From: Bacillota bacterium
GTDB lineage: Bacteria; Bacillota_I; Bacilli_A; RF39; UBA660
Length of the DNA: 53,409 nucleotides
Direction of reading: 5' to 3'
Assembly: GCA_015059285.1 (NCBI GenBank)
Contig: SVAS01000003.1
Coordinates: 66,679-120,087 of the forward strand
Made by a program: the position numbers and the translations under genes. Shown here in pieces: positions 1-53,409 of this stretch (the first letter of the stretch is position 1; every line of letters starts with the position of its first letter). Under the pieces are notes generated by a model. The model searched no databases, had not been told where the DNA came from, and worked only from the letters and a program-made list of their open reading frames with translations.

Positions 1-1092
1 ATGAATAGATACCAAACCTAATATAAACTCTATAATAACTGGTAGTAAGAATAATAAAACAACTGCGATTAGTCTTCTAGAAAAACTTTTCCAAACTTTT
101 TTCATTGCATCTGCTTCTCCAGAAACAGTTCCCTTTAAAAAATCAAACATACCTAATACTAAAGTTAATACTAATGCTGCAATTTTAATAATATCTAAAA
201 GTTGTATCAACCAATCTCCTAAATCATCTGAAATAACAGCACAACCACTTGTTATAGTAACAGTTATATTTAACAAATTATTTTCTTTTCTAATTTTATG
301 AATTTTTTTAGTTGCTTCTTTAGAAGCTTCTGAATTTTGTGTTCCTTGGTCTATTGTAGCTTGAGTATAAATCTCAGCTTGATCATTTAATACTTGTTGT
401 TCTTCTTCTAGTTTTTCTAACTCTTCTTTAGTTTGTGTATCGTCTGGATTTTCTTCTAACTTCTGTTTTAGTTCTTCTTGTTGAGATTGATTCTGTTCCA
501 TTTTGTTAGCTGTATCTAATTTTTTTTCATCAGCATCAGTTCCATAAATAGCAGAACCCTCATAATAATTTAAAATGTTTGTTTTAGTTTTACTAGTGTC
601 AACAGACTTTTTCCACCACCACATTCCTGAAGTATCACTGTTAACAAAATTAGTATAAGAAGATATACGACTCTCTTTATCAGAAACAAAAACTAACTGA
701 TTTTTTTTATCTTTACCCTGAAAATAATATTCATAATAAATTAAGTACTGAGGACAAACCATAGCAGCACTATTCCCTTTATCTGCTTTTTCCACATTGT
801 TCGTAATGTGTGTCTCCAATGTAAATTTTTCATCAGCTATAGGTATATTATAATTTGCAATATCTATTTTGTTATATACACTGGTTTTATTTTTTTCAAT
901 ATTAAGTGAATACACACCAGCCAACATACTATTATCGGGATTCATACCAACAATTTGTAAATTGGCTGTATAACCATCTTTTCCTTTATATAAACAAGTT
1001 ACATTTTTGTGTGGATCATCATTTGTTAAAGCATTAACCACTCCAAGAGGCATCAATAATAAAAACATTAATATCCATATTCTTTTTTTCAT
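1..1092 (-). CDS. Secreted/membrane protein of Tad-like locus, 3' end missing
   Basis: Open reading frame of 364 codons that starts with ATG at 1092 and runs off the left edge, so the C-terminus is not seen. My translation shows a signal peptide (MKKRIWILMFLLLMPLGVVNA), a ~200-residue extracellular part, a Glu/Gln-rich coiled-coil stretch near residues 185-220, and at the visible end two hydrophobic helices split by a basic loop (KSFSRRLIAVV). That last module matches the pattern of the 113-residue protein just upstream (GMFDFLKG / GMLDLGKA, then SRRLIA / VKRLIA). It looks like a VirB2/TrbC-like or holin-like membrane module, but the family is not recognised. It follows a terminator at 1173-1192, so it probably has its own promoter. 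A strong SD (aaggag) precedes the start. Function unknown; a surface component of the filament system is inferred from position only. Confidence 0.75.
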   Translation of the reverse strand, partial: MKKRIWILMFLLLMPLGVVNALTNDDPHKNVTCLYKGKDGYTANLQIVGMNPDNSMLAGVYSLNIEKNKTSVYNKIDIANYNIPIADEKFTLETHITNNVEKADKGNSAAMVCPQYLIYYEYYFQGKDKKNQLVFVSDKESRISSYTNFVNSDTSGMWWWKKSVDTSKTKTNILNYYEGSAIYGTDADEKKLDTANKMEQNQSQQEELKQKLEENPDDTQTKEELEKLEEEQQVLNDQAEIYTQATIDQGTQNSEASKEATKKIHKIRKENNLLNITVTITSGCAVISDDLGDWLIQLLDIIKIAALVLTLVLGMFDFLKGTVSGEADAMKKVWKSFSRRLIAVVLLFLLPVIIEFILGLVSIH

Positions 1093-1172
1093 AAAAAACT
1101 CCTTTAATAAAATCTATATATAGTATATCACAAATCAAACTTTTTTTGTATTATTTTGCTTTAAAAACAAAA

Positions 1173-1192
1173 AGAATGGCATTTGCCATTCT
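1173..1192 (-). terminator. Terminator after the 113-residue membrane protein
   Basis: Perfect 8-bp inverted repeat agaatggc / gccattct around a 4-base loop, followed on the minus strand by a T-rich run. It closes the short transcript that starts at the strong promoter near 1568-1596. Confidence 0.8.
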
Positions 1193-1197
1193 AAACA

Positions 1198-1539
1198 TTA
1201 CTCACTAATACATGTAGTAGTTTTACATTTAATTATATTATCTATACAACTTGTAATATTATTAGAATCGTCAGCAACTAGACCAACTAATAATTTTACT
1301 ATTACAACTACAAAGAATACAATTGCAGCAGCTATTAATCTTTTAACAAATAATTGTTGCCCTTTTTTAATTTCATCTTCTTTTTGAGCCATTACAGCTT
1401 TACCTAAATCTAACATTCCCCATACGATTAATAAAATCGGAACGAAAATTTGGATTAATGAAATTACTAACGAAATAATATAAGCTAATTTTGATGGAAC
1501 TGTGATTGCCCCACAAGCAATATCTAATAATTGTACCAT
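1198..1539 (-). CDS. Small two-helix membrane protein, pilin/VirB2-like
   Basis: 113 residues with two strong hydrophobic segments (about 18-45 and 67-90) joined by a charged loop (KEDEIKKGQQLFVKR), and a short Cys-containing tail (C98, C104, C110 region). This topology resembles VirB2/TrbC pilins and some holins. The same module ends the truncated protein downstream. It is set apart from the rest of the locus by a near-consensus promoter immediately upstream and a terminator immediately downstream, suggesting a highly expressed monocistron. The SD gggaggt lies upstream of ATG. No signal-peptidase or prepilin cleavage site is obvious. A structural or pore-forming membrane subunit is inferred; the function is not known. 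Confidence 0.7.
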   Translation of the reverse strand: MVQLLDIACGAITVPSKLAYIISLVISLIQIFVPILLIVWGMLDLGKAVMAQKEDEIKKGQQLFVKRLIAAAIVFFVVVIVKLLVGLVADDSNNITSCIDNIIKCKTTTCISE

Positions 1540-1567
1540 AATACAATACCTCCCTTTACTAATTAAT

Positions 1568-1596
1568 ATAATACTTTATTTTACCTTATTTGTCAA
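1568..1596 (-). promoter_or_regulatory. Near-consensus sigma-A promoter
   Basis: On the minus strand TTGACA (1591-1596), 17-bp spacer, TATTAT (1568-1573), lying just past the stop codon of the TadZ-like gene and driving the 113-residue membrane protein. It is the best-matching promoter I found in the Tad-like region. Confidence 0.8.
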
Positions 1597-1598
1597 TA

Positions 1599-2618
1599 CT
1601 AACCAAATAAACCCAAAATCTTATTTTTCTTTTCATGTTCTTCATCTTGTTGTTTATCAAAACCTAATCTAACTAAAAATTTATTTAGGGCCATAATATT
1701 TTTTTCACGATCATCAAGTGGCGGAATATTATAACATACCTTTAATCTAGATTCATATTCAAAATCTAGCACATCTTTTGAACTTAGAACACTTTTATTT
1801 AAAACTACTTTTTTATTTTTTAAAACATCTAACACTTTATTATTAACTAACATTAATTTATTTAATTTGATTGTAGATGGTTCTATTAAATAAAAAATTT
1901 CATTACAAATTCCTTCAGCAGCCACACTTTTATTTACATCTATTAAAATAACATCATAACCACTATATTTAGCAAGAATTCCATTTAATTCATTAGTTGT
2001 TGTACTAACTAAATCCTTGTCATTAAAGAACATAAAGTCCCTTCTATCAACTTCTATACCAACAACTTGATAATTTTTTTCCAATTGTTTTTTTAACATA
2101 TAAACTAAAGTAGTTGCTCCAGCATCTTCGGTAATATTTTTAAAACCAATTATTTTTACTTGGTGAACTTGGGTAACAACGTTATTGACTATAATCTTTT
2201 GGTTGTCACCACTCTCACCAGAGCTTTCATTCATATTTTCTAATTGGTGAATATGCGCAACATCACGATAAGAATTTGGATTGTTATATAAATACATAAC
2301 TCCTTCTGCATTCTTAGTGAAATTGTAAATTCCCATAGAAATTAGTTTAGATAGATATTCATTAGAAGAACTTTCTAAAGAATCATCAAGAAGTAGAATT
2401 ACTTTATCCATATCAAGTGCGATAGAAAGCTTTTGTAAATTTTTAATATCTTGATAATCTTTAATTGCTGTTATATCTAAAATCATACGTTGGAAATAAA
2501 AATTTTGAAAAGTAGATACAATTTCATCAACTTCAAATTCACCACTTAAACTCTTAATTATATCAATATCTAATTGCTGTAACATCGTAGCATAACGATT
2601 TGAAATTATTACATTCAT
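1599..2618 (-). CDS. TadZ/CpaE-like protein with degenerate P-loop
   Basis: 339 residues. The N-terminal ~120 residues read like a receiver-like domain (alternating strands and helices, LLLDDS near 76-80), followed by a linker with MNESSGESGDNQ, and then a ParA/MinD-type alpha/beta domain from about 150. Where MinD/CpaE proteins carry KGGxGKT, this one has GFKNITEDAGATTL (about 158-171): the signature lysine is gone but GATT remains. The stretch YDVILIDVN keeps the shape of a Walker B strand. TadZ/CpaE proteins localise the Tad machine at the membrane, and several natural ones have lost ATPase activity. The gene follows pilin-like genes and overlaps the next promoter. Identification rests on domain layout and context; ATP binding is doubtful. 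Confidence 0.65.
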   Translation of the reverse strand: MNVIISNRYATMLQQLDIDIIKSLSGEFEVDEIVSTFQNFYFQRMILDITAIKDYQDIKNLQKLSIALDMDKVILLLDDSLESSSNEYLSKLISMGIYNFTKNAEGVMYLYNNPNSYRDVAHIHQLENMNESSGESGDNQKIIVNNVVTQVHQVKIIGFKNITEDAGATTLVYMLKKQLEKNYQVVGIEVDRRDFMFFNDKDLVSTTTNELNGILAKYSGYDVILIDVNKSVAAEGICNEIFYLIEPSTIKLNKLMLVNNKVLDVLKNKKVVLNKSVLSSKDVLDFEYESRLKVCYNIPPLDDREKNIMALNKFLVRLGFDKQQDEEHEKKNKILGLFG

Positions 2619-2632
2619 TATCTCACCTTCTT

Positions 2633-3055
2633 CTAGACATCATAAATAACACGAGTTTCCCCTGACATTGGAATTCTTAAATAAGAAGACAGTACAGGAA
2701 AATCAAAACTTATAAATACTGTAACCCTATAATATGGTCCTTTAACAGTATCAAAGCGATAGACACAATAATCATAATTTTTTGTTGTATTTATGGCTTC
2801 AGCACCATTAACATTAGGACAACTACCATAATTATTAGATCTAGTAACAGTATAACCACTAGTTTTTAAAAAACTTTCAATTTCTGTTTTAGCTGCGTTA
2901 TTAAATTCTCTGTGTTTTTCAATAATACTAATAACTTTTGTTTTAACTTTAAATGCCTTTGAATAGCTTAGTGAACCAATCAAGAGTACAATTATAATTC
3001 CCACAAAAATAATAACAATACTAAATATATAAGAATTAGAAATTGATTCTTTCAT
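2633..3055 (-). CDS. Pseudopilin-like protein, M-K-E-S class (1)
   Basis: 140 residues: a short charged start (MKESISNSY), one long N-terminal membrane helix (about 9-33), then an amphipathic helix and a small Cys-containing globular domain ending in RVIYDV. It is a clear paralogue of the next gene (shared LSYSKAFKVKT / LTYYKAFKVNT, a TSGYT / TVGYM turn, YCVYRFD / YCVYYFD, and SFDFPVLSSYLRIP / TIDFPIVNLYLQIP). This layout fits minor pilins of the TadE/TadF kind, though no family match is certain. Probably anchored in the membrane and assembled into the filament tip or base. Confidence 0.7.
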   Translation of the reverse strand: MKESISNSYIFSIVIIFVGIIIVLLIGSLSYSKAFKVKTKVISIIEKHREFNNAAKTEIESFLKTSGYTVTRSNNYGSCPNVNGAEAINTTKNYDYCVYRFDTVKGPYYRVTVFISFDFPVLSSYLRIPMSGETRVIYDV

Positions 3056-3068
3056 GGCTCACACACTC

Positions 3069-3503
3069 CTATCCATTAAATTTATATATACGATTTGATT
3101 TTGTATATATAGGTATTTGTAAATACAGATTAACTATTGGAAAATCAATTGTTATATATGTAATTACACCATAACTATAATATTTTGTACCTTCTTTACT
3201 ACTATCAAAATAGTAAACACAATAGCGGAACTTTTTATCTTCTGTTTGCAAAACTCCACCATCTTTAGTACTTGGACACTTATGTTCTTCTTTAAACATA
3301 TATCCTACTGTAGTTAAAGTATTTTGTATTTCAGTAATAGCTAAAGAATTATAACCCTCAAATTTTTCAATTGAAGTTATAATTCTTGTATTCACTTTAA
3401 AAGCTTTATAATATGTTAGAGTGGCAGCTAGTATACCAAATATAATAACAATGAAAATAATAATTATATTGTATAAAAATGTACTACCAATACTCTCTCT
3501 CAT
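3069..3503 (-). CDS. Pseudopilin-like protein, M-R-E-S class (2)
   Basis: 144 residues, paralogue of the adjacent 140-residue protein: MRESIGSTF start, a single N-terminal membrane helix (about 10-30), YKAFKVNT motif after the helix, C80 and C95 region cysteines, and a C-terminal strand pair with IDFPIVNLYLQIP. The two genes are separated by 13 bases and look like a tandem duplication that has diverged. Likely a minor pilin of the Tad-like filament; no catalytic features. Confidence 0.7.
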   Translation of the reverse strand: MRESIGSTFLYNIIIIFIVIIFGILAATLTYYKAFKVNTRIITSIEKFEGYNSLAITEIQNTLTTVGYMFKEEHKCPSTKDGGVLQTEDKKFRYCVYYFDSSKEGTKYYSYGVITYITIDFPIVNLYLQIPIYTKSNRIYKFNG

Positions 3504-3520
3504 ATTATTTCACTTCCTAA

Positions 3521-3766
3521 CTATTTACATGTTTTATTAGCTGAATCCCAATAACTAGATTCTGCAATGTCTGACCCTACTGAACCATCAGCATTAATAG
3601 ATTGACATTTATTGCTTTCCCATCTACCTCCATAGTTATTACAACAAGTTCTTTTTTGGGTATTTGTCATCATACTGTTGATAACTGGTGTTACAATAGC
3701 AACAATTACCCCAATAAGAATGATAGCAACTACAGTTAAATTAGCTTCTCCTGCTGCTTCTTTCAC
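3521..3766 (-). CDS. Candidate major pilin (Flp-like), 81 residues
   Basis: Short protein with a GTG start behind a ggtggtgat SD. It begins MKEAAGEANLTVVAI, and a hydrophobic helix follows at once (about 9-30), then a small Cys-rich domain (CC at 41-42, then C53 and C80). Size, position directly after the platform genes and the Gly-Glu before the helix resemble Flp/Tad pilins, but the canonical Flp processing site (G-x4-EY) is not present. It has its own good promoter at 3796-3825, as expected for an abundant subunit. The cysteines could form a disulfide-locked head. Major-subunit role is inferred. Confidence 0.65.
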   Translation of the reverse strand: MKEAAGEANLTVVAIILIGVIVAIVTPVINSMMTNTQKRTCCNNYGGRWESNKCQSINADGSVGSDIAESSYWDSANKTCK

Positions 3767-3795
3767 AAAATCACCACCTTTACTTTGTTAATTTT

Positions 3796-3825
3796 ATTAT
3801 AACATCTATTAATTTAAAAAATCAA
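3796..3825 (-). promoter_or_regulatory. Promoter in front of the candidate major pilin
   Basis: Minus strand TTGATT (3820-3825), 18-bp spacer, TATAAT (3796-3801), about 25 bases from the GTG start. An AT-only inverted repeat (3811-3820 with 3829-3838) overlaps the -35 box. Confidence 0.65.
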
Positions 3826-3846
3826 TCATTTTTAAATTACTTGTCA

Positions 3847-4638
3847 TTATATTTGCATCATTGACATCATTGCTAGTAACATAAAGAATAAAATACCTCC
3901 ACCTGTAGCAAATAACATCATTAATGTTTTCTTTTCCATTTTTTCTAAACGTTCTTTATATTTTTGTTCACGAGCTTTATTTTGTAAGGTTGAAATAGTT
4001 CTTGAAAACATCAACAATTGATCTTGTTTATTTTCTTGAGAACCTAAACCTAAACGATAAAGCAAACGCATCATACGCATAGAATCCCTTACAGGATACT
4101 CTTTAGCAAAATCCATATAAGGATCAACTGTCGCATCCCCTGCTTCTATTTTAGAAACAAGTCTTCTTAAACCAGGTTTAAAAACTTCTGGTGCTGTATC
4201 AATTGATCTCGCTAAAGCAACTGGTACAGTATAATGTTGAATTAAAATTTCTAAACCTTTTAAATAATAAGGTAACATCAAGTTTATATGATGTAAATTA
4301 TTTTTATAATAAGTTTTTAATTTAGAATAAGGCATTTTAAACATCAAGAAACCTACTATAAAACAAATAAGAATTGTTACAAATGATAAATTAGATAAGA
4401 AAAATAAGAATAAGATTACAATTGTAATTAATCCCGTACTAATACGTTTACTAAATAATTTATTTACATCCTCTTCTGTTATTTCTCCATTATATCTAAC
4501 ATTAAGTAAAAACTTATAGTCATCTTCCATCAAAAATCTAAGATATGGTTCAGTATCTGCTATAAATTTTTTGGAATCAATTACATTTTGATATTCAAAT
4601 ATTAATAAAATAATTAAACCAATAAATACAAATAACAT
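3847..4638 (-). CDS. tadC: Tad platform protein, TadC-like
   Basis: 263 residues with membrane helices at about 1-13, 68-105 (hydrophobic block LITIVILFLFFLSNLSFVTILICFIVGFLMF region) and 240-262, and a cytoplasmic helical domain between them carrying GLRRLVSKIEAGDA and a KEYPVRDSMRMMRLLYRLGLG stretch. This is the layout of the T2SSF/GspF-type inner-membrane platform proteins TadB and TadC, which couple the ATPase to pilin assembly. It overlaps the preceding tadB-like gene by one base (TAATG), so the two are co-translated. Assignment as TadC rather than TadB is by order only. Confidence 0.7.
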   Translation of the reverse strand: MLFVFIGLIILLIFEYQNVIDSKKFIADTEPYLRFLMEDDYKFLLNVRYNGEITEEDVNKLFSKRISTGLITIVILFLFFLSNLSFVTILICFIVGFLMFKMPYSKLKTYYKNNLHHINLMLPYYLKGLEILIQHYTVPVALARSIDTAPEVFKPGLRRLVSKIEAGDATVDPYMDFAKEYPVRDSMRMMRLLYRLGLGSQENKQDQLLMFSRTISTLQNKAREQKYKERLEKMEKKTLMMLFATGGGILFFMLLAMMSMMQI

Positions 4639-5540
4639 TATTCCGCCCCCACATCTTCATTATAGTATTTTTCCCCACTAAGTAAAAAATATGTATTTAT
4701 TACTACAATGCCATGTAACAATAATTGAGTTAATATACTATCTAGCATTTTAATATAAGATTCTATACCTAGTAAGAATTGAACTAACATAACCATCAAA
4801 TATAAGATAATACCAAACTGTATAAATTTTTTATGGAAGCTTGCCCTATCCATTCTATCACGATAAACGTTTTCAACAAGCATATCAATATCTAGTGACA
4901 TATTTTCCAAAGCTTCACCAGAATCTTTAGAACCTTCATTAGTAATTTGTAAAAATAATTGATGCATATTTTTAACAATATAATAATCATATTTACTATT
5001 CATATATTCTAAAGATTGATCAATTGTGCCGTTTTGATAAGCTAAATCAATCATAGCTTTAACGTCACTTTTAATAGGATCTTCTAACACTCCAGATTCA
5101 TAAACTCCTTCTATTGCTTTAACAAAGGATTGAGTGGTTGCGAATTCCATAATTGTATTGGTTGTATAAACTTGAATTTGTTCAAATATAAATTCACTAT
5201 AAATCCTTTTACATCTTAAATAAGTAAGATAAGGGATTACCATGATTGCTGCAAAAACATATATAATAGATATTACTATATTATAAAAATATAAATAAGA
5301 TATAACCGCAGAAGCAACTGCAAAAATACCTACTTGTAAAGCATATTGTTTAGGTGTATATTCTTGTCCTAATTCTTTAACTTTTTCTCTTACAACTTTA
5401 AAAGAATAAGGAGCGAATTTTTCATAAGCAGAACCTACTTGTTTAGAAATATATTTATAAATATTTTCTCCACTGTTTTTTCTATAAACATATACATATA
5501 CAGCAATAACTACTACTAAAAATATAATTAAAAAAGTCAT
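4638..5540 (-). CDS. tadB: Tad platform protein, TadB-like
   Basis: 300 residues. An N-terminal membrane helix (about 2-18), a second hydrophobic block (about 68-108), a cytoplasmic helical T2SSF-type domain (about 110-230; EALENMSLDIDMLVENVYRDR), then two C-terminal helices (about 238-260 and 268-290). It sits between the CpaF-type ATPase and the TadC-like gene, as in known Tad loci, and overlaps TadC by a single base. Expected role: integral-membrane platform on which the pilus is built. No secretin gene is nearby, consistent with a single-membrane envelope. Confidence 0.72.
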   Translation of the reverse strand: MTFLIIFLVVVIAVYVYVYRKNSGENIYKYISKQVGSAYEKFAPYSFKVVREKVKELGQEYTPKQYALQVGIFAVASAVISYLYFYNIVISIIYVFAAIMVIPYLTYLRCKRIYSEFIFEQIQVYTTNTIMEFATTQSFVKAIEGVYESGVLEDPIKSDVKAMIDLAYQNGTIDQSLEYMNSKYDYYIVKNMHQLFLQITNEGSKDSGEALENMSLDIDMLVENVYRDRMDRASFHKKFIQFGIILYLMVMLVQFLLGIESYIKMLDSILTQLLLHGIVVINTYFLLSGEKYYNEDVGAE

Positions 5541-5552
5541 ATCATCCCTCCT

Positions 5553-6692
5553 TTAAAAATCTATTATTTCAACATTTGATGTGTTTTGAGGTTTTTCAAT
5601 TATAAAATCTTGTTCTTGATTTGTATTATCACTTTCACCAACATTTATAATATCTTTAGGTAAACTAACACCTTGAGCATCCAAATAATCTATTATATAA
5701 GGACTAGGATTATTACGCATTACTTTACCTTCGGATGTTTTACGATAAATTGTATTATACTCTGCTTTATTATCTTTAGTTACATAAAATTCTGTTACTT
5801 CAGCAATTTCACGAACAAATTTCTTAGTTTCTTTATCTTGGTATGCTCTAATATAAATACCTAATTGAACATAACGATAAATTGACTTTAAAAACTGATC
5901 AATATCTTGATTAGTCTCTAGCAAACTATACATACGGTTTGGTATAGATGCTGCTTTATCAGCATGAATTGTTGATAAAATGTAGTGTCCTGAAGAAATT
6001 GAGTTACGAACAGCCATTACAGCTTCCGCACTACGAACTTCCGAAAGTAAAATCCATTTAGGATTTTGCCTCATACAAGTAACAAGTACATCACTATATG
6101 AAGCAATGTTATTAGTTTTCATAGCAACTATATCTCTAGTTGGAAAAATACGATCCAAATGAAGTTCTAAAGTATCTTCAATTGTAATAACTTTTTCATT
6201 TTCTTTAATTTTTGAAGCTAAATATTTAACAAATTCTGTCTTACCAGAACCAGTTTCTCCACAAACAATAATATTACAATGTCCCTCAATACATTTTATT
6301 AAAAATTCATGAATATCTAATGTAATATAGTTGTCTGCTAATATTTTTTCTTTTTGAAGTCTTATTTTAGCTGGTGTTTTACGCATAACGCATGCAACAC
6401 CATTTCTAGCTACAGAATCATGCACAAAATTAAGACGTAATTCAGCACTTTCAGCATCCAAAAAAGGATGCGCCATATTAAAAGTTTTTCCCATTGCATT
6501 TGCACATTGAAATGCAAGTTTTTCTATAAAAGCATTATTAATAGCTGGATTATCAACTCTAAAAATACCTTTAGATAATGTTTTTAACCAAACTTGTCCC
6601 CCATTACTATATGAAACATCGGTAATATCGTCATTTTCTAGATATTCTTTAACAGGACCAAAATCAATTTGGGAAAACATATTATCATGCAT
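5553..6692 (-). CDS. cpaF: Tad/type IV filament ATPase, CpaF/TadA-like
   Basis: 379 residues. Motifs in order: Walker A GETGSGKT (about 145-152), Asp/Glu box IEDTLE (171-176), Walker B-type strand WILLSEVR (213-220; Ser where Asp/Gly is usual before Glu), and His box HYILSTIHADK (236-246). This is the GspE/PilB/CpaF secretion ATPase family, cytoplasmic hexamers that power pilin assembly. It is on the short side for CpaF (often 400-500) because the N-terminal domain is trimmed. The C-terminal ~60 residues are a low-complexity extension. Start codon lies two bases after the CpaB stop, with the SD inside the end of that gene. Confidence 0.88.
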   Translation of the reverse strand: MHDNMFSQIDFGPVKEYLENDDITDVSYSNGGQVWLKTLSKGIFRVDNPAINNAFIEKLAFQCANAMGKTFNMAHPFLDAESAELRLNFVHDSVARNGVACVMRKTPAKIRLQKEKILADNYITLDIHEFLIKCIEGHCNIIVCGETGSGKTEFVKYLASKIKENEKVITIEDTLELHLDRIFPTRDIVAMKTNNIASYSDVLVTCMRQNPKWILLSEVRSAEAVMAVRNSISSGHYILSTIHADKAASIPNRMYSLLETNQDIDQFLKSIYRYVQLGIYIRAYQDKETKKFVREIAEVTEFYVTKDNKAEYNTIYRKTSEGKVMRNNPSPYIIDYLDAQGVSLPKDIINVGESDNTNQEQDFIIEKPQNTSNVEIIDF

Positions 6693-6694
6693 AA

Positions 6695-7522
6695 TTATTC
6701 TCCTGTTTGTGTACTATTTTCTTTTGTTGTGTCTGTTTGAGACGATGTTCCTTCTTGACCTTCTAATACAACTGTATTAGCATTAATATAATTTTTTAAA
6801 TACTCTGTACTAACTCTAGTTTCACCATCACTTGCAACAGTTCCACCATGAGGTACTGGTATTAATTCAACTCCACTCAAATATGTAGCTTTTCTAAGTA
6901 AAATATGAATTTCTTCTTCTAAACCAAAGACAAAATAAGCAGCTTGTCTATCTTCTTCTGTATTTTCAAATACATTTCTACCACCAGAATCTTTAACGGC
7001 AATTACTTCTAAATCAGCAATTAATTTACCAATCATTACTTTTCCAGAAGTATCATTAGCTTTCATATAAATATCAATTTTATTACCTGGATAAATTGAA
7101 TTCATAAATGAAGATTCTTGATTAACACTAAATAAATAAGGAACTTTACCTTCTCCTACTTCTACAAAAGCACTATCTGGTAAGTCTTGTTTATCAATTA
7201 ATGTTTGATAGAAAAACATACTTCCTTTTGGTATTACAGTGTTAACATTAGAATATTTTCCTATAATAGCATTCGCTGAAGTATAAACATTTTCAGTAAC
7301 TGCTATAGAAGGAACTTCAATTGATGAAAGCATAGCATCAGTTATTTCTGTTCTTGGTTGTATAGTTTGAGCTGCAACTGGCACTGTTACAGGGGCGACT
7401 GCACCATTGACTTGAGAACTATATCCCCAATATAAAAGTACTAAAACAACTAAAACCCCTAAGATTGTAACTGTGTTTTTGTTTTTAAAAAATCTTTTTA
7501 TTGAAATCACTAAATTATTCAT
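6695..7522 (-). CDS. cpaB: CpaB/RcpC-like SAF-domain pilus assembly protein
   Basis: 275 residues: cytoplasmic basic N-terminus (KRFFKNKN), one membrane helix (about 17-36), then an SAF domain (about 42-110) with TIQPRTEITDAMLSS and IPKGSMFFYQTLID, followed by an extracytoplasmic domain and a Thr/Ser-rich tail. CpaB/RcpC proteins of Tad systems have this order and act outside the membrane in pilus assembly. It is cotranscribed with cpaF (2-base gap). The C-terminal tail (EGTSSQTDTTKENSTQTGE) looks like a flexible wall-spanning end. Moderately sure of the family, unsure of the role in a monoderm. Confidence 0.78.
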   Translation of the reverse strand: MNNLVISIKRFFKNKNTVTILGVLVVLVLLYWGYSSQVNGAVAPVTVPVAAQTIQPRTEITDAMLSSIEVPSIAVTENVYTSANAIIGKYSNVNTVIPKGSMFFYQTLIDKQDLPDSAFVEVGEGKVPYLFSVNQESSFMNSIYPGNKIDIYMKANDTSGKVMIGKLIADLEVIAVKDSGGRNVFENTEEDRQAAYFVFGLEEEIHILLRKATYLSGVELIPVPHGGTVASDGETRVSTEYLKNYINANTVVLEGQEGTSSQTDTTKENSTQTGE

Positions 7523-7539
7523 AAACTCATCCCTTTCTT

Positions 7540-7941
7540 CTAATATGGCGTTTCCAATATTGCATCTATTTTATTTTGAATGTCAAATTCCATTATTTCA
7601 TTAGCGACATTTCCTTTTTCGGTACTTGACACTTTTAAACTAACTTTAGGTGGTTGTTCATTAACATCATATATTTCAATTACATAAGTACGAGCAAGTG
7701 AAGCATTATCAGCAAATCTTCTAACAAAGTTTTCAACAAACTTTTCACGATCTATTCTAATAACACCATCACTTCTATAAGCAGCTAAATCAAAAGCATC
7801 GTACATTGCAGCTTCTGTAGTTTCTTTTAGAAGATGCATATTATGCTCATCGGTATTAGTTATATTTTGAAATAGGAAGATAAATGCAATAGCAATTACT
7901 CCTATACCTATAACTAACACTCCCCAAAACGATTCTTTCAC
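7540..7941 (-). CDS. Pseudopilin-like protein, M-K-E-S class (3)
   Basis: 133 residues beginning MKESFWGVLVIG with a membrane helix at about 6-26, followed by a helical stalk and a small C-terminal domain. It shares the M-(K/R)-E-S entry and single N-terminal helix with the proteins at 2633 and 3069 but little other sequence, and it has no cysteines. It lies between CpaB and the 1178-residue secreted protein. Probably a minor pilin or filament-associated membrane protein. Confidence 0.62.
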   Translation of the reverse strand: MKESFWGVLVIGIGVIAIAFIFLFQNITNTDEHNMHLLKETTEAAMYDAFDLAAYRSDGVIRIDREKFVENFVRRFADNASLARTYVIEIYDVNEQPPKVSLKVSSTEKGNVANEIMEFDIQNKIDAILETPY

Positions 7942-7944
7942 GTT

Positions 7945-10900
7945 TTACCACTCCTCGTCTGTATTACATCTTAAGCCAGTATCATCAATGCCACAACCAC
8001 TAAAGTACCTACTAAAATTATATGATCTTCCACCTATAGAAACTGTATTACGTATAAATTTACTTAAACAATGTTGTCCGTCTATACAAGTTAAATTAAA
8101 ATCAGAATAGCCTGCTTTGCCGTTTTTTTCTTCAACCATGCCATTATAATAAGTTACATCTTTATTATCTTGGGCATCATTATAATCTCTAATTTCTTGT
8201 ATTAATGCTGGAGTTAATGTAATTTTATATAAAGGGTCTAATTCCTTATATATATTTTCTGTTTCTGTATCTCTATTACTTGTGATATTAACATTAATTA
8301 CTGGTGATGAATTCCAGTTAGCCCCAGGTGTTCTATTTGTACCAGACTGTCCTGGAAATGGTCTATTCAATGATATTGGTCTGTAAATTAGATTTAAATC
8401 TTTTTCAATTATTAATTTTTGTTCAACTTCATAAGTACACTTGTATGCTGTATCTCTAGAAGGATAAGCAACATTTCCGGTAGTGATTGCATATCTTGCT
8501 ACACAATCCGCAACTTGATTATAAGTTTTATAAGAAGCTGTGGAACCACATCTACCGCCTCCCCTTTGATTGCAAGGTACATACGTTTTTTTTACTCCAT
8601 CTTCATAATAAGTATCACATACAACATCGCTTCCGTATACATAACAATTATGTTGTGTTCCGCAAGTAGAAGCTAAGAAATCGTCTAATAAACCTATTCT
8701 ACTTAAAGCGTTTGGCATACCATGTCCTAAATGATCGGCCGCATTACAATGTTGTAATTTACTTCTTACATTTGAATCGGCTAACATTGCTGAATAAACA
8801 TTTAAATATGCCCCATAGGTAATATCTATACTACCACCATCAAAAATATAGTAATCAAATTTATGATTATCTCCACCAGATAATTCTCCAAATGTATTAT
8901 ATTGGAATAAATAATCATAGTCTCCTTCATCTCTACTATAATGAACTGGTAAATTACTAGTCCCTATATCGTAATATACACTACTTTCAGCCATAGCTTG
9001 ACCAGATGTATGTACCGATAAACCACTTGGTTTAGTTATATATCTATAAACGTTATTTGCTAATCTATAGTTATATGTTTTTGTTGTTTGCTGTTCTACC
9101 CAATCGTTACTTTCATAAGTTTGAGTACTAGATGTACAAGTAACTCCATCAGTTGTACAACTGTAACTATGAATAGTAGATGTTTTTCCTCTATAAGTAG
9201 TGTCATTTGGTAAAGCAAACATATCTACACTAGATCCTTTATAACTACTAGTACCCCAACTACTTGTTTGCTTTAAAGTCCCAGTTGCTGTTGCTGCACT
9301 ACCGTTTGCATAATATCTTGATTTAGATGAGAATGACACACTATTAGTTAAAGTGTTATTAAATTTTGAAGCATTAATCATACTACCATTTAAATTTCCA
9401 TACATTTCTTCTTCGTATGCAAATTCAATTTCAGGTTCAAATTTTCTATTTGTATATTGGAATGTATTACATTCATGCAATTCTTTAACAACATTACTTC
9501 TAGTAGTAACTGCACTATTATAATTAGAAAGTTTTGTACTAACAGAATAATCTGGTTTATTATTACTGCAATAATTACTTGGAGTTATATTTTTATTACC
9601 AGTTCCATCATTATAATATACAGTTGCAGGCTTTTTCATATGGCTTTTATAACTACCCCCACAGCATCCACAAGAACTTGTCCCTGGTGGACAAGTACAA
9701 GGAGTATCACAAGTCCAATTACAATCTTTATAAGAATTAACATTAGTAGCATTATCCACTGCATATTGTTTCTTTTTGGCGACTTGATATTCATCCCATT
9801 TTTCTTTTACTTCATCATCTGCTTTTTTATATTCATCTTTAAATTTTTCTAAGTCAATTTTACCTATTTCAGCATCACTTGTTGTTCTACAAGTAGTAAC
9901 TGATTTAAAACGAACCGGTGTTAATACTGGAAAAGCCTCATAACCATTACCAATAGTAAAACGTTGACCAGCTAAAACTATCATTGAATTGTTTGGATAT
10001 TGATAATCAACTTCTTCACGACAGTAAACATCACAAAAACGATTACTTGACATGTCATCTTGTATAAAATAATCTTTAATATGTTCATCGTCTGCTACTG
10101 TAGAAGCAAAAATACATCCCCAATCTCCAATATCATAAATATGACTTCTTGTAGTACTTAAACAGTTCTTAGAAATTGAAATATCTAAAGTAAAGTCACA
10201 TAAGTCTCTTTCTGGTACTGTTTTACAAGCTGCTGGTTTATCTGCTTCTGGCATTAATTCATTAAACCTAACATTATAATTTGAACTTGTTGGATCACAA
10301 GAATAACAACCAGGCCATTTTGTATTTGCAGCAACCATATCTGCATAAGTTGCAGCTGGATTGGCAGTTTTAAAACTTTCACAAGTAGTTATAACTTCAT
10401 CACCAACGTTACAAGCAGAATTGGCCCAACTAATTTTTCCTGTTCTTTTTATTGCATCCAACATAGTTGTTTTATCTTCTTCTGTATGAGAAATAAAGGG
10501 ATTACTAGCATTATTATAATAGTCAATATATTCTTTACATGAAAAACAATCAATTTTATCTTGAGTTATACTTTCGTTATGTAAAAGTTCCCATATAGTA
10601 TCATTCATTAACTTCAAATATTCAGTACTATTTGTAGCTAATGCAGCCTTTTTTTGTGAACAGGTTTGTGGTGTTGGTAAACTTGATTTTACATCTACCA
10701 AGGCCATCCCATACCCTGTTGTACTACTAGCAATGTCTCTTATTGTAGCATCAGAATTTCCAGTAGCATTAGTATATTTTCCGGTAGGCGGTGCTGTTAT
10801 TCCAACATCGTTTACTGTTTGATATATATTATACTGATATTTATAACTATTATTAAAATATCTTCCTGTTGGTCCTATTGCTGCTATTTCTTTAATTGTT

Positions 10901-11481
10901 TTTAAATATGCAATCCCCCAAATTTTACCAGTTTTTACAGGTTCTATAATCAAGCGATATCCTTTATCACCAGGAGTGGCAATACTTTCTTTAGTAAGAC
11001 TATCATAATTAATCCCCATACAAGAAACAAATTTTCTAAAGTTTTGAGGGTCGTTTTTAAAATAATTGTTTAACATAGTACTATTATACAAATCACTAGT
11101 CATTTGTCTTCCGTTAGCACTACACCAAGTATTAATAGTAGTATATAACTTAATTGGTCCATCATCTCTTACTGGAATACCAATAGCCGTTAACGCACTA
11201 GTATTATTAGTAACATAAATTGTATTTCCAATCTTTTGAGCATTACCGTGGTCAATATAAGCTAACGTAATAGCTATTGTTTTATGTCTAAAAGAACCAT
11301 CGGAATTTGAATTGTTATAAGCACAAAAATATTGAGAATTTGGACAATCTCCTCCTAATTTAGCAGCACCGCCTGTTAAACTAGCACCCCAATAACCTCC
11401 AATATCAATTCCTTTTACAATATCATAAGATAAAAACATAAAGAAACTGAACATTAATATTGTTAAAATTTTTTTCTTCAT
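7945..11481 (-). CDS. Very large secreted Cys-rich protein of the Tad-like locus
   Basis: 1178 residues with a signal peptide (MKKKILTILMFSFFMFLSYDIVKG) and no C-terminal membrane helix or sorting signal. It carries dozens of cysteines along its length, including a dense central cluster CNWTCDTPCTCPPG then CGCCGG, preceded by a charged coiled-coil segment (DLEKFKDEYKKADDEVKEKW). Long Ser/Thr/Asn/Tyr-rich stretches follow. I recognise no family. It is embedded four bases from a pseudopilin gene, so a role as adhesin or filament-tip protein, disulfide-bonded outside the cell, is the simplest inference. No enzymatic motif was seen. Confidence 0.7.
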   Translation of the reverse strand: MKKKILTILMFSFFMFLSYDIVKGIDIGGYWGASLTGGAAKLGGDCPNSQYFCAYNNSNSDGSFRHKTIAITLAYIDHGNAQKIGNTIYVTNNTSALTAIGIPVRDDGPIKLYTTINTWCSANGRQMTSDLYNSTMLNNYFKNDPQNFRKFVSCMGINYDSLTKESIATPGDKGYRLIIEPVKTGKIWGIAYLKTIKEIAAIGPTGRYFNNSYKYQYNIYQTVNDVGITAPPTGKYTNATGNSDATIRDIASSTTGYGMALVDVKSSLPTPQTCSQKKAALATNSTEYLKLMNDTIWELLHNESITQDKIDCFSCKEYIDYYNNASNPFISHTEEDKTTMLDAIKRTGKISWANSACNVGDEVITTCESFKTANPAATYADMVAANTKWPGCYSCDPTSSNYNVRFNELMPEADKPAACKTVPERDLCDFTLDISISKNCLSTTRSHIYDIGDWGCIFASTVADDEHIKDYFIQDDMSSNRFCDVYCREEVDYQYPNNSMIVLAGQRFTIGNGYEAFPVLTPVRFKSVTTCRTTSDAEIGKIDLEKFKDEYKKADDEVKEKWDEYQVAKKKQYAVDNATNVNSYKDCNWTCDTPCTCPPGTSSCGCCGGSYKSHMKKPATVYYNDGTGNKNITPSNYCSNNKPDYSVSTKLSNYNSAVTTRSNVVKELHECNTFQYTNRKFEPEIEFAYEEEMYGNLNGSMINASKFNNTLTNSVSFSSKSRYYANGSAATATGTLKQTSSWGTSSYKGSSVDMFALPNDTTYRGKTSTIHSYSCTTDGVTCTSSTQTYESNDWVEQQTTKTYNYRLANNVYRYITKPSGLSVHTSGQAMAESSVYYDIGTSNLPVHYSRDEGDYDYLFQYNTFGELSGGDNHKFDYYIFDGGSIDITYGAYLNVYSAMLADSNVRSKLQHCNAADHLGHGMPNALSRIGLLDDFLASTCGTQHNCYVYGSDVVCDTYYEDGVKKTYVPCNQRGGGRCGSTASYKTYNQVADCVARYAITTGNVAYPSRDTAYKCTYEVEQKLIIEKDLNLIYRPISLNRPFPGQSGTNRTPGANWNSSPVINVNITSNRDTETENIYKELDPLYKITLTPALIQEIRDYNDAQDNKDVTYYNGMVEEKNGKAGYSDFNLTCIDGQHCLSKFIRNTVSIGGRSYNFSRYFSGCGIDDTGLRCNTDEEW

Positions 11482-11489
11482 AGTTACAC

Positions 11490-12152
11490 CTACTTTGTAC
11501 TTAAATCAAAATCATCTTTTCTTTTTAAATAAAATATTAAACCAGAACCAATAACAATTATTCCACCAAATATATATATATTGTATTTAGCAATAAAATC
11601 AAGTATAGCAAACATAACATCGTTTTCTTGATTGTGTTCTATTGGTTCTTCTTCTTGTTCTAAACTTTTTTTATAAGCTTTTATTTTTGTTTCAAATTCT
11701 TCATTTCCTAAATTTACTAAATTCCATTTTTTACACAAATTATGTTCTTCAATACCTTGACATAAAGGATTTTTATAAAAACGATTATAATGAGGAAGTG
11801 CAACATAATTGGTAAATAGTATTTCACCTTTGCAACTTCCATAATTAGATATAATATCAAATCTTACTGAAGAACCTTGGTCATAACCACTAATAGTAGT
11901 TTCATTATCTTTGTTATGATAATAATATGTTAATTTATTATTATCATATATGTATAAATCCGGATGTAAATTGGTTATTGTAATATTAAATGTAAGATAA
12001 TCATTATCATTCATTACATATGAATAACTAAAATCAATATTTGAAGCTAATGCCTTCAAACGAATTTTTTCCTCTAAAGCACAATCAGCTTTAATACTCA
12101 TGGGTATCAAACAAAACAAAAGAAATAACAATTGATATATTTTTTTAATCAT
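11490..12152 (-). CDS. Secreted protein with C-terminal membrane anchor
   Basis: 220 residues: signal peptide (about 1-22), an extracellular beta-rich domain with four to five cysteines (ADCALEEK..., NYGSCKGE, NPLCQG, HNLCKKW), a charged helical linker (KAYKKSLEQEEEPIE), and a C-terminal membrane helix (about 188-208) with a basic cytoplasmic end (KRKDDFDLSTK). Type I topology. It ends eight bases before the giant Cys-rich protein and may serve as its membrane partner. Family not recognised. Confidence 0.65.
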   Translation of the reverse strand: MIKKIYQLLFLLFCLIPMSIKADCALEEKIRLKALASNIDFSYSYVMNDNDYLTFNITITNLHPDLYIYDNNKLTYYYHNKDNETTISGYDQGSSVRFDIISNYGSCKGEILFTNYVALPHYNRFYKNPLCQGIEEHNLCKKWNLVNLGNEEFETKIKAYKKSLEQEEEPIEHNQENDVMFAILDFIAKYNIYIFGGIIVIGSGLIFYLKRKDDFDLSTK

Positions 12153-12225
12153 TTTCTACCCTCCTTTAATTATAACATATTTATATATTATTGCATTATT
12201 TTTTAATCATAATTGATTATTAATA

Positions 12226-13833
12226 TTATTTAATTTTGTATCTATAACTATTGTTTCTAACTCTAATTATAAGTTCTACATTAGAAGATTTTTCTATTTC
12301 TTTTAAAACTTCTATATAATATACATTCTCTTCATTAATTTTTGATGGCCTAATTCTACTAAAACCAATATTTTGCGTTTTTATTTTGCCATCTAATTCA
12401 TAAGATATAGAACCAAAATAATTAATAATTGTGTATAAATCATATAAACTATCATTAATAAGTTCACTATCTTTTTCAAAAGAACCAGTTACTTTTAAAA
12501 TGGCTTTATCATAATTGGTGTTAGTACTAGGTCTTAAATACTGTTTAGACGGATAACATTCATTATCACTAACACAGAAATTGTAATTAATAACAAAATA
12601 ATCTTTTATTTCAAATTTATTAATCACAATATTTGTTTTACCTAAAACATTTTCATTCAAAATAACTTGTTCATTTACTTCAATATCCTCAATGGTGTTG
12701 TTATCATCTAGTTTATAAGGATTTAATCTTATTTTAATATATTTAGGATTAATACCTTTTTTTTCTAAAACCAAATCATCAATATATCTAAACATAAATG
12801 AAGAAGATGTGGAAATAGTTGGCACTTCATATACTAATAAAATCTTTTGAAATTCTGTTTGTAAAATGGTATCTTGATAAACTTTACCTAAATCAAATAA
12901 TCCTTCTATATGTTTTGATTTAGGATAATATATTTTATTATCAATAATAAGCTCCGCTTTAGTTGTATTAAAAACAAAATCATTATTACTATTTGCTTTT
13001 AAATTTAGTTCAACAACTACCAAATTAGTATTAACTAAATCTTTATTCTTGTAATCTACACTTGTCAAATAACTTTTACTAACTTCCATAGTTACATCAG
13101 TTGCCATAAATAAATGTTTTTCTTCATAAATTTTATTGTAAATAGTTAAATTCATATATATTACAAAACACGTTGCTGCAAATAAAATTAAAAAGACTAT
13201 ACTAATAAGAAACTTGTTTTCTTTATAAATATATTTAGCAAACCTTAAATTACGATTAACATTTCTTTTAAAAACATTTGTTTCAACACTAACATCAACT
13301 TCAAATTCTTCATTATCAGCTTCCGTAATGTTTAATTCTTCTAAATCTTTACCAAACTCAAATTTTTTGATATCAAAACCAGTAGCTCTTATAAAAGTAA
13401 AAACTAGACCAATACCTTGAACTATTACTACTAACATATAAAAGTCTCTTAATAATCTAAGACTTCTAGTTTCAATTAATTTAGTTTCTAGTAGTACCGC
13501 ATTATCATAACCAATGTTATATATAACTAGTAGAGAAACCATTATAATAATGTTTACAATATAAAATATTTTTGGCTTTTTCTTGTAAAACATTACTCCT
13601 AATAAAATTATTAATATTACTATAATAATAAAAGGCAGAGCAAACATCCAAGTATTAAACAACTGCCCAGAAAAATCTTGCCCTGACATTAATTGTTCAG
13701 AATTTATATATTCTTGTAAAAAACGTAAGAAGATATTAGTACGATATAATAGATAACTCATTAAAGCTAGTAATACCATATGTATTAATTTAAAGTGTTT
13801 AATTAAAAATGCATACGGTTTTCTAAGTATCAT
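12226..13833 (-). CDS. Multi-pass membrane protein with large extracytoplasmic domain
   Basis: 535 residues. About five hydrophobic segments (13-30, 52-80, 88-110, 126-148, 206-228) then a ~300-residue extracytoplasmic domain with Asn/Lys-rich beta structure (ELIIDNKIYYPKSK, VLGKTNIVINKFEIKDYF). Family not recognised. It is the first gene of the Tad-like operon, behind an aggaggtgg SD and a TATAAT box at 13860-13865. It might be a membrane assembly factor for the secreted Cys-rich proteins, but that is only context. Confidence 0.6.
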   Translation of the reverse strand: MILRKPYAFLIKHFKLIHMVLLALMSYLLYRTNIFLRFLQEYINSEQLMSGQDFSGQLFNTWMFALPFIIIVILIILLGVMFYKKKPKIFYIVNIIIMVSLLVIYNIGYDNAVLLETKLIETRSLRLLRDFYMLVVIVQGIGLVFTFIRATGFDIKKFEFGKDLEELNITEADNEEFEVDVSVETNVFKRNVNRNLRFAKYIYKENKFLISIVFLILFAATCFVIYMNLTIYNKIYEEKHLFMATDVTMEVSKSYLTSVDYKNKDLVNTNLVVVELNLKANSNNDFVFNTTKAELIIDNKIYYPKSKHIEGLFDLGKVYQDTILQTEFQKILLVYEVPTISTSSSFMFRYIDDLVLEKKGINPKYIKIRLNPYKLDDNNTIEDIEVNEQVILNENVLGKTNIVINKFEIKDYFVINYNFCVSDNECYPSKQYLRPSTNTNYDKAILKVTGSFEKDSELINDSLYDLYTIINYFGSISYELDGKIKTQNIGFSRIRPSKINEENVYYIEVLKEIEKSSNVELIIRVRNNSYRYKIK

Positions 13834-13859
13834 ACTTCCACCTCCTATCTTACATAATA

Positions 13860-13865
13860 ATTATA
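13860..13865 (-). promoter_or_regulatory. Probable -10 box of the Tad-like operon
   Basis: TATAAT on the minus strand about 27 bases from the start of the 535-residue protein. No convincing -35 is visible, so the promoter call is tentative. Confidence 0.4.
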
Positions 13866-13984
13866 CCTTATTTTCAAATAAAAAAAAAGAAAAAAACATT
13901 ATTTTATTACTTTTTTTAAAGTTATATAGGCCAAAATCTATACCCTCAATTTAGAAACACATAAACTAAAAGCAAGGAGGTAAG

Positions 13985-14422
13985 ATGATGAAAAATTATA
14001 ATCCTACACAAGACTATTACAACTATGTAAATAATACTTATAATCAACCAAGTTATAACCAAGCATCAGAACAAACAAATCTTTATAACCCTTATAATGG
14101 TTTCATTAGAGGAAATATGTTTCCTGAACTTTATAACACATATAAAGTCAACCAGCCATTTGAAATTAAACCAATGAATGAACAAGCAAATTTACTAACC
14201 TTTATTGATGCTTTAGGTTTCGCAACCATTGACTTAAATTTATATTTGGATAATTTTCCAGATGATAGAAAGGCTTTAGAACTTTTTAATCAATACCGCT
14301 TGTTAAAAGAAGAGTACATGCAAGAGTATCAAAATAAATATGGGCCAATTTCTTTAAATAGTGATTCATTAAATACTTATCCTTGGATGTGGATCAAAGG
14401 TCCATGGCCATGGGAAAAATAG
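13985..14422 (+). CDS. cotJB: Spore coat protein, CotJA-CotJB fusion
   Basis: 145 residues. Residues 1-37 are Tyr/Asn/Gln-rich. About 40-62 hold GFIRGNMFPELYNTYK, resembling the CotJA core (G-T-x-F/W-P-x-L-Y-x-P-Y). About 68-145 are CotJB-like: LLTFIDALGFATIDLNLYLDNFPDDRKAL, the QYxxLKEEYMQEYQNKYGP helix, and the characteristic W-MWIKGPWPWEK ending. In Bacillus CotJA and CotJB are separate proteins that assemble with CotJC in the inner coat. Here both seem to be in one chain. The gene lies 10 bases before cotJC with strong SD sequences (aaggagg, aggagg), so they form one operon. ATG at 13985 could also be read from the next ATG (13988), which sits better after the SD. Confidence 0.8.
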   Translation: MMKNYNPTQDYYNYVNNTYNQPSYNQASEQTNLYNPYNGFIRGNMFPELYNTYKVNQPFEIKPMNEQANLLTFIDALGFATIDLNLYLDNFPDDRKALELFNQYRLLKEEYMQEYQNKYGPISLNSDSLNTYPWMWIKGPWPWEK

Positions 14423-14432
14423 GAGGTTTATT

Positions 14433-14990
14433 ATGTGGAAATATGAAAAAAAATTAGAATATCCCGTAAACATTACTAAAAGAGATTTAAAGATGGCTAA
14501 ATATTTATTAAGCCAATATGGGGGTCCTGATTCTGAACTTGCAGCTTCTTTAAGATACTTAAACCAAAGATATACAATGCCTGATGATAAAGGAAAAGCA
14601 TTGCTTACTGATATTGCAACTGAAGAGCTTGCTCATGTTGAAATGATTTCGGCAATGATTACGCAATTAGTGGCTGGCGCAACCATTGATGAACTTGAAA
14701 AAGCAGGTCTTGGGGGTCATTTTGCACAACACGATCACGCTTTATTTCCAACTGATGCTATGGGAGTTCCTTTTACCACAGCTTACATAGAAGCAAGTGG
14801 GGATTATATTGCTGATTTAGAAAGTAATATGGCTGCAGAACAAAGAGCAAGAGCTACTTATGAACACTTAATGGATTTAACAAATGATCCCGATTTACTA
14901 GCACCACTTTCTTTTTTAAGACAAAGAGAAATTATTCACTATCAAAGATTTAAGGAATTAAGAAATTATTATCTAGAAAAGAAAATTTAA
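14433..14990 (+). CDS. cotJC: CotJC, manganese-catalase-type spore coat protein
   Basis: 185 residues, ferritin-like four-helix fold of the non-haem manganese catalase family. The metal-binding set is visible: E35, E65 and H68 (EELAHVEM), E136 (AAEQRARATYEHL) and H169 (REIIHYQRF). CotJC proteins are in the spore coat and many retain catalase activity; the intact ligand set here suggests that too. It starts ten bases after the CotJA-CotJB protein and is closed by the hairpin at 14998-15013. Confidence 0.92.
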   Translation: MWKYEKKLEYPVNITKRDLKMAKYLLSQYGGPDSELAASLRYLNQRYTMPDDKGKALLTDIATEELAHVEMISAMITQLVAGATIDELEKAGLGGHFAQHDHALFPTDAMGVPFTTAYIEASGDYIADLESNMAAEQRARATYEHLMDLTNDPDLLAPLSFLRQREIIHYQRFKELRNYYLEKKI

Positions 14991-14997
14991 TATCAAG

Positions 14998-15020
14998 CGG
15001 CTTTAAAAAGCCGTTTTTTT
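14998..15020 (+). terminator. Terminator of the cotJ operon
   Basis: Inverted repeat cggctt / aagccg around taaa, followed by seven T residues, eight bases after the cotJC stop. Confidence 0.88.
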
Positions 15021-15072
15021 TATTTATACCAATATTTTTGTGAATTAAAACGTATAAATTAATTTTTCTTAG

Positions 15073-15173
15073 TCATAATATTTATTATGAAGAGTACAAA
15101 TATTATATAAATCCTTTTTTTAATTTTGACTTACTCCTAATCTTTTAAATTAAATATTTGTAAATAACTCTTC
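15073..15173. repeat. Nested AT-rich inverted repeats in an intergenic gap
   Basis: A perfect palindrome tcataata-tt-tattatga (15073-15090) and a longer imperfect repeat pairing gaagagtacaaatatt (15089-15104) with aatatttg (15153-15160) plus ctcttc (15168-15173). No gene covers this stretch. It could be a structured RNA, a site-specific element or chance in AT-rich sequence. Confidence 0.35.
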
Positions 15174-15180
15174 AAAAAAA

Positions 15181-15195
15181 TAGACCCGAGGTCTA
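15181..15195 (-). terminator. Terminator of the zinc-ribbon gene
   Basis: Six-base stem tagacc / ggtcta with loop cga, flanked by A7 on one side and T-run on the other, so it can work on both strands. Confidence 0.75.
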
Positions 15196-15199
15196 TTTT

Positions 15200-15376
15200 T
15201 TAATTTTCAAATTTACGATTATTATTTCTTGCAGCTTTTTTCTTATCACGACATTCTTTACATCTTACTGGTTCATTTGTAAAACCTTGTTGTTCATAAA
15301 AATTTTGTTCACCAACCGTAAAAGTAAATTCTTTGCCACAATCTTTACAAACAATAACTTTGTCTTGTTTTTCCAC
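15200..15376 (-). CDS. Small zinc-ribbon protein (58 residues)
   Basis: A short gene with a GTG start and a perfect SD (aaggaggt, six bases upstream). The 58 residues carry two CxxC pairs, CKDCGKEFTFTVGEQNFYEQ and then CKECRDKKKAARN, the pattern of the small 'probable zinc-ribbon' (zf-trcl) family common in Bacillota: two CxxC pairs that bind one zinc ion, with an FYEQQGFTNEPVRC core and a basic tail. Its cellular role is not established; nucleic-acid or ribosome association is plausible because of the basic end. Confidence 0.82.
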   Translation of the reverse strand: MEKQDKVIVCKDCGKEFTFTVGEQNFYEQQGFTNEPVRCKECRDKKKAARNNNRKFEN

Positions 15377-15566
15377 TTACTTACCTCCTTTTTAGTATTT
15401 GATTTAATCGTTATTTTTAACTCCAAAAAGGGAAGTAATGAAATAATTTTTTAAACCAAAGTCAATATATCACAAATAAATAAAATAAACAAGTTATTCA
15501 TTAAAAATATATTATAACTTTACATTTTTATGACTAAATTTCATATGTTTTATTGAGGTGAATAAT

Positions 15567-16550
15567 TTGAAAGTTTTAATATTATTTGGTGGTAATTCAA
15601 CAGAACATGAAGTGTCTATTAAATCTATCAAATCTATTTTAGAAAATATTGATAAAAAGAAGTTTAAAGTAATTACAGCTGGCATTAGCAAAAAAAATGA
15701 ATGGTTTATTTATCAAGATGAGATAAGGTTATTAGATAAAAATTGGTTAAAAAGAAAAACAAAAAAAGTAGAAAATATAATTGAGTTTTTAAAAGAATTT
15801 GATGTGGTTTTTCCAATAACCCATGGCACTAATGGTGAAGATGGAAAACTACAAGGCTTGCTAGATTTATTTAATATTAAATATGTAGGTTCTAAAACAT
15901 TAGCAAGCGCAATTGGAATGGATAAAGAAATTTCTAAAATACTTTTTAGTTCTTTAAATATACCACAGGTGGATTACATAACTATCAATAAAAACTACAA
16001 TATAAAAGATATTGAAAAAAATTTAACATATCCTTTAATTATAAAACCCGCTAATGGTGGTTCTTCAATTGGAATTAATAAAGCAAATAATAAAAAAGAA
16101 TTAATCAAATCTATTAAAATAGCTTTAAAATATGATAATAAAGTTATCGTTGAAAAATTCATTAAAGCTAGAGAATTGGAATGTGCTATTTTAGAAGATA
16201 AAGAGTTAATTGTATCAGATATTGGAGAAATAAATTCTTGCAACGAATTTTATGATTATCAAGCTAAATATAAGCAAAATTCTAATACAAGCATAAACGC
16301 TAATTTAGATATTAATGTTACTAATAAAATAAAAGAATATGCAGTATTAGCTTTTAAGGGAATTAATGCAAAGGGACTTGCTAGAATTGACTTTTTTTAT
16401 GATGAGGAGAGTAACCAAATTTATTTAAATGAAATAAATACGCTCCCTGGATTTACTACTATTAGCATGTATCCAAAATTAATCACCAAGCAAAATATTA
16501 CCTATAAAGAATTAATAACAAAACTTATTAAAAATGCAAAAGAGCTTTAA
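15567..16550 (+). CDS. ddl: D-alanine--D-alanine ligase
   Basis: About 327 residues of ATP-grasp fold: N-terminal KVLILFGGNSTEHEVS, the THGTNGEDGKLQG loop, YPLIIKPANGGSSIGI for ATP binding, EFYDYQAKYKQ omega-loop with the Tyr-x-x-Lys type of D-Ala-D-Ala enzymes, and the metal-binding end IYLNEINTLPGFT. It joins two D-alanines for peptidoglycan precursors in the cytoplasm. The YDYQAKY loop argues against a VanA-type D-lactate ligase. I place the start at TTG 15567 rather than GTG 15558, because gaggtg at 15555-15560 is the SD and the family starts MKVL. It is not next to murF; the gene stands alone and ends in a two-way terminator. Confidence 0.92.
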   Translation: MKVLILFGGNSTEHEVSIKSIKSILENIDKKKFKVITAGISKKNEWFIYQDEIRLLDKNWLKRKTKKVENIIEFLKEFDVVFPITHGTNGEDGKLQGLLDLFNIKYVGSKTLASAIGMDKEISKILFSSLNIPQVDYITINKNYNIKDIEKNLTYPLIIKPANGGSSIGINKANNKKELIKSIKIALKYDNKVIVEKFIKARELECAILEDKELIVSDIGEINSCNEFYDYQAKYKQNSNTSINANLDINVTNKIKEYAVLAFKGINAKGLARIDFFYDEESNQIYLNEINTLPGFTTISMYPKLITKQNITYKELITKLIKNAKEL

Positions 16551-16568
16551 ATTAACTAAAGCTCTTTT
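16538..16568. terminator. Bidirectional terminator between ddl and the XRE gene
   Basis: 12-bp stem aaaagagcttta / taaagctctttt with a 7-base loop. The stop codons of both convergent genes (16548-16550 and 16567-16569) lie within or touch the hairpin. Confidence 0.8.
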
Positions 16569-16776
16569 ATATATCATCATCATTTACATAAAATAATTGA
16601 TCTGGGCGCATATTAAATATATCTGCTATTTTAATTGCTGTATCGTAATATAGTCTTTTTTTCTTACTTTCAAGTTGAGAATAAAAAGAAATTGTAATAT
16701 TAAGTTTTTCTGCCATATACCTTTGTGTAAAACCTTTTTTCTTGCGAATACTTTTTAATTTATTTGTTGAATACAC
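16567..16776 (-). CDS. XRE-family DNA-binding protein (69 residues)
   Basis: Single helix-turn-helix domain: LKSIRKKKGFTQRYMAEKLNITISFYSQLESKKKRLYY, the Cro/C1 pattern, and little else. It lies back to back with a second XRE gene, and a perfect palindrome (16808-16822) sits between them, suggesting mutual regulation. Target genes beyond these are unknown. Confidence 0.82.
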   Translation of the reverse strand: MYSTNKLKSIRKKKGFTQRYMAEKLNITISFYSQLESKKKRLYYDTAIKIADIFNMRPDQLFYVNDDDI

Positions 16777-16807
16777 AAAATCACCTCTAGTTAATTATAT
16801 CATCATA

Positions 16808-16822
16808 TAGACTATTAGTCTA
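16808..16822. promoter_or_regulatory. Palindromic operator candidate
   Basis: Perfect repeat tagact-att-agtcta in the divergent intergenic space between the two XRE genes, of the size bound by Cro/C1 dimers. Confidence 0.5.
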
Positions 16823-16867
16823 GAATTAAAACTTTATTTCTATGAGAAAATTGAGGTAGGTGATAAT

Positions 16868-17110
16868 ATGACTATTAGCAAACGCAAAGACATTTATAAT
16901 ATTATTGGTTCTAATATTAAAAGATATAGAAAAGAAGCCGGCTTAACTCAACACCAACTTGCAGATAAAATACCTGTTAGTGATAGTTTTGTTGCTAAGT
17001 TAGAATCTATCACTCATCAAACAATCTCTATTGATATGTTAGAAAGATTTGCTGAAGTTTTAAAGAAAGAATTATACTTGTTTTTTATAGACCACGATAA
17101 AGATATATAA
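16868..17110 (+). CDS. XRE-family DNA-binding protein (80 residues)
   Basis: One HTH_3 domain (about 13-66): GSNIKRYRKEAGLTQHQLADKIPVSDSFVAKLE then MLERFAEVLKKEL. Small stand-alone repressor type. Preceded by ggtgat SD and separated from the divergent XRE gene by a palindrome. It ends in a stem (17099-17123) with a T-run, so it is monocistronic. Confidence 0.82.
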   Translation: MTISKRKDIYNIIGSNIKRYRKEAGLTQHQLADKIPVSDSFVAKLESITHQTISIDMLERFAEVLKKELYLFFIDHDKDI

Positions 17111-17127
17111 TTTATATATCTTTTTTT
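17099..17127 (+). terminator. Terminator of the plus-strand XRE gene
   Basis: 11-bp stem aaagatatata / tatatatcttt with a 3-base loop, followed by T-run. It overlaps the stop codon. Confidence 0.7.
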
Positions 17128-17144
17128 ATTATCAACTTTTATGT

Positions 17145-17150
17145 TATAAT
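17145..17150 (+). promoter_or_regulatory. -10 box for the M3 peptidase gene
   Basis: TATAAT 17 bases before the ATG at 17168, directly ahead of the aaggtgat SD; the leader would be very short. No good -35. Confidence 0.4.
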
Positions 17151-17167
17151 ACCTTTAAGGTGATCAA

Positions 17168-18856
17168 ATGACAAATTTTAATGAAATTAAATATAAAAGA
17201 TTAGACTATAATCAAATTAAAGAAGAAGTAGAATCCTTAACTAAAAAATTAAAAAATGTTAAAGATGTTAAAACTTTTTTAGAACTATTTAAACAAATTA
17301 ATTTAATTCAATTAAGAATTGAAGAATATGCTGACTACGCTGATATTCGCAATATGCGTAATGATAGCGATGAATTTTTTCAAAAAGAAATGGAATATTG
17401 GAATACTTTTAAATCTAAATTTGACTTATTATTTATGGATTTTTACCAAATTTGTTTAACTACTCCATTTAAAGAAGAAATTAAAAATTTAATACCGGAT
17501 AACTTTTTTTATTCTATTGATTATAAAAATAGAACTAGTTCTAAAGAAATTTTAGAATTACAAAAACGTGATAATGAACTTAAAAGTCAATATAGAAAAA
17601 TAATGAATAAAAAATGCAAATTTAGAAACGAAGAACATAACCTTTCATATGTTACAAAATTCTTTTCATCATCAAATAGAGAAGAAAGAAAAGAAGCTCA
17701 TGACGCATATAATGACTTTTTTATAGAAAATCGCGAAGAATTTGATCATATCTTTTTAGAAATGGTACAAGTTAGAAATCAAATAGCTAAAATTTTAGGT
17801 TTTAATAATTACTCTGAAATGAGTACTCTATTATTAAGAAGATTTGGTTATGGTTATAATGAAATAAAAATATTTAGAGAAAACATCCAAAAATATATTA
17901 CTGAATTAGTTTCAGAGATTAGAGAAATGCAAAAACAAGAACTAGGGTTAGAACAATTAACATATTATGATACTGTTTTTTATAAAGAAGAACCAAAGTT
18001 GCTCTATACAGAAATAGAATTATTAGAAAAAATGCATGAAATCTTTGTTAACATGGACTCGGAATTAGGAAACTTTTACTATGACATGTTAAATAACGGA
18101 TATATTGATTTACTTAATAGCGATAATAAAATTAAATTTTTTATTACTAATTATTTAAGTTTATCTTCTCTTCCAACTATTACAGGGAATTTTAATGGTA
18201 AGTATTCTGATTTAACGGCGCTCACTCATGAATCAGGTCATTCTTTTCAAAAATATTTTGCTGGAATTGAAGATAAAAATCATATTGTTTCCCCTTTATT
18301 AAAATATCCTACTTTTGAAATTGCTGAGATGTTTTCTTACGCCATTCAATTAACTACCTTAAATTATGTTCAAGATTTATTTTCTGAAAGTGATTATAAG
18401 AAATATGCTTTTCTAGTTATTAAAGATTTAATTACTACTATGCCTTATATTGCCACAGTAGACGAATTTCAAGAACAAGTTTATAGTAAAGAAAATATTT
18501 CTATTTCTGAAATTAAAGAAATATGGAAACAATTATGTAACAAATATAATCTTAAAAACCATATTACAGGTCATCCAACTTTAGAAAATGGTGAATTCTT
18601 TTATCGTCAAAATCATATATTTTTAAATCCATTTTACTATATAGATTATGCTATTTCTTATTTTGGTGCTTTTGCAATTTGGCAACAAAGTTCTAAAGAT
18701 TTAGACACTTTCAAAAAAATGTCGGCAATTGCATCTTACTTACCTTTAAATGAATTAGTAGCAAAATTTAATCTTGCTAATCCATTTGAAGAAAAATCTA
18801 TGAAACATTTATCTTTATTTTTAAAACAACAATTAAATAAATTCAAACAAAAATAG
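17168..18856 (+). CDS. M3-family oligoendopeptidase, PepF-like
   Basis: 562 residues. The zinc site HESGH (about 354-358, THESGHSFQKYF) with a downstream glutamate helix (FEIAEMFSYAI, about 381) is the M3 metallopeptidase signature. The whole chain is helical, as in thimet/PepF enzymes, and has no signal peptide, so it is cytoplasmic. These enzymes cut short peptides of about 6-18 residues and recycle imported or signal peptides. It stands alone after the XRE gene and ends in a terminator shared with typA. PepF subgroup assignment is by length and the HESGHSFQ motif. Confidence 0.9.
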   Translation: MTNFNEIKYKRLDYNQIKEEVESLTKKLKNVKDVKTFLELFKQINLIQLRIEEYADYADIRNMRNDSDEFFQKEMEYWNTFKSKFDLLFMDFYQICLTTPFKEEIKNLIPDNFFYSIDYKNRTSSKEILELQKRDNELKSQYRKIMNKKCKFRNEEHNLSYVTKFFSSSNREERKEAHDAYNDFFIENREEFDHIFLEMVQVRNQIAKILGFNNYSEMSTLLLRRFGYGYNEIKIFRENIQKYITELVSEIREMQKQELGLEQLTYYDTVFYKEEPKLLYTEIELLEKMHEIFVNMDSELGNFYYDMLNNGYIDLLNSDNKIKFFITNYLSLSSLPTITGNFNGKYSDLTALTHESGHSFQKYFAGIEDKNHIVSPLLKYPTFEIAEMFSYAIQLTTLNYVQDLFSESDYKKYAFLVIKDLITTMPYIATVDEFQEQVYSKENISISEIKEIWKQLCNKYNLKNHITGHPTLENGEFFYRQNHIFLNPFYYIDYAISYFGAFAIWQQSSKDLDTFKKMSAIASYLPLNELVAKFNLANPFEEKSMKHLSLFLKQQLNKFKQK

Positions 18857-18878
18857 GAAGTTAAACTTCCTATTTTTT
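18851..18878. terminator. Bidirectional terminator between M3 peptidase and typA
   Basis: 11-bp stem aaataggaagt / acttcctattt, 3-base loop, T-run. The stop codons of both genes (18854-18856 plus strand, 18870-18872 minus strand) are inside the stem. Confidence 0.85.
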
Positions 18879-20678
18879 AGCATCAAATTTCTTTCTTTCT
18901 GCCGTATTTAATATTTTTTTTCTTAAACGGAAAGCTACTGGTGTTACTTCCACATATTCATCATCATCAATAAAATCTAAAGCTGTTTCTAAACTAAATA
19001 ATCTAGGTCTTTTCAAAACAACTGTATGATCTTTACTAGAACTTCTGGTGTTTGTTAAATTTTTACCTTTAACAACATTTACTGCTAAATCATTATCGTG
19101 ATTATTTTCTCCAACAATCATACCTTCATACACATCAACACCAGGTTCAATAAACATAACTCCTCTATCTTCAAGTTGTCCTAATGCATACGCTGTTGAT
19201 TTGCCATTTTCCATAGAGACAAGCACACCATTTTTTCTTTTTCCAACATTATTACTAGCAAGTTTACGATATTCTTTATAAGTATGGTTCATAATACCAT
19301 AGCCTTTAGTCATAGTCATAAATTCAGTAGAAAAACCAATTAATCCACGTGATGGAATAGTATATAATAATCTAACCTGTGTTTCATGATTAACCATATT
19401 TTCCATAGTTCCTTCACGATTCCCTAAAGCCTCAATTACTGAACCAACATAATCTTCTGGAACATCAATTTGTAATTCTTCATATGGTTCACATTTTATA
19501 CCATCTATCTCTTTAACAATTACTTGAGGTTTAGATACTTGTAACTCATAACCTTCTCTACGCATATTTTCAATTAAGATTGACAAATGTAATTCCCCTC
19601 TACCAGAAACAATCCATGATTCATTGTCATTTTTTTCTACTTTTAAAGATACATCTCTTTCAGTTTCTTTAAATAAACGTTCTTCAATTTTTCTTGCTGT
19701 TAAGAATTTCCCTTCTTTTCCTGCAAAAGGACTAGTGTTTGTGCCAAAAGTCATTTGTAAAGTTGGTTCATCAATTCTAAGAATTGGTAAAGCGTCTTCT
19801 TTTCCGATTTCACAAACAGTCTCACCTACTGAAATATCAGAAAGACCAGCAATAGCAATAATATCTCCTGCTTCAGCTTCTTCTATTTCAATACGTTTAA
19901 GTCCTAAATAACCAAACATTTTTTGAATTCTAAATTGTTTAATACTACCATCTAATCTAACACAAGATACCATTTGATTAACTTTAATACTTCCTCTTTT
20001 AACAATACCAATTCCAATACGACCTACATAATCATTATAATCTAAAAGTGCTGGTTGAAACTGTAAAGCTCCATCTAATATTTTAGGAGATGGTATATAA
20101 CTTACAATCATATCCAAAATTGGTTTCATTGTATTTTGTTGTGTTTCTAATTCTTGGTGCAAACTAGCTGTTCCATTTATAGCAGATGCATAAACAACAG
20201 GAAAATCCAATTGATCAATATCTGCGCCAAGTTCAATAAATAAATCTATTACTTCATCTACAACTTCTTTTGGACGCGCAGTCGGTTTATCTATTTTATT
20301 AACTACAACAATAGGAGTAACTCCTGCATCTAAAGCTTTTTTTAATACAAACCTAGTTTGTGGCATAGTGCCTTCATAAGCATCAACTACTAAAAGTACA
20401 CCATCTACCATATTCATAATACGTTCCACTTCACCACCAAAATCAGCATGTCCTGGAGTATCTAATATATTGATACGATACCCTTCATAATCAATAGCAG
20501 TTGTTTTAGCAAGAATAGTAATTCCTCTTTCTCTTTCAATATCATTAGAATCCATTGCTCTTTCTTGAACTTCTTCATTTGCTCTAAAAGTACCTGAAGA
20601 TTGAAGTAATTGATCCACTAAAGTTGTTTTACCATGGTCAACGTGTGCAATAATAGCTACATTTTTAATTTGTTTCAT
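18870..20678 (-). CDS. typA: TypA/BipA ribosome-associated GTPase
   Basis: About 602 residues. GTPase motifs G1 AHVDHGKTT, switch region RGITI, G3 [16 protein letters not shown]4 NKIDKPTA, and G5 in VVYASAING. Then a beta-barrel domain II, EF-G-like domain III, domain V and the TypA-specific C-terminal domain ([30 protein letters not shown]). TypA binds ribosomes and helps assembly of the large subunit, chiefly under stress or cold. I place the start at ATG 20678 (MKQIKN...), 9 bases inside the longer GTG reading. It has a good promoter (20706-20734). Confidence 0.95.
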
Positions 20679-20705
20679 AAAACCCACTCTTCTTTCAACT
20701 GAGTA

Positions 20706-20734
20706 ATTATACCATAAACCTTAATTTATGTAAA
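20706..20734 (-). promoter_or_regulatory. typA promoter
   Basis: Minus strand TTTACA (20729-20734), 17-bp spacer, TATAAT (20706-20711). Confidence 0.72.
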
Positions 20735-20769
20735 CAAAAAGTTTAATATCTAATTTTTTAAAATAACCA

Positions 20770-20798
20770 AAGACAATTTTATTTTTTTATAGTAAAAT
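20770..20798 (+). promoter_or_regulatory. Promoter of the YgjV-like gene
   Basis: AAGACA (20770-20775), 17-bp spacer, TAAAAT (20793-20798), then ggtgat SD at 20805. Confidence 0.5.
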
Positions 20799-20813
20799 GA
20801 TATTGGTGATAAT

Positions 20814-21314
20814 ATGAATGCACTAGCACAACTAATAAGTGTACTAGCAATTTTTTGTTGGATAATTAGTATTCAAAACAAAAAGAAGGAAAACATTATA
20901 GTATGTCAGTTAAGCGCGAATACATTATATTCAATTCAATACTTTTTATTGAATGTATATGGTGCAGCTTTCATGAATATTATTTCTGCTATCAGAAGTT
21001 TTGTTTTTTATGATAACGAAAAAAATAAAAGGAAAAATTCTAGTTATATTTTAGCATTTTTTCTTGTAGCAATTTTAATAACAGGCTTACTAACATTTGA
21101 TGGCATTATAAGTTTAATTCCAATTGTTATAACTCTTGCCTATACTTATTCGGTTTGGCAAAACAACTTAAATATTACTAGATACATCTTTTTAATTTCT
21201 GCTTTTATTTGGATTTTTTATAACATTAAAGTAGGAGCTCATATCACTGTTTTAGGAAATATCTTGGAAATTATATCAGGAATTATTTCTATTATTAGAT
21301 TTAGGGGAAATTAA
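20814..21314 (+). CDS. YgjV-like inner membrane protein
   Basis: 166 residues with about six hydrophobic helices (2-18, 29-48, 80-100, 104-122, 127-142, 143-160), with QNKKKENIIVCQLSANTLYS after the first helix and an RSFVFYD motif. Helix count and these motifs fit the Imp-YgjV family, whose function is unknown. It is followed one base later by the nuclease gene, so the two are co-transcribed. Confidence 0.65.
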   Translation: MNALAQLISVLAIFCWIISIQNKKKENIIVCQLSANTLYSIQYFLLNVYGAAFMNIISAIRSFVFYDNEKNKRKNSSYILAFFLVAILITGLLTFDGIISLIPIVITLAYTYSVWQNNLNITRYIFLISAFIWIFYNIKVGAHITVLGNILEIISGIISIIRFRGN

Positions 21315-21315
21315 A

Positions 21316-21933
21316 ATGAAAAAAATATTAGTTTTGATATTAGCCTTTTTTGCTTTTATTATAAATATTGAGGCCAAAACAAAAAAAGTTGTTACTTTTA
21401 ATGAATGTATTGATGGCGACACCGCCTCTGTAATATTAAACAAGGAAAAAATAAAAATAAGATTTTTAGCAATTGACACTCCTGAAACAAAGCATCCAAC
21501 TATTAAGGAAGAACCATATGGAAAAGAAGCTAGTAATTACACCTGTAATTCATTAAAAAAAGCTAAAAAAATTGAAATTGAATATGATAACAACAGCGAC
21601 AAATTAGATAAATATGATAGACACTTAGTTTGGGTATTTGTTGATGATGAGTTATTACAAGAAAATTTAATTGAACAAGGACTTGCTAAAGTTGCATATT
21701 TATATGATGATTACAAATATACTTCAAAACTAGAAACTGAAGAGTTAATTGCCAAATCCAAAAGAATTGGTATTTGGAATGAAGAAATTGATTATGTTAA
21801 AATTATTATAGTTATCATAATTTTAATTGTTGGAATAACGCTTTTTATAACTAATAGAAATTTTAGAACCAAAACAACTAATAAAATTAAAAAAGAAACT
21901 AAAAAAAGAATTAAAAAGTACTTTAAAACCTAG
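21316..21933 (+). CDS. Membrane-anchored thermonuclease-like protein
   Basis: 205 residues: a signal/anchor helix (about 1-20), a staphylococcal-nuclease domain (about 22-155) with IRFLAIDTPET (R49, D54, E57) and DKYDRHLVWVF (R102) matching the R35/D40/E43/R87 catalytic set, then a C-terminal membrane helix (about 162-180) and a Lys/Arg-rich end (KKETKKRIKKYFKT). The nuclease domain should face outside. The extra C-terminal anchor and basic tail are not typical of secreted SNase. Role may be in DNA or RNA breakdown at the cell surface. The gene stop lies inside the terminator hairpin. Confidence 0.85.
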   Translation: MKKILVLILAFFAFIINIEAKTKKVVTFNECIDGDTASVILNKEKIKIRFLAIDTPETKHPTIKEEPYGKEASNYTCNSLKKAKKIEIEYDNNSDKLDKYDRHLVWVFVDDELLQENLIEQGLAKVAYLYDDYKYTSKLETEELIAKSKRIGIWNEEIDYVKIIIVIIILIVGITLFITNRNFRTKTTNKIKKETKKRIKKYFKT

Positions 21934-21948
21934 CATTTGCTAGGTTTT
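21925..21948. terminator. Bidirectional terminator between nuclease and the DUF-type membrane protein
   Basis: 10-bp stem aaaacctagc / gctaggtttt around attt. The nuclease stop codon (21931-21933) is in the left arm. Confidence 0.82.
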
Positions 21949-21962
21949 ATTTAATAAACTTC

Positions 21963-23528
21963 TTAGTAACTATCAGTAGTACTTGTTACAATATATTTTT
22001 GAAAAAACTCATTTTCCATTAATTTAGTCATAATTTGTTCTAAATCTGCATCAGTCATATCTTCTAAAGATACCTTATTACTAATTTCTGGAATAGTTAA
22101 ACTTTTCCCTACTTCAGTTTTTATATTCATATTACAGTCCACTTTCATAAATTCTTGGATGCCATCAATATCAATAGCAAATTCAAAACTATAATTAGTA
22201 TTATAAACTTTATCTTGAGTAACTTCTTCTTTTTTTAGACTAGCTTTACCATAAAACTTACCTTCTTCCTCACTAAACGCATAATTCATTTTATATTCAT
22301 TAGCACTATACTCTATATTAAGTGTGAATTCAGAAGTATCTTGTTTTGCAGTAATATTAATCAAATTATTGCTAGGAAATTCTATTAAAGCAGTAAATAC
22401 TTCTTCACCATTATAAATAACTTGAAAATTAGTAACTGCACCCTTAATAATTCTAATAATTTCTTCACTATATTTGGTTTTATCTAAAATTTCATAAGCC
22501 ACAACTTCATTCATTAAACCTTTAGTATAAACAGATATTTCCATATATTCAGAGCTTTCTTTAGTTGTGTTTTCTTTTACCTTAACCATATCTAACATAG
22601 AATTGATTGCATTATTTATAACTGATCTTTCCTGTTTAGTAACACGCATTAATGCTTCAATAAACTCTTCATTATCTTTTAAATCATTCAACATGTTTTC
22701 TACTAAAGCAGTGACTGTTTCACTTGTGATTTTATAAGTCACCTTTTTTAATTTTTCTAATTTACCATCAATTTCTAATTCAGACTTGATACTAGAAAAA
22801 TCATCATCAACTAAATTATTTAGAAAGCTATTTTTAATTTGTTCTAAAATATATTCCAAATCTTCTATATCTAAAACATTTTCTTCATATAGAATATCAT
22901 AATCAAATTCTGGCAACTCAATTACTTTATCAAATAAATTTTTAAGTTCTAAATACATTCTTTCTTGTAAAGCATAAACATTTAAATCTATGATGTTTTC
23001 ATTTTTACCATCTACAGACAGTTGTGCTACAAATTCTTTATTCTTATAATCAATTGAACTAGATACTTTATAATTTAACGCATTAATATCCTTAATAGCA
23101 TCACGGATAAGTGCATCATCTTCTTCTGGATATTCATTTAAAACTTCATCCGCAAGAGTAACATTATAATCAAGCGTACCTTCTGATAAAACTTTATCTT
23201 CTTTATAATTAATATCCAAATAATCAAATTGATTATTAAAGATACTCATAAAGTTTTTATATTCAGTATTAATAGCTTTTAAAAATATATTTTTAGGCTT
23301 ATTAAAAATCAAAAAATAACCTAATACTAGTAATAGAACACTCGCTAAAATAATTCCTAATAAAATTAAACCAAACAATTTTCCTTTTGATTTTGGTTTT
23401 TCAAACAATAATTCTTCAATTTCTTCTTGTTCTAAAGTTTCTGTTAAAATAGCACCATTATTTTCTAAAATCTCATTAGGATTTAATACTTCAATTGGTT
23501 CGCTATTTAAATTCTTTTCCTCATTCAT
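21963..23528 (-). CDS. Large single-pass membrane protein of unknown function
   Basis: 521 residues: an acidic cytoplasmic N-terminus (about 1-46), one membrane helix (about 50-72), and a ~445-residue extracytoplasmic domain with alternating charged beta strands (NFQVIYNGEEVFTALIEFPSN, EFTLNIEYSANEYKM). No cysteine in the visible core and no enzymatic motif. Resembles the topology of large extracellular proteins found singly in gut Bacillota, but I do not recognise a family. Gene is monocistronic. Confidence 0.7.
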   Translation of the reverse strand: MNEEKNLNSEPIEVLNPNEILENNGAILTETLEQEEIEELLFEKPKSKGKLFGLILLGIILASVLLLVLGYFLIFNKPKNIFLKAINTEYKNFMSIFNNQFDYLDINYKEDKVLSEGTLDYNVTLADEVLNEYPEEDDALIRDAIKDINALNYKVSSSIDYKNKEFVAQLSVDGKNENIIDLNVYALQERMYLELKNLFDKVIELPEFDYDILYEENVLDIEDLEYILEQIKNSFLNNLVDDDFSSIKSELEIDGKLEKLKKVTYKITSETVTALVENMLNDLKDNEEFIEALMRVTKQERSVINNAINSMLDMVKVKENTTKESSEYMEISVYTKGLMNEVVAYEILDKTKYSEEIIRIIKGAVTNFQVIYNGEEVFTALIEFPSNNLINITAKQDTSEFTLNIEYSANEYKMNYAFSEEEGKFYGKASLKKEEVTQDKVYNTNYSFEFAIDIDGIQEFMKVDCNMNIKTEVGKSLTIPEISNKVSLEDMTDADLEQIMTKLMENEFFQKYIVTSTTDSY

Positions 23529-23605
23529 AACTACACTCCTATACTATATTTAGTATAACATATTACAATAAAAAAATATATTTTTTAATATAAAATTCAT
23601 AAAAA

Positions 23606-23629
23606 AACTAGTACACGCATTGTACTAGC
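23606..23629 (-). terminator. Terminator of the 23638-26684 group
   Basis: 8-bp stem ctagtaca / tgtactag with loop cgcat, followed on the minus strand by seven T. Placed just past the 223-residue gene. Confidence 0.82.
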
Positions 23630-23637
23630 TTCAACTA

Positions 23638-24309
23638 TTAATTCATATATTTTTTTATAATACTTTTAAATTGCTTTTTATTTTCTTTAATCCATCTTTT
23701 ATAACTTAGTGAAGATGGCTGATAAGTAAAGAAATCATAATGATTATTTTCTTTAGCATTTATACTAATAATAAAGTTGAAAATATTATTATTTAAATCT
23801 TGATAGACACAAAGTATACGAATATGATCTTCAATAATAATTCCTTCTTCTTCTTTTAAAAGATTAATGAGTTTGGCTTGAACACTTTTTTCTTCATTAG
23901 CCGCTATATCAAAAGTAGTAAATAACTTTTGATTTTGTTCTTTAGAACTTTCTTGTGTGCCATATACTTGTTCAGCGGTTAATAAATTATAAAATTTTAT
24001 ATTAGTCGCAACTCCATAACCAATATTTTTAAGTATTAACTTAACTATTATATCGTTATTACCTTTTAAATCATTATAATCAATATTTGGATACTTTTCT
24101 AAATAATTACGGCCAATTGGAGTTAAATAATAAGAATAAGCATCTATTTGATTTAAATCTCTTACTTTATCTAATAATAAATATGGCTTATGATTTTCTT
24201 TATTCTCATTTTTTATTCTATTATTAACTGTATAAACTGTCGCAAAAACAGGAATAACAATAGATAAAATTGGTAACAAGCTATCTACAAATTTAAATAC
24301 CTCTTGCAT
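23638..24309 (-). CDS. Small membrane-anchored protein of unknown function
   Basis: 223 residues with one N-terminal membrane helix (about 10-27, LLPILSIVIPVFATVYTV) and a soluble remainder (beta-strands in FYNLLTAEQVYG..., helical basic C-terminus KRWIKENKKQFKSIIKKY). No cysteines except one near 167. Preceded by aaggtgatg SD, five bases after the NUDIX gene. Family not recognised. Confidence 0.6.
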   Translation of the reverse strand: MQEVFKFVDSLLPILSIVIPVFATVYTVNNRIKNENKENHKPYLLLDKVRDLNQIDAYSYYLTPIGRNYLEKYPNIDYNDLKGNNDIIVKLILKNIGYGVATNIKFYNLLTAEQVYGTQESSKEQNQKLFTTFDIAANEEKSVQAKLINLLKEEEGIIIEDHIRILCVYQDLNNNIFNFIISINAKENNHYDFFTYQPSSLSYKRWIKENKKQFKSIIKKYMN

Positions 24310-24313
24310 AACA

Positions 24314-24745
24314 TCACCTTATTATATTTTTTAAAATATAGTCCATCGTAATTTTTATATCTGGAAAAATATCAATATGTTCTAGTTCTTCTCTACTAAA
24401 CCAACAAATGACAGTTGATTCTTCTGAAATTTGTTCATGTATCTTTCCATTCGGTATTCCAACATAAATAATATCAATATGCATATCACCTTTTAAATTA
24501 CGATTTTTTTGAATTCCTAAGGGTCTAATAAAATCATCTTCTCTTGGAAATCTCTCACCTAGAAGTGTTACTTTAATTCCAGTTTCTTCATAAACTTCTC
24601 TAAGTGCAGCTTCTTCTGGAGTTTCTCCTTCTTCTATATGTCCACCTGGTTGAACCCATTTATTAAATTTTTTATGTTTTACTAATAATAATTTTTTATT
24701 TTCTGGGTTAATTACAAATACCGACGCACAAAAATGTCTTGCCAT
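24314..24745 (-). CDS. NUDIX hydrolase
   Basis: About 143 residues. NUDIX box GGHIEEGETPEEAALREVYEETGI (G-x5-E-x7-R-E-U-x-E-E-x-G-U fits). Hydrolyses a nucleoside diphosphate linked to some other group; the substrate cannot be told from this. The N-terminal VNPENKKLLLVKHKKFNKWVQPGGH strand is typical of MutT-type 'house-cleaning' enzymes. I start at ATG 24745 (aggtgat SD, MARHFCASVF), not at the further upstream ATG whose 16 extra residues are hydrophobic noise. Confidence 0.9.
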   Translation of the reverse strand: MARHFCASVFVINPENKKLLLVKHKKFNKWVQPGGHIEEGETPEEAALREVYEETGIKVTLLGERFPREDDFIRPLGIQKNRNLKGDMHIDIIYVGIPNGKIHEQISEESTVICWFSREELEHIDIFPDIKITMDYILKNIIR

Positions 24746-24834
24746 TTTATCACCTATCATTATTATAACAAATAAAAACATTATTAGAAACATTTATATT
24801 ATTTTATATGTCTAATAATGTCAATTTATTAACT

Positions 24835-25566
24835 TTATTCTAACACATTGTGAACTTTATCGTGATTGTTTCTTTCATAGATTGTTAATTTATCGTTTAT
24901 ATCAAGAGTTGCAAGTAATATATTATCTAAAGTTTTATATCCTTTTATTTTTAATTCCTTATCTAACCAAGATATATCTTTTTTCATGTTTTTTAAATTG
25001 TTAGGCATTATCTTACTATCAATGATTATATTCGCAACCAATTCTTGTTTTGTAGCTTTAAGTTTCATATCTTTAATAGTAACAGGACTATATTCTCCTT
25101 TAGGCAAAATACTTAATTTGCCATTTGCTTCTAATAAAGCATATTCAATTTGAGTTAAATCAAAATAACCGCTTCCTCTACATTCTTCTAATAAATCATT
25201 TATATCAAATTTCACTTTTTTTAAGTTTTTTTCTATTAATTTGCCATTTTGAATTAAAATAGTAGGTGTACCTATAAAAAATCTTCTTAACACCATACTT
25301 TTCATTGTAACATAAGAAACTAAATAGGCAATTAATCCAAATACAATAATAGCGGTAAGCCCATTTGCATACTGAGAATCCATATTAATAGTCATTTCAG
25401 CCGCAAAATTACCAATTGATATTCCTATAACATAATCAAATAAAGATAGCTGCGACACTTGTTTTTTTCCTAATAATTTCGTAACCAAAAATAACGCTGT
25501 TAAAGAAATCAAAGCTCTTGCAATTGTATCAAATACTTCTATCCATTTTATATCAAAAAAATCCAT
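24835..25566 (-). CDS. DUF421 (YetF-type) membrane protein
   Basis: About 243 residues. Three N-terminal membrane helices (about 10-33, 40-62, 68-90) then a conserved soluble domain (GTPTILIQNGKLIEKNLKKVKFDINDLLEECR and IEYALLEANGKLSILPKGEYSP). This order defines the DUF421/YetF family, frequent in spore formers, with a cytoplasmic or periplasmic domain of unresolved function. Start at ATG 25566, aggtgat SD; the first Met of a longer reading falls before the SD. It lies upstream of the NUDIX gene. Confidence 0.85.
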   Translation of the reverse strand: MDFFDIKWIEVFDTIARALISLTALFLVTKLLGKKQVSQLSLFDYVIGISIGNFAAEMTINMDSQYANGLTAIIVFGLIAYLVSYVTMKSMVLRRFFIGTPTILIQNGKLIEKNLKKVKFDINDLLEECRGSGYFDLTQIEYALLEANGKLSILPKGEYSPVTIKDMKLKATKQELVANIIIDSKIMPNNLKNMKKDISWLDKELKIKGYKTLDNILLATLDINDKLTIYERNNHDKVHNVLE

Positions 25567-25604
25567 ATTATCACCTATCAATATTATGGATTTTTTTTAC
25601 CAAT

Positions 25605-26684
25605 TTATTTATTTTTTTTAGTTTTCTTAATTATTTTTTCAAACAAATTTTCTTTTTTATTATGTTCAAACACAACATCTGTTTTAACAACAGCAAGGAT
25701 TACAATCAATAATAATATGCCATATATAATATAACCCAATACTCTATCTTTCAAAAAGTATATAATAGACGCTGCTGCAAATAATAAATCTATTGCATAG
25801 ATAATTAAAACTGTTGTTCTTTGTGAAAAATTACGTTTTAAAAGTTGATGATGAATGTGAAATTTATCTGGAGTTGAAATGCTTTCTCCTTTAAGTAAAC
25901 GTCGTACAATTGCAAATAAAGTATCTAAAATTGGTATTGCCAGTATTAATAAAGGTATAATTAGAGATGTCATAGTTACATTTTTAAAACCTAATAAAGC
26001 AATAACCGCAATCATAAAACCTAAAAACATAGATCCAGAATCTCCCATAAAAATAGAAGCTGGATTAAAATTATGAACTAAAAATCCTAAAGTTGAACCT
26101 AACATAACAAAAGTTAAAACACAATCTAAACTAAACTTCCCTTGAATAGCAGCTATTATTCCAATTGTTAAAAAGTAAATAGAACTAATGCCTCCAGCAA
26201 GTCCATCTAATCCATCAATCAAGTTAATACAATTGATACATCCTAAGATAAAAAATATACTAATAGGATATGCAAATATACCAAAATTTATATAAAAACC
26301 AAAAGCACTTATATCTTTCATAATAATATTGCCATAAAAAACAACAATACAAGCTGCAACTAACTGACTAATAAATTTAGTACTCGCTTTTAAAGGTTTT
26401 ATATCATCTACAACACCAGTTAAAACTATTATAAAACTACCAATCAAAATAGAATTCATAATTGAACTAGTTCTACCATATAACATATAACCTAATAAAA
26501 ATCCTAAAAATATACCTAACCCACCTAACCTAGGCATCGGTTTTTTATGCACTTTTCTTTCATTGGGAATATCTACTGCTCCAACATGAAGTGCTACATT
26601 TTTAATAAATGGGATAATTAAAAATACAAACAAAAATGTTGTTGATACCATTATAATTATTTTTGAAAGTTCGGCATTTGCCAT
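25605..26684 (-). CDS. WecA/TagO/MraY-family glycosyl-1-phosphate transferase
   Basis: About 359 residues with about ten membrane helices. Family motifs in order: RKVHKKPMPRLGG, VDDIKPLKASTKF (Asp-Asp), NLIDGLDGLAGG, MGDSGSMFLGF, and HIHHQLLKRNFSQR. These transfer a sugar-1-phosphate from a UDP-sugar to undecaprenyl phosphate. The HIHHQ motif and absence of a MurX-like context favour TagO/WecA (wall teichoic acid or other cell-surface glycan) over MraY. Start at ATG 26684, ggtgat SD. Promoter at 26701-26729. Confidence 0.88.
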   Translation of the reverse strand: MANAELSKIIIMVSTTFLFVFLIIPFIKNVALHVGAVDIPNERKVHKKPMPRLGGLGIFLGFLLGYMLYGRTSSIMNSILIGSFIIVLTGVVDDIKPLKASTKFISQLVAACIVVFYGNIIMKDISAFGFYINFGIFAYPISIFFILGCINCINLIDGLDGLAGGISSIYFLTIGIIAAIQGKFSLDCVLTFVMLGSTLGFLVHNFNPASIFMGDSGSMFLGFMIAVIALLGFKNVTMTSLIIPLLILAIPILDTLFAIVRRLLKGESISTPDKFHIHHQLLKRNFSQRTTVLIIYAIDLLFAAASIIYFLKDRVLGYIIYGILLLIVILAVVKTDVVFEHNKKENLFEKIIKKTKKNK

Positions 26685-26700
26685 ATACATCACCACTATC

Positions 26701-26729
26701 ATTATACCACTTATAAATTAGTGTGTAAA
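26701..26729 (-). promoter_or_regulatory. Promoter of the WecA/TagO-like gene
   Basis: Minus strand TTTACA (26724-26729), 17-bp spacer, TATAAT (26701-26706). The leader is very short. Confidence 0.7.
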
Positions 26730-26782
26730 TTAATGATTGTTCTTTATAGATTAAAACAATAAGTTTATTTTAAATTTTTTAA

Positions 26783-26811
26783 TTGTAAAATCTTTTATAG
26801 AATGTTATAAT
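26783..26811 (+). promoter_or_regulatory. Promoter of the lipoprotein gene
   Basis: TTGTAA (26783-26788), 17-bp spacer, TATAAT (26806-26811), followed by aggagtgat SD. Confidence 0.7.
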
Positions 26812-26847
26812 AACTTTGAAAATAGATATTATAGTAGGAGTGATAAG

Positions 26848-28077
26848 ATGAAAAATTTAAAGAAGATATTTATTTTATGTGCTGCTATCTTATTAGTTAG
26901 TGGATGTAGTATGAAATCTGAATATAAAATGGAAATTTCTAGTGATAAATCAATGAAATTTTCAGTAACTTCAGCAATGGATGACGAACTTATTGAAGCT
27001 TTGCTTTCAATGCAAAATAATCCTAATATAGATACAGATTCTAATTGTATTGATGATGAAACAGGTATGACTAATTGTGGTAGTTCTAGTGATGAAGAAA
27101 AAGAATATACTGATGAAGAAAAATGGAATATGTTAGAAAGTAGTATTGAAGGTGATGAAAACCCAGAAGATTTTGGTTTTACTAAAACACGATACGAAAA
27201 AGACAAATACAAGGGATTTACTTATTCTATATATATTTCTAACATTGACAAAATCAGTAGTGATACTGCTGATTTTACATTTGAAGACTTTAAAGAAATT
27301 TCTAAAAAAATAGTTTTTGTAAAAAAAGGAAATAATTATAAAGCCAATTTAAGTATAACAAGTAACGAAGAAACCGAAGGTTATGACATTGATGCTGATA
27401 TCAAATTTATAGTAACTTTACCTAACAAACCATCAAGTCACAATGCTACTGAAGTTTCAGAAGATGGTAAAACTTTAACTTGGGATTTGGCTGATAAAGA
27501 CACTCAAAACATAGAATTTGAATTCAGTTTAATAAATCCATTATTAATTTATGCTATTATTGGTGGCGCTGTTTTATTAATTATTATCATTATTATTTTA
27601 ATTATTATTAAAAGAAAAAAGAAAAAAAATAAAGAAAACAATATAGAAACTAACGAACCTATTTATCAACCAGAAAATGTAAATAACTTTACTCAAAATA
27701 CCATTAATGAAAATCCAATTAATTCTTATGGAGATATTAATAATCAAGATATGGTTAACAATAATTATCAAGCTCCAAACGTTAATTTTGGACAATCTTT
27801 TCAAAATCAAGAACCAGAAATTATTGGAGAAGAATTGAACGATGAACTGGATACTAATAGTTTTATAAATATTACAAACGAACAAATATCTAATATTTAC
27901 AGTGAACCTATTCAAAACCAAAACATTATAAATGATCAAATACCTAACGTTTATAGTGAACCAGTTCAAAATATAACAAATGAAACACCTACAAGTCCCA
28001 TACCTGATATAAACACTCAAGTTAATACTCCTAATGAAGATACAAACAATCCTTTTAATAATAGTAATTTCAATTAA
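26848..28077 (+). CDS. Lipoprotein with C-terminal membrane helix and Asn/Pro-rich tail
   Basis: 409 residues. Signal peptide with lipobox LVSGC (C20), then an extracellular domain (about 21-225; MKSEYKMEISSDKSMKFSVTSAMDDELI) reminiscent of the LppM-type lipoprotein domain, a membrane helix (about 231-255, poly-Ile) and a basic stop-transfer KRKKKKNK. The remaining ~145 residues are cytoplasmic, low-complexity, Asn/Glu/Gln-rich, with repeats such as NxYSEP(I/V)QN. Two membrane attachments flank the domain. Function unknown. It ends in a hairpin (28076-28095), so it is separate from the germination operon. Confidence 0.7.
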   Translation: MKNLKKIFILCAAILLVSGCSMKSEYKMEISSDKSMKFSVTSAMDDELIEALLSMQNNPNIDTDSNCIDDETGMTNCGSSSDEEKEYTDEEKWNMLESSIEGDENPEDFGFTKTRYEKDKYKGFTYSIYISNIDKISSDTADFTFEDFKEISKKIVFVKKGNNYKANLSITSNEETEGYDIDADIKFIVTLPNKPSSHNATEVSEDGKTLTWDLADKDTQNIEFEFSLINPLLIYAIIGGAVLLIIIIIILIIIKRKKKKNKENNIETNEPIYQPENVNNFTQNTINENPINSYGDINNQDMVNNNYQAPNVNFGQSFQNQEPEIIGEELNDELDTNSFINITNEQISNIYSEPIQNQNIINDQIPNVYSEPVQNITNETPTSPIPDINTQVNTPNEDTNNPFNNSNFN

Positions 28078-28101
28078 GATGACAAAAGTCATCTTTTTTA
28101 T
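28076..28101 (+). terminator. Terminator after the lipoprotein gene
   Basis: 8-bp stem aagatgac / gtcatctt with loop aaaa and T-run. Confidence 0.85.
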
Positions 28102-28153
28102 TTTGTTCTGAATTAATTGGAGAATTTTGCTAATAATAAAGTTAGGTGATAGC

Positions 28154-29629
28154 ATGAATTTAGATAGAAAAATTGAAGTTGTTTTTGAAAAAATAAAAAC
28201 AAGGAATGGTAATAGTCCTGATATTACAACTAGAGAAATTACTATTGGAAATAAAAAAATTGGTTATATATATTTAGAAAGTGTTTCATCGGATGATAAA
28301 ATCAGTGATTTTTTAGTTAAAAGTATTACAAGATTAAAAAGATTAAATTTTTTAGATAATTTTTTTACTAATTTATATAAAGAACTTCAAAACAACATTG
28401 CTAATAGTAAAATTAAAACAATTAATAACTATGATGATATGTTTTATTATTTAGCATCTGGTTTTACAGTAGTTTTAGTAAATGGTTTTAATAAAGCTAT
28501 TGTTTTAGAAACTAGAGAAACTCTAGATAGAGGTGTTACAGAACCAACAACGGAAATTAGTATTAGAGGTCCAAAAGATGCTTTAACAGAAAATTATAAT
28601 AAAAACTTAGGTCTTATTCGTAAAAGAATTAAAGATCCTAATTTATGGTTTAAAGAGATTAAAGTTGGTACAAGGACTAAAACAAAAGTAGCTATTGGAT
28701 ACGTAAAAGATATTGCGGATATATCTAAAGTAAATAAAGTTATTAAGAAAATCGAAGATATAGACATAGATGGTATTTTAGATAGTGGCTTTATTAGAGA
28801 TTTTTTAACTAATGATGAAAGATCTAGTTTTCCAACTATTATTAGTACAGAAAGACCTGATTTAGTGTCGGCAGCACTCCTTGAAGGAAAAGTTGTTGTT
28901 ATGGTAGAAAATTCCCCTTTTGCTCTTATTATGCCTGGAGTACTTGCTAATTTCATTCATACACCAGAAGATAATTATCAAAAAGCTATCAATGTTTCTT
29001 TAACAAGAATTTTAAGGTTTATAGCCATGATTATTACTATTATGGCACCTGGTTTATATATAGCGCTTACTACTTTTAATCAAGAAATAATTCCGGATAC
29101 ACTTCTTATTTCTCTAGCTATTCAAAGAGCAAGTGTCCCTTTTCCTACTTCTTTTGCCATTATTATTTTAATGACAACATTTGAAATCCTTAGAGAAAGT
29201 GATATGAGACTACCTGAGACTATGGGAACATCTATTAGCATCGTTGGAGCTTTAGTTTTAGGAGATGCAGCTGTTAACGCAGGTATTGTATCCCCTATTG
29301 TTGTTATTATTGTGGCTATTACATCGGTTACTGGACTTTTATTTTCCGATATGGATGTTGTTAATGCTTTTAGATGGTGGAGATTTTTATTTATTCTTTT
29401 TTCTACCGTTCTTGGGGCTATTGGATTTATAGTGGCCGGCATTATCTTTATTGTAAAACTATGTAGTATTGAAACCTTAGAAGTTCCATACCTAACTCCT
29501 ATTAGCCCACTTTATCCTAATTTAATTAAAGAAAGTATTTTAAAACGTCCTAGAAACAAAATGAAACAAAGGCCTAACTATTTAGGACAACAAGACACAA
29601 TAAGAATGGGTGATAATAATGAAAATTAA
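28154..29629 (+). CDS. gerKA: GerA-type spore germination receptor subunit A
   Basis: About 491 residues. N-terminal soluble domain (about 1-270) and a C-terminal block of membrane helices (about 285-430: FIAMIITIMAPGLYIAL and others), with family-typical LETRETLDRGVTEPTTE, FIRDFLTNDERSSFPTI and SIVGALVLGDAAVNAG. GerA-type A subunits, with B and C subunits, form the nutrient receptor in the spore inner membrane and gate ion release. Start at ATG 28154 (aggtgat SD), not the earlier ATG at 28127. Gene order A-C-B is the gerK order of Bacillus; the germinant is unknown. Confidence 0.92.
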   Translation: MNLDRKIEVVFEKIKTRNGNSPDITTREITIGNKKIGYIYLESVSSDDKISDFLVKSITRLKRLNFLDNFFTNLYKELQNNIANSKIKTINNYDDMFYYLASGFTVVLVNGFNKAIVLETRETLDRGVTEPTTEISIRGPKDALTENYNKNLGLIRKRIKDPNLWFKEIKVGTRTKTKVAIGYVKDIADISKVNKVIKKIEDIDIDGILDSGFIRDFLTNDERSSFPTIISTERPDLVSAALLEGKVVVMVENSPFALIMPGVLANFIHTPEDNYQKAINVSLTRILRFIAMIITIMAPGLYIALTTFNQEIIPDTLLISLAIQRASVPFPTSFAIIILMTTFEILRESDMRLPETMGTSISIVGALVLGDAAVNAGIVSPIVVIIVAITSVTGLLFSDMDVVNAFRWWRFLFILFSTVLGAIGFIVAGIIFIVKLCSIETLEVPYLTPISPLYPNLIKESILKRPRNKMKQRPNYLGQQDTIRMGDNNEN

Positions 29630-30797
29630 ACTGTTTTTAATATTATTCATATGTTTTTTTACTAGCGGATGCTGGAATTATAATGAATTAAATGACTTTG
29701 CAATCGCAACAGGAATGGGTATTGATGAACATAAAGATGGTTTTAAAATCAGTTTAATGATTTCTAACTCACAAACCCCACAATCATCATCTCGTGAAGG
29801 AGAAGCCGGAGCGACTGTTTTTACAGGAATTGGAAATAGTATCACAGAAGCACTTAATAATATAGATATTAAAACACCTAGGAATTTATATTTAGGTCAT
29901 TTAGCAGTTGTCGTTATTGATGAAGAAGTTGCTAAAAAAGACATTGATATTGTATTAGAAGCATTAGTTAGAAATCCCGAAACCGCAAAAAAATATCATA
30001 TTGTTTTGGCTAAAGATAATAAAGCTGAAGATATTTTAAAAACATTATCTCCTTTAGAATCTTTTCCATCACAAAATGTTTCAAACAATATTTCCAACTC
30101 TTCCAAAAGCCAAAGTATTATAGCAGAATCTTTTTTAAGTGACTTTATTATTACGCTTTTAAAACCTGGAATTAACGGAATAATGTCTAGTATTAGCATT
30201 GAAGGAGAATCTAATAATAATGATAATCAAGACGATTTAAAAGAAACAGAACCTAAAGCTATGCTTAAAACTGATACAATGGGACTATTTAAAGATTTTA
30301 AATTAGTTACATGGACAAATGAAGAAGAAAGTTTAGGCATTAACATTGTTAATAATAATGCAGATCGTATGTATATTACAAATGAAGTAGAAAAAGATAA
30401 AGTCGTTGTTCTTCTTGATGACATTGAATGTAGTCCCAAAATAAAAAAAGACCTTTCCGTTGTTTTAAATATCAAAGCAGAAGGAGCTATTACTGAAGTT
30501 AGTGGAAATCTTGACTTAGAAAAAACTAAAACTATAGAAAACATAAATCAAAAAACTGAAGAAAATATAAAACAAATGGTTTATAGTGGTATTAGTTTAG
30601 CACAGGAACATAAAACAGATGTATTTGGCTTTGGTAACATGATTTATATTAATAATTATAAAAATTGGTATAAACTAAAAGATAACTGGGATGATTTATA
30701 TTTTCCTAAATTAAAAATTAAAGTAAAAGTTGATGTTAACCTTAGAAGTAAAGGTTCTTTAGAAAATACAATTAAGGAGAAAAGAAATGAACGCTAA
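29619..30797 (+). CDS. gerKC: Ger(x)C germination lipoprotein
   Basis: About 392 residues. Lipobox TSGCW (C near residue 20), followed by the GerAC-like WNYNELNDFAIATGMGID, and the later KTPRNLYLGHLAVVVI and KTDVFGFGNMIYINNYKNW blocks. GerC subunits are lipoproteins on the outer face of the spore inner membrane. I place the start at ATG 29619 (gggtgat SD), overlapping gerKA by 11 bases. A ~30-residue Ser/Asn-rich insert (about 163-205) is unusual compared with a compact GerC. Confidence 0.9.
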   Translation: MKIKLFLILFICFFTSGCWNYNELNDFAIATGMGIDEHKDGFKISLMISNSQTPQSSSREGEAGATVFTGIGNSITEALNNIDIKTPRNLYLGHLAVVVIDEEVAKKDIDIVLEALVRNPETAKKYHIVLAKDNKAEDILKTLSPLESFPSQNVSNNISNSSKSQSIIAESFLSDFIITLLKPGINGIMSSISIEGESNNNDNQDDLKETEPKAMLKTDTMGLFKDFKLVTWTNEEESLGINIVNNNADRMYITNEVEKDKVVVLLDDIECSPKIKKDLSVVLNIKAEGAITEVSGNLDLEKTKTIENINQKTEENIKQMVYSGISLAQEHKTDVFGFGNMIYINNYKNWYKLKDNWDDLYFPKLKIKVKVDVNLRSKGSLENTIKEKRNER

Positions 30798-31872
30798 AAA
30801 ATTACACTTATTTGAATATAATTGTCTATCATACTTTTTAATTAGAGGAGCTTTTATTGGTATTTGTTTAAATAATTTATTAATTATTTCTAAACAAGAC
30901 AGTTGGTTATCTGTTATCTTAGCTTTTATTTTAGGATTTATTCCACTAGGAATCTTTTATTTAATAATTAAAGATAATCCTAAAGGAAATATTATTGATT
31001 TTATAAAAAACAATTGTGGTAATACTCTAGGAAATATTATAAATGTATTAATATCTATCTTTATCTTTATATTTACATCTTTATTAATGTGGAATTTAAT
31101 AAACTTTATTAGTTCACAATATTTATATAAAACACCTAATTTAGCAATTTCTATTACCTTCGCAATTGCCATTTATTATATTTGTAGTAAAAGTATTAAT
31201 GTGATTGGAAGAACTACTGTTATTTTATTTTACATATCCGCAATCCTTTTTATTTTAAGTGCATTAGGACTTTCATTTCAACTAGATTTAAACAATTTAA
31301 AACCAACCTTAGAATATGGAATAAATCCCATCTTTACAGGTTCTCTTCAATATATATCATATAATATATTACCTCTATTTTTAATTACCATTATTCCTAA
31401 AGAGCAAATATCTGATAAAAATAAAAAATTTATTAGAAATGGTATTATAACTTATGTAATTTCATCATTCAGTTTGTTTGTAGTTTCTTTTTTCCTAGTT
31501 GCTATTTATGGGATAGAATTTTCCCAAATACTACAGTATCCTTCTTATCACATTCTAAAAAGGCTATCTATTTTAGGCTTTATTCAAAGAGTTGAAAGTA
31601 TTTCTTCTATTCAGTGGATTTTGGATTTATTTGTAATTATTGTAATGGGAATATATTTTATTAAGACATCTATCGTTCAAACGTTTAATATTAAACCATA
31701 TAAATTTATTCCCTTTACTTTAGTTACTGCATTAGTTATTGTTACTAATTACTTATTTAAAAATAATACAATCGGCAATTCTGTTATATTACATATATTT
31801 CCATTCTTCAACTATTTGTTCTTTTTGATAATTCCAACTTTAATATACTTTAAGAAAAAAATAAGCCAATAA
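30787..31872 (+). CDS. gerKB: GerB-type germination permease subunit
   Basis: 361 residues with about ten membrane helices and no soluble domain, the APC-superfamily shape of GerAB (LFEYNCLSYFLIRGAF start, GRTTVILFYISA and YPSYHILKRLSI). GerB subunits form the membrane sensor/transport part of germinant receptors. It overlaps gerKC by 11 bases. Ends just before the terminator at 31858-31884. Confidence 0.9.
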   Translation: MNAKKLHLFEYNCLSYFLIRGAFIGICLNNLLIISKQDSWLSVILAFILGFIPLGIFYLIIKDNPKGNIIDFIKNNCGNTLGNIINVLISIFIFIFTSLLMWNLINFISSQYLYKTPNLAISITFAIAIYYICSKSINVIGRTTVILFYISAILFILSALGLSFQLDLNNLKPTLEYGINPIFTGSLQYISYNILPLFLITIIPKEQISDKNKKFIRNGIITYVISSFSLFVVSFFLVAIYGIEFSQILQYPSYHILKRLSILGFIQRVESISSIQWILDLFVIIVMGIYFIKTSIVQTFNIKPYKFIPFTLVTALVIVTNYLFKNNTIGNSVILHIFPFFNYLFFLIIPTLIYFKKKISQ

Positions 31873-31884
31873 ATTTTGGCTTAT
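31858..31884. terminator. Terminator between gerKB and the tail-anchored protein
   Basis: 12-bp stem aaaataagccaa / ttggcttatttt with a 6-base loop; stop codons of both genes are within the hairpin, and both strands carry T-runs. Confidence 0.82.
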
Positions 31885-32657
31885 TTTATTACTACATTAT
31901 AAATAATGAAACCTAACGCTACAACAACTACAATAAATAAAAGTATTAAAACAACTCTCATTATTTTGTTATTTTTGTGAATTGAATTACTTAAATTCTG
32001 TAATTGTTCAAAATCACTTTCTTTAAAGTCTAAACTAGATGTAAAAAATGATGTGTCCATCTCTCCAGTTTTGTGTAATTTTTCATCTTTAGTTTCTTGT
32101 AAAATAGATCTAATTGCAGAACTATCTCCAACCATAGTATCACTTTTCAAATCATCAAACATATTTAAACTTAGTTCATTATCACTCATTTTATTAAGTA
32201 AACTAGTATTAGTTATTGTATTTATTAATTCTTTTAATTCTTCTTCCTGTTCTATATCTTGTTTATTATTGATTTTAATATTTTTTAAAATATTATATTC
32301 TGTATTTTTTAAACTACGATGTTCATCTTGAATATTTTCACGAGAATCTTTAGCTTTTACTAAAACATCTCTAATATCATAACTTTTTTCTTCTTCTTCA
32401 TCTAAAGGGTCAACTTCTGGTTCTAGCTCCACTGGTTTTCTTACTAATTTACGAGTTTGATTTCTTTCTTGTTCATGACTAGCAATTAATTCTTTTAACT
32501 TTTCAATATCTACTTCATTTGCTTTAGGAGTTGCAACCACTCCTTCAATATTAGAATATGTTTCATCTTCATAAATTGTTTGATATAATGATTCATTTCT
32601 AATTACTCTTCTTTTAGAATCCCGAGTTTTATAATACTTTTCCATTCTACTAGCCAT
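31881..32657 (-). CDS. Tail-anchored membrane protein of unknown function
   Basis: 258 residues. About 220 soluble charged residues with acidic clusters (VDPLDEEEEKSYDIRDVLVKAKDSRENIQDEHRSLKN), then one C-terminal helix (about 230-253, VVLILLFIVVVVALGFIIY) and no signal peptide, so it sits in the membrane facing the cytoplasm. Convergent to the germination operon. Family not recognised; similar proteins may be involved in cell-surface or division organisation, but this is not shown. Confidence 0.65.
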   Translation of the reverse strand: MASRMEKYYKTRDSKRRVIRNESLYQTIYEDETYSNIEGVVATPKANEVDIEKLKELIASHEQERNQTRKLVRKPVELEPEVDPLDEEEEKSYDIRDVLVKAKDSRENIQDEHRSLKNTEYNILKNIKINNKQDIEQEEELKELINTITNTSLLNKMSDNELSLNMFDDLKSDTMVGDSSAIRSILQETKDEKLHKTGEMDTSFFTSSLDFKESDFEQLQNLSNSIHKNNKIMRVVLILLFIVVVVALGFIIYNVVIK

Positions 32658-32754
32658 ACTATCACCATAATAATAATATCATATTTTAACTAATTTTGAA
32701 ACTATAACTTGCTTTTTTTTATTAATTTAACTATAATTAGACAAGGAGGATTTT

Positions 32755-32970
32755 ATGAAAAAAGTAAAAGTTTTAAAAGATGTTTGTATTGGTTGTGGAG
32801 CCTGCCAAGCAATTTGTAGTGAAGTTTATGAAATCGGTGACGATGGACTCGCTGAAGTAATTTTAGAAGAAATACCTGAAAAATTAGAAGAAGATGCTAT
32901 TGATGCTTTAGAAAATTGTCCTACAAGTGCAATTGTAGAAGTAGAAGAACAAAATAAAGAAGAAAAATAA
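32755..32970 (+). CDS. fer: Ferredoxin, single 4Fe-4S cluster
   Basis: 71 residues: C11-x2-C14-x2-C17 (CIGCGAC) with C21, then C55-P (NCPTSAI). C11, C14, C17 and C55 are the cluster ligands; C21 may be a disulfide partner. Acidic, cytoplasmic one-electron carrier. Preceded by aaggagga SD. A convergent terminator (32971-32994) follows. Likely feeds pyruvate formate-lyase activation or other reductive reactions. Confidence 0.88.
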   Translation: MKKVKVLKDVCIGCGACQAICSEVYEIGDDGLAEVILEEIPEKLEEDAIDALENCPTSAIVEVEEQNKEEK

Positions 32971-32998
32971 AAATATCATGTTGAAATGATATTTTTTA
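32971..32998. terminator. Terminator between ferredoxin and rluB
   Basis: 9-bp stem aaatatcat / atgatattt, followed by T-run on the plus strand. The rluB stop lies at the right edge. Confidence 0.78.
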
Positions 32999-33712
32999 TT
33001 TATTAATTAAACTATATAATTTTTTGACTTCTTTAATAGTTAAATAACGGTATTCTCCTGGTTTTAAACTCTTAACATCTAAAAAGGCAAATCTTTCTCT
33101 TTTTAATTTTAAAACTTCATAACCAAGTGCTTCAAACATTTTTTTAACCTGATGATTTCTACCTTCATGAATAGTGAGTTCTACTATAGAAGTTTCTTTT
33201 TTCTTATCTAGTTTTTTTAATTTTGCTTTAGCTTTTGATGTTTTTTTACCATCAATAATGACACCACTTACTAATCTTTTTATATGTTCAGGACTAATAA
33301 GTCCTTTTATTTTAGCAATATAAAGCTTATCAATATTACTGCTTGGATGAATTAATCCATTAGTAAGCTCTCCATCATTAGTTAAAATAAGTACTCCTGT
33401 TGTATCATAATCTAGTCTTCCAACCGGATAAATACGAGTAGGAATATCAATTAAATCAATAACTGTTTTTCTATTTTTATCATCGCTAGTAGTAGTTACT
33501 ACCCCTCTTGGTTTATTAAGTAAAATATATGTTTTTTCATCTTTTTTAAGTACATGACCTTCTACTATAATAGTATCATTACTATCAACTAAAGTCCCTA
33601 ATTCTCTAACTACTTTACCATTTACCTTGACTTTACCTTTAACTAGTAGTTCTTCTGCTTTTCTTCTTGAAGTATAACCACTATTTGCAATTACTTTTTG
33701 AATTCGTTCCAT
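32996..33712 (-). CDS. rluB: Pseudouridine synthase, RluB-like
   Basis: About 238 residues: N-terminal S4 RNA-binding domain (IQKVIANSGYTSRRKAEELL) and RsuA/RluB catalytic domain with VGRLDYDTTGVLILTNDGELT, holding the catalytic Asp, plus IHEGRNHQVKKMFEALGYEV. Modifies 23S rRNA uridines in Bacillus homologues. I start at ATG 33712 with ggtgat SD; the 15 residues of the longer ORF lie before it. It follows spmB, the order found in Bacillus (spmA-spmB-ypuL). Confidence 0.9.
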   Translation of the reverse strand: MERIQKVIANSGYTSRRKAEELLVKGKVKVNGKVVRELGTLVDSNDTIIVEGHVLKKDEKTYILLNKPRGVVTTTSDDKNRKTVIDLIDIPTRIYPVGRLDYDTTGVLILTNDGELTNGLIHPSSNIDKLYIAKIKGLISPEHIKRLVSGVIIDGKKTSKAKAKLKKLDKKKETSIVELTIHEGRNHQVKKMFEALGYEVLKLKRERFAFLDVKSLKPGEYRYLTIKEVKKLYSLINK

Positions 33713-33757
33713 ACAAATCACCACTAAAATTATAACATTTAAAAAGTTTTTTGACAA

Positions 33758-34279
33758 TTAAAACAAATAATTAACAATAATAATACTACTAACTATTCCA
33801 ATTAAATCTGCAAATAATCCAGCAAATAATGAATACTTAATTTTTTTAATACCAATACAGCCGAAATAAAGAGTTAAAACATAAAAGGTTGTATCTGTAG
33901 AACCTTGAATAACCGAACCTAATCTTCCTAAAATACTATCTGGTCCAAAATTTTCAAAAATATTTTTTAAAAAAACTAAAGATGTAGAACCAGAAATTGG
34001 TCTTATTAAAGCCATTGGTAATATTTGATAAGGTATTTTAAAAAATGATAAAACCGGTTTAATAAAATTAATTAAAACATTTAATAAATTACTTTTCAAA
34101 AATATATTAACACCTAAAATCATAGCCAGAAAAGTTGGAAAAAGAGAAAGTACCATTTCAAAGCTTTCTTTAGCCCCTTCTATAAACACATCATAAACAT
34201 TTACTTTTTTTATTATCCCATATAAAACTATTCCTAAAACCATTAATGGTATTATTAAACTTGATATTAGCGCAAACAT
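33758..34279 (-). CDS. spmB: Spore maturation protein B
   Basis: 173 residues, nucleoside-recognition/SpmB family, about five membrane helices with ALIRPISGSTSLVFLKNI and IQGSTDTTFYVLTLYFG. SpmA and SpmB with DacB control spore core water content in Bacillus. It overlaps spmA by 13 bases and is followed by rluB, as in Bacillus. Confidence 0.9.
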   Translation of the reverse strand: MFALISSLIIPLMVLGIVLYGIIKKVNVYDVFIEGAKESFEMVLSLFPTFLAMILGVNIFLKSNLLNVLINFIKPVLSFFKIPYQILPMALIRPISGSTSLVFLKNIFENFGPDSILGRLGSVIQGSTDTTFYVLTLYFGCIGIKKIKYSLFAGLFADLIGIVSSIIIVNYLF

Positions 34280-34848
34280 CTTTTAGCTAAAATCCTATCT
34301 ATAATTAAACCTGCAATAGTTGAACAAATAGTTGCAAGTATACAAGCAAAAACTATTTCTGTTGGACTTGCACTTTTATATAACATTCTAAGTGAAATAA
34401 TAGTTGTAGGAACTATTGTCATACCACTAGTATTAAGTACTAAAAAAGTTATCATACTTCTACTAGCAGTATCCTTTTTATTATTTAACTCTTGCAATGA
34501 TTTCATAGCTTTTAACCCAAAAGGAGTTGCTGCATTACCAAGTCCAAACATATTGGCTATTATACTAGAAGAAATAAAGCCTAATGCTTCATGATTATTA
34601 GGTACTTCTGGAAATATTTTTTTTAGTATTGGTGATATTAACTTAGAAAATTTATCTAATAACCCAGATTTTTTAGCAATATTCATAATTCCTAACCATA
34701 GTGCAAGCACTGGAAATATTTGGAGTGTCATATCTAATGCTTGTTTTGGAACCGTTAAGATTTCTTTATTAAGAATATCAAAGTTATTAGTCGCTAAAGC
34801 AAATACTACACCTAAAACTATAAACAAGCCCCATATTTTATTTATCAT
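34267..34848 (-). CDS. spmA: Spore maturation protein A
   Basis: 193 residues, nucleoside-recognition family, about five membrane helices and the conserved SSIIANMFGLGNAATPFGLKAM block followed by MITFLVLNTSGMTIVPTT. Overlaps dacB by four bases (ATGA) and spmB by 13, so translation of the three is coupled. Confidence 0.92.
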   Translation of the reverse strand: MINKIWGLFIVLGVVFALATNNFDILNKEILTVPKQALDMTLQIFPVLALWLGIMNIAKKSGLLDKFSKLISPILKKIFPEVPNNHEALGFISSSIIANMFGLGNAATPFGLKAMKSLQELNNKKDTASRSMITFLVLNTSGMTIVPTTIISLRMLYKSASPTEIVFACILATICSTIAGLIIDRILAKRCLR

Positions 34849-35915
34849 TTAAACCACCTTGCAATCAGTTCCCATATACTTATCTTGGTTTTATTTAATT
34901 TAATATAAATATCTTCTTTATGTATTCTTGTATCACCTAATTTAACGATCACATTTCCTATCTTATCACCATCTTTATAATCATACTTTTTTTCTAACTC
35001 AAATTTTAAGATAATATTATTTTTTTCGTTATTGCTAAGTAAATAATTAAAATCATTTTTAATATATAATATATGTTTTTTATAATATTTTTCATCCGTT
35101 ATATTAATATTACCTTTTTTTAAAATGGAATAATTTTGATATGCATTAAAAGTTTCCTCAAATAAATTTTTATGATCTTCAAAATCATTACCATCATTTA
35201 ATGTGACTGCAACCAAATTAATGTTATCTTTAGAGGCGGTTGTAACTAAAGTTCTTTTAGCAATTTTTGTAAAACCAGTTTTTCCACCAGTTGCATATTT
35301 ATAACTTGAAAGTAGTTTATTTTTATTTATCCACTCATAATAGTTTAAATTAGTCTTTAATTTATATTTTTTAGTTTTCGTTATCTCTTTATAAGTTTCA
35401 TTTTTCATAGCATAACTAGTAAGTATTGCCATATCATAAGCAGTAGAATAATTTCCTTTATCCTCATCAAGACCACTAGGGTTATTAAATGTTGTATTTT
35501 TCATACCTAATTCTTTAGCTTTTTCATTCATTAATTTAACAAAATCATCTACACTTCCACCTACATGATGCGCAATTGCTAAGGCAGCATCATTTCCACT
35601 CCTAAGCATCAAACCATAAACTAAATCCTTTACAGTTAATACTTCACCTTTTTTTATATATATACCAGAACCATAGGCTTCATTAATTTCATCACCTATT
35701 ACTACTTCTTGTTCTAAATCAGAGTTTTCAATAGCAAGTATCGCTGTCATAATTTTAGATATACTAGCAATACTTCTTACTTCATGTATATTAGAAGCAT
35801 ATAAAATTCTATTATTGTCAGTATCCATAAGAATTGTACTAGTAGCACTACTACTATAAGCATTTACATTTAAAGGTATTATTAAAAATAAAATTAATAA
35901 AACTATTTTTTTCAT
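34845..35915 (-). CDS. dacB: D-alanyl-D-alanine carboxypeptidase (DacB/DacF type)
   Basis: About 356 residues, S11 family. Signal peptide (MKKIVLLILFLIIPLNVNAYS), active site S-I-S-K (ASISKIM, near residues 51-54), SGN (LRSGNDAALA), and KTG (GGKTGFTK). A C-terminal beta domain follows. Its end, ISIWELIARWFK, is an amphipathic membrane anchor. Trims the terminal D-Ala of peptidoglycan. Position before spmA-spmB points to the sporulation type that shapes the spore cortex. Start at ATG 35915, ggtgag SD; the upstream 12 residues of the longer reading are excluded. Confidence 0.93.
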   Translation of the reverse strand: MKKIVLLILFLIIPLNVNAYSSSATSTILMDTDNNRILYASNIHEVRSIASISKIMTAILAIENSDLEQEVVIGDEINEAYGSGIYIKKGEVLTVKDLVYGLMLRSGNDAALAIAHHVGGSVDDFVKLMNEKAKELGMKNTTFNNPSGLDEDKGNYSTAYDMAILTSYAMKNETYKEITKTKKYKLKTNLNYYEWINKNKLLSSYKYATGGKTGFTKIAKRTLVTTASKDNINLVAVTLNDGNDFEDHKNLFEETFNAYQNYSILKKGNINITDEKYYKKHILYIKNDFNYLLSNNEKNNIILKFELEKKYDYKDGDKIGNVIVKLGDTRIHKEDIYIKLNKTKISIWELIARWFK

Positions 35916-35941
35916 TTTCTCACCTATAAAAATGTATGAAA

Positions 35942-35964
35942 AAAAGGACAAATTTAGTCCTTTT
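35942..35964 (-). terminator. Terminator after pflA
   Basis: 8-bp stem aaaaggac / gtcctttt with a 7-base loop; the minus-strand stop of pflA falls in the loop. Confidence 0.75.
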
Positions 35965-36658
35965 GTATTAATAAATTATATAACTCTTTTAAGTGGGTTT
36001 CATCCATTGCAGAAACACCTTTTAATTTATATTCAATACCAAGTTTTTGATATTTATCTACTCCATATAAATGATATGGCAGTAACTCTATTTTTTCTAC
36101 ATTTTTTATTTTACTAATAAATTCTTTTAGTTTTAAAATATATTTTTCTGTATCATTAATCCCTGGCACAATTACTTGTCTAAGCCATAATTTTTTATTT
36201 AATCTTTGACATATATCTAAAAATTTATAAAATTCATCTATATTTTGTCCTGTCATATAATTAAAACCTTCGTTATCAATTGCTTTTATATCTAAAATAA
36301 CTAAATCAGTATACTTTAGAATTTCTTCATAATTACCAATACCAACTCCACTAGTATCAATAGCTGTGTGAAGATTAACCATTTTACATTTTTTTAAAAT
36401 ATCAATTAAAAATTCATCTTGTAATAAAGGTTCCCCACCAGAGAAAGTAACTCCTCCATCAACATAATAATTTTTATATTTTAATATTTTCTTTAGTAAT
36501 TCTTCAGATGTTATTTCTAAAGCATTATCTTTAGTCCAAGTTTCTGGATTATGACAAAACAAACATCTTAATTTACACCCTTTAAAAAATACTACAAATC
36601 TAATACCAGGACCATCTACTAGCCCCATTGTTTCTACCGAATCAATATAACCTATCAT
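35954..36658 (-). CDS. pflA: Pyruvate formate-lyase activating enzyme
   Basis: 234 residues, radical SAM: C28-x3-C32-x2-C35 ([12 protein letters not shown]) with the [4Fe-4S], [13 protein letters not shown] for SAM binding, and HTAIDTSG and LDIKAID. It installs the glycyl radical on PflB, using S-adenosylmethionine and an electron from a ferredoxin/flavodoxin. It overlaps pflB by four bases. A ferredoxin gene lies nearby (32755). Confidence 0.94.
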
Positions 36659-38874
36659 ATACTACCGTGGAATGTTCTATTAATAACTTCTAATTGTTGT
36701 TCTTTACTTAAACGATTAAACTTAACAGCATATCCAGAAACTCTAATAGTCAAATTAGGATAATTTTCAGGATTGTTCATAGCATCTATCAATGTTTCTC
36801 TATTAAAAACATTAACATTTAAGTGCTGAGCTTTTTGTTTAAAATAACCATCTAAAATATGAACTAAATTAATAATTCTATCTTCATCAGTATGTCCTAA
36901 AGCATCTGGAATAATAGAAAATGTATTAGATATTCCATCTTGACATACGCAAGCATATGGAATTTTAGCAACTGAGTTTAAAGATGCTAAAGCACCTAAT
37001 TCATCTCTACCGTGCATTGGATTAGCACCAGGTGCAAAAGCAACCCCTTCTTTTCTACCATCAGGTGTAGCACCTGTTTTATGTCCATAAACAACATTAG
37101 AAGTAATTGTTAAAATTGATAATGTATGTATTGCATTTCTATATAAAGGATGTTCTTTTAAACGTTTTGAAAATTCTGTTACAACTAAAACAGCTAGATC
37201 ATCAACCAAATCATTATCATTTCCATATTTAGGAAAATCTCCTTCAATTTCAAAATCAATAGCTAAACCATCTTCATTTCTAATTGGTTTAACTTTAGCA
37301 TATTTAATTGCAGATAAAGAATCAGCAACAACAGAAAGTCCTGCTGCACCAAAAGCCATCAATCTTTCTACATTAGTATCATGTAAGGCCATTTGACTTG
37401 CTTCATAAGCATATTTATCATGCATATAGTGGATGATATTCATAGCATCCACATAATTTTTGGCTACAATATCTAAAACGTTAAAATAAGCTTTTATAAC
37501 TTTATCATATTCTAAAACTTCATCCTCTATCTTCTCAATTCCATCAATTACTTTTAAATTTAATTTTTCATCAACCCCACCATTAATAGCATATAAAAGA
37601 GCTTTAGCCAAATTACAACGCGCTCCAAAAAATTGCATTTGTTTTCCAACTTTCATAGCAGATACACAACAAGCAATTGCGTAATCATGACCGTAAATAG
37701 GGCTCATAATATCATCATTTTCATACTGAATAGCATCAGTAATAATTGATATCTTCGCACAATATTTTTTAAAGTTTTCTGGTAACTTTGTAGACCATAA
37801 AACAGTGATATTAGGTTCCGGCGAAGTACCTAAATTAATTAAAGTATTTAAATAACGATAAGAATTCTTAGTAACTAATGACATACTTTCATTAAGCATA
37901 CCACCAATTGATTCTGTAACCCAAGTAGGATCTCCTGCAAATAATTCGTTATATTCTGGTGTTCTTAAATGACGAGCCAATCTTAATTTAATAATGAACT
38001 GATCTACTAACTCTTGAGCTTCTTTTTCTGTAATTATGTTATTTTTTAAATCTCTTTCAATATAAATATCTAAGAAAGTTGAAGTACGTCCTAAACTCAT
38101 AGCCGCTCCATTATTTTCTTTAATAGCAGCTAAATAACCAAAATATAACCATTGAGTAGCTTCTTTAGCATTAATGGCAGGTCTAGAAATATCAAACCCA
38201 TAACCTAATGCCATTTCTTTAATATCATTTAAAGCCTTTATTTGATCAAAAACTTCTTCGCGAACACGAATATTTGCTTCATTTAAATTAGTAATACTAT
38301 CTAAATCTTTTTGCTTTTCTTGAATTAAAAAATCTATTCCATATAAAGCAATTCTTCTATAATCACCTATAATTCTACCTCTACCATAAGCATCAGGAAG
38401 ACCAGTTATTAATCCTGCTTTACGAGCTAATCTTATTTCTTTAGTATATGCTGAAAAAACACCATCATTATGTGTTTTACGATACTTAGTAAAAGCTTTA
38501 TCAATCGTTTCATTTAATTTATAGCCATAAGATTCTAAAGCACTATGTACCATTCTTATACCACCATATGGATTTACAATTCTCTTAAGTGGTGCAGAAG
38601 TTTGTAAACCAAATATAACTTCATTATCTTTATCTATATAACCTGGTTCATAATTATTAATACCTGACACATGTTCAGTATCAATATCTAAAACGCCTTT
38701 TTCTAATTCTTCTTTTAATAAATCTTCACATTTATCCCATAATTTTGATGTTTTATCACTAATACCTTCTAGAAAACTATCATCACCTAAATATTCAGTA
38801 TAGTTTTCTTCAATAAAATTTTCAACATCAATACTATTTCTCCATTTTATTCCTTTAAAATCATCTATATTCAT
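36655..38874 (-). CDS. pflB: Pyruvate formate-lyase
   Basis: 739 residues. Adjacent catalytic cysteines in [10 protein letters not shown] (about residue 400) and the C-terminal glycyl-radical site [17 protein letters not shown] (about 713). Other family landmarks are [11 protein letters not shown]..., [22 protein letters not shown]. Converts pyruvate and CoA to formate and acetyl-CoA, a main route in anaerobic fermentation. Excellent SD (aaggaggg) and a TATAAT-like box upstream. Cotranslated with pflA. Confidence 0.96.
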
Positions 38875-38986
38875 CTTGTACCCTCCTTATAATGCATTAT
38901 AATTATATCACATTTTAAAGGGTATAAAAACAATTTAAAAGTATTTTCTAAAATCTAGATATTTCTGATAAAATCTTATATAGAAA

Positions 38987-39010
38987 AAGAATTGCGCAAA
39001 TACAATTCTT
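38987..39010 (-). terminator. Terminator after the acetyltransferase
   Basis: 8-bp stem aagaattg / caattctt with an 8-base loop and a T-run on the minus strand, between pflB and the GNAT gene. Confidence 0.72.
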
Positions 39011-39026
39011 AAAAATAGTTTAATTA

Positions 39027-39467
39027 TTATAAATCTTTTCTAAAACTTATTTTGAATTCATTAAAACCAAATTTTTTATATAAATTAATAGCACTTTTAT
39101 TATTTGATAGTACATTAATATCTATAAATTTTACGTTGGTATCATTTAATATATTTAATCCACTTTCTAATAACTTTGTAGCAATCCCATTATTTCTATA
39201 TTCTTCTATCACATATAAACCATCTATTAAATAACCATTGTTATTATTAGTATTTATTATTTTAAAAAATATATATCCTTTTATAATCGTATCTTCTTCG
39301 TAACATAATAATATGTTATTTTTGTTCTTTATGACATTTTTGAAATAATCTTTTACTACAAAACTATCATCAATAGAATTATCATATTGTCTTTCATCTT
39401 GAATTAGTTTTGTTAATAGATTATCACAAATATTAGCTCTTTCTTCGTCAAAAACTCTAATAATCAA
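39027..39467 (-). CDS. GNAT-family N-acetyltransferase
   Basis: About 146 residues. The acetyl-CoA site is seen as YVIEEYRNNGIATKLLESGLNIL (Q/R-x-x-G-x-G/A pattern, here R-N-N-G-I-A), then NVLSNNKSAINLYKKFGFNEF, the C-terminal GNAT helix. The substrate is unknown. Start is uncertain: TTG 39467 fits the SD position (tgtgat) better than GTG 39476. Monocistronic. Confidence 0.8.
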   Translation of the reverse strand: MIIRVFDEERANICDNLLTKLIQDERQYDNSIDDSFVVKDYFKNVIKNKNNILLCYEEDTIIKGYIFFKIINTNNNNGYLIDGLYVIEEYRNNGIATKLLESGLNILNDTNVKFIDINVLSNNKSAINLYKKFGFNEFKISFRKDL

Positions 39468-39494
39468 CTTTATCACATCCTATAGTTAATTATA

Positions 39495-40101
39495 TCACAC
39501 CAATTCATATTCTCTAACAATAATCCTATCATCTGAACAATATTTTATTACATACTTATTTTCTTGTTTACAAATTATTATACCTATAGTTTTATCATGA
39601 TTAACTTTCCTTAAATTTTCATCAATATAATTCATATAAACTTGTATTTGACTAATATATTCTTTTCTTAATTCAGTTACTTTTAATTCTACTATAACAT
39701 AACAATTATATTCAATATTAAAAAGTAATAGATCTATAAAATTAAACGTATCACCTATTTTTATTTTATATTCGCTTCCTATAAAACTAAATAAATTACC
39801 TAACTCTTTCATAAATAATTCTATATCTTCTAATATTAATTTATGCAATATCTTCTCAGATATAATTTCATAGCTATTTTTGTTTTTAACCACTATAGGG
39901 TTTTTAACAAAGTCTGTTATATTCTTTTTCTCTTTATTAATTAATTTATTTTTGCATTTTCTATTACATTTATAAACTTTTCCATTTTTTATAATCTAAA
40001 GCAATTTGTAATTCTCTTGCTAACCAATATTCATTACCCTGTTCATCAATGTGTTTTATATTTTCAAAAATTGTAGGAGTGTATTCTTCAATATTTTTCA
40101 T
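39495..40101 (-). pseudogene. Composite remnant: DinD-like N-terminus joined to DUF1016 C-terminus
   Basis: Two decayed pieces in tandem on the minus strand. From 40101 (good SD ggaaggtga, ATG) a 43-codon frame MKNIEEYTPTIFENIKHID...EYWLARELQIALDYKKW resembles the start of DinD-type (DNA-damage-inducible protein D) proteins and stops at 39970. A shifted frame continues with FINVIENAK, as expected for the intact protein, then stops. After that, from about 39945 down to 39495, comes an open frame (ITDFVKNPIVVKNKN, ILHKLILEDIELFMKELGNLFSFIG, FIDLLLFNIEYNCYVIVELKVTELRKE, QVYMNYIDENLRK, KTIGIIICKQ) matching the C-terminal PDDEXK domain of DUF1016/YhcG proteins. N-terminal half missing. Most simply a deletion fused two neighbouring remnants. 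The shorter 132-residue frame from GTG 39893 might still be made. Confidence 0.65.
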
Positions 40102-40108
40102 TTTGTCA

Positions 40109-40141
40109 CCTTCCTACTTATATTATTCGACGTAAGGAAGG
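40109..40141. repeat. Hairpin covering the RBS of the DinD-like remnant
   Basis: Arms ccttcctac (40109-40117) and gtaaggaagg (40132-40141), perfect but for one bulge. On the minus strand the arm includes the SD. Could sequester the RBS, or be a plus-strand terminator-like stem since T-run follows. Confidence 0.4.
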
Positions 40142-40190
40142 CTTTTTCCTTTTTATTTCACTACTTTTTTTATTTTTTTAGAAAAACAAA

Positions 40191-40220
40191 AAAACTAATT
40201 CAAAAAATTGAATTAGTTTT
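40191..40220. terminator. Terminator of the prepilin transcript
   Basis: 13-bp stem aaaactaattcaa / ttgaattagtttt, 4-base loop. T-rich on both strands, so bidirectional. Confidence 0.8.
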
Positions 40221-40237
40221 TATTTCAAAAATTTTCC

Positions 40238-40278
40238 AGTAGCAAGATTGGCGAAATAAATTTCGCTATCTAGCTACT
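40238..40278 (-). repeat. Long hairpin in the prepilin 3' region
   Basis: agtagc (40238-40243) pairs with gctact (40273-40278), agat with atct, and gcgaaa (40251-40256) with tttcgc (40261-40266) around taaa. It lies 120 bases past the prepilin stop and has no T-run, so it is not a simple terminator. Confidence 0.6.
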
Positions 40279-40305
40279 ATAAGACAAGACAAGCTTGCCC
40301 TCAAC

Positions 40306-40324
40306 AAGAAATCAAAGATTTCTT
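40306..40324 (-). repeat. Short hairpin in the prepilin 3' region
   Basis: Perfect 8-bp arms aagaaatc / gatttctt, 3-base loop aaa, about 77 bases past the prepilin stop. The remaining gap 40325-40400 holds no gene I can see. Confidence 0.5.
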
Positions 40325-40400
40325 ACATATGTGCTCTTATTATCATTCTTTTCAAAACCTTATTTCTAACTTCGTATTACATTACTACAAATATCCAAGT

Positions 40401-41459
40401 TTAGATGACAGATTTTGAGATTTCGATAACTGGGCGCACACCGTAGTCGATGCCATAGTTGGCGTAGAAGTTGAAAACGCCACCGTCGCCGCGCACGAAC
40501 CAAGCGTTGCCAGCATAGTCCGCATCAGCAGAGCTTGTCCAGTATCCATATGGAGGCATTGCTAAATTCCCATATGACCAATCGTTACTAATTATTGCAT
40601 TTGCTTCTGTTTCTGTTAACATTCTAGCACGCGCATTTGTTCTTGTCATCGTTCCATATTTACTGTCTGTTAATGTATAGTCCTGTGGTGCTATATTCGT
40701 CCATCCACTTGTTTGACTTTCTAAATAATTTAACGCTGTGATTGGCCCTTTATTATTGTTACCACATTCATCACATTCTGTATCCCATTCTGCTTCTGTT
40801 CCTCCTGCTGCTAAATAATCTGTTTTTGTTATCCATGCTACTGTTTCCTCATCAATATTTTTATCCATGATTAACGTAACTTTATTACTAGCATCACTTA
40901 CTACATAGAAGTTTTGGATATTTCCTGGGGCTACTTCGATTGCAAATTTTGTACCTGTTGTACATGTACCACTTGTTGCACATGCATCTACACTTGTAGC
41001 AAAATCATTTGTTTTTGCTAGTTCACTTAGTGTTTTTGCTGGTTCTGCTGGTAGTACACAATTATCTACATCTGCTTCTGGATCAATCTTACTATCTTCG
41101 TATCCTTTTGTTATACACATTGCTCCATTTGAAATAGCTAGCGCTACTTTACCATCTCGTGTAACTTTAATACTACCACTTGATGGTAATGCTCCTTTAA
41201 CTTCTAATTTGTTTTCTCCTACAAATTCTCCATCTGTTATTGTGAATTCTACATCACTTGTCATTCCATTTTCTAATAGAGCCTGAGCATAATACATTTC
41301 CCCAGCACTTATTAATCCATATGCAGTATCTTCAAATGCACTTTTTCTTGCACTTGTTATGATATTCATTATTACTGGTACTGCGATTAGTGCTATTATG
41401 GCTAGTATTACTATTACTGCTAGTAACTCGATCAATGTAAACCCTTTATCTTTTCTCAT
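40401..41459 (-). CDS. Type IV prepilin with hypervariable-looking C-terminal domain
   Basis: About 352 residues. Class III signal: MRKDKG-FTLIELLAVIVILAI with Glu at position 5 of the mature protein, so it is cleaved and methylated by a prepilin peptidase (not in the window). Then an extended stalk, three pairs of cysteines, and a C-terminal domain ending PPYGYWTSSADADY...NAWFVRGDGG...YGVRPVIEISKSVI. The GYWTSS and GVRPVI landmarks mark a C-type-lectin-like fold seen in diversity-generating retroelement targets. The last ~120 bases are much richer in GC than the gene (see findings). Start at ATG 41459, ggtggtgat SD; earlier Met is before the SD. Promoter -10 at 41604-41609, long purine-rich leader. 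Pilus adhesin role inferred. Confidence 0.85.
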   Translation of the reverse strand: MRKDKGFTLIELLAVIVILAIIALIAVPVIMNIITSARKSAFEDTAYGLISAGEMYYAQALLENGMTSDVEFTITDGEFVGENKLEVKGALPSSGSIKVTRDGKVALAISNGAMCITKGYEDSKIDPEADVDNCVLPAEPAKTLSELAKTNDFATSVDACATSGTCTTGTKFAIEVAPGNIQNFYVVSDASNKVTLIMDKNIDEETVAWITKTDYLAAGGTEAEWDTECDECGNNNKGPITALNYLESQTSGWTNIAPQDYTLTDSKYGTMTRTNARARMLTETEANAIISNDWSYGNLAMPPYGYWTSSADADYAGNAWFVRGDGGVFNFYANYGIDYGVRPVIEISKSVI

Positions 41460-41603
41460 ATCTATCACCACCTATCGTTTCATTCTATTATCAGTTTAGC
41501 AGTTTTTTATTATTTTCTTTTGTTGTATTACTATTTGTTTTATACTTTTTTCTTTTTTCGACTTTTTTCTCTCTCTTTTTTTACTGCTACTCTGACTTTA
41601 TTC

Positions 41604-41609
41604 ATTATA
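41604..41609 (-). promoter_or_regulatory. -10 box for the prepilin, with long purine-rich leader
   Basis: TATAAT (minus strand) about 145 bases from the start. The leader between includes a run of A/G with almost no pyrimidine (about 41540-41585). No strong -35. The 217-base gap 41472-41688 otherwise holds only the ligA terminator. Confidence 0.4.
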
Positions 41610-41659
41610 CATTTTTATCTATCTTCAATTTGTTTTATAACATAAATATTTCAACAAAA

Positions 41660-41682
41660 AAACAACTAAATTTTAGTTGTTT
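41660..41682 (-). terminator. ligA terminator
   Basis: 9-bp stem aaacaacta / tagttgttt with 5-base loop, T-run on the minus strand. Confidence 0.78.
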
Positions 41683-41687
41683 AAAAA

Positions 41688-43703
<2,016 letters not shown>

Positions 43704-43713
43704 TTAAAAGAAA

Positions 43714-43739
43714 AAATAGTATATTTTACTATACTATTT
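43714..43739 (-). terminator. Terminator of the fic-pcrA-nucleotidyltransferase operon
   Basis: 10-bp stem aaatagtata / tatactattt, 6-base loop, T-run on the minus strand. The stop codon at 43734 is inside. Confidence 0.82.
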
Positions 43740-44630
43740 CCATAATTTTTCAGGATAAATCTTATCTTCAATCATTGATTTTATTGCTTTTAAAACACTT
43801 TCTTTATCTTCTTTATATGTTACACCATACCATTTAGCATTTGTATCTAAAACATCTACTGTAATATTACCATTTAAAATATTGTTATAAACAACATCTG
43901 GTATTAAGAATTCACATTTTTCTAAATTATCTTTATTTTTTTCAAAAAAGTCTTTAATATCGTGTTCTAAAATATCAAAAATAAGTGGCGTGAAAACAAA
44001 CATATTCATTGATACTAAAGATTTGGCTTCCACATTAAATTCTAAACTTCCATCTAATGGTTTACAATTAACAATACCATTTATTTCTTCCACATTACTT
44101 TCAATAAGTCTAGTTAATTTACCATCCTTTTGTTCACATACCCCTCTTTTTACAGAACCATTTTCAGTAAGAGTATTAACAACTTGATAACCTACCATAG
44201 CCATTTCGTTTGCTTTTTTGCTTTGTTTTAAGAAAGAACTTGCTACTTCAAAAGCATCACTTCCATAAAAGTCATCAGCATTTAAAACCAAGAAACTTTC
44301 TTTAACTACATCTTTACAAGCAAGTATTGCATGTCCTGTTCCCCAAGGCTTTACTCTATCTTTTGGACATTCGTACCCTTCAGGTATTTCATCATTTTTT
44401 TGAAATACATAATCTACTTCAATTTTATCTTCAATTCTTTTTCCTACAGTATCTCTAAACAAATCATAGTTTTCTTCTTTTATAATGAATACTACTTTAT
44501 TAAATCCTGCTTTGATTGCATCATAGATAGAAAAATCTAATATGAATTCTCCATCATTTCCAAATGGTTCAATTTGTTTTAATCCTCCAAAACGGCTTCC
44601 CATTCCTGCCGCCATAATAACTAATGTCAT
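43734..44630 (-). CDS. Sugar-phosphate nucleotidyltransferase
   Basis: 298 residues of the GT-A nucleotidyltransferase fold: MAAGMGSRFGGLKQIEPFG start (nucleotide loop with G-M-G-S-R), KPWGTGHAI, LVLNADDFYG (metal-binding Asp), and GVTYKEDKESV at the end. Makes a nucleotide sugar from a sugar phosphate and NTP; the sugar is uncertain. The SD aggaggt of this gene overlaps the TAG stop of the 51-residue protein. Confidence 0.85.
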   Translation of the reverse strand: MTLVIMAAGMGSRFGGLKQIEPFGNDGEFILDFSIYDAIKAGFNKVVFIIKEENYDLFRDTVGKRIEDKIEVDYVFQKNDEIPEGYECPKDRVKPWGTGHAILACKDVVKESFLVLNADDFYGSDAFEVASSFLKQSKKANEMAMVGYQVVNTLTENGSVKRGVCEQKDGKLTRLIESNVEEINGIVNCKPLDGSLEFNVEAKSLVSMNMFVFTPLIFDILEHDIKDFFEKNKDNLEKCEFLIPDVVYNNILNGNITVDVLDTNAKWYGVTYKEDKESVLKAIKSMIEDKIYPEKLWK

Positions 44631-44640
44631 AAATTACCTC

Positions 44641-44796
44641 CTATTTATTTTTATTTAATGCATTATATGTAAACCCGAACACAATTAATCCTAGTAAGAC
44701 TAATCCTGCCCATAAAAAGGGATTACCATGATTTTTCATTATAAAATCTTTAAATGGTTGTATCCATTTTTCTAATGTATCAATAATATTTAACAC
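44641..44796 (-). CDS. 51-residue single-pass membrane protein
   Basis: Small gene between pcrA and the nucleotidyltransferase. Translation from GTG 44796: VLNIIDTLEKWIQPFKDFIMKN, then a membrane helix (about 28-43, LWAGLVLLGLIVFGFTY) and basic end NALNKNK. SD aaaggtg lies in the end of pcrA; its TAG is part of the next SD. So it is translation-coupled on both sides. No family recognised. Confidence 0.68.
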   Translation of the reverse strand: MLNIIDTLEKWIQPFKDFIMKNHGNPFLWAGLVLLGLIVFGFTYNALNKNK

Positions 44797-44800
44797 ATTA

Positions 44801-46879
44801 TCACACCTTTCTAATACTTTTATGTCCCTTCATAAGTTTTTTTATTCCATGTGGATGAGGAAACGCAATTGATAAAATGGTTTTATCAATTCCCACAATA
44901 ACTCCTTGTCCAAATATATTATGTAAGACTTTATCGCCTAAATTATATTCAATAGACTCATCTATCATATCTTCTTTAACAATAACTTTAACGTCTTCTA
45001 CTTGATCACTTTCTAAAAATTCATCACTTATTTCTTTAATAAATCTACTTGGTGGATTGGTACTATCGTTACCAAATAAAGTTCTTCTTTTAGCATTAAC
45101 TAACCATAATCTTTTTTTTGCTCTAGTTACAGCTACATAACAAAGTCTTCTTTCCTCTTCTACATCATTAGGATTATCTAAACTATTCATATGAGGAAAA
45201 ATACCTTCCTCTAAACCAACAATGAAAACATTATTGAATTCTAGCCCTTTAGCCGAATGAATAGTCATAAGTGTTACTACATTACTATTGTTTTTATGTT
45301 CCTCAATATCTGAAACTAATGAAATTTCCATTAAAAAATATTCTAAAGAAATTATACCATTTTTATCTTCAAAAGAACGGGTAATTGATTTAAATTCTTC
45401 TAAATTTTCAAGACGAACTTCTGCTTCCAATGTTTTTTCATTTAATAGTTCTTGTTTAATTCCTGTTTTATCTAAAACTAAATCAACTAATTCTGTTAAT
45501 GATAAGTTTTCTCTTAATATATTAATTTCTTCAATTATTTTTTTAAATTCTAATTCTTTACCACTACTAATAACTTCAAAAATACTTGTGTTGTTTTCAG
45601 TAGCTTTATTAGAAAGATTTTCAATAGTTTTATTTCCTATTCCTCTTTTAGGAACATTAATAACTCTAGTTAAACTTATATCATCACGTGGATTATATAA
45701 AACATTTAAATAAGCTATTAAATCTTTTATTTCTTTTCGTTTATAAAAGTAAATACTACCTACTACTTTATATGGAATATTATCTCTAAGTAAAGCTTCC
45801 TCTATATTTCTAGATTGCGCATTAGTGCGATATAAAACGGCTATTTCACTTAAAGGTTCTGTTTCTTTTAGTTTTTCTATTTCTTTTTTTACATAGAAAG
45901 CTTCATCTTTTTCATTATCGCTTCTATGATAATATACTTTTTTACCAACTTCGTTATCAGTATAAAGATTTTTATCTTTTCTAAATTTATTATTTTTAAT
46001 AATATCATTAGCAACATTTAAAATATTTTTAGTTGAACGATAATTTTTTTCAAGCATAATCACTTTAGCATCTTTATAATCTTTTTCAAAATTTAAAATA
46101 TTTTTATAATTAGAACCTCTAAATGCATAAATAGATTGATCAGAGTCACCTACAACACAAATATTTTTATATTTAGCTGAAATCATTTTAGTTAAAGTGT
46201 ATTGTGCTTCATTAGTATCTTGATACTCATCTATTAAAATATATTTAAACTGCTCTTGATATTCTTTCAGTACTTCAGGATATTTATTAAATAAAATTAT
46301 TGGTTGCATAAGTAAGTCATCGAAATCTAATGAATTATTGGTTTTTAGTTTTTGTTCATACATTTGGTAAACTTTCAAAACAATTTCTTCATATTCACTT
46401 GTAGAGTATTTAGCATAATCACTAGCACTTAAAAGTTCATTTTTAGCACCACTAATTCTACTTTTAATTCCTTTAGGATTATATATTTTAGGATCATAAT
46501 TTAATTCTTTTAAGATTTTTTTTATAAGTGTTGTTACATCATCAGAATCTATAATAGTAAAATTTTTATTATAACCTAGTTTATCATAATGATTTTTAAT
46601 AATTGATAATCCAAAAGAATGGAATGTTGATATTTGAATATCGTAAGCTAACACGCCAAGCATACTTATAACTCTATCCTTCATTTCTTTAGCGGCTTTA
46701 TTAGTAAAAGTAATAGCTAAAATAGATTTAGGATCAACACCCATCTCTGATATTAAATAAGCAATTCTAGTTGTTAAAACTTTAGTTTTACCACTACCTG
46801 CTCCAGCCATTACTAAAAGAGGTCCCTCTGTTGTTTTTACTGATTCTAACTGACTATCATTTAAATTTTCTAAATTCAT
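44801..46879 (-). CDS. pcrA: ATP-dependent DNA helicase, PcrA/UvrD type
   Basis: 692 residues. Walker A GAGSGKT (26-32), motif Ia TFTNKAAKEM, motif II YILIDEYQDTNEAQ, motif III VVGDSDQSIYAFRGS, motif IV FEKDYKDAKVIMLEKNYRST, motif V MTIHSAKGLEFNNVFIVGLEEG, motif VI VAVTRAKKRLWL. Superfamily 1 3'-5' helicase for repair and removal of proteins from DNA. Slightly shorter than Bacillus PcrA (about 740), with the C-terminal Tudor-like tail still visible (GQGVIVGIDK). Ends TGA, four bases before the small membrane protein. Confidence 0.95.
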   Translation of the reverse strand: MNLENLNDSQLESVKTTEGPLLVMAGAGSGKTKVLTTRIAYLISEMGVDPKSILAITFTNKAAKEMKDRVISMLGVLAYDIQISTFHSFGLSIIKNHYDKLGYNKNFTIIDSDDVTTLIKKILKELNYDPKIYNPKGIKSRISGAKNELLSASDYAKYSTSEYEEIVLKVYQMYEQKLKTNNSLDFDDLLMQPIILFNKYPEVLKEYQEQFKYILIDEYQDTNEAQYTLTKMISAKYKNICVVGDSDQSIYAFRGSNYKNILNFEKDYKDAKVIMLEKNYRSTKNILNVANDIIKNNKFRKDKNLYTDNEVGKKVYYHRSDNEKDEAFYVKKEIEKLKETEPLSEIAVLYRTNAQSRNIEEALLRDNIPYKVVGSIYFYKRKEIKDLIAYLNVLYNPRDDISLTRVINVPKRGIGNKTIENLSNKATENNTSIFEVISSGKELEFKKIIEEINILRENLSLTELVDLVLDKTGIKQELLNEKTLEAEVRLENLEEFKSITRSFEDKNGIISLEYFLMEISLVSDIEEHKNNSNVVTLMTIHSAKGLEFNNVFIVGLEEGIFPHMNSLDNPNDVEEERRLCYVAVTRAKKRLWLVNAKRRTLFGNDSTNPPSRFIKEISDEFLESDQVEDVKVIVKEDMIDESIEYNLGDKVLHNIFGQGVIVGIDKTILSIAFPHPHGIKKLMKGHKSIRKV

Positions 46880-46889
46880 GTTATCACCT

Positions 46890-47555
46890 CTATAATGTTT
46901 TTTCTAAATGATTTACTAAACAAGATTCAAAAAATTGTTTTAAATTTTCTGTTGTTCCCTTAGTAGCTCCTTCTATACATCCCAAAATTAAGATTTTTTT
47001 ATCCAGTTCTTTAAGTCTAGAAAAATCTATTTCAAAACGTCCAAAATTGATACGTTTGTTTATTTCTAACACAAACTCTCTAAAAAACTCTCTTTGAGCT
47101 CTACCATTACCTTCACGAAAAGGATGCACTAAATTTATTTCAGAATAATAATGCGCTAAAAAAGTAATTAATTCTTCTTCTGATTTTAAACTATAACTCT
47201 TTTCATTCATTTCTTCTAACAAAGAATTTAAATATTCATAAATAAACTCTGGCCTACAAAAGGGAATATTCCCTTTTCGTATGTTTTCGTTTCTTATAAT
47301 TCCTGCAAAAGGATATAAGTCTTCAAATAAAGTTTTATGTACCTTAATATAGTGTTCTACACCAAAATCACCCTTAATTGGTTCCATATATAATTTAGAT
47401 AAAATATATGTTGTATGAACTCTTTCTACTTGTTCTAAAACATCAGAATCCATTATTCCTTTACTATTTATTAATACATCACTATTAGGGTAACAATATT
47501 TAGATTGTTCAGTATAAAGACTTTCTAAATACTCATTATTTTTTCCCTTTTCCAT
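46890..47555 (-). CDS. fic: Fic/DOC-family AMPylase-like protein
   Basis: 221 residues. Active-site loop HPFREGNGRAQR (144-155), matching HxFx(D/E)GNGRxxR with all key residues, so it should transfer AMP or another nucleotide to a protein target. It also has the flap region before (GIIRNENIRKGN). The start overlaps the end of the upstream 69-residue gene, the arrangement of class I Fic toxin-antitoxin pairs. Followed directly by pcrA. Confidence 0.9.
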   Translation of the reverse strand: MEKGKNNEYLESLYTEQSKYCYPNSDVLINSKGIMDSDVLEQVERVHTTYILSKLYMEPIKGDFGVEHYIKVHKTLFEDLYPFAGIIRNENIRKGNIPFCRPEFIYEYLNSLLEEMNEKSYSLKSEEELITFLAHYYSEINLVHPFREGNGRAQREFFREFVLEINKRINFGRFEIDFSRLKELDKKILILGCIEGATKGTTENLKQFFESCLVNHLEKTL

Positions 47556-47745
47556 TTTCGCTACCTTTTTCTTTATGTTCTTTTTGAACTAATTTTACAA
47601 GTTCATGTAAAAAACTTTTATTATCTCTTGTTCTTATTAGTGCTTCTTTTATAAAATTTAAATCTCTTGTCTTATTTTCCATATCTTCAATAGATACATT
47701 AGAAGAAGCATTATCTATAGCTTTTTTAATTTTATCTTCTTTCAT
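47536..47745 (-). CDS. VbhA-like Fic antitoxin with altered motif
   Basis: 69 residues: KAIDNASSNVSIEDMEN near the N-terminus. VbhA-type antitoxins block Fic with a helix bearing S/T-x-x-x-E-G/N. Here the corresponding residues read N16-V-S-I-E20-D21: the inhibitory glutamate is kept, while Ser and Gly/Asn are replaced. The basic C-terminus is lysine-rich. Assignment is from position and helix pattern; no search was done. Confidence 0.6.
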   Translation of the reverse strand: MKEDKIKKAIDNASSNVSIEDMENKTRDLNFIKEALIRTRDNKSFLHELVKLVQKEHKEKGSENGKGKK

Positions 47746-47796
47746 ATTACCACCCTAATACCATTATATCAGAAGAAAAGTTATTTTAACAAACAA

Positions 47797-47825
47797 AAAG
47801 AAGCTAATTTTTAATTAGTTTCTTT
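47797..47825 (-). terminator. Terminator after the ABC importer permease
   Basis: Stem aaagaagctaatt / aattagtttcttt with one G-T pair and a 3-base loop, T-rich on the minus strand. The permease stop overlaps the left side. Confidence 0.65.
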
Positions 47826-48592
47826 TCTATATACAAAACAACATAATACATTAAAGTCGCAACAACACATAAAATAATTATACCACTTATAACCAAATTC
47901 AAATTAAATACTTGTGAACCATACATAATTAAATATCCAATGCCTTCTTTTGATACTAAAAATTCTCCCATAATAACTCCAATTAATGACATACTAATAT
48001 TAATTTTTAGAGTACTAATAATAATCGGAAATGTACTTGGAAGAATTAATTTAAAATAAGTTTGTGCTTTTGTTGCTTTAAAAGATTTCATAAGTTTTAT
48101 TTTAATAGGATCAGTTTCAATAAAACCTTGATATACATTAATAATAGTTATAATAACTGAAATAAAAAGTGCCATAATTATAATTGAATTCATACCTGCT
48201 CCAGCCCAAATAATAATAATAGGCCCTAACGCTACTTTGGGAAGACTATTTAAGATAGTTAAATATGGATCTAAAACTCTTGATAAAAATTTATTCCACC
48301 ATAAAATGGTTGCGATTACTATTCCAATTAAAGTACCTAAAATAAAACTTATTAATGTTTCATATATAGTAATCCATATATGATTATATAAATTATTGGA
48401 ATTATGCAAATCAATTATCGTTCTAACTACTTCTTTTGGACTAGATGTTATGAATGTATTAATAAGATTATTATCAGCAAGAAATTGCCATATCAAAATA
48501 AAGAGTAAAATAATAGAAATTTGTGTAAATCTTACCAAAAAATTACTTTTCTTTATTGTTTTTAAATAACTTTCGTGTTCTTCACTATACAT
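47804..48592 (-). CDS. ABC transporter permease (SsuC/ThiX type)
   Basis: 262 residues with about six membrane helices and the binding-protein-dependent transport loop (EAA-type: KSFKATKAQTYFKLILPSTFPIIIST). Overlaps the ATPase gene by 8 bases. Family BPD_transp_1 of the nitrate/sulfonate/taurine/HMP group. Substrate not given by sequence. Confidence 0.88.
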   Translation of the reverse strand: MYSEEHESYLKTIKKSNFLVRFTQISIILLFILIWQFLADNNLINTFITSSPKEVVRTIIDLHNSNNLYNHIWITIYETLISFILGTLIGIVIATILWWNKFLSRVLDPYLTILNSLPKVALGPIIIIWAGAGMNSIIIMALFISVIITIINVYQGFIETDPIKIKLMKSFKATKAQTYFKLILPSTFPIIISTLKINISMSLIGVIMGEFLVSKEGIGYLIMYGSQVFNLNLVISGIIILCVVATLMYYVVLYIEKKLIKN

Positions 48593-49331
48593 GATGATCT
48601 ATCTCTTTCCATATTAAATCATAATAATAGCTAAATTCTTTTGCTTTACGATTATTGATTGGTGTTGATTTATCAGTTAAATTTATTTCAAAAATAGTCT
48701 TTATAGTAGCTGGTCTTTTAGATAAAACAATTATTCTATCAGCTATTGAAATTGCTTCCGCTAAATCATGTGTTACAATAATAGCGCTCTTTTTTTCTTT
48801 CTTTAAAATATTATAAACATCATCTGAAACAGCTAGTCTAGTTTGATAATCTAAAGCACTAAATGGTTCATCTAAAAGTAAAATATCTGGTTTAGTAGCA
48901 AGAGTTCTAATAAGTGCGCATCTTTGTCTCATTCCTCCTGATAAATTTTCTGGATAACTGTTTATAAAATATTCAAGCCCATATGTTTTTAAAAGATCTA
49001 GAACATATTTTTTATTATCGTTAGTTAAATTTTTATTGATTTCTAATCCTAATAAACAATTATCTAAAATGGTACGATTATCAAAAAGCGCATCTTCCTG
49101 TAACATATAACCTATTTTTAACTTTTCATCTTTAATTATTTGCCCATCCGATTTACTTTCTAAGCCACTTAAAATAGATAATATTGTAGATTTTCCACAA
49201 CCACTAGGTCCAACTATAGCTACAAACTCACCTTCACATAAATCAAAAGAAAAGTTATCAACAGCTAAAATTTCATCCCTTTTAGTGTGATAAGCTTTTT
49301 TCAAATTATTTATTTTTAGTATTGTTTTCAT
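48585..49331 (-). CDS. ABC transporter ATP-binding protein (SsuB/TauB type)
   Basis: 248 residues. Walker A GPSGCGKS, Q-loop YMLQEDALF, signature LSGGMRQRCAL, Walker B LLLDEPFSALD, and H-loop VTHDLAEA. The LSGGMRQR signature marks the nitrate/sulfonate/thiamine precursor group. Overlaps the SBP gene by 4 bases and the permease by 8. Confidence 0.93.
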   Translation of the reverse strand: MKTILKINNLKKAYHTKRDEILAVDNFSFDLCEGEFVAIVGPSGCGKSTILSILSGLESKSDGQIIKDEKLKIGYMLQEDALFDNRTILDNCLLGLEINKNLTNDNKKYVLDLLKTYGLEYFINSYPENLSGGMRQRCALIRTLATKPDILLLDEPFSALDYQTRLAVSDDVYNILKKEKKSAIIVTHDLAEAISIADRIIVLSKRPATIKTIFEINLTDKSTPINNRKAKEFSYYYDLIWKEIDHHV

Positions 49332-50326
49332 TGCTTTTTTGAATAAGTATTATTTACTAATTCACTGAAAGGTGCTTCTTTATCTAATTCAGAAGCACTC
49401 TCCATGATTTTTTGAATATGGTTAAAGTTTTCCTCTTCAATATACGTTGTTTTAAACCAAGAGTCTATACTTCTATAACGTTTAACAATTTCTTCTAAAT
49501 CGTTTAAAGATGTATCAGGAAAATAATCTAATATTATTTCAGCTATTTCTAAATCAGTATGGTTATAAACATAATCTAAACCTTTTTGAATTGCATTTGT
49601 GAAACCTTCTATAACATCAGGATTTTCTTCTATATAACTTTTACGAGCATTATAAGCAGTATATGGAACTACACCACCAAGTTCACCAATAGATGCTACA
49701 ACATAACCTAAACCTTGTTTTTCAACTTGTAAAGCATTAGGTTCAAATAAAGTTACAAAATCTCCAGTACCACCTACAAAAGCACCTTGCATTGCCGCAA
49801 ATGCTATACTTGTATCTATGTTTAAATCTTTTTTAGGATCAATTCCATTTTCTTTTAGAGCCCATTCAAAAGTCATTTCTGGCATACCACCTTTTCTACC
49901 ACCAATAACTTCTTTCCCCTTTAAATTTTCTAAAGAAAAATTATCATATTTTTTTCTTGAAACTAAAAAACTACCATCTCTTTTTGTAAGTCCTGCAAAA
50001 TTAACTAAATAATCTTTTTCTCCTTGATTATAAACATATATAGTTGCTTCACTACCACAAAAACCTATCTGAACATCATTAGAAAGTACTGCTGCTGTTA
50101 CTTTATCAGCACCAGGAATTAACATAATTTCAACGTCCATTCCTTCTTCTTCAAAATACCCAAGCGCATGAGCTACATATTGCGGTGCATAAAAAACACT
50201 ATGTGTTACTTCAGCTACTTTAACTTTCTTTAAATTACTTTCTTCATTATTGAATTTTATTAAAATAAAGCCTATAACTAATAAAATTAAGGTGACAATA
50301 GGAATTATTATTTTTTTCAAACTCAT
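49328..50326 (-). CDS. NMT1/SsuA-like substrate-binding protein
   Basis: 332 residues. N-terminal membrane helix (about 5-24, IIIPIVTLILLVIGFILI) with no lipobox Cys, then a type 2 periplasmic-binding fold: VKVAEVTHSVFYAPQYVAHALGYFEEEGMDVEIML and GSEATIYVYNQGEK. Similar to NMT1/THI5-like binding proteins for pyrimidines, sulfonates or nitrate. Context (no thiamine genes, no TPP riboswitch upstream) does not tell the ligand. The uncut anchor is unlike most Gram-positive lipoprotein SBPs. Confidence 0.85.
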   Translation of the reverse strand: MSLKKIIIPIVTLILLVIGFILIKFNNEESNLKKVKVAEVTHSVFYAPQYVAHALGYFEEEGMDVEIMLIPGADKVTAAVLSNDVQIGFCGSEATIYVYNQGEKDYLVNFAGLTKRDGSFLVSRKKYDNFSLENLKGKEVIGGRKGGMPEMTFEWALKENGIDPKKDLNIDTSIAFAAMQGAFVGGTGDFVTLFEPNALQVEKQGLGYVVASIGELGGVVPYTAYNARKSYIEENPDVIEGFTNAIQKGLDYVYNHTDLEIAEIILDYFPDTSLNDLEEIVKRYRSIDSWFKTTYIEEENFNHIQKIMESASELDKEAPFSELVNNTYSKKQ

Positions 50327-50397
50327 TCTCCTTTCTCTAAGTCTAATTTATTATATTCATAAATGTAATTATTGTGATGCTAGTTTTCCACCATAAA

Positions 50398-50428
50398 AAA
50401 ACATATACAAAAACGTTGTATATGTTTT
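50398..50428 (-). terminator. tsaD terminator
   Basis: 13-bp stem aaaacatatacaa / ttgtatatgtttt, 5-base loop, A/T-run on the minus strand. The remaining bases to 50327 show an SD (aaaggaga) and a TATAAT, but no riboswitch. Confidence 0.85.
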
Positions 50429-50439
50429 CCTGTGGATAA

Positions 50440-51444
50440 TTATTGTAATTTTAAACTAGCTTTAGCATTTAAATCTAAATCACTAGTTTTTCCAAGTTTA
50501 TAAGCATAATAACCGGCTACTCCTATCATCGCTGCGTTATCTGTACAATATTTTACTGGAGGTATTGTCAAACTAATATTATTTTTTTCACATAATTCTT
50601 CTAATTTTTCTCTTAATCCTTTATTAGCCGCAACTCCACCAGCTACAATTAAATTATTCACTTTATATTCTTTTAATGCTCTCATTGTTTTTTTAGTTAA
50701 AATATCTACTACTCTATTTTGAAAAGAAGTTGCTAAATCTACGTTATTCATTTCATTGCCACGTTGTAATTCATTATGCACTAGATTAATAACAGCGCTT
50801 TTTAAACCACTAAAACTAAAATTATATGTGTCATCATCTAAAGGAAGAGGTAAATTATAAGTATCACTGCCTTGATGCGCTAATTTATCTACTAGTGGTC
50901 CACCAGGATAATTAAGACCCATTACTCTAGCAACTTTATCATAAGCTTCTCCTACAGCATCATCTAAAGTACCACCTATTTTTTCAAAGCTATAATCTTC
51001 TTTCATATAGATTAAATCAGTATGTCCACCGCTTACAACAAGAGCAATCAGTGGAAATTCCATTGGCTTACTTAAATTATTAGCATATATATGACCCGCT
51101 ATATGATGAATGGGAACTAATGGTTTATTATAAAGAAATGAAAGTGTTTTAGCAGCTTGCATTCCAATCAATAAAGATCCTATTAACCCTGGTCCATAAG
51201 TAACTGCAATAGCATCAATATCTTCTATTTTCATATTTGCTCTAGTTAGCGCTTCTTCTATAACCATAGTAATATTTTCCACATGGTTACGACTAGCAAT
51301 CTCTGGAACCACTCCACCGTATGAAGCATGAATATCCATTTGCGATAAAACAACTGTAGCTATTTCATCATAACCATTTTTAATAATAGATACACTTGTT
51401 TCATCACAACTAGATTCAAATGCTAATATATATACATCTTTCAT
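50440..51444 (-). CDS. tsaD: tRNA N6-threonylcarbamoyltransferase TsaD
   Basis: 334 residues, ASKHA fold. [17 protein letters not shown] start, HHIAGH (metal-binding HxxxH), [24 protein letters not shown] and [15 protein letters not shown]. Works with TsaB and TsaE to place t6A37 on ANN-decoding tRNAs. Adjacent to rimI, tsaB and tsaE. Confidence 0.97.
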
Positions 51445-51445
51445 A

Positions 51446-51847
51446 TTACACCAACTCTCTTAACATTAAGATACCATCTTCTTCTTTATAATAATTTTTT
51501 CTAGTGCTGACTTTTTTAAAGCCATTCTTTTCATAAAATTTTATAGCACTTTCATTAGATAGTCTAACTTCTAATGTTATATTTAAACAATCAATTTTTT
51601 GACCTAATTCCACTAAATAATTTAAAAGGATTGATGCAATACCTTGATTACGGTATTCATCTTTAGTATAAATATATTCTATTTCTATTCGATCATATAT
51701 TAAGCTATAATTTAAAAATGAAATAATTTCTCCATTAATTTCATAACCAATATATTTTTTAAAAGGATCATTAATATCACTTACCTGAGTATCAAATTTA
51801 TTCAAAAATAAGTTTATTTCGTTTATATCGTTTAAATTTTTAATCAT
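51446..51847 (-). CDS. rimI: RimI-type ribosomal protein acetyltransferase
   Basis: 133 residues, [27 protein letters not shown], the acetyl-CoA binding R/Q-x-x-G-x-A, and [23 protein letters not shown]. RimI acetylates the N-terminus of S18 in other bacteria. It is 4 bases overlapping tsaB, typical of the tsaB-rimI-tsaD cluster. Confidence 0.88.
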
Positions 51848-52467
51848 TTTTCGCCTAATTTCATCTCTGCTTCTGTTAATTTTAAATAATTAGGATTTAT
51901 CTTATGAGGATTTACTCCGCTATCTTTTTTATGTTTTTCAATTAACTTTAAAATATCTATTTCAGGTTTTATTACTTTAAATTTTTCAAATTCATCATAA
52001 GATATCATTTTATAATATTTGCCTTCTAAACTTTTTTCAAGATCTTCTATACTAATATATTGATCATTCATAAATGTATCTAAATGTTCATCATAAATTC
52101 CAGCATATACATAACCTCTTCTAGCATCTATTATAGGAACAAGGTAATCCTCTTTAACTTTAGTAGTTGCTAATAACTCTAAACTAGAAAAAGGAATAAT
52201 TTTTTTATTTAAAGCCCAAGCATATGTTTTAGCAACTGTAACACCTATTCTAATACCTGTAAAAGAGCCTGGTCCGCATGAAACAAAAATAGTATCAATG
52301 TCTTTAGGATCTACACCAACTTTAACAAAAACATCCTGCATAACAGGAAATATTTTAGTAGATAAATCTGTTTTAACTTGTTCATTATAGATGCTTAAAA
52401 TATTATTATCTTTAACTATGCCAATCGTTAAATTAGAATTACAAGTATCAATAATTAAACTTGTCAT
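51844..52467 (-). CDS. tsaB: TsaB, t6A biosynthesis
   Basis: 207 residues. ASKHA-family paralogue of TsaD: IDTCNSNLTIGIVK start, FVSCGPGSFTGIRIGVTVAKTYAW. It has no metal site and acts as scaffold for TsaD. Overlaps tsaE and rimI, 4 bases each, all with TGA stops, showing UGA is a real stop here. Confidence 0.95.
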   Translation of the reverse strand: MTSLIIDTCNSNLTIGIVKDNNILSIYNEQVKTDLSTKIFPVMQDVFVKVGVDPKDIDTIFVSCGPGSFTGIRIGVTVAKTYAWALNKKIIPFSSLELLATTKVKEDYLVPIIDARRGYVYAGIYDEHLDTFMNDQYISIEDLEKSLEGKYYKMISYDEFEKFKVIKPEIDILKLIEKHKKDSGVNPHKINPNYLKLTEAEMKLGEK

Positions 52468-52913
52468 ATTACAGCCTCACATAATTCTTCATATTGTTTT
52501 CCATGTGGTTCTAGTACTAAAACTCTTTTATTTTCACCGGCAACTACAAATTTAATATCAAGTCTTTCTTTTGGTAAAATATCTTTTATTGTTTTAGCCC
52601 ACTCAATTACAACTACTCCACCTTTATGAAAATACTCTTCAATTCCAACTCCATCTGTTACACCATCTAATCTATAAACATCCATATGGTAAAGTGGTAA
52701 TTCTCCTTCATATTCTTTAATAATTGTAAATGTTGGAGAAGTAATTGTTTCATCTATTCCAAGTGCACTAGCTATTCCTTTAGTAAAAATAGTTTTTCCA
52801 CTACCTAGTTCACCATTTAAACAAATAATCATATTTGGAAATTTTTCTGATTCAAAATTTTGCGCTAATTCAAATGTTTCTTTTTCATTACGTGTTGTTA
52901 TTTTATATTCCAT
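52464..52913 (-). CDS. tsaE: TsaE, t6A biosynthesis ATPase
   Basis: About 149 residues. Walker A GELGSGKTIFTKG, TSPTFTIIKEY and the HMDVYRLDG loop. ATPase of the TsaBDE complex. I start at ATG 52913 (ggtgat SD), not the earlier GTG. The gap to the 5S gene (52914-53014) shows no other gene. Confidence 0.93.
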   Translation of the reverse strand: MEYKITTRNEKETFELAQNFESEKFPNMIICLNGELGSGKTIFTKGIASALGIDETITSPTFTIIKEYEGELPLYHMDVYRLDGVTDGVGIEEYFHKGGVVVIEWAKTIKDILPKERLDIKFVVAGENKRVLVLEPHGKQYEELCEAVI

Positions 52914-53014
52914 TTCTATCACCATTATTATTATAGCAAAAATAATTAGATTATTACAATAATTAATTCATTAAATTTTCAAATCATTTTAATTATAAAA
53001 ATATACAAAAAAAA

Positions 53015-53118
53015 ATTCGCAACTACCTATTTTCGCTTACACTATCTTCGGCGTTAAAGAGCTTAACTGCTGTGTTCGGGATGGGAACAGGTGTATCCTC
53101 TTTGCTATCGTTACGAAT
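53015..53118 (-). rRNA. rrf: 5S ribosomal RNA
   Basis: Matches 5S: minus strand attcgtaacgatagcaaag, terminal stem attcgtaac with gttgcgaat (G-T allowed), and the ccgaacac... loop region (ttcgggatgggaacaggtg on the plus strand). About 104 bases, at the short end for 5S. T-run (53008-53014 on the minus strand) ends transcription. Confidence 0.92.
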
Positions 53119-53178
53119 TTAAATATAGAGAAATAATTCCCTGAAAACATGATAATGTGGAATTACATCAAATTAAAT

Positions 53179-53409
<231 letters not shown>

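Follow-up and report, generated by a model that had tools for sequence, protein, structure and literature searches.

The window analysed here, the whole 53,409-nucleotide stretch of DNA, carries a compact pair of genes that we read, at a probability of about 0.8 for anatomy and history together, as a cotJ spore-coat operon of two genes, with cotJA and cotJB joined into one. The first gene is a single open reading frame (ORF; 13985-14422) encoding a 145-residue protein, MMKNYNPTQDYYNYVNNTYNQPSYNQASEQTNLYNPYNGFIRGNMFPELYNTYKVNQPFEIKPMNEQ...PWPWEK, which contains GNMFPELYNTYK and has PWPWEK as its C-terminus. Its Shine-Dalgarno (SD) sequence, AAGGAGG, lies at 13974-13980. Four segments follow one another along the chain: a head rich in Asn, Tyr and Gln and predicted to be disordered (residues 1-30; 13985-14074), a CotJA core (residues 36-53, PYNGFIRGNMFPELYNTY; 14090-14143), a linker (residues 54-66; 14144-14182) and a CotJB domain (residues 69-144; 14189-14416). 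The second gene, cotJC (14433-14990), starts 10 bp past the stop codon of the first, which is overlapped by the cotJC SD sequence AGGAGG (14421-14426). Its 185-residue product belongs to the Mn-catalase family (Pfam PF05067, E 8.2e-57), and its nearest solved relatives by sequence match are Mn catalases, at E-values down to 2.3e-22. An intrinsic terminator with a 9-pair stem and a T run (14995-15021) closes the operon. All of these features are on the plus strand, and in the relatives cotJC adjoins nearly all of the fused loci. At its edge (53014-53409, minus strand) the window also contains a 5S rRNA gene and the 3' end of a 23S rRNA gene.

Upstream of the fused gene (13940-13967, plus strand) stands a candidate mother-cell promoter comprised of ATACC, at 13940, and CATAAACT, at 13960-13967. 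The pair aligns with the TAG.C...ACC.ATACa...CATAnaaTA pattern of the relatives, and a strict form of the motif occurs in 11 of the 24 upstream regions, where shuffled sequences give a mean of 0.12. In our judgement the element resembles promoters of the sigma-E or sigma-K type, either of which would transcribe the operon in the mother cell. The cotJ operon of Bacillus subtilis is sigma-E-dependent (PMC2648990). The upstream regions of the window's own family, f1, also share a conserved TAG.C block about 10 bases before the ATAC...CATA pair (about 13925-13967 in the window), possibly a site for a regulator or an extension of the promoter. The window's genome carries spo0A and spoIVA, and RF39, to which or to an allied order the window probably belongs, is predicted to sporulate (PMC10868615). 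Given the promoter-like element, these two genes, the sigma-E dependence in B. subtilis and the sporulation prediction, the fused product would be synthesised in the mother cell as a coat protein that acts with CotJC.

The CotJB assignment is straightforward: PF12652 matches residues 69-144 along profile positions 2-76 of 76 (E 1.5e-25; 89.6 bits against a cut-off of 29), bearing out an earlier note, made from the sequence alone, that had proposed a complete CotJB ending in PWPWEK behind a Tyr/Asn/Gln-rich head and a CotJA core. The CotJA part is more diverged. Pfam CotJA (PF11007) matches residues 31-53 over positions 13-35 of 35 with a score of 16.1 bits (E 0.011) where the cut-off is 25, so that by the Pfam rule the head counts as CotJA that is partial and diverged and falls short of full membership. 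We trained an independent CotJA hidden Markov model (HMM) on 23 stand-alone genes only, all separate from cotJB. Against this profile the head of the window protein scores 18.1 bits (E 7e-6 among 91 heads), far above its own 200 shuffles (maximum 6.3 bits) and above the 13.1 bits that was the highest score among 18,200 shuffles of all the heads. The majority of fused heads likewise beat their own shuffles with the CotJA profile; the exceptions number about a dozen, of which seven belong to family f5. The CotJA core that the earlier note had picked out is thus present, but just the C-terminal half of CotJA is kept: the profile match begins at position 14, and the YVPxQ-type N-terminal half is absent. 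Two fused relatives retain more of it: L033 of family f3, which matches positions 2-38 at 41.3 bits and so has a nearly full-length CotJA, and L086 of family f16, which matches positions 9-37 at 39.6 bits.

In the alignment of 55 fused homologues (A1), mean entropy is lowest in the core (residues 36-53), at 1.50 bits; it is 1.66 bits for residues 67-90, 2.44 for the linker and 2.59 for residues 1-30. The core is therefore under constraint. The head proper owes 17 of its 30 residues to Asn, Tyr and Gln, a proportion matched by none of 13,493 30-residue windows taken from the window's long ORFs, so that this richness is not mere AT bias. NCBIfam has no family for the fused protein.

The earlier note had said that a head failing to align to CotJA, or a separate cotJA gene, would overturn its reading; the head does align, and searches of the window's genome, a 5-contig draft of 1.04 Mb at 95.6% completeness, with PF11007, the fused protein itself and alignment A1 found no separate cotJA. 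As a control, alignment A1 does detect stand-alone CotJA in other genomes (G079 and G505). Wherever a genome of the class sample has the fused form, its CotJA matches all fall inside the fused ORF. Together with the independent profile test and the recurrence in dozens of genomes described below, this supports the fusion of CotJA and CotJB in one chain.

The fusion is a trait common to several families and not peculiar to this genome. A CotJB match is present in 90 of 296 genomes of the class; two of these were set aside, one as spurious with internal stops and one as too weak. Of the 88 classifiable CotJB-bearing genomes, assigned by reading ORFs and counted by hand, 68 have the fused form and 20 have separate genes, which answers the check for fusions in related genomes that had been proposed. 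Fused families are f1, f3, f5, f16 (which includes the Acholeplasmatales MAG L007), f18, f21 and, in five of six cases, f13; families f7 and f30, added later, are fused too. Separate cotJA and cotJB genes occur in families f8, f11 and f19, in three f13 genomes (G059, G457 and G481) and in Clostridium (L008 and L009).

Eight members of family f1 in the class sample have no CotJB match (G005, G060, G070, G116, G143, G216, G223 and G303); several are smaller than 1 Mb, and G005 retains a weak match with two stops. Loss of cotJ along with sporulation is possible in these genomes. In family f19, CotJB lies at the end of long ORFs of 286 and 259 residues in L054 (G318) and L200 (G484), respectively; the extension in L054 is rich in Cys, Gly and Asn, and its cotJA is separate. 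These ORFs may represent a further kind of extended CotJB, or the frame may simply stay open ahead of the true start.

The distribution fits a single joining event in the class. On a tree built from CotJB and CotJC without the CotJA columns, the fused label requires one change (85 rows, SH-aLRT 94), where shuffled labels average 20. When Clostridia-side rows are included, for 114 in all, the main fused group still comes out as a single clade of 50 rows (SH-aLRT 98). Both trees come from rapid searches with short proteins and carry SH-aLRT values of 94-98% but no bootstrap, and the branch order inside the fused clade is unreliable. At least two Clostridia-side genomes also have a CotJA-CotJB fusion, L212 (G584) and L228 (G576). 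Their full-length CotJA, different linkers and placement outside the main fused clade suggest separate origins; an approximately unbiased (AU) test that included them does not reject a single origin of the fusions (p 0.457), and we therefore do not claim independence. A third Clostridia-side candidate, G530, was discarded when its CotJA was found in another ORF (L235). The separate cotJA and cotJB of the three f13 genomes (L080, L194 and L195) are of a type that groups inside f19, which is most simply explained by gene replacement, with the operon exchanged through gene transfer.

We infer that cotJA and cotJB were joined in an ancestor of the reduced-genome lineages, that the N-terminal half of CotJA would then have eroded in the window's family, and that the disordered Asn/Tyr-rich head would have taken its place. 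Erosion after fusion is a natural reading, since family f3 is fused and yet retains the nearly full-length CotJA of L033.

Comparison with known systems marks the locus as a variant of a familiar operon. The cotJABC operon of B. subtilis, a sigma-E-controlled operon of the inner spore coat, shares with it the gene order A-B-C, the CotJB domain, a CotJC of the Mn-catalase family and, as a candidate element in the window, a mother-cell-type promoter. In the window, by contrast, a single chain holds both CotJA and CotJB, with the N-terminal half of CotJA gone and the Asn/Tyr/Gln-rich head added. The cotJA, cotJB, cotJC clusters of Clostridium (L008 and L009; PMC7476324) have the same three modules in the same order, but as three separate genes and with a full-length CotJA that includes a YIIPQKY-type N-terminal half. 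The Clostridia-side fusions L212 and L228 resemble the window in carrying CotJA and CotJB in one ORF, and differ from it in CotJA length, linker and position on the tree. The downstream CotJC belongs to the family of the Mn catalases Alr3090/KatB (4r42) and 1jku; at 185 residues it is shorter than these (236-302 residues) and is, by family, a putative catalase. We found no account of a CotJA-CotJB fusion in open-access papers, and a comparative study of these orders, in the part available to us, names cotJB alone (PMC10868615). Because the joined gene recurs across a whole bacterial group, we take the fusion as a real, if modest, variant of the known cotJ coat operon.

A predicted model of the fused protein (mean pLDDT 77.7, pTM 0.68) has a disordered stretch at residues 1-29 (pLDDT below 50), a CotJA core of fair confidence, with pLDDT values in the 80s, that includes a short helix (residues 36-42), and a CotJB domain folded as a helical hairpin (residues 66-90 and 95-119). 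A fold search of the model against the PDB gave no significant match (best E 2.1), and a sequence search of the protein against the PDB gave none. In B. subtilis, CotJC assembly depends on CotJA, and CotJA and CotJC interact. By analogy, the CotJA and CotJB modules would form a preset 1:1 unit that docks CotJC into the inner coat, and the flexible head would be available for coat contacts or cross-links. The fixed stoichiometry supposed in the earlier note, which would be 1:1, is plausible; the docking and stoichiometry steps, taken by themselves, we rate at somewhat below even odds.

The join may equally have been a neutral by-product of genome reduction, in which two neighbouring, co-translated genes lost the stop codon that separated them, with no functional consequence. 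We give this reading just short of an even chance. The genome is reduced, and at least two fusions exist on the Clostridia side. Many Clostridia have both genes in one frame with a single stop between them, so that one mutation can join them; that sample was picked by a model favouring the same-frame arrangement, and for this reason the count is not used as evidence of frequency. Since CotJA and CotJB already work as partners, such a join could pass without consequence. Against neutrality, several families keep the join in all of their CotJB-bearing genomes that were examined. In addition, no segment is better conserved than the CotJA core, which shows that the core is needed but does not show the same for the join. 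Neutral loss of the stop codon accounts for the fusion about as well as a functional 1:1 supply does, and the two are not exclusive, since the anatomy described above holds under either. A more ambitious proposal is an old change in coat design, whereby a one-chain CotJA-CotJB adaptor with a disordered Tyr/Asn-rich head would anchor and cross-link a CotJC layer of catalase type and take over part of the role of larger coat machinery absent from reduced-genome Bacilli. We consider this unlikely.

The remaining alternatives fare worse. A start codon in the linker could give free CotJB beside the fusion, and an in-frame ATG does lie there, at 14174 (residue 64). It is the best in-frame start of the linker and has a 3-base SD match. 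Across the fused genes, SD matches of at least 5 bases precede 92% of gene starts, as they do 90% of separate cotJB starts, but occur in 7% of fused linkers; moreover, Met 64 is not conserved (entropy 3.2 bits). The SD figures make free CotJB from the same message very unlikely, and we reject an internal translation start on that evidence. It is less credible still that the protein is CotJB with an unrelated low-complexity extension whose resemblance to CotJA is due to chance. The sub-threshold Pfam match would allow this, but the stand-alone profile score relative to shuffles rules it out, and the location of the head immediately before CotJB, matching the operon order, the intermediate forms L033 and L086 and the conserved core all speak against it. 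Finally, although the genome is a five-contig draft, an assembly or sequencing error is ruled out by recurrence, the identical join being seen in 68 of the class-sample genomes, one of them (G050) a single-contig assembly.

The two-gene cotJ operon, with cotJA and cotJB as one gene, explains why annotation pipelines would list cotJA as missing in small-genome Bacilli. The fusion is a shared marker in these mostly uncultured bacteria, for which spore formation is predicted, and it offers a compact two-component system, CotJAB plus CotJC, for biochemistry. A natural fusion kept for so long also argues for CotJA and CotJB working together in close proximity, an aspect of the coat that is poorly characterised in Bacillus.
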